The notes beneath the pieces were generated by a model, which ran no database searches, was not told the origin of the DNA, and was given only the letters and a program-made list of their open reading frames with translations. Below are positions 1 through 23,829 of a DNA stretch of 23,829 nt, in pieces. The stretch is taken from IMG/VR virus record IMGVR_UViG_3300049489_000779, positions 1-23,829 of that record; one strand, given 5' to 3'. The DNA is from a virus. Positions within the stretch are counted from its first letter, which is position 1, and the number at the start of each line of letters is the position of its first letter. The position numbers and the translations under genes were made by a program.

Positions 1-1
1 A

Positions 2-202
2 AATAGTGCTGGAGCAACAATTATCGGTGGAGGTGGTGGTGGTGGGGGCGGCAAAGTGCGTATATTTTATTCCTCCACAAACGCAACTCTTTCAAACATT
101 ACCGCAAACGGTGGAACCGGAGGGGTTGGAGATAACGGTGGAGCTACAGGAGCAACTGGAACGGCAGGGATTATTGTTTTTGAATCCATAGCTTTACCAT
201 AA
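2..202 (+). CDS. Polyglycine-rich tail adhesin-like protein, C-terminal end (5' partial)
   Basis: The reading frame is open from the window edge to a TAA at 200-202 and gives the last 66 residues of a protein whose start lies outside the window. It contains a run of eight glycines followed by a beta-strand-like segment (KVRIFYSS), then a Gly/Thr/Ala-rich stretch with GGTGG, GGATGATGTAG, and a hydrophobic end (IIVFESIALP). This is the same architecture as the end of the next gene, so the two are probably tandem paralogues. Glycine-rich motifs of this kind occur in phage tail-tip adhesins (gp38 of T4-like phages packs polyglycine-II helices), so a receptor-binding role is inferred. An overlapping ORF at 6-191 in another frame is a shadow. 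Confidence 0.7.
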   Translation, partial: NSAGATIIGGGGGGGGGKVRIFYSSTNATLSNITANGGTGGVGDNGGATGATGTAGIIVFESIALP

Positions 203-205
203 AAC

Positions 206-1825
206 ATGGCATACTTCCCTTCAAACGCTCTGATTCGTAGACGAAGTGGTGGTTCTGGTACCACGCTAAAAGCTGTACCTGTTTGCGACGGAGCGGACGG
301 TGATGTAACTATTACAACTTCCGTTACATTAACTGCCATAGCAAACTACAACAACCTTACCATTACCAGCTCTGGGACCTTAACCGTTGGAGCTGGTTTT
401 TATTCAGTATACGCTAAAGAAACCATTAACATTAATAGCGGTGGAGTATTAAGGGCTCTATCAACAGATGGCCTTGCTGGCGGCACTGGAACTACAACTA
501 CAGGGAATGTAGGGGCTTCAGAGGCAATGAATCAATGGATTGCATTATCTGGAGGAGCCGGGGGTGCAGGAAGTAGCGGCGCTGGTGGCGCTGGTGGCGC
601 TAACACAGCAACGGGGCCAGAGTTAGTCGGATTGTTTCAAATTCTCACAAAGCAGTCTTTATATCGTCCAACCGCTACGACAATTTCCATGGCCGATTTT
701 CCTTCCGCTCCGAGTGGCGGTGGTGGGGGTGGGAATGGAGCATCTACCGGGGCTACTGGCGGAAGAGGTGCTGGATTTATCTTGCTTGCTTGTAACGAAC
801 TTATCAACGACGGAAGTATTCAGGCAAATGGCGGAAACGGATCGAACGCGGGCGGATCTGGACGCGGCGGTGGTGGTGGTGGAAGCGGCGGAATAGTTCT
901 TGTCTACAGCCAAAAGGAAATGAGCGGATCAGGGGCCGTATCTGTAACGGGCGGAACGGGCGGAACAGGTGGCGGTAGCGGTGGTTTGGCGGGAAGCTCG
1001 GGAGGCGATGGAGTTTTCTACGAAATAAAAGATTTTTTTGGACTTGGAATTGATGGGGATATAACAATTTCATCGTCAACTTCTCTTACAAGAGACATGC
1101 ACTACAATTCGCTAACAATCGACACTGGTGCTAGTTTAGATACGAATAACTGCAAGATTCGGTGTAAAGATTTTTTTACAATTAATGACGGAATGGTAGA
1201 AAATAACGGGAATAACGCTTCGGGGACTGTCGGTGGAGCAGAAGAATTTGGCTCCATGATTAAAAATGGCGGTGGTGGTGGTGGCGCTAGGGTAAACGGA
1301 CGACAACGAAAGCTAACTTACGGATCTGGTGCTGGTGGAACTGGAGGAGATTTCACGGCAGGAAACGGCTATGGCGGATATGGTGGGGTAGGAAACCAAG
1401 ATAATGTCGGCTCTTATTATGCCCTGGCTGGTCTGGCAGGTAGAATAAATGCAACTGGCGGGAATTTTACCCTTACAGATAGCGCGTCTTACGCGGGAAT
1501 GGCTGGGGGTGGCGGCGGCGGATCTGGCTCTGGCGCAAGCTATGGAGCTGGCGGCGGTGGTGGTGGAATTGTTTATATTGCGGCAAAGACAATAAACCTC
1601 AACGGTGGGTCCGTTACAGCTACGGGCGGAAATGGAGCGAATGCTTCTGGTGGTTCAAGTGGCGGCGGCGGTGGCGGTGGTGGCGGCATAATCTTCTTCA
1701 TATACGAAACAAAAAACGGATCATCTACCACAACTACTGTAACTGGGGGAACGGCCGGTACGAGTAACGGTGTGGGGGCTCCAGTGGCAGGAACTAGCGG
1801 TACAGTATTCAACTTTGAAATCTAG
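206..1825 (+). CDS. Polyglycine-rich tail adhesin-like protein
   Basis: This is a 539-residue protein with many runs of 4-9 glycines separated by short hydrophobic beta-strands (for example GIVLVYS, GIVYIAAK, IIFFIYE). It is built from two related modules. Module one begins near residue 28 with DGADGDVTI, followed by YNNLTI; module two begins near residue 280 with GIDGDITI, followed by YNSLTI. Each then runs into a strand-rich segment and a long Gly-rich segment. The layout resembles polyglycine sandwich adhesins such as gp38 of T4-like phages, which bind host surface receptors at the fibre tip. That function is inferred from composition and neighbours, not from a recognised domain. The ATG lies 3 bases after the stop of the preceding paralogue, with no good ribosome site, so coupled translation is likely. 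Glycine codons are mostly GGT, GGC and GGA, so the repeats are not a simple DNA repeat. Confidence 0.8.
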   Translation: MAYFPSNALIRRRSGGSGTTLKAVPVCDGADGDVTITTSVTLTAIANYNNLTITSSGTLTVGAGFYSVYAKETININSGGVLRALSTDGLAGGTGTTTTGNVGASEAMNQWIALSGGAGGAGSSGAGGAGGANTATGPELVGLFQILTKQSLYRPTATTISMADFPSAPSGGGGGGNGASTGATGGRGAGFILLACNELINDGSIQANGGNGSNAGGSGRGGGGGGSGGIVLVYSQKEMSGSGAVSVTGGTGGTGGGSGGLAGSSGGDGVFYEIKDFFGLGIDGDITISSSTSLTRDMHYNSLTIDTGASLDTNNCKIRCKDFFTINDGMVENNGNNASGTVGGAEEFGSMIKNGGGGGGARVNGRQRKLTYGSGAGGTGGDFTAGNGYGGYGGVGNQDNVGSYYALAGLAGRINATGGNFTLTDSASYAGMAGGGGGGSGSGASYGAGGGGGGIVYIAAKTINLNGGSVTATGGNGANASGGSSGGGGGGGGGIIFFIYETKNGSSTTTTVTGGTAGTSNGVGAPVAGTSGTVFNFEI

Positions 1826-1833
1826 AGCGAGAA

Positions 1834-2850
1834 ATGGAAATCAAGCAAAGTACATCGTTTCAAACCATCGTCTTTTTTCAAGACTCGACTACTGGTGCTG
1901 GATACACCGGACTGAATGGATCTGACGTAACCGTTTATTTGTCAAAACACGGAGATACTTCAAACACCGTCACTATTAGCCCAACCCCTCCGGGGTGGGC
2001 CGAGATTAGTTCAACAAACTCTCCTGGCCTTTACAAGTTTACTTTATCGACTACAGACACAAACACTCTTGGCTATTTGTGCCTGTCAGCAAAGACAGCG
2101 ACCGCTGGCGTAGACCCATATATTGCGGTCTTTGAAATTGTAGCAAATCTCGAAGCAGATACCTACGCCAGAATCGGTGCTCCAGTTGGTGCCTCAATTT
2201 CGGCAGATATCGCAAACGTAGACGATCTAACCGCAGACGCAGTTTGGGATGAACTAACCTCCGGCCACTCTACTGTTGGAAGTTTTGGCAAACTACTTAC
2301 GGACAACGTAAACGCAACCATCTCCTCCAGATCATCTCATTCCGCCGCAGACGCAGCAGACGCAGTTTGGGATGAAGCTACTTCAGGACACACTACTGCG
2401 GGAACGTTTGGCAAGTTGATCTCAGACTTTGAAGCCGATATGTGGGGAACGGCTCACGCTTCCTTCACTACGCCAGGCACGTTTGGGTACCTACTCCACA
2501 CATACCTAGACGCAGCAGTTTCAAGTGCAGGCGGTGGCGTTACTTTTGAGTATACCGCTGGTGGAGAAACCGTCCAACCGTATCCGTATTCTGTTCAAGG
2601 TCTCTCCAGAATTCTAACCAGAGTTGTTTATAGCGAAGCGGTCCAGATGGACTCAAACCCTTCTTTTACTTCAAGCGCGTTGAACCCAGCCAATTATGCC
2701 CTAGTCGGAGCTGGCAGTCCAACTGTTGTCGGGGTGTCCCAAGTTAACTCATCCACGGTTGATCTTTCAACCACTACGCAAACTGTGGGTGCCTCTTACA
2801 CGCTTACAATTTCTAACGTCAAAGACCTAAACGGTAACGTGATTGTATAA
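1834..2850 (+). CDS. Tail/baseplate appendage protein with ADAVWDE repeats and Ig-like C-terminus
   Basis: This is a 338-residue, probably virion, protein. Residues 1-105 form a beta-rich domain of the kind seen at the N-terminus of phage appendage proteins. Residues about 130-235 contain two clear copies and one degenerate copy of a repeat with core ADAVWDE, then TSGH, T, G, FGKL; the last copy reads ADMWGTAHASF, then GTFGYLL. This repeat is common in phage tail-region proteins. The last 80 residues (SRILTRVVYSEAVQMD to LTISNVKDLNGNVI) look like an SbsA/Big-type Ig-like domain. The ATG follows GCGAG at a short distance and lies 8 bases after the previous stop. The stop overlaps the next start by one base (TAATG). 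No enzymatic motif was seen; a structural or adhesive role is inferred from context. Confidence 0.75.
   Translation: MEIKQSTSFQTIVFFQDSTTGAGYTGLNGSDVTVYLSKHGDTSNTVTISPTPPGWAEISSTNSPGLYKFTLSTTDTNTLGYLCLSAKTATAGVDPYIAVFEIVANLEADTYARIGAPVGASISADIANVDDLTADAVWDELTSGHSTVGSFGKLLTDNVNATISSRSSHSAADAADAVWDEATSGHTTAGTFGKLISDFEADMWGTAHASFTTPGTFGYLLHTYLDAAVSSAGGGVTFEYTAGGETVQPYPYSVQGLSRILTRVVYSEAVQMDSNPSFTSSALNPANYALVGAGSPTVVGVSQVNSSTVDLSTTTQTVGASYTLTISNVKDLNGNVIV
2233..2376 (+). repeat. In-frame 21-bp direct repeat encoding ADAVWDE
   Basis: The same 21 bases (starting GCAGACGCAGTTTGGG) occur at 2233-2253 and 2356-2376, spaced 123 bases or exactly 41 codons apart. They encode the core of the protein repeat in the appendage gene. 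Exact DNA identity suggests a recent duplication or gene-conversion event within the repeat array. Confidence 0.85.
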
Positions 2851-5800
2851 TGTCTATCTCAATTTTTTCAACACCCTCCGAAGCAACTCCGGCCAACATT
2901 GAACCGTTGCCAGGGCAACCTGCGTCTGTTGCAAATGGAGCGGTAAACGAAGATCCAGAAAAGCTGATTAGAAAGTTTCTTAATCCGGTTCTAAAGGGGC
3001 CGAATTGGGACATTCTAATTGCCGCTATGTCTTCCGGGGACGCTTACAACCGAGATTTGGCCAGAAAGGTTCTCAATCAGCTATTTATCTCAACAGCTAC
3101 CGGAAAGTATCTTGATCAGCGTGGAGTTGATTACGGAGTTAGGCGCCCTGAAGACATCGGAATGGACGATGAACTTTACCGTAAGTATATTCTTACGTCT
3201 GTTCACGAGAAGCTGACGCTAAATTCCATTCTCAAGAATCTAGAAATCTTCTACACAACTGACAATACCAGAGCCGCTATTTCTTCTGGAGAAGGTCCGT
3301 ACGTAATTGAAGACGAAGATAACTTACTCGTAGTTCTAGACAAAACAAATACAGTTGAGGTTGTGTTTCTAGAAACCGACTTCATTGATCCAGCCGTTGC
3401 ATCGGCTTTTGAAATCGCCAACTCTATCAATGCAGCTTTTTCAAAAGCAAGAGTAACCGCTTTCGCCCTGGCGTTTACTAATGCTGAAACCGGACTAGAC
3501 TACGTAAAGATTTACAGCGGGGCTTTGGGATTGCAGGGCTCTGTTCAAATCTTGGGTGGCAAGGCACAGAATGTATTGTTGTTCCCCACTCCAATTACTC
3601 TTACTTATGCGGGAACCACAATCACTATTTCTCAGGGTTCTGACGCAACGGTAGCTAGGTATAAATTTACTGGCACAAATCCCGGCTTTTACAAGATCAA
3701 AGAAGGCGACTACGTTAGTTGTTTCGGGCCTGGCTTTACTGGCGGCAACGTTGGCTCGTTCGTTGTCTTAGAGAGCGGGATCGACAGCGGATCTTTATAC
3801 TTCGATGTAGACAATTCAAACTGGGAAGCAGCTACAGTTGTCTTGACCTCACTCTCTGACTTTACTGCCTTTACCCCGGAACGCTACACGGTCTATAACG
3901 CAAATGCTCCAGCTATTGCGGCTGTTCCTAGTCCTGAAAATTCCTTACGAATTGATATTCCGGCTACCTCTGAGTTAGTTTCCCGGACAGAGACTACCGC
4001 TGGGTATTTAGACGAGGGAAATACGGAGCTTGATTTAAGTCAAGTTGGATTTTTTGCGTCCAGAGACGGCTACGCCGGAACAGCAGATTTTGATAATGAA
4101 ATTACTGTTGGCGGAATGACGCACAACCTTTCTACAGATGGGGGCTTTGCACACGTAGATGGAATCAGAATTCTAGAAGTAGACTCGTCCGGGTTTGGTG
4201 CTGGGTTTGAAACCTCCTCTGAGATGACTGACTTTGCATTCCATAGCCATTCCGCTGTTACATTAGATGACTATAGAGTTCTGGTTGCTGGCGGTAATGA
4301 CGACGTTACCGAACGTATCGAGTCGTATCTTCTAGACCTAGAGACTGGATACGTAAACGGACCGGACATGAACCAGGAACGCACTTTGTTTTCTATGGTC
4401 AAGCTACTTGACGGAAGAGTTCTTGCCATTGGTGGATACTACGCAGGAAACGCTATAGCAGATTGTGAGATTTACGATCCAGACACAGACACTTGGACGA
4501 TTACGGGATCTCTAAATAACGCCAGATGGGGGCACAAGGCTCTGCTATTACCTTCAGGTGAAGTTATCGCTTTCGGAGGCAACGCGGCAGGTGAGGCTCT
4601 GGAAAGATACGATCCAACTACCGGAGAATGGGAAGAACTTGTTTCTACATTGACAGCAAGACGTTATCATTCGTTTGATTTCTTGGACCAAAACAGGATT
4701 TTGGTTGCAGGTGGTCAGACCATTGGTGGGTCTCAAATAACTTCAGACGATTTGATAAACATTTTGTTTTTGGATGAACCTACAGTTCCGTTTACTACAA
4801 TTACTTCTGGATTAAACGTAAATAAACATGCTACATCATTTGTGGATGTTCTTGGAAGTTCTGGTCGTTTATACGCTTTTGGCGGAAGCACGGCAAATAC
4901 AAAATACTTCGATCCATTTACATTAACTTGGACCGCTGGCCCAACAATGCAGGTAGCGCGAACGTCTTTTACTGCAACCAAGATGGACAGTAGTAGGGTG
5001 TTACTGGTTGGTGGTTCAGCTACAACTCCATTTGCTGAAGTATTCGATCCGTTCACTAACGAAATTACAACTCCAATCAACGACTACTCAGATGCCATTC
5101 TTTCACTAACGGACCCGTTCAGTAAGCATACCGCCACACTATCGTATTCAGAACAAGGTTACGGATACAAAGTACCGTACGTGGTAATTATTAACGGAAC
5201 TGACAACTTAGGAACTTTCGGTGTAATTATCAACACGCTTTACCAAGAGCACATAGAATTATCTTCGGGTAGGGTGAACGGTTATTTGAAATATTCATAC
5301 GTTGATTCCACAACCTTCGCTTTGCATACAGACAGTGTTAGGCCCGACCAATCAGACTCATTTGATTTAACTGAAGCCACCGTTACGCCTATTCTTGCAG
5401 AGATCAGCGAAACCGGAATGTTCCTACTAGATCCACAAAACGGATTGGCAATCACCGCAAACGAAACCTTCATCACGCAAAACCTAAACAAGAATCAATC
5501 ATACTCAAGTATTGATATCGACGACTCCACGGTTTTCCCAGATGAACCAGGATACGTCGTATTCAACTTCGGAAACGATAAGCAGTTTGGTCCAGTTAGA
5601 TACATCAATTCAATCGGAGATAAGCTACTTCTAGAAAAACAATTCATTATTCCGTTTTCGTCAAATGCTGCTGATGAAATTACGGTAACTCTACTTACTC
5701 AAAAAGAGCTGTTCAATCCGACCAACGCACAGGAACTTGGCGCAGTTTATGCTACAAACGGAACATCTCCTCTAAACGCAGCTATAACTACGATTGAGAA

Positions 5801-5969
5801 CACCGTAGCTGCTGGAATTACTACTGATAAGCGAATCCGATACCCTTCCGACCTTGGTCTAGGCGGCGCAGGTAGTCCAACAGAACAATCGCAAAAACTG
5901 TCTGACAAAGTAGCTGTATATGGCGGAAACAATGTAGACGACGAGCTAAACAAAGCAAGGAATTCCTAA
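2850..5969 (+). CDS. Baseplate-like structural protein with an internal kelch beta-propeller
   Basis: This is a 1039-residue protein. The first 190 residues (STATGKYLDQRGVDYGVRRP near residue 90, then repeated acidic and hydrophobic helices) resemble the N-terminus of baseplate-wedge J-like proteins of contractile-tailed phages. Residues about 460-750 hold at least six kelch repeats. Each has a hydrophobic strand ending in GG (VLVAGG, VLAIGG, VIAFGG, ILVAGG, LYAFGG, VLLVGG), several with a following YDP or FDP and a W (EIYDPDTDTW, ERYDPTTGEW, KYFDPFTLTW). Kelch repeats fold as beta-propellers that bind protein or sugar ligands. The remaining 250 residues are beta-rich and unrecognised. The gene starts in a TAATG overlap with the gene before and ends in a TAATG overlap with the gene after. 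A tail-baseplate position with an exposed binding propeller is my inference; the baseplate assignment itself is moderate. Confidence 0.75.
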   Translation: MSISIFSTPSEATPANIEPLPGQPASVANGAVNEDPEKLIRKFLNPVLKGPNWDILIAAMSSGDAYNRDLARKVLNQLFISTATGKYLDQRGVDYGVRRPEDIGMDDELYRKYILTSVHEKLTLNSILKNLEIFYTTDNTRAAISSGEGPYVIEDEDNLLVVLDKTNTVEVVFLETDFIDPAVASAFEIANSINAAFSKARVTAFALAFTNAETGLDYVKIYSGALGLQGSVQILGGKAQNVLLFPTPITLTYAGTTITISQGSDATVARYKFTGTNPGFYKIKEGDYVSCFGPGFTGGNVGSFVVLESGIDSGSLYFDVDNSNWEAATVVLTSLSDFTAFTPERYTVYNANAPAIAAVPSPENSLRIDIPATSELVSRTETTAGYLDEGNTELDLSQVGFFASRDGYAGTADFDNEITVGGMTHNLSTDGGFAHVDGIRILEVDSSGFGAGFETSSEMTDFAFHSHSAVTLDDYRVLVAGGNDDVTERIESYLLDLETGYVNGPDMNQERTLFSMVKLLDGRVLAIGGYYAGNAIADCEIYDPDTDTWTITGSLNNARWGHKALLLPSGEVIAFGGNAAGEALERYDPTTGEWEELVSTLTARRYHSFDFLDQNRILVAGGQTIGGSQITSDDLINILFLDEPTVPFTTITSGLNVNKHATSFVDVLGSSGRLYAFGGSTANTKYFDPFTLTWTAGPTMQVARTSFTATKMDSSRVLLVGGSATTPFAEVFDPFTNEITTPINDYSDAILSLTDPFSKHTATLSYSEQGYGYKVPYVVIINGTDNLGTFGVIINTLYQEHIELSSGRVNGYLKYSYVDSTTFALHTDSVRPDQSDSFDLTEATVTPILAEISETGMFLLDPQNGLAITANETFITQNLNKNQSYSSIDIDDSTVFPDEPGYVVFNFGNDKQFGPVRYINSIGDKLLLEKQFIIPFSSNAADEITVTLLTQKELFNPTNAQELGAVYATNGTSPLNAAITTIENTVAAGITTDKRIRYPSDLGLGGAGSPTEQSQKLSDKVAVYGGNNVDDELNKARNS

Positions 5970-6388
5970 TGGCTCAAAGACATGCTCTTACAGCAGCAGA
6001 CCTAAAGATGTACATCAACAACAAGCCTTTTGGCATTGCTACATCTTTTGAAGTCAGGATGAGTTCCGGTAGAACCCCCATCTACGGGATCGACTCTGGT
6101 GAACCACAAGAGTTAGCCGAAAGCCAGTATAAAGTTACTGGCCGGATAAATTTCGTCAAGGTCAAATTGGACGGTGGCATTGAGCGCAGGGGTTTGGTTG
6201 CGCTACCTCACAATTACAAACTGGAAAAGTATATTACTATAAACCTCCTTGACCGTCAATTTGATTCCTCTGTATTTTTTGCAGATAAAGCCCAGGTAAT
6301 TTCTCACGGTTTCAGCGTAGACAGGGGCATTGTGAGAGGATACCTGGAGTTTGAAGCAATCGGCTATGTAGCCGATAACATTGAATAG
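5969..6388 (+). CDS. Small tail protein, tail-tube-like fold (tentative)
   Basis: This is a 139-residue, beta-rich protein with no signal peptide or enzymatic motif. The pattern of a short N-terminal helix (LTAADLKMYI), a strand with an inward turn (FGIATSFEVRMSSG), a long central sheet and a closing strand (VRGYLEFEAIGYV) resembles XkdM/gp19-type tail-tube proteins and small baseplate hub proteins. That resemblance is judged by eye only. It is translationally coupled to the baseplate-like gene by a TAATG overlap and sits just before the main fibre gene, which fits a tail-tip component. A conserved hypothetical virion protein is the safe fallback label. Confidence 0.7.
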   Translation: MAQRHALTAADLKMYINNKPFGIATSFEVRMSSGRTPIYGIDSGEPQELAESQYKVTGRINFVKVKLDGGIERRGLVALPHNYKLEKYITINLLDRQFDSSVFFADKAQVISHGFSVDRGIVRGYLEFEAIGYVADNIE

Positions 6389-6412
6389 CCTGCCCTAATC
6401 TTATAGGGTAGG
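6389..6412 (+). other. Intergenic hairpin
   Basis: Bases 6389-6397 (CCTGCCCTA) pair with 6404-6412 (TAGGGTAGG) as a 9-bp stem with one G-U pair and a 6-base loop. It lies directly after the stop of the tail-tube-like gene and 30 bases before the fibre start. No T-tract follows, so a classical intrinsic terminator is not supported; an RNA-processing, stability or attenuation element is possible. It lies in the only gap of notable length (54 bases) in the rightward block. Confidence 0.5.
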
Positions 6413-6442
6413 TGTAGTAAAATCCCCCAGAAAGGTGAGCAA

Positions 6443-9400
6443 ATGTCCGTTCTACGTCAATTCAACTATCTTGGCCAGCAACGCTTGGATCTCAGCCATC
6501 TGCGTAGCATCGAGTCAAGCATTGTGGCGGACTTTGATCTTTTAGCGGGACAGGTCCTTTCTGGCGCTAAATCATATGTGGTAAAAGGACTGACCATCAG
6601 CCCTTCGTTTATTGGCAGCTCAGCCAATTTAGTAGAGCTAGATGTTAGAGATGCCCTGATTCTGCACTACCTTGCCGCCGAGAATGGAACGATCTATTCG
6701 TTCCCTCGTACAGACGAGGTGACTAACCTGGATGTACTAGATCCTTCAGTAAACAGCAAAGTAATTGGATCGTTCATTGCTTCAGAAAAGCACTATATTG
6801 GAATCGATTTGTTCAGGAAGACAGATCCATTAACAAACGATGTTGTCAAGTTTTTAGACGCAGACACTAAGCTGGAATTCAGCAAGATTGTTCCAACTGC
6901 TCGGGTTTTAGATTACACAATCTATGTATCCCTGGAACCATTCGTTGTTTCTAGCAATATTCTACCTATTGCTATCATCAGTACAAATGCCAGCAATCAG
7001 GTGACAGTTCTGCAAGACGCTCGCCCAATGTTTTTTAGCCTAACGAACGGGCGAGATACTCCAAATAAAAACTACAAATTCCCTTGGTCTGCCGGGCGTG
7101 ATGCCCAGGTTGTATTGAATACGGGAGCTACTCAAGATTCTGCGTTTTTAATCGGAGATAAGAACCTAAATTCACTAAAAGACTGGGTAGATGCGGTAAA
7201 TACTAGACTTTGGGAAGTAGGTGGTGGTCAATCCTGGTATTCAGCCACGTCAGATAGAGATGTAAAGGTAGCTTTTGGCCCGGATACTTTAGGGGATGGG
7301 TACAACGTTACGTTTGTTGCTGGTCCTGCGACCAAAGTGACTTATACTGGGCAAACCGTTAATTTACAGGTCGGAGAAACAGTAGATTTTGGTGGCGGTG
7401 CAACCAACCGCACGATTTATGCAATCGTGGACAACGGTGCAACTGGAACCATCTACATTAGCGGAAATGCGACTGGCGTATCTGGATCAATTACCGGCGA
7501 CACTACAGGAGGCGACGGTACTGTTGGTGTCGCGACTTTTAGCGTTTCAGATATTTTAATCTGGAAAGATATCTCGATCCTTTTTGCAAATAGCGCGGCG
7601 ACCTTCAACGAAGTAAATGATGCCACCGATGGCGTTACGTTCTTGGACGGCCAATGCCTATATGTTGATATCAACCGCGAAACAGACTTGACTGCTCCCG
7701 CTGGACTAAACGCCGCAATTGCCGATCTGGATTCACTAGGCTCGCCTACTATCCCCGGCTCTCGTTTTGTTCTGGCTTGGCGACACGGAGATAATGTCTA
7801 CTTAAGAGATCAGCCATTTGAAGCTGGCCGGAGCTACAACGTAGCTACCGTCAGCGCATTTGGGGATGTTCGTTTATATGAAAATGACAATGAAGCGTTC
7901 AACTCCGCAACGCCGGAGGCTCTATCTTCGTTTAATTTCGACTCCAACCATGGCGTTCCTAAACTCAACTCAGTTGGAACGCGCCTTCTTGGAACTACGG
8001 TCGTTGGTACAGATGGAAATTGGTTTGTTGGAACCAACGATCGTTTAGTTGCTCGAAATGCTCCCAGCGCAGGCCAAGCTTCTGTTTTAGTAGATGGGTC
8101 AAATCCAGCAAGCACAGCGATCAGTAGCGCGGCGTTGAGAGTGAATGTCACAACTCTTGATGACGGAGATCATTTCCTCGGCATTACAAGTAACGCTTCA
8201 AGTATTCTTTCTGTTTATAAAAACACCGCAACTGGAACCAATGCAGATTTTCGATTTTTTGGTAGCGGTAGATTCGTAGCAAACACTGTTGTTGGAAGTA
8301 CAACTACAGATTCTATTTTACAACTCTACTCTTCGAACGCTTTATCTAGCGGAGAGTATTATTTTAATATCACAGACGGAAACGGCCTATCGGCCGATCT
8401 CTCTCTTCTGTCTCTTAAAAGAACAACTGCGCGTGAATTCCTGTTAGGGAATTCTACCGACTTTAGTATTTACTCTGGAGACGAAACCGGAAGTGTTTTT
8501 AGTGTCGATGGTGCAACAGGGGATACAATCATAGAAGGTGCCCTTGATCTAAACGGACCGCTTGATGTGCTTGGCTCGACGATACATCGCGCCGATGTAA
8601 TTCTATACAATGCCGTTGATTTACATTTATACGAAGATGCTGGGACTCTTATCTCCGCTTCTCTCACTAGCGGTACAACAACAGGCGGAAAGCTAGAACT
8701 TTACGATGGAGCCAACGCCCTTCGCTGTATTATCCGAGGACAGCATTCCGCTGGTCAGAATATTGCCTTATTCCAAGGAGATCCTGGCGGAACAACTGCC
8801 GCTGACTCAATTGTCTATATCAATTCTACAGCGGCAGTAGGTGCTAACGAATGTTTTTTGTCAATTGCCGATAACGGAACAGAGGTGTTCTCGGTCAACA
8901 ATAATGATGTAGTACTCAGAAACGGCTACGACCTGGCTATGTACTCCACTGGCGCCGCTCTAAACGTGTCTATAGATGGAGACACTGGAGACACCAAACT
9001 ATTTAACGGTGGAGATCTTTTTATTTACTCTGACGCCTCTCCAGGTGCCCTACCAAAATTTAGCGTAGCGGGGGTAAACGGGGACACTAAGTTATACAGC
9101 GGAGCACTTCTAAAGATTTACTCAGATGTAGGCGCTACAGAGCAATTCACTGTAGATGGAAACAACGGAAATACTTTCGTAAATGGCACTCTAGAGGTAG
9201 ACGGTGCAACCAATTTGGATAGCACGCTTGATGTGGCTGGAGATACCACCCTATCAGGGAGTACCAGCAACAATGACATTATTTGGACAAACCGTCGAGA
9301 TAAGTCTATTTTTAAGCTAGCTGTTCCTTATAAAACCGCCGGAACTGTAGGTCAGGAATTGAATTACCACAAGATCAACCTTTTCGACGGCGCATCTCAA

Positions 9401-9811
9401 GCCTACTATGAACTTCCGGAACTACCTGTTGGAGCAAAGTTGCTTCAAATTTATGTTTTCGGTAAATTCGACGGAGATCCAACAACAGCCGATTTGGACT
9501 TCAACGTTTACGCTCTTACTGGAACTACTTTTTCAACGGCAGCGGGAAATATTAATCCTACTGCAGCAAACCAGCGTTTCGACCAAGCTACCATCACTGG
9601 CGCAAATTTTTTGGCCGGCTCCGATCCTGGATCTGTTACATATTCGGTAAACGGCGGATCTGGGTTTGATATTGAAACACCGGATCTTTCTGGAACAAAC
9701 CGAACAGCATATGTAGTTCATTTAAAAACAAATACTATTGGGGCAAATATTTACGCAAATATCTATGCTGTTGGAGTAACTTACACTTACAACTCCGTGG
9801 ACAACTGCTAA
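6443..9811 (+). CDS. Tail fibre protein
   Basis: This is a 1122-residue fibre. The N-terminal 350 residues (HLRSIESSIVADFDLLAGQ, ARPMFFSLTNGRD, NSLKDWVDAVNTRLWEVGGG) match the style of phage fibre attachment domains. Residues about 350-500 are beta-rich. From about residue 680 there is a series of Asp-Gly turn repeats of the type F-S-V-D-G-x-x-G-D-T followed by a hydrophobic L-x-I-Y-S-D strand (SVDGATGDT, SIDGDTGDT, SVAGVNGDT, TVDGNNGNT), typical of a trimeric beta-structured shaft. The last 170 residues form a distinct tip domain that includes aromatic strands (YAVGVTYTYNSV) and ends in a cysteine. An excellent ribosome site (AAAGGTGAG at 6431-6439) precedes the ATG. It is probably the main host-recognition fibre. 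Endolysin follows after one base. Confidence 0.88.
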   Translation: MSVLRQFNYLGQQRLDLSHLRSIESSIVADFDLLAGQVLSGAKSYVVKGLTISPSFIGSSANLVELDVRDALILHYLAAENGTIYSFPRTDEVTNLDVLDPSVNSKVIGSFIASEKHYIGIDLFRKTDPLTNDVVKFLDADTKLEFSKIVPTARVLDYTIYVSLEPFVVSSNILPIAIISTNASNQVTVLQDARPMFFSLTNGRDTPNKNYKFPWSAGRDAQVVLNTGATQDSAFLIGDKNLNSLKDWVDAVNTRLWEVGGGQSWYSATSDRDVKVAFGPDTLGDGYNVTFVAGPATKVTYTGQTVNLQVGETVDFGGGATNRTIYAIVDNGATGTIYISGNATGVSGSITGDTTGGDGTVGVATFSVSDILIWKDISILFANSAATFNEVNDATDGVTFLDGQCLYVDINRETDLTAPAGLNAAIADLDSLGSPTIPGSRFVLAWRHGDNVYLRDQPFEAGRSYNVATVSAFGDVRLYENDNEAFNSATPEALSSFNFDSNHGVPKLNSVGTRLLGTTVVGTDGNWFVGTNDRLVARNAPSAGQASVLVDGSNPASTAISSAALRVNVTTLDDGDHFLGITSNASSILSVYKNTATGTNADFRFFGSGRFVANTVVGSTTTDSILQLYSSNALSSGEYYFNITDGNGLSADLSLLSLKRTTAREFLLGNSTDFSIYSGDETGSVFSVDGATGDTIIEGALDLNGPLDVLGSTIHRADVILYNAVDLHLYEDAGTLISASLTSGTTTGGKLELYDGANALRCIIRGQHSAGQNIALFQGDPGGTTAADSIVYINSTAAVGANECFLSIADNGTEVFSVNNNDVVLRNGYDLAMYSTGAALNVSIDGDTGDTKLFNGGDLFIYSDASPGALPKFSVAGVNGDTKLYSGALLKIYSDVGATEQFTVDGNNGNTFVNGTLEVDGATNLDSTLDVAGDTTLSGSTSNNDIIWTNRRDKSIFKLAVPYKTAGTVGQELNYHKINLFDGASQAYYELPELPVGAKLLQIYVFGKFDGDPTTADLDFNVYALTGTTFSTAAGNINPTAANQRFDQATITGANFLAGSDPGSVTYSVNGGSGFDIETPDLSGTNRTAYVVHLKTNTIGANIYANIYAVGVTYTYNSVDNC

Positions 9812-9812
9812 A

Positions 9813-10373
9813 ATGACCCTAACTAAAGCAGACCTTTGCCTAATAATGCCTAATCTAGCCAAGAATCAACAAAGGCTAGATATCCACTATATCTATTTAG
9901 TCGAAGCGTTAGAGGAAGCAGAGATCAATACTCCGGCCAGGATTGCCGCCTTCCTGGCTCAAGTAGCCCATGAGTCTTACGAGTTCAAGTACATGTCAGA
10001 GGTTTGGGGTCCAACTGACGCTCAAAAGCGTTACGAGCCACCTAATCCACTAGCTAAGAAGCTAGGTAATACTCAGCCAGGAGATGGCTTCAGGTATCGT
10101 GGAGCAGGCCCCATCCAATTGACCGGCAGGGCGAACTATAGGGCTTGTGGTAAGGATTTGGGGCTGGACCTAGAGGGAAACCCGGATCAAGCCCATACGC
10201 CCGCTGTAGGGCACCGTATTGCGGCCTGGTACTGGCGAACCAGGAACCTGAACGCCCTGGCTGATGCAAAACAGTTTGACGCCATTACAAAGAAGGTGAA
10301 CGGTGGATTCAACGGGAAGTCTCACAGAGACCAGTACTACGCTAAGGCTTGCGAGGTTTTGAACGTGACTTAG
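9813..10373 (+). CDS. Endolysin, GH19 (chitinase-like) lysozyme
   Basis: This is a 186-residue muralytic enzyme of glycoside hydrolase family 19, which cleaves the peptidoglycan glycan strand at the end of infection. Visible motifs are AAFLAQVAHES at 45-55 with candidate catalytic Glu54, a second acidic residue Glu63 in MSEVWGPT, the substrate-groove segment GDGFRYRGAGPIQLTGRANY at 90-109, AAWYWRTRNLN near 137-147, and the C-terminal VNGGFNG at 162-168. Length is that of a single catalytic domain. There is no signal peptide or cell-wall-binding domain, so export by a holin is expected, although no holin was recognised in the window. The gene lies 1 base after the fibre stop, and its last 32 bases overlap the 3' end of the opposite-strand gene. 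Assignment to GH19 is confident. Confidence 0.93.
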   Translation: MTLTKADLCLIMPNLAKNQQRLDIHYIYLVEALEEAEINTPARIAAFLAQVAHESYEFKYMSEVWGPTDAQKRYEPPNPLAKKLGNTQPGDGFRYRGAGPIQLTGRANYRACGKDLGLDLEGNPDQAHTPAVGHRIAAWYWRTRNLNALADAKQFDAITKKVNGGFNGKSHRDQYYAKACEVLNVT

Positions 10374-10524
10374 ACTTCAAGAGCAACTTCTCGTTCTTAA
10401 TCGCATCGGAAATAACCATCAATAGAGCTTTCAGGCAAACCTCGCTGTCCAGCGGATCGCGGTCAACTTCTTTGCCGTTCTTATACGTCACTAAGCTGAT
10501 AGTTCCGTCTAGCTCGATCGACAT
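10342..10524 (-). CDS. Small hypothetical protein, last gene of the leftward block
   Basis: This is a 60-residue protein from the ATG at 10524, or 67 from a TTG at 10545. The sequence runs from an acidic/hydrophobic start (MSIELDGTISLVTYKNGKEV) through a helix (CLKALLMVISDAIKNEK) to a very basic, Pro/Ser-rich tail (KSKSRSKPRKP). No family recognised. The composition looks like real coding and there is a 42-base gap after the preceding stop. Neither start has a convincing ribosome site; ATG was preferred because it begins the structured part. Its 3' end runs 32 bases into the endolysin gene on the other strand, so the basic tail is encoded antisense to endolysin codons. The + strand ORF over the same region (10349-10570) looks like a shadow. 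Confidence 0.6.
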   Translation of the reverse strand: MSIELDGTISLVTYKNGKEVDRDPLDSEVCLKALLMVISDAIKNEKLLLKSKSRSKPRKP

Positions 10525-10558
10525 AGACTCTTTGTTTTTAGTCAAGACTTGCTCAGGG

Positions 10559-10882
10559 TTAGGGGGTTAGAATTCTCCATGCCATTGCAGCCACTCCTGG
10601 TATTTGTCCGTTCCCAGTGGCTCTAATGCGGTCCATCCGATAGGCCACCCCATCATCCATTCGCGGATCCATAATTGGATTCCACCATTGACGTTTTTGA
10701 TTTTTTGAGTTAACCTCCGATGACTCGGATGCTTCTGCATTGACGGACAAAACTCGTTGCCCACTGTAGTTGGAGTTGGAAGCAACGATCCAGATCCTAC
10801 GCCTATAGTGCGGAGCCCCAATGTCTGCCCCCCCCCAATCGCTCCATATCGTATTCCATTGTACCGAATTTCGTAAATAATA
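10559..10882 (-). pseudogene. C-terminal remnant of a C5-cytosine DNA methyltransferase (Dcm-like), -1 frame
   Basis: This frame is open for 107 residues between a TAG at 10883-10885 and a TAA at 10559-10561. It reads ADIGAPHYRRRIWIVA, which fits motif VIII of C5-MTases, then a spacer with WWNPIMD, then DGVAYRMDRIRATGNGQIPG and VAAMAWRIL, which fit the motif X region (GNxxxP). Motifs I, IV and VI, including the catalytic PCQ, are absent, so it cannot methylate DNA alone. No good ATG/GTG start with a ribosome site was seen; a TTG at 10750 falls after motif VIII. It can be reached from the overlapping ORF that starts at 10977 by a -1 slip, or by one extra G, in the G9 tract. It is either a gene remnant or the second half of a frameshifted product. 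Strong as a homology signal, weak as a functional gene. Confidence 0.7.
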
Positions 10883-10977
10883 CTACGACCAACAAATCCT
10901 TTAGGCTGAGAGTAGTGTACTGCCATATCTGCTCGCAAAAGAGGGTCCGACTTTGGCACTACAATTAGCTCGAGCAT
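10567..10977 (-). CDS. Chimeric small protein: Mom-like N-terminus joined to an out-of-frame cytosine-methylase tail
   Basis: The frame encodes 136 residues from the ATG at 10977, which directly follows the Dam stop (TAAATG). Residues 1-47 (VVPKSDPLLRADMAVHYSQP, then KGFVGRSI and a YGAI strand) resemble the N-terminus of Mom-like DNA-modification or GNAT-type phage proteins, of which only this fragment remains. Residues 48-50 are three glycines from a G9 tract. The rest (LLPTPTT at 65-71, PSMQKHPSHRRL, then EWMMGWPIGWTALEPLGTDK) resembles sequence that I recall at the ends of phage proteins annotated as DNA methyltransferases. The same DNA in the -1 frame also encodes a cytosine-methylase C-terminus (separate entry). 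So the gene may be decayed, may need a frameshift, or may be an overprinted functional ORF. No catalytic motif is present in this frame. Confidence 0.55.
   Translation of the reverse strand: MLELIVVPKSDPLLRADMAVHYSQPKGFVGRSIIYEIRYNGIRYGAIGGGQTLGLRTIGVGSGSLLPTPTTVGNEFCPSMQKHPSHRRLTQKIKNVNGGIQLWIREWMMGWPIGWTALEPLGTDKYQEWLQWHGEF
10828..10836 (-). repeat. G9 homopolymer (C9 on + strand)
   Basis: Nine consecutive G on the minus strand encode GGG in the 136-residue ORF. A -1 slip or gain of one base here moves reading exactly into the Dcm-like frame (GGG then ADIGAPHYRRR). Tracts of this length are prone to replication slippage, phase variation and sequencing indels. Confidence 0.85.
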
Positions 10978-11502
10978 TTAAATCTCTTTACGGTACTGGT
11001 TCTTGGGATCCCACGCTTTATACTCCGTAGGATCATTGAACATATTTGAGCTTTTGTTATAACTGTACACCACTAGGCAAGACGGGAACGGCGCCGAGTT
11101 TTCTGCATTTCCGAACTTCAGCCGGCCCTTCAGAAATCGTACTTCGGCGGCTTTATCAAATACCCAGTCATGAAACCAAGACGTATCTGTCCTGGCCGGA
11201 ACTAGACAGACTACCATTGCTCCGTTTAGACTCGACTCGTACGCCTTTTGCATCCAAAGGCCGATCCCACGTCCATACGGTGGATTCAACCAGATGGTTT
11301 CGTTTGAGCAATCCTTCTCATTCCAGATAACCCAACTCTTATTTAGAGCGTCGTCTGATTCTACAAAGAATTTGGAACACTTGGCGTTTTCTACAGAAGC
11401 CGCTGCATCCAAACCAAACCCAAATTCTCGGTCTAGAATTTCAAACAGCCATTGGGGAGTGGCCCAATCGCCTTTTGCTGAACTATAAAGAGCGTCGTTC
11501 AC
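10978..11502 (-). CDS. DNA N6-adenine methyltransferase, phage Dam type
   Basis: The 174-residue enzyme transfers methyl from SAM to adenine N6, probably to protect phage DNA from host restriction. Seen motifs, numbered from GTG at 11502, are GDWATPQWLFEIL near the N-terminus, FGLDAAAS at 29-36, WLNPPYG at 71-77 with the NPPY catalytic motif, and LVPARTDTSWFHDWV, which is typical of the phage Dam family (PF05869). Length fits the family. The GTG is chosen because it forms a 4-base GTGA overlap with the stop of the lipoprotein gene and has GGGTGA 4 bases upstream; a TTG at 11517 would add five residues. The next ORF begins immediately after its stop and holds fragments of other DNA-modification genes, so this corner is a modification cluster. 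No cognate restriction endonuclease is seen. Confidence 0.9.
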   Translation of the reverse strand: MNDALYSSAKGDWATPQWLFEILDREFGFGLDAAASVENAKCSKFFVESDDALNKSWVIWNEKDCSNETIWLNPPYGRGIGLWMQKAYESSLNGAMVVCLVPARTDTSWFHDWVFDKAAEVRFLKGRLKFGNAENSAPFPSCLVVYSYNKSSNMFNDPTEYKAWDPKNQYRKEI

Positions 11503-12650
11503 GGTTTCACCCGACAAGCAGATTGGATAATTTCCTTCAACGACTCTAACATAGTCTGCTTGTAGCTGTAAAGTTCATATAGTTGACCACCACTAACCCT
11601 GGTGATATCAATGAAGTCTGTTGTATGAATTGGATTCACGAACATATACACCATGACTTCGTTGGACGCAGCCATTCCAGATAATTCCGCAGGTCCGACT
11701 TTCAAAAACCCCTGTCCCTCTTCGTCGGTAAACCCCACAAAAACCTTGATGGAGTTTTCACGCCAAGATAAACGTAGACGGTTATTTGGCACATCTGTAA
11801 CAAAATATAGGGCATCGTAACTCGGCTCCACTGAACCATCCCCATACGTACCGTGGACTAGAAGTGCATTATAAAAATCCTCTGCGTTTGTAAAATCAGC
11901 AATAACTGTAACCTTGAAGTCCGCTCCAATAGCGGGCATTCCAATCAAAGCAAATCGGTATTCATCTCCACCGTACAAAGACGCGAATTGGCTTGCTGCG
12001 TCAACGATATCTTCAATTAATCCAGCCATCGAGCCGGAGTAGTCGATAGCGAACACAAAATCGTAGACCTGGTTGTCTTGTAGGGCTTCGTTTACCACTC
12101 CATTACAATCATTGTCGATCTGGTCGCAAATCTCTTTTTGCGGAGTCACTTCATTGATACAGGAGATAACCCCGTCTACACAGCCAGAAATACCATAATG
12201 GCATGGGAGATTTAGCAGGGTCTCTTGTGGACCAGTATAGCAAGGAGGTGTGATTTTTAAGTTGTCTACGATCCCGTCGCAGTCGTTGTCTGCTCCGTCG
12301 CAAACTTCATCGTACGGGATATGGGCGTCACAGTACCACTTTCCTTCAACGCAAATCTCCCATCCTTCTCCGCACTCAGACCTGCACGATCGACCAAGAT
12401 ATTCGTCTACCTCGCCATTACAGTTATTGTCGGCTCCATCACAAGACTCTTCTTTGGGCCAAACCTGGTCCTTGCATCCTGTAACTTGGTTGTCGTCGTC
12501 GCAAACGTATACGCCTGACTTGCAAGCACCGACCAAAACGTCTTGAGGTAGCTCGAAGCAAGGTTTCCCGCAAAGAATGTCTGGTGCTGCGACCAACTTA
12601 TCTTCGCAGTTGCAGCTAGCCAGAAGTACAGCTAAAACCAACTTTTTCAT
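11499..12650 (-). CDS. Phage-encoded lipoprotein with three MopE-type motifs and a VWA domain
   Basis: This 383-residue protein starts at the ATG at 12650, one base after the deformylase stop, which places a signal peptide MKKLVLAVLLASC with lipobox LASC (lipidated Cys13) at the N-terminus. A start further upstream would bury that signal. The mature part is cysteine-rich and holds three copies of the MopE-type putative metal-binding motif: CDGADNNCNGEVDE at 70-83, CDGADNDCDGIVDN at 117-130, and CDQIDNDCNGVVNE at 175-188. Residues 197-377 form a von Willebrand factor A domain with an intact MIDAS (FAIDYSGSM at 200-208; FTDEE at 307-311), expected to bind a divalent cation and a ligand. It should be membrane-anchored and face the periplasm or cell surface. 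Superinfection exclusion, surface remodelling or binding of a host factor are possible; none is shown. Confidence 0.88.
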   Translation of the reverse strand: MKKLVLAVLLASCNCEDKLVAAPDILCGKPCFELPQDVLVGACKSGVYVCDDDNQVTGCKDQVWPKEESCDGADNNCNGEVDEYLGRSCRSECGEGWEICVEGKWYCDAHIPYDEVCDGADNDCDGIVDNLKITPPCYTGPQETLLNLPCHYGISGCVDGVISCINEVTPQKEICDQIDNDCNGVVNEALQDNQVYDFVFAIDYSGSMAGLIEDIVDAASQFASLYGGDEYRFALIGMPAIGADFKVTVIADFTNAEDFYNALLVHGTYGDGSVEPSYDALYFVTDVPNNRLRLSWRENSIKVFVGFTDEEGQGFLKVGPAELSGMAASNEVMVYMFVNPIHTTDFIDITRVSGGQLYELYSYKQTMLESLKEIIQSACRVKP

Positions 12651-12651
12651 A

Positions 12652-13161
12652 CTATCCGTGCTTTCGCCTACGCTTATTGTACTTCTTGATAGCTTCTGAT
12701 GCAGAAAACTCGCTAACCTGATCAAACATCGTTTCGCCGTTTAGATGGTCTACCTCGTGCTGGATAATACGAGCGGTAATTCCATTGAACACGGTTGTAT
12801 GCTGTTGTCCGTCAATGTCGTCGTACTGAACGGTAATTTCAGTGGAACGGTGAACAGGAACCGTTACGTAGGGAATGGACAGGCATCCCTCGTTCCGGTA
12901 GTCGGTATCTTCAGAGGAGTCGGTGATTGTCGGATTGGCCATGCAAATCGTATCGCCACCCCAACTTACCACGAGAGCCCTGCTGGGAACCCCGATTTGA
13001 ATGGCCGAGATCCCCACCCCGTTACACTCTTCCATTACAGAAATCATGCGTTGAAAAAGGTTTTGAAGTTCGTCTCCAAAGACGATACATGGAGATGAGA
13101 CTGACTCCAGTAGTTCGTCTGGATACAGAACTAAATCGTCAGGAAACTTCTTGTGGGCCAT
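12652..13161 (-). CDS. def: Peptide deformylase
   Basis: This 169-residue cytosolic metalloenzyme removes the N-formyl group from nascent proteins. All three family motifs are present: GVGISAIQ at 48-55 (GxGxAAxQ, with Ser in place of the first Ala), EGCLS at 91-95 carrying the metal-binding Cys93, and QHEVDH at 134-139 with His135, Glu136 and His139. Length is at the short end of bacterial enzymes, as in known phage deformylases, and the C-terminus is basic (KKYNKRRRKHG). The ATG lies 1 base after the preceding stop, and the lipoprotein gene begins 1 base after its own stop. Phage deformylases in marine phages are thought to support synthesis of host or phage proteins late in infection; here the neighbour suggests nothing more specific. 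The Ser substitution is conservative and activity is expected. Confidence 0.95.
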   Translation of the reverse strand: MAHKKFPDDLVLYPDELLESVSSPCIVFGDELQNLFQRMISVMEECNGVGISAIQIGVPSRALVVSWGGDTICMANPTITDSSEDTDYRNEGCLSIPYVTVPVHRSTEITVQYDDIDGQQHTTVFNGITARIIQHEVDHLNGETMFDQVSEFSASEAIKKYNKRRRKHG

Positions 13162-13162
13162 T

Positions 13163-13543
13163 TTAGAACGTCCTGTAGATTGTGGTGTAGTGGGAAATCT
13201 CGGTGTTCAATTCACGCATCTGTTTCTTGATTTTCTTGGATTCCGCAATCAGCTTGTTCTTCGCTGTTCCAGTTTCTTCGTTTGACTTTGCTAAAGTCTT
13301 TTCTAGCCCTGACTGCAACTTACTAAACGCTTTTTCTAGCTCTGCAATTTTTTCTTTGACTTCCTTCTTCCATCCAAGGGTGTGTAGAACAACGTAACAT
13401 TGTTGTGGCATGTCGGTCAAGTCCACAATACGGATCTTCTGAAGCGAGTCTTTGACCGCATCTACTCGATCAACCTCAATGTCGAGCCACTTCTTGATAC
13501 AGTCTAAAGACTCCGGGTTTTCAAGGAACTTCATTATTTTCAC
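13163..13543 (-). CDS. Coiled-coil hypothetical protein
   Basis: This is a 126-residue protein from the GTG at 13543, which overlaps the previous stop as GTGA and has AAAGG 7 bases upstream. A GTG at 13561 or an ATG at 13534 are alternatives. The first 60 residues are mixed (KFLENPESLDCIKKWLDIEV, then QCYVVLHTLGWK). Residues about 58-118 form a long charged coiled coil (KEKIAELEKAFSKLQSGL, KKIKKQMRELNTEISHY). Cytosolic, with no signal peptide. No family recognised. It sits between a zinc-ribbon coiled-coil protein and the deformylase in the same coupled operon, so the two coiled-coil neighbours could be partners; that is speculation. Confidence 0.75.
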   Translation of the reverse strand: MKIMKFLENPESLDCIKKWLDIEVDRVDAVKDSLQKIRIVDLTDMPQQCYVVLHTLGWKKEVKEKIAELEKAFSKLQSGLEKTLAKSNEETGTAKNKLIAESKKIKKQMRELNTEISHYTTIYRTF

Positions 13544-13875
13544 TGGTGGACCTTTCTCCACTTACAGCTATGACAAACCAAGAAGGTTTTGGGGCCAATG
13601 GGCATCTTTTCAACTCTTCCGTCGCAACCAGCTTCACAAACATAAGCCACTACCTTTGACACCGCTTCCTTTACTTGAGCTGGTTCGACTCGAGTTTCCT
13701 CGTGAACCGTAGTAAGACCGTCAACTGCGGCGTTCAGTTTTTCCAGTTCTTTTCTGGCTTGTGCAAGCTGCTTCCTAAGTCGGTTATTCTCTGATTTTAA
13801 CTCCTGAATGAGCTTCGTTTTAGGATCTTTCTCTGGAGCGTGCTGAGTCTTTCTACTACCCTTCCGTTTAGTCAT
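13540..13875 (-). CDS. Coiled-coil protein with C-terminal zinc ribbon
   Basis: This 111-residue protein has, from the ATG at 13875, a basic N-terminus (TKRKGSRKT), a coiled coil at about 20-50 (KLIQELKSENNRLRKQLAQA, then RKELEKL), and a C-terminal knuckle with Cys80, Cys84, Cys101 and Cys104 (CEAGC, 16 residues, CHSC) that should bind zinc. The basic start plus a zinc ribbon suggests nucleic-acid binding, possibly a transcription or recombination regulator; no family recognised. The start is uncertain: ATG at 13884 and 13917 are also in frame. I prefer 13875 because it makes the 8-base ATGACTAA overlap with the previous stop that recurs in this operon. It overlaps the next gene by GTGA. Confidence 0.72.
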   Translation of the reverse strand: MTKRKGSRKTQHAPEKDPKTKLIQELKSENNRLRKQLAQARKELEKLNAAVDGLTTVHEETRVEPAQVKEAVSKVVAYVCEAGCDGRVEKMPIGPKTFLVCHSCKWRKVHQ

Positions 13876-14113
13876 AGGTAACATTTTCGGTTTGTAGAAC
13901 CCACCTTTCTCCGTCATGAGAAAGTGTTAGTTTGTCAAATTTACTGCTTCGACAGTTAGCTATAGACGGATTATCGCAGATCATTCTTAGCAATTCAATC
14001 ATCAGGACATCTGCAATATTTGAGTCCCGCTCGCAATCCTCGGTCGTAAAGACCAGGATATTCTTGGAACCACCTTCGCCGATAGGCAGACTTTTTGAAA
14101 CCCTTTTAATCAT
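13868..14113 (-). CDS. Small hypothetical protein
   Basis: This is an 81-residue protein from the ATG at 14113. A longer in-frame version reaching 14194 would overlap the 55-residue gene upstream by 89 bases, so the internal ATG, which gives an 8-base ATGATTAA overlap, is preferred. Residues 1-15 are basic (MIKRVSKSLPIGEGG), followed by a strand (ILVFTTEDCERD), a helix (IADVLMIELLRMICDNP) and a closing beta-hairpin (FDKLTLSHDGERWVLQTENV). No motif was recognised. Compact alpha/beta, cytosolic. Confidence 0.68.
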   Translation of the reverse strand: MIKRVSKSLPIGEGGSKNILVFTTEDCERDSNIADVLMIELLRMICDNPSIANCRSSKFDKLTLSHDGERWVLQTENVTYD

Positions 14114-14273
14114 CGTCGGTTGAAATCCACGGCGAATCTTCGTCTTCCTCTTCAGCCCCTTCTTCCTCCAAACGGTCAATGAAGTATTCCGCAATTTCGT
14201 CCGCTACATCTGGACGAATCTTGTAATCGGAAAGTACATCGAGTAGAACGGCGCGGATAGCTGTATAGTTCAT
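14106..14273 (-). CDS. Short acidic hypothetical protein (55 residues)
   Basis: A short gene of 55 codons plus TAA. It starts at ATG 14271-14273 behind the strong ribosome site AGAGGAG and ends in an 8-base ATGATTAA overlap with the next gene. The protein has a helical N-terminal half (AIRAVLLDVLSDYKIRPDVA, DEIAEYFIDRL) and a highly acidic second half (EEEGAEEEDEDSPWISTDDD). The acidic tail resembles those of small phage DNA mimics or SSB-type tails that recruit partners, but no family was recognised. It fills the gap between the coiled-coil membrane protein and the 81-residue gene and is supported by ribosome site and spacing on both sides. Confidence 0.75.
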   Translation of the reverse strand: MNYTAIRAVLLDVLSDYKIRPDVADEIAEYFIDRLEEEGAEEEDEDSPWISTDDD

Positions 14274-14276
14274 GAT

Positions 14277-14283
14277 CTCCTCT
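14277..14283 (-). promoter_or_regulatory. Strong ribosome binding site for the 55-residue gene
   Basis: AGAGGAG lies 3 bases upstream of the ATG at 14273 on the minus strand. It is the best Shine-Dalgarno match I saw in the leftward block and settles the start of the short acidic gene. Confidence 0.8.
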
Positions 14284-14285
14284 TT

Positions 14286-14837
14286 TTAGAATTCAAATCC
14301 AACGGAAATTCCAGCAGACAGGTTACTTTGTCCCCAAACACCTACACTAAACGGTCCAACAATCCTTCTCTCTACATTTGCTCCAACAACCCATGGTTGT
14401 AGATAGCCCTTTGATAACTCTATTCCATCTACCTGTACTCCGCCTAAAACAGAAACCTTCCAGTCAGGTCGGTCTGTTGACACTAGGCGTTCCACAATCT
14501 TTTCCTTCTCGATAATCTTCTCTACTTCAACGACCTTGATTTCGGTCTTTACTTCCTTCTCATCAATCTTTGTATCTTCCTTTAGGTGTTCTGTTTCCAC
14601 GACGGTAACGGTGCCGTCCGGCTTTGTAGTTGTGGTCTTTGTCTTGACTACATCTAGTTTGATATCGGTCTTCGCTTCCTTGATGTATTCTTTGACCACC
14701 ACTTCGACAATCTTTTCCTTCTCAACAATCTTCTCCACTTCCTTGATCTGAACTTCAACCGGCGTTGTGTATCGGCCGGCAAAGAACGCCAGGATTAACG
14801 CGATTAGTCCAGCAAGTATAACATATCGCTTTTTCAT
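14286..14837 (-). CDS. Envelope-spanning coiled-coil membrane protein
   Basis: This is a 183-residue protein. MKKRYVILAGLIALILAFFAG at the N-terminus is a single membrane anchor or uncleaved signal. Residues 28-120 are a Lys/Glu-rich periplasmic coiled coil with a nearly exact internal duplication: EVEKIVEKEKIVE at 33-45 and EVEKIIEKEKIVE at 104-116. Residues 125-183 form alternating beta-strands (WKVSVLGGVQVDG, QPWVVGANVERRI, FSVGVWGQ, AGISVGFEF) ending in Phe, like outer-membrane beta-signals. It may bridge the inner and outer membranes. A spanin-like or exclusion role is possible, but the endolysin is distant and on the other strand. Similar anchored KEK-rich proteins of unknown role occur in other phages. 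The gene is coupled to the helicase by an ATGA overlap. Confidence 0.75.
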   Translation of the reverse strand: MKKRYVILAGLIALILAFFAGRYTTPVEVQIKEVEKIVEKEKIVEVVVKEYIKEAKTDIKLDVVKTKTTTTKPDGTVTVVETEHLKEDTKIDEKEVKTEIKVVEVEKIIEKEKIVERLVSTDRPDWKVSVLGGVQVDGIELSKGYLQPWVVGANVERRIVGPFSVGVWGQSNLSAGISVGFEF

Positions 14838-16333
14838 TTCACACCATAACTTTGCTTTAGAGAGTCAGGAAGTTCGCAAGTGATGCCTTGAGACTGGGCC
14901 AGAATTTCGTCAATCTTGTCCTCCAAGGAGGATGTTCCGTTGTAATGGACGCACCCTAGCTCCTCGGAATGGGTTGTAAATCGCTCGAAGGCAGATCGGC
15001 ACACTACGGCAGTTCCTACCTCCTGGCCACGGGTCTTATCTACGTAGAAGGTCAAGCGGTTCCGTTTCTTGGCGGCGGCGGTACGGTTTAGCGTAATGAT
15101 ATTGTGCGCCACCATGGCCGGCCCGAACGCCTCGGAAGTATCCTCTTTGGTTAGCAGTCGATCCTCTTTACCGTTATTTACCTTGGAGCCTTCTCGGTTT
15201 GTCTGGATAATCGTAAGCGCGTGAAACTTGTGTTTAGACGCTAACTGAACATATGTGTCATACACTTTGTGCTGAACCTCTCTTAAAGAGGAGTCCTTAG
15301 CATTTCGGCAAGACAATTTAGCTGGGTAGTCTGAAACAAGCAAGTCGTAGCCGTGATCGCTTTCCTTCTCCCTCTCAAGTTTCTTTTGTGCTTGCAATTG
15401 CTCAATTACATCAGCAACGTCTTCTACTGGCTTGGCTACATCATTATAATGGACATGGGTCAGAAACCTTTTTAGAAATTGCTTAGCCACGTTGATTCGT
15501 CCGAGTAGTTTAGGGTCTTTGCCAAAGACCACGGCGTTTCTAAACTCGTGGTAGGTGACTTGGAGCATCGAGCAGACGATCTTCCAAACTAGATTTTCAG
15601 CCGTATCCTCGTGCGTCATAAAAAGGACGTGCTTTCCAAGACGAATATTGTGACACGCCATGGTAATCGCCGTAGTCGTCTTTCCTGCACCTGTGGCGGC
15701 AATCAGTAGGGTCATCTCGCCGCGCTTTAGACCGCCCCCTTCTGCACCTGCCAGCAAAGCGGTGTCTAGGGCGCGTAGACCTGTGGTTAGGGCATCCTTC
15801 CGTAACTCTTCTTCCTTGATAAAGAAGTTCTCGATATTGTCCCAGTTTGTAATGGGAATCGAGGTATTGCGGACTTCTCCGATATCTTTGTTGATGTTGA
15901 CAAAGAGTTCCCTACAGCGATCGAATTCAGCCGCGTTGTAGAGTTTCTCGGCCTTCTGTAGTCCTTGCTTGAGCGTTACAGCAATTAGCCAATCGTTTAC
16001 ACGACCCTTGATATACTCAAAAGAGTAATTGGCCGTAGATAGCGTGTACATGCCAATGGCATTTTTGAGACGCTCTTGCTCGGCCTTATTCTCCCGAAGC
16101 ATGTACTTCGAGCTAATAATTTCTTCATGTCGGGGAGGTTGAGTAAACTCCTTATGGAGCTTTAGCATCATGTCGTAAATCAAACCCGCTGGCCGTTCCT
16201 CGTTAAACCAGTCTGGTTTAATAATACTCTTGCAATGCAAAAAGAAATTGGGATCACGGAGCATGTAGCCCATGATCGCCTTTTGCATATTCTTGTCGAA
16301 CGGAAAAACTAACTCGGAAGTTTCTTCGATCAT
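14834..16333 (-). CDS. Replicative DNA helicase, DnaB-like
   Basis: This is a 499-residue, hexameric ring helicase expected to unwind DNA at the phage replication fork. Residues 1-120 fit the DnaB N-terminal helical domain (MQKAIMGYMLRDPNF, LIYDMMLKLHKEF). The RecA-like core has Walker A IAATGAGKTTT at 211-221, an acidic catalytic residue in MTHEDTAENL at 239-248, Walker B YDLLVSDYPAKL at 329-340 with Asp335, the Q-motif TIIQTNR at 374-380, and a later motif FGPAMVAHNIITLNR. Length is near the DnaB average (about 450-500). The ATG has AGAGGG 7 bases upstream. No primase domain is fused and none was seen in the window. It lies between the portal and a membrane protein, so replication and packaging genes share one transcript. 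The family is confident; phage gp41/DnaB subtype is not resolved. Confidence 0.93.
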   Translation of the reverse strand: MIEETSELVFPFDKNMQKAIMGYMLRDPNFFLHCKSIIKPDWFNEERPAGLIYDMMLKLHKEFTQPPRHEEIISSKYMLRENKAEQERLKNAIGMYTLSTANYSFEYIKGRVNDWLIAVTLKQGLQKAEKLYNAAEFDRCRELFVNINKDIGEVRNTSIPITNWDNIENFFIKEEELRKDALTTGLRALDTALLAGAEGGGLKRGEMTLLIAATGAGKTTTAITMACHNIRLGKHVLFMTHEDTAENLVWKIVCSMLQVTYHEFRNAVVFGKDPKLLGRINVAKQFLKRFLTHVHYNDVAKPVEDVADVIEQLQAQKKLEREKESDHGYDLLVSDYPAKLSCRNAKDSSLREVQHKVYDTYVQLASKHKFHALTIIQTNREGSKVNNGKEDRLLTKEDTSEAFGPAMVAHNIITLNRTAAAKKRNRLTFYVDKTRGQEVGTAVVCRSAFERFTTHSEELGCVHYNGTSSLEDKIDEILAQSQGITCELPDSLKQSYGVK

Positions 16334-16376
16334 TAAGCGCCCTCTTCAAAGGACACTCTAGCATAGGGTAGGAAGG

Positions 16377-18230
16377 CTATTCAAGTTCCTTCATGGCATC
16401 TTGCATCTTGCTCTGAAGTTCGTCTAACTTAGCCTTCTCTTCCTCGCTCATGGCGGGTTTCTGTGGAGCCTGTTGCCCGTCTTGACCTTGAGAAGTACCT
16501 TGCTGGGCTTGGGCCTGCTGTTGTTCTACCATCTCCTTTTGTTCCTTCGCTTGCTTTTCAGCTTGCTGGAGATTATACCAAGTAAACCAGTGCTGATCTC
16601 TACGGTAATTCAATCCAGGATCCTTGGAAGCGTCCTTTACCTCGAAGAAATACTCTAGGATTTGCCCAACCGTAAAATACTTATCTAAGATTTGCTGGTA
16701 TTGCTGGTTGAACGGGAAGTAGCCTCCCATGCTCTTGGGTAGAGGGGTCTTCTCTACCCTTTCCAGCACCTCAGAGTAGCTGAGGTGGATTGGCATCTCT
16801 GCCATAATCCGGTTATTTTCCTGCTCCTGATTTACCTTCTCAAGACCTACCAGTTCCAACGTACAGAATTCGGCCAACTCAGGATCAATAAGTGGTAGAA
16901 TCTTTGCGTTTAGAAAGTCCTGAATCTTTAGTAGTAGCGGGCGGATGCCTACGTCGCGAGCGGCTGTCAGCTTGAATTCGTTGGACGTTTCTGAAAGCGT
17001 CTGTGAATTAGTAGCCCTAGAAAGATGGCTATAGCCTGGCAGTTCGTCTGGGCTCATCTGGAACGACGATAGGATCACTCGAGAGTTTTGGTCTGAAAGG
17101 TACTGAAACTCAATATCTCGACTTGAATTGTCGATCGGCTCCCAACGAATATCGTCTTCTTTCTGAATCGAAAAGACCGGCATCTTCCATGCGTTCTGGA
17201 CACTATTGATGGACGCTTGAAATTGCTGCTTGATGGCCTTTACATCCCCTGGGCTAACGTCATCTGAACGAATAACGAGCATTCCTTTTGACGCCCGCCC
17301 GCTCTGGAAGTATAGTTTATTGTGGCTGGTGATATTAATGTGGGTAGTGACTTCTGCCATCACTGTATCTAGTGGCGTTAGTGGGTATCCGTCGAAATTG
17401 ATATCGGTAACAGGGTAGCAATTCTCTACCAGCATTTCTTCTGGAGTAAAAACTTGACGCGGGGTTCCCTCAATGACTTGTACCCAAGAGTATTCGTCGT
17501 TAGTGTACCGTTCTGGAATGATCTTTTCGTTTCCAAGCTGCTTTAAGGCATGATATGCCTGCTTACGAACGGCCTCGTGGGCGGTACTGTATTTAACCGA
17601 ACGGTAAATGGTTCCGGCATCGGCAGGACGAAAGCTATGAAAGGTCTTTTCGCCGGTTACTTGATTAACCTGATGAATTACCTCAACGGCAAAGCGCCCG
17701 ACAACTACAGCGTCTCGGGTGATCTCGTACAGAAATCGGCTAAACGGAGTTTGCTTCTCGTCTGACCAGCTAGTTGTACTTCCGCAAGACAGTATGCTTT
17801 GACATGTCTTCCGAATCTTCTTGTATAGATCCGCTTTTTGATCGGAATCTAGCTTGTTTAGAATAGCGTTGTGGGGCTTGATTACATACCCAGGACTGAA
17901 CCGATCTGGAACCGGCCTGCCAAACGCAGACATTTGGTTTGATCGGGCGTGGACAATGGCCGCTACCAAAGAGTCTTGAATTGAAATCCGCTTTAGAAGG
18001 TCGTCAGGCAGACCTCTTTGCTTGGGGACGTAAACTGAATCAAACTGATAGTGACGATTGGGGTTAGCTGTGAAGGCTAATCGCTCGACATTTGCTCCAG
18101 AATTCAGAATGTTGACCAAAGACTTACTAAGGTCCATCCCGGTAGTTTCTAGAGAATAGACTTCGCCCTCTGTTTCCTCGGGTGCTAAAAAGATGCGAAA
18201 CTCTTTGTCAAACTTTGGTCGCTTTAGCAT
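16377..18230 (-). CDS. Portal protein
   Basis: This 617-residue portal would form the dodecameric ring at the head vertex through which TerL pumps DNA. The sequence has the expected order: an N-terminal helical region, a clip/wing region (RFLYEITRDAVVVGRFAVEV at about 178-197, FHSFRPADAG), VFTPEEMLVENCYP, the long stem helices (YPLTPLDTVMAEVTTHINIT), and the crown helical segment ending in a Gln/Lys-rich coiled coil (residues about 560-617) with repeated QQQ/AQ. This order and its place after the terminase fit an SPP1/HK97-type portal. The gene starts 4 bases after the stop of the beta-rich virion protein. No protease or scaffold gene follows; the helicase does, so the rest of the head genes must be elsewhere. 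Confidence 0.88.
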   Translation of the reverse strand: MLKRPKFDKEFRIFLAPEETEGEVYSLETTGMDLSKSLVNILNSGANVERLAFTANPNRHYQFDSVYVPKQRGLPDDLLKRISIQDSLVAAIVHARSNQMSAFGRPVPDRFSPGYVIKPHNAILNKLDSDQKADLYKKIRKTCQSILSCGSTTSWSDEKQTPFSRFLYEITRDAVVVGRFAVEVIHQVNQVTGEKTFHSFRPADAGTIYRSVKYSTAHEAVRKQAYHALKQLGNEKIIPERYTNDEYSWVQVIEGTPRQVFTPEEMLVENCYPVTDINFDGYPLTPLDTVMAEVTTHINITSHNKLYFQSGRASKGMLVIRSDDVSPGDVKAIKQQFQASINSVQNAWKMPVFSIQKEDDIRWEPIDNSSRDIEFQYLSDQNSRVILSSFQMSPDELPGYSHLSRATNSQTLSETSNEFKLTAARDVGIRPLLLKIQDFLNAKILPLIDPELAEFCTLELVGLEKVNQEQENNRIMAEMPIHLSYSEVLERVEKTPLPKSMGGYFPFNQQYQQILDKYFTVGQILEYFFEVKDASKDPGLNYRRDQHWFTWYNLQQAEKQAKEQKEMVEQQQAQAQQGTSQGQDGQQAPQKPAMSEEEKAKLDELQSKMQDAMKELE

Positions 18231-18234
18231 TTTC

Positions 18235-19248
18235 TTATTCCGCCGAAATAACGTGGAGGACCATTGAGTCTGTAACAGACTTGTTGACTACAGTCAGGGT
18301 GTAGCAACTACCATACTTCTCTAGCCATCCCATATTATCTCTACTTGCGGAGACAATCGGGGAAACCTTTACGTTATTGGTGGTATCGCCATTTAGACGG
18401 ACAACAGCTTCCTGGTCCACGTCAATTCTTAGGTACTTCTTTCCGGCCGTGTAAAACACTAGGCCGGTTGATGTAGGTAGGATCCCGGACTCTAGAGGGA
18501 GCGCCGCTGTCGAGGAAAACTCAACCCAATCGTGGCTTACGGCAGAAATCTCGAAAGTCTTTTGGCTAACTGAGCTGAACCCAGACACGATCTCTAGCTT
18601 GTCTGTTACTTGCACTCCAGCGGAGCTAAACGCCTGAAGCTGCGTATTTGCTGTTAGGGTTACGACTTCAGCTACACCCGAAAACGATGTGCCGGCTAAA
18701 CGCTTTAGAGTGAGAACTTTGTTGGCCACCATAGAAACAGGTCCAACTGCTAGTACTGTCCAGAACCCCGAGTTGGTCTCTGAAAATACGTTTGCGGAAT
18801 CGCCAGTCGAGGTATTGGGAACCCAAACTACATCTCCCACCGAAACAGCGGCAAAGGTCCCGGCCGAAATTGACGACAAGGCAAACTGAACCGTGGCATT
18901 ATTATTTACCGTTACTGTAACGACTTCAGTGTTCAGGGTTAGGGCGCGGTTGGTTCTAAAACCAGGGGCGGTTCCTGCTGTTGCCGTCATACGGTAAGTG
19001 CTGGCTTTTGCAGAATTCAGTGTAAGAGCGAAAGTAGTCGTCCCGTCAATCGTGGTGCTCCTGGTACCATTGAATACCGTCAGCGATGCCCCTGGGGCGA
19101 GGGTGTACTCGCTAGAAAGCGGATTCTTTACCGACAAGTTGATAAGGTGTCGGGTCCAATCCACGTGTCGTAGTCGTGGGTTGTTCGTAGCTGAAACGTC
19201 GGCGTAAGCTACGACATTAGAGTGAATATCTAGGATAGAATTGGCCAT
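18235..19248 (-). CDS. Beta-rich virion protein between terminase and portal
   Basis: This is a 337-residue, Thr/Val/Ser-rich protein with regular beta-strand spacing and no enzymatic motif. It reads as three parts: an N-terminal segment (HVDWTRHLINLSVKNP), a central region of Ig-like strands (TSFSGVAEVVTLTANTQ, FSSVSQKTFEISAV) and a C-terminal domain with KKYLRIDVDQEAVVRLNGD, a pattern seen in phage head-decoration, neck and fibre proteins. An AGGGTG ribosome site lies 6 bases before the ATG. Its position between large terminase and portal suggests a capsid, neck or vertex component. I cannot tell decoration protein from head fibre. A non-structural alternative is unlikely given the composition. 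Confidence 0.7.
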   Translation of the reverse strand: MANSILDIHSNVVAYADVSATNNPRLRHVDWTRHLINLSVKNPLSSEYTLAPGASLTVFNGTRSTTIDGTTTFALTLNSAKASTYRMTATAGTAPGFRTNRALTLNTEVVTVTVNNNATVQFALSSISAGTFAAVSVGDVVWVPNTSTGDSANVFSETNSGFWTVLAVGPVSMVANKVLTLKRLAGTSFSGVAEVVTLTANTQLQAFSSAGVQVTDKLEIVSGFSSVSQKTFEISAVSHDWVEFSSTAALPLESGILPTSTGLVFYTAGKKYLRIDVDQEAVVRLNGDTTNNVKVSPIVSASRDNMGWLEKYGSCYTLTVVNKSVTDSMVLHVISAE

Positions 19249-19297
19249 TTAGGGCACCCTGATGAGGGGAGTGATCTTCAGGGTAAAGATTGCCTTG

Positions 19298-21169
19298 CTA
19301 GGAGAAGTCATACCCTACCTTCTTTTTGGTCGGCGTCCGATTTACATCTACAGTATTCGTGCCTTGATCTAGTAAGTCTGACAAAATATCGTTCATCCAA
19401 GACTTCGGACTTTCTTTCTCCGACTCCTTCCACTTTGACGTATTTGTTCTGCCAATTTTACTAAACTTTGTAAGGTTTTGGCATAGATAGCGCAGCGAGT
19501 CAACGAGATCTGAATCCTTATCTTTTGGTTTGTCGGTCGTATTCCCGTGTACGTCCATTTGAAATTGATATCGCTGACACTGGAAGAACAGTTTTTCGAT
19601 GCCAGGATCTCCGTCCAAAAAGAAAATCTCCGGTAACTTATTGGCCCCAGGAGATAGCCGAAGTCTAATAGCCTCGACCCCTTCAGCAATATCCTTCTTG
19701 AAGTGACGCATATCAAAACCGTGTCTCTTGAAGGTCTTGATGGATCCGGGATATGCCGTATCAGGATAAACCACAGGGGACCACGGAAGGATTTTTTCCT
19801 TACATGCTTCTAACTGCTGATCTAGTTCCAATCCAGATTCGCAAACGGCCTCTACCATAAACAGGTTACTTCCATGGAGAATCCCCATAGATACAGCAAA
19901 GTCGTGGTTGAATCCCCAATCTAGTCCAGAAAAGAACGGCAGACCTAGCTGTGCGCACATTTTCATGAAGTCTGCTTTTGTGTAGTCGTCTCCCGGCCTG
20001 TCTCCCGTGATCATCTCCGCCATATCCTGGGCAGTCTTCATATGTAGCGAGCGAGACAGCCGAGGGAAAACAAGACCGGATGAGCCAGGCTTCCAGCAAA
20101 GTAGCTGAGCCTTGGCCATTTCTGCAGATGAATCACGAAATCGAGTGATAGTGTAATTAATGTCTTTTAGGAACTTGGTTTTAGTAGATTTTTGTTTAGT
20201 GGCCAGGCGCCCTTTGCAGGTTGGAGCCAATGGGCAGGTCGCGCAGCCGGCAAACATTTCATGTTCTTGGTATTTGTTCTTTTCGTTCTCAGATAGCTCA
20301 TTATACTCCTTGAACGAAACCGCCTTTAACTCGTCGTCGTTGACGTAAACATTCTGTTTGGGCTGGTCCGGTAAGTGTCTTTCTGGAGGACATGCGTCAG
20401 TAACGTCGATGATATTCCATCGTCGAATTTTCAACTTGGTTCTGTGAGCGTTGTCGATTTCTTCTTGAACCAGACCTGTTGAAAACTTACGAGTTGAGAT
20501 CAACATCGTTAGTGGGAGTTCTCCGTTCTCCCCCATGTTTGGGATGTACCTGGATTCCTCAACAGGCTTCTTGTCTGCCAAATCCAATTCATCCAAAACA
20601 AGTAAATTAGCGTGTAATCCGTTCGCGCCTTCCATCGTACACACAACAATCGTAATGGAGTTGATCTTTGGGGAGTAAAAATCTCGTTCATTTTCGTCCA
20701 GTTTTTCGTATTGCCGTGGGGAAATGACTTCGCCTGTCGCTTGATGAAAATATTTTTCAATAGATAAACTGCGTTTATTTTGGGTCTTGATAAACTCACG
20801 CAGAATTGGCCGACGAAGGTACCCTTCTACGTAGTTACGGCAATAAGTGGCCTGATCAACCGTCGCGGCCATGTGCCCCACGTCTCGGTTAAAGTGTAGG
20901 AGATAGAGAACTTCTACAATGGAAGCTAGTGTGGTTTTGTAGCTGTCTCGGCTAGCGACAACAAGTAGTTTCGTGAAGTCCGGGTCTCGCCCAGTTTTCG
21001 CGTTCTCATAAACCTCCCATAAAGCGTCTAGGGGGTTTGACGAACTTTCTGGATCTACGGTACAGTCCGGCAATGTTACATCCAAAAACATCTTGATCCA
21101 GTTACGAAGATGCTCCTTGGTCTCGCACTTTACGAACAGGATTTTACGCTTTACCTCATCTATGTTCAC
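19298..21169 (-). CDS. Terminase large subunit
   Basis: This is the 623-residue DNA-packaging motor. The ATPase part has a variant Walker A, VASRDSYKTT at 71-80, Walker B NLLVLDELD at 188-196, and the coupling segment LISTRKFSTG at 223-232. A cysteine cluster follows (Cys260, then CATCPLAPTC at 309-318), a CPL-type knot found in a subset of terminases and probably metal-binding. The nuclease part has FSGLDWGFNHD at 413-423, VVYPD with Asp470, and SDLVDSLRYL near the end, the three acidic groups of an RNase H-like headful or cos nuclease. The GTG start overlaps the previous stop as GTGA. Together with the portal downstream and a small-subunit candidate upstream this forms the packaging cluster. 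Confidence 0.94.
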   Translation of the reverse strand: MNIDEVKRKILFVKCETKEHLRNWIKMFLDVTLPDCTVDPESSSNPLDALWEVYENAKTGRDPDFTKLLVVASRDSYKTTLASIVEVLYLLHFNRDVGHMAATVDQATYCRNYVEGYLRRPILREFIKTQNKRSLSIEKYFHQATGEVISPRQYEKLDENERDFYSPKINSITIVVCTMEGANGLHANLLVLDELDLADKKPVEESRYIPNMGENGELPLTMLISTRKFSTGLVQEEIDNAHRTKLKIRRWNIIDVTDACPPERHLPDQPKQNVYVNDDELKAVSFKEYNELSENEKNKYQEHEMFAGCATCPLAPTCKGRLATKQKSTKTKFLKDINYTITRFRDSSAEMAKAQLLCWKPGSSGLVFPRLSRSLHMKTAQDMAEMITGDRPGDDYTKADFMKMCAQLGLPFFSGLDWGFNHDFAVSMGILHGSNLFMVEAVCESGLELDQQLEACKEKILPWSPVVYPDTAYPGSIKTFKRHGFDMRHFKKDIAEGVEAIRLRLSPGANKLPEIFFLDGDPGIEKLFFQCQRYQFQMDVHGNTTDKPKDKDSDLVDSLRYLCQNLTKFSKIGRTNTSKWKESEKESPKSWMNDILSDLLDQGTNTVDVNRTPTKKKVGYDFS

Positions 21170-21792
21170 TTCTTGTCTCCACCCAAAAGAATCTTCAGGA
21201 TTTCATTCGCTTGCTCTGAATTGGATGTAGATAATTGAAGACTCTCAATTTGAGTACTAGCCTTCATTGGAAGTTCTTTTCGAGACTCAATGTTGATGAA
21301 GGTTTCGGTCTTTTTGTCTTGACCAGAGAGCTTCATCAGGTTTTCAATAGCGATCTGATAGTTTTTTGCAGAGGACAGGAACTTGACCGTTTCACCTAAA
21401 TCTTCGGTATTATCGGACTGGAGATAGTTCTTGATTCTACCTCCATGTAGTTTGTGGGCGGCTGTTAAGATATCGGCGTTGAAGTCAATTGCTTCAACTT
21501 GAGATTGCATTACGCGCTGCTTTACGTTTGAAAATAGATCGTTTACGAAATCGTTTTTTCGCTCATCCCACTTGTAAAAGATTCGGGCATGAACTAGAGC
21601 ACCTAGATCCAGTTTGTTGATGGACGCAATTTTATACAGCGGGGTTCCGTTCAGGAACAGCTCGAACGCTTTGGCACAGATACCAACCTCGAGCGGTTCA
21701 TCTGCTGACTGAACCCAATCCTCGTAAGCGGTTTTTTCAGTCTTGCTTAGAGTGTCAAATAGTTTTTCATCGATTTCTAAAAGTCTATCCAT
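21166..21792 (-). CDS. Putative terminase small subunit
   Basis: This is a 208-residue, mainly helical protein placed directly before the large terminase and coupled to it by a GTGA overlap. Residues 30-75 could form a helix-turn-helix-like unit (EPLEVGICAKAFELFLNGTP, LYKIASINKL). A long helical middle (MQSQVEAIDFNADILTAAHK) and a Ser/Gln-rich C-terminus ending NEILKILLGGDKK follow. Small terminases bind the packaging site on phage DNA and hand it to TerL. The assignment rests on position, size and helical character more than on a recognised motif. Alternative: an unrelated DNA-binding protein. Confidence 0.55.
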   Translation of the reverse strand: MDRLLEIDEKLFDTLSKTEKTAYEDWVQSADEPLEVGICAKAFELFLNGTPLYKIASINKLDLGALVHARIFYKWDERKNDFVNDLFSNVKQRVMQSQVEAIDFNADILTAAHKLHGGRIKNYLQSDNTEDLGETVKFLSSAKNYQIAIENLMKLSGQDKKTETFINIESRKELPMKASTQIESLQLSTSNSEQANEILKILLGGDKK

Positions 21793-22120
21793 TTCTTGGC
21801 GTCTCGTATAATACTTTCTTGTTTTCTATTACTCGTAAAGTGTAGGTATCTCCTAGCAACCAGCGAATGCCTAGTTGCAGATTTGCGTATCTTGATCGAG
21901 CATTTTCTCTGCGAAAGAAATCCACAAACCTTCCCCATCGACTTCTCTGTACGGTGTACTCGATCCGCTTATCGTATAGATCCATGCCAAGTGTATATTT
22001 GCGAATATTAGGCACAGCTATTAGGATCCACATACGTAGATTTTGAATCTGCGCCTCGTGTATAACCCCTGTTTTGTCAGTCAGGTCTTTTAGCTGGTAC
22101 ATCTGAGTGGCAATTCCCAT
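21785..22120 (-). CDS. Hypothetical basic protein
   Basis: This is a 111-residue protein from the ATG at 22120. A GTG at 22123 gives one more residue and a GTGA overlap, so the start is ambiguous by one codon; AAAGGGTG lies just upstream. The middle is aromatic and basic (WGRFVDFFRRENARSRYAN), followed by a beta-hairpin (RWLLGDTYTLRVIENKKVLYE). No family recognised. There is no membrane segment apart from the moderately hydrophobic MWILIAV. It overlaps the next gene by 8 bases (ATGGATAG). The strong coupling on both sides and the compact sequence support a real gene. Its location between a nuclease-like gene and the terminase pair gives no clear clue. Confidence 0.68.
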   Translation of the reverse strand: MGIATQMYQLKDLTDKTGVIHEAQIQNLRMWILIAVPNIRKYTLGMDLYDKRIEYTVQRSRWGRFVDFFRRENARSRYANLQLGIRWLLGDTYTLRVIENKKVLYETPRNG

Positions 22121-23097
22121 CACAAACGCACCCTTTCTTTGATTAATTCATTTAGCTTAGTTTTATCGCTGCCATATACAGGGCGGTAACTATCCACGAA
22201 CTTCTGAAAAGCTGTAGAAACCCCTTCGCTTTCCTTTACATGGATTTTGTTTCCGTTTTCCAAGAAAGTTCTTACCCTGTACCCAATAGCTTTCAATTCC
22301 TTGCGGCGTTTTTCGATGTACCCAGCGTCCCCGGTCACGTCCACCGTTACCTTTCCTGTGTACGTCTCAAGGCACGGGTAGGCTATCGAATCGGTCGTGT
22401 GCCAAATGCGAGTACAGGCATCAGCGGTAGGTACAGGTTCTTTACTTACAAGGTTTCCGTTCTCAATTTCAAGTAACCAAAGCCGTTTATCTTGGTTGGC
22501 GTCTGATAGGGTCCGCCACCTGGGGGAACCCGGATACCAGACCTTGCCGAATCTGTGTCCGCCGTGGATATGTCCAGAAACAATCGTACTTTGTGGTACT
22601 TTTTCTGAATCAAAGCCGTCTTTTGCGTAAAACCCATTTTCGTAAGTCGCTCCCAGAAAAGTCTGGTGGCACATTACGATATGCGGGGAGGTTTCCTTAT
22701 TCCTATTGCAGATACCTAGGAACTCGTCTTCGTCATGGCAATAGGGGGTGTACAAAACCCCATCAATTACCATCGGCTTATCTACCAACAATACCAAGTC
22801 TTTGTATGGAAGCAACGATGTGGCTTGATTCGTTGCATCGTTTGCCTTGTCGTGATTACCAACAAGTGCAATTACTTTGAATCCGTCTTCCTTCTTTAGT
22901 TGGAGGAAGGAGTCGTGCCAAAACTTCATCACGTCAATATGTACGATAGAGTGGTTGTGAAAAAGGTCTCCTGTAAAGAACACCGTATCTACAGAATTCT
23001 TGTTGGCGGTTTCACGCACAAATTCCATGAGCGAGCGACAATCGTCTAGCTCGCCTTGATGCGCGTGGTAATCGCCGACTAAAAGAACCTTAGCCAT
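22120..23097 (-). CDS. SbcD/Mre11-like metallophosphoesterase
   Basis: This 325-residue calcineurin-type phosphoesterase shows the full metal-binding series: GDYHAH at 8-13, GDLFHN at 43-48, GNHD at 80-83, His144 in VMCHQTF, and GHIHGG at 175-180, followed by YPGSPRW at 188-194, a segment typical of SbcD/Mre11 nucleases. These enzymes with the ATPase SbcC/Rad50 process DNA ends and hairpins in recombination-dependent replication; T4 gp47/gp46 is the phage pair. No SbcC partner lies in the window. The C-terminal 120 residues are a basic region ending KTKLNELIKERVRL. The gene starts within an 8-base overlap (ATGGCTAA). The family is confident; nuclease activity is inferred, and a plain phosphatase cannot be excluded. 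Confidence 0.88.
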   Translation of the reverse strand: MAKVLLVGDYHAHQGELDDCRSLMEFVRETANKNSVDTVFFTGDLFHNHSIVHIDVMKFWHDSFLQLKKEDGFKVIALVGNHDKANDATNQATSLLPYKDLVLLVDKPMVIDGVLYTPYCHDEDEFLGICNRNKETSPHIVMCHQTFLGATYENGFYAKDGFDSEKVPQSTIVSGHIHGGHRFGKVWYPGSPRWRTLSDANQDKRLWLLEIENGNLVSKEPVPTADACTRIWHTTDSIAYPCLETYTGKVTVDVTGDAGYIEKRRKELKAIGYRVRTFLENGNKIHVKESEGVSTAFQKFVDSYRPVYGSDKTKLNELIKERVRL

Positions 23098-23518
23098 TCT
23101 CCACCAAAACCACGACAGTTACGGGACACATTATGAATTTCTGTTCGGAAACAGTATAGACTTTACGAGACCACTCGCTATTACAATACTCACCAGACAC
23201 GTATACAAAAGAACCCGCTTGAATTTCTTTGCCATTTCCATAAATTACCTTCAGCCGAGTCAACTCAGACTTTTGGATTACCGAAAGTAATCCTCCCTTT
23301 ACGGTAGTTTGGATGGTAGACGTTGGAAATGGCTCTACCGCAACGGCATTATTTAACGCAATGACCTTCTCTTTCGTCGAGTGAACCATTACCCCATACG
23401 ATGGGTCCAAAGGGGTGTTCTGAAAATACCGAGGATAACGTTCAATTTCAAATGGGTAATCGACGGTGCAATTGCTCACATCGAGCGGAGGATTGGAGTT
23501 TGGATCTAGCTTATTCAT
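23090..23518 (-). CDS. GroES-like co-chaperonin (putative)
   Basis: This is a 142-residue protein. Residues 50-141 follow the GroES pattern: an opening strand (VIALNNAVAVEPF), a flexible loop (TSTIQTTVKGGLL), then KVIYGNGKEIQAGSFVYVSG, equivalent to the GroES strand leading to VKVGDKVLF, then WSRKVYTVSEQKFIMCP and a closing VVVLVENG like the DILAVLE end. An N-terminal extension of about 50 residues is not part of GroES. If correct it could cap host GroEL to fold phage proteins, as gp31 does in T4. Similarity is by pattern, not by strong identity, so confidence is moderate. It starts in an 8-base ATGAATAA overlap and ends in an 8-base overlap with the phosphoesterase gene. An alternative is a small beta-barrel virion protein. 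Confidence 0.5.
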   Translation of the reverse strand: MNKLDPNSNPPLDVSNCTVDYPFEIERYPRYFQNTPLDPSYGVMVHSTKEKVIALNNAVAVEPFPTSTIQTTVKGGLLSVIQKSELTRLKVIYGNGKEIQAGSFVYVSGEYCNSEWSRKVYTVSEQKFIMCPVTVVVLVENG

Positions 23519-23828
23519 AATAGATTCCTTTTAGTGCTAAAAATTTCTGTTCAAAAACGCTCAAATTTGTTACAGTTTTATGAAGCTGGGCTCTAGATGA
23601 GTTGTTCTCGATAATGACATCGGGCCGTTGATCTTCTGGGGCTGCGTACACGAATGGATCTTCATCGTTAAAAGTTTTAGCCGATACGAACGATGTGGGT
23701 TTTGGGGCAAACATAGAAACATGGGTTGACGCAAGGATTAGATTTTTGATTTCGGCTGGATTTGTAATGGCAGCCTTCTCTGTAGAATTGACGCTTTCGG
23801 CTATTGTAACATAGTCCTCTTTATCAAC
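23511..23828 (-). CDS. Hypothetical protein, C-terminal part (5' partial)
   Basis: The frame is open from the window edge to a TAA at 23511-23513, giving the last 105 residues. A shorter internal start at 23714 is not needed: the upstream codons (VDKEDYVTIAESVNSTEKAA and onward) remain open and look like coding sequence, so the true start lies beyond the window. The visible sequence is mixed alpha/beta with acidic patches (FNDEDPFVYAAPEDQRPDVI) and a helical end (SVFEQKFLALKGIYYE). No family recognised. It overlaps the GroES-like gene by 8 bases, as elsewhere in this operon. Confidence 0.7.
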   Translation of the reverse strand, partial: VDKEDYVTIAESVNSTEKAAITNPAEIKNLILASTHVSMFAPKPTSFVSAKTFNDEDPFVYAAPEDQRPDVIIENNSSRAQLHKTVTNLSVFEQKFLALKGIYYE

Positions 23829-23829
23829 C

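Follow-up and report, generated by a model that had tools for sequence, protein, structure and literature searches.

A widespread phage family of predicted lipoproteins joining MopE-type motifs to a terminal VWA domain

The stretch of DNA analysed here (the window) is a linear IMG/VR record (IMGVR_UViG_3300049489_000779) of 23,829 nucleotides. Terminase, portal, helicase, baseplate and endolysin genes are present on this contig, which places the lipoprotein gene described below in a phage, as an earlier note on this DNA had stated. The gene starts with ATG and lies on the minus strand, which the earlier note did not give (Table 1). It belongs to the helicase operon, where it stands between the genes for peptide deformylase and Dam; the 1-nt gap to the former and the overlap with the start of the latter show that this operon is tight. 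A GH19 endolysin gene lies 1.1 kb from the end of the lipoprotein gene, on the other strand and within the late tail operon. A promoter/terminator scan of the lipoprotein region gave chance-level matches only. When the window portal was used as a probe, five relatives were found at 26% identity; the window terminase, used as a probe for sister phages, retrieved no relative. Elsewhere in the window, positions 2850-5969 (+) encode a 1039-aa baseplate-like protein with a Kelch propeller in its middle (Kelch_6, E 2e-23), and positions 14286-14837 (-) encode a membrane-anchored coiled-coil protein with a Gly-rich C-terminus and no family match, whose gene is kept beside the helicase in three related loci (L007, L019 and L021).

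Table 1. Coordinates of the lipoprotein gene, its parts and its direct neighbours in the window.
Feature	Position	Strand	Basis
Dam-type DNA adenine methylase; GTG start overlaps lipoprotein stop (GTGA)	10978..11502	-	PF05869 E 2e-29
MopE-VWA lipoprotein gene, 383 aa	11499..12650	-	ORF and translation; Pfam MopE E 2e-12; 439 IMG/VR relatives
VWA domain, residues 195-379, last residue invariant Cys379	11514..12068	-	AF2 pLDDT mostly >90; Foldseek PDB; family profile
D309, MIDAS Asp of invariant TDE..Q loop	11724..11726	-	D309, E310, Q313 invariant
E275, putative third MIDAS ligand, integrin-beta-like Glu	11826..11828	-	Invariant 51/51; weak Pfam Integrin_beta matches in relatives
MIDAS DYSGS, residues 203-207	12030..12044	-	D203, S205, S207 invariant in 51/51
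MopE motif 3 CDQIDNDCNGVVN, residues 175-187	12090..12128	-	PF11617
MopE motif 2 CDGADNDCDGIVD, residues 117-129	12264..12302	-	PF11617
MopE motif 1 CDGADNNCNGEVD, residues 70-82	12405..12443	-	PF11617
Predicted lipidated Cys13, lipobox LLAS-C	12612..12614	-	Cys in 49/51 aligned members
Signal peptide MKKLVLAVLLAS, 12 residues	12615..12650	-	Sequence; lipobox-type start in essentially all complete members
Peptide deformylase, upstream gene; stop 1 nt before lipoprotein ATG	12652..13161	-	PF01327 E 1e-41; also directly upstream in L021

The signal peptide and lipobox that had been noticed in this protein are confirmed: LLAS followed by Cys13 is present in the sequence, and a lipobox recurs in essentially all complete relatives. 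The three MopE-type motifs are equally well founded. PF11617 matches the window protein in three stretches (E=2.2e-12) and, with 47.4 bits compared to a curated cut-off of 27, this match is not due to chance and assigns the protein to the MopE-motif proteins. Each module follows the pattern G-C-x6-C-x6/8-C-x10-CDGxDNDC. The loop after each motif reads D-x-D-x-D-G-x-x-D and may be taken as a calcium-loop pattern; in motif 3 of the window protein its final position is N, not D. Copper binding was considered and dropped: the copper ligands of MopE* are Trp130, His132 and His203 (PMC3423442), the high-affinity Cu site being made of two His and an oxidised Trp, so that the motif does not imply copper.

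The C-terminal half was assigned as follows. By itself, the window sequence scores below the Pfam cut-off for VWA (15.3 vs 23.8 bits, E=0.024). In an alignment of 51 family members (alignment A2), PF00092 is nevertheless detected at E<=0.001 in 40 and PF11617, at the same threshold, in all 51. Structure prediction, which had been suggested earlier, gave an AF2 model of the window protein with a mean pLDDT of 87, and Foldseek placed CMG2/TEM8 and integrin VWA domains nearest to it among the solved structures of the PDB (E about 1e-8). A profile of the family matched integrin I domains of the PDB at E 6e-8. The relatives' PF00092 matches, the AF2 model and the matches to solved structures show that the VWA domain is genuine, even though the window sequence misses the Pfam cut-off; membership in the VWA family is thus reached through the profile matches of the relatives, together with the fold and the MIDAS residues.

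The metal site is strongly conserved. None of the 51 members departs from D203, S205, S207, E275 or D309; D279, E310, Q313 and C379 are likewise invariant. The MIDAS can therefore be called intact, as the earlier note had it, with one qualification: judging from the alignment, the third ligand is putatively Glu275 where Thr is usual, a substitution also seen in integrin beta chains. The E-x3-D spacing of Glu275 and Asp279 matches that of the integrin beta metal site, and weak Pfam Integrin_beta matches are seen among the relatives. The protein shares with integrin beta I-like and CMG2/TEM8 VWA domains a common fold and the DxSxS MIDAS, and with integrin beta the Glu ligand; in contrast, sequence identity is 10-18%, integrin head domains are absent and the context is that of a prokaryotic lipoprotein. 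The likeness to integrins is one of fold and metal site, not of membership.

A profile scan identified 439 relatives in IMG/VR, 80 of which were retrieved, and 69 distinct proteins were examined. Nearly all present the same order: a lipobox, three or seven to eight MopE repeats and a terminal VWA domain. Exactly three MopE motifs are found in 55 of the 69 proteins and seven or eight in 11. A lipobox-type start was recognised in all but four. Of these exceptions, one does not reach the hydrophobicity threshold, the start of two was called late, and the contig end cuts off another. To avoid bias, a search was also made with the VWA domain alone; MopE motifs were again present in every newly retrieved locus (35/35), and no bare VWA was found. 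Of 41 parent contigs, 12 carry T4-type major capsid genes; four others have terminase genes. In close pairs dN/dS is about 0.03-0.10 for both halves of the protein, which is thus under strong purifying selection. Together, these results show that the MopE-VWA lipoprotein is a widespread and old phage family and no one-off capture. A predicted viral protein without a name, A0A516KYY5 (31% identity, E 3.7e-24), probably belongs to it as well.

Several gene neighbourhoods are seen among the relatives. In the window, L021, L019 and L007, the lipoprotein gene comes after the helicase and membrane-anchored coiled-coil genes. Protein identity is about 30-35%, and the gene is convergent with the tail genes in the window and L021. 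In a clade of 30 loci (support 100/100), it is the last gene of a cassette, c3-c2-lipoprotein, mostly with 4-nt overlaps. The c3 product (about 85 aa) has a signal peptide, and c2 (about 156 aa) has a membrane anchor and a beta-rich domain; the c2 model is confident (pLDDT 89.7) and gave no significant match in the PDB (best E 0.12). This cassette is divergent from a gene for a lipobox trypsin-like protease and runs opposite to the surrounding genes. In group B, the lipoprotein gene lies on the same strand among genes for B12-type RNR, ThyX, Pol III alpha and DnaB. These neighbours, that is the replication and nucleotide operons of group B and the helicase operon of the window, suggest early or middle rather than late expression.

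Proteases and transglycosylases are encoded nearby in some of these loci. The lipobox trypsin-like serine protease (L035:8296-9189 (-)) has equivalents in 30 loci and is found on both sides of the cassette in L066 and L075. An M50 (RseP-type) site-2 protease gene is located near the cassette at L029:1658-2458 (-) (E 6.5e-57) and also in L048, L058, L065 and L084; M50 plus the trypsin-like protease is reminiscent of a regulated intramembrane proteolysis pair. SLT transglycosylase genes, coding for about 150-205 aa, in some cases including a lipobox or signal peptide, lie at most about 2.3 kb away in seven loci of two clades (L033, L034, L036, L037, L066, L074 and L075).

The earlier note had supposed a capture from a Myxococcota-like host. 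A recent event of this kind is not supported, given the spread and age of the family in phages, the synteny between the window, L021, L019 and L007 at the identity given above, and the fact that most bacterial MopE proteins match in the repeat part only. Among the matches listed, 80 bacterial or archaeal loci on GTDB contigs correspond to the MopE part only or, in one case, to the VWA part. Myxococcota-type MopE surface proteins (PF11617) share the repeats and the surrounding Cys pattern over about 150-200 residues, whereas those retrieved are otherwise different, and a few bacterial proteins that combine both domains (L090, L092 and L135) carry the VWA first, not last. The search for the same domain order in phage and bacterial genomes returned it across phages and in two bacterial contigs. 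One, L218, is a Myxococcota-type chromosome contig, with purL- and DnaK-like genes as neighbours. The other, L217, comes from a MAG titled Parcubacteria and adjoins a sigma factor gene; in the tree its protein falls inside phage group C. A further locus, L229, is a phage-like contig within a MAG, co-binning being weak evidence on the host. In view of L218 and L217 an ancient bacterial origin of the gene is possible, its direction not being settled by the tree. Whether close homologues are ordinary host genes flanking prophages was examined, and this is not what is seen. A 2622-aa surface-type protein of a Parcubacteria-titled MAG (L157:44-7912 (+)) has a VWA related to the phage VWA (E 7.5e-20).

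The earlier note knew of no described phage system with this architecture, and none turned up in the resources consulted. PHROGs gave no match for the window protein, one group A and one group C member. NCBIfam has no family for the window protein, and relatives give weak generic matches only. PADLOC has no family for three of the lipoproteins; the trypsin-like protein encoded nearby matched its protease models, but weakly. When 50,697 phage records were compared by tblastn with three queries, from the window, group B and group A, no relative was found in isolated phages, and no description of phage VWA lipoproteins or of MopE in phages was found in the literature searched. Each domain is known by itself. 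Within the reach of these searches, no description exists of the two joined in a phage lipoprotein family that is widespread and, in one clade, has a conserved partner cassette. Hundreds of genomes of uncultured phages retain this protein under selection, among them those of T4-type phages that encode replication genes themselves; yet the phage family catalogue lacks it, which points to a common infection step missing from laboratory models.

What could be the role of such a protein? Its characterisation as a lipoprotein, by its signal, with a ligand-binding-type domain is upheld. Our leading interpretation, with a probability of roughly 0.4, is that the phage encodes a lipid-anchored protein that binds a ligand in the host envelope and would most likely serve to exclude superinfecting phages or to protect the infected cell. 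The protein would be produced early or in mid infection and, once exported, carry its acyl group on Cys13. Its MopE modules, three in number or seven to eight, may form a rigid, disulfide-rich stalk. At the tip of this stalk the VWA domain would hold an acidic residue of the protein that it binds by way of a divalent metal, in the manner of integrins. By binding and occluding an outer-membrane or periplasmic host protein, it could prevent superinfection or protect the factory cell. In the 30-locus cassette clade it would work with the membrane-anchored c2 and the small secreted c3. The type of host envelope is itself deduced from the lipobox.

Superinfection exclusion is the leading candidate purpose, and receptor masking is plausible too. 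Exclusion has a precedent in T5 Llp, a lipoprotein by which the phage blocks superinfection from the periplasmic side (PMC9586334). Like Llp and Cor, the window protein is a lipobox protein encoded by a phage and presumably made in the infected cell, where Llp and Cor set a precedent for action on an envelope protein. Unlike them, it is large (383 aa, about 370 mature residues); both are far smaller and unrelated in sequence. Llp has 61 modelled residues, no VWA or MopE, and a gene that adjoins the receptor-binding protein gene (PMC9586334). The lipoprotein gene does not lie beside such a gene, its neighbours being peptide deformylase and Dam, which counts against exclusion, as does the MIDAS face, which is conserved and not fast-changing, unlike what a receptor arms race would give. 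Lysogenic conversion, also put forward in the earlier note, is unlikely: relatives occur in T4-type phages that themselves encode RNR, ThyX and Pol III, and in the window no integrase gene was seen.

Somewhat doubtful is a more general version, in which the cells infected by many tailed phages would carry a stalked, integrin-like adhesin that depends on metal and, in some, has a membrane-anchored partner. It would capture one conserved envelope or virion protein and so exclude superinfection broadly or control the envelope, in a way not seen in known phage lipoproteins. Should the MIDAS face bind a single conserved protein of host or virion, the family would amount to a new class of envelope-acting phage lipoprotein.

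Other functions have to be weighed against exclusion or cell protection. The purifying selection and the conserved metal face, which suggest a single conserved ligand, would also suit a protein that, with the trypsin-like lipoprotein and c2/c3, captures a periplasmic host protein (a stress sensor, a protease or a secretion/pilus component) so that the envelope stays productive. The divergent arrangement of cassette and lipobox protease in 30 loci and the M50 gene nearby in five agree with this idea, which we consider unlikely; against it, the protease partner is limited to one clade and absent from window-type phages. A role in lysis seems slightly less probable still: as an outer-membrane lipoprotein, the protein might late in infection recruit or position peptidoglycan hydrolases or destabilise the outer membrane, replacing the outer-membrane spanin. 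The SLT genes of seven loci, the GH19 endolysin gene of the window and the trypsin-like and M50 proteases of one clade would fit, whereas the surroundings of most loci lack enzymes of this kind, the endolysin gene of the window is on the opposite strand in the late tail operon, and the group B genes lie within replication operons. Moreover, both size and fold are unlike those of spanins: an outer-membrane spanin is small and encoded within, or overlapping, the inner-membrane spanin gene, while this protein has 383 aa and its gene overlaps no lysis gene.

It is improbable that the lipoprotein is a virion component, for example an adhesin or a tail-delivered protein. Structural genes lie nearby in the window and in clade A, and VWA proteins occur in some virion assembly systems (PMC7824862), but the near-universal lipobox, the opposite strand to structural genes in clade A, the convergent orientation in the window and L021 and the lack of any structural PHROG match all argue against it. 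The MoxR-vWA pairs of jumbo phages and of Acidianus two-tailed virus are likewise virus-encoded VWA proteins (PMC7824862); they are cytoplasmic co-chaperones with an AAA+ partner, in contrast to the lipobox-bearing protein described here, beside which no MoxR gene was seen. Finally, an ordinary bacterial surface-protein gene acquired by chance and without a role in infection is very improbable: MopE repeats are common in Myxococcota-type genomes and the whole architecture occurs in two bacterial contigs, but the hundreds of phage copies, their constant architecture, the low dN/dS and the synteny across diverged phages speak clearly against it.

One more conserved protein was observed in these phages. 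L041:3265-6678 (-) and its relatives (clusters c13 and c20) encode a long phage protein that starts with MGGVAGHM(D/S)HLYD and whose sole match is C-terminal and cytidyltransferase-like.
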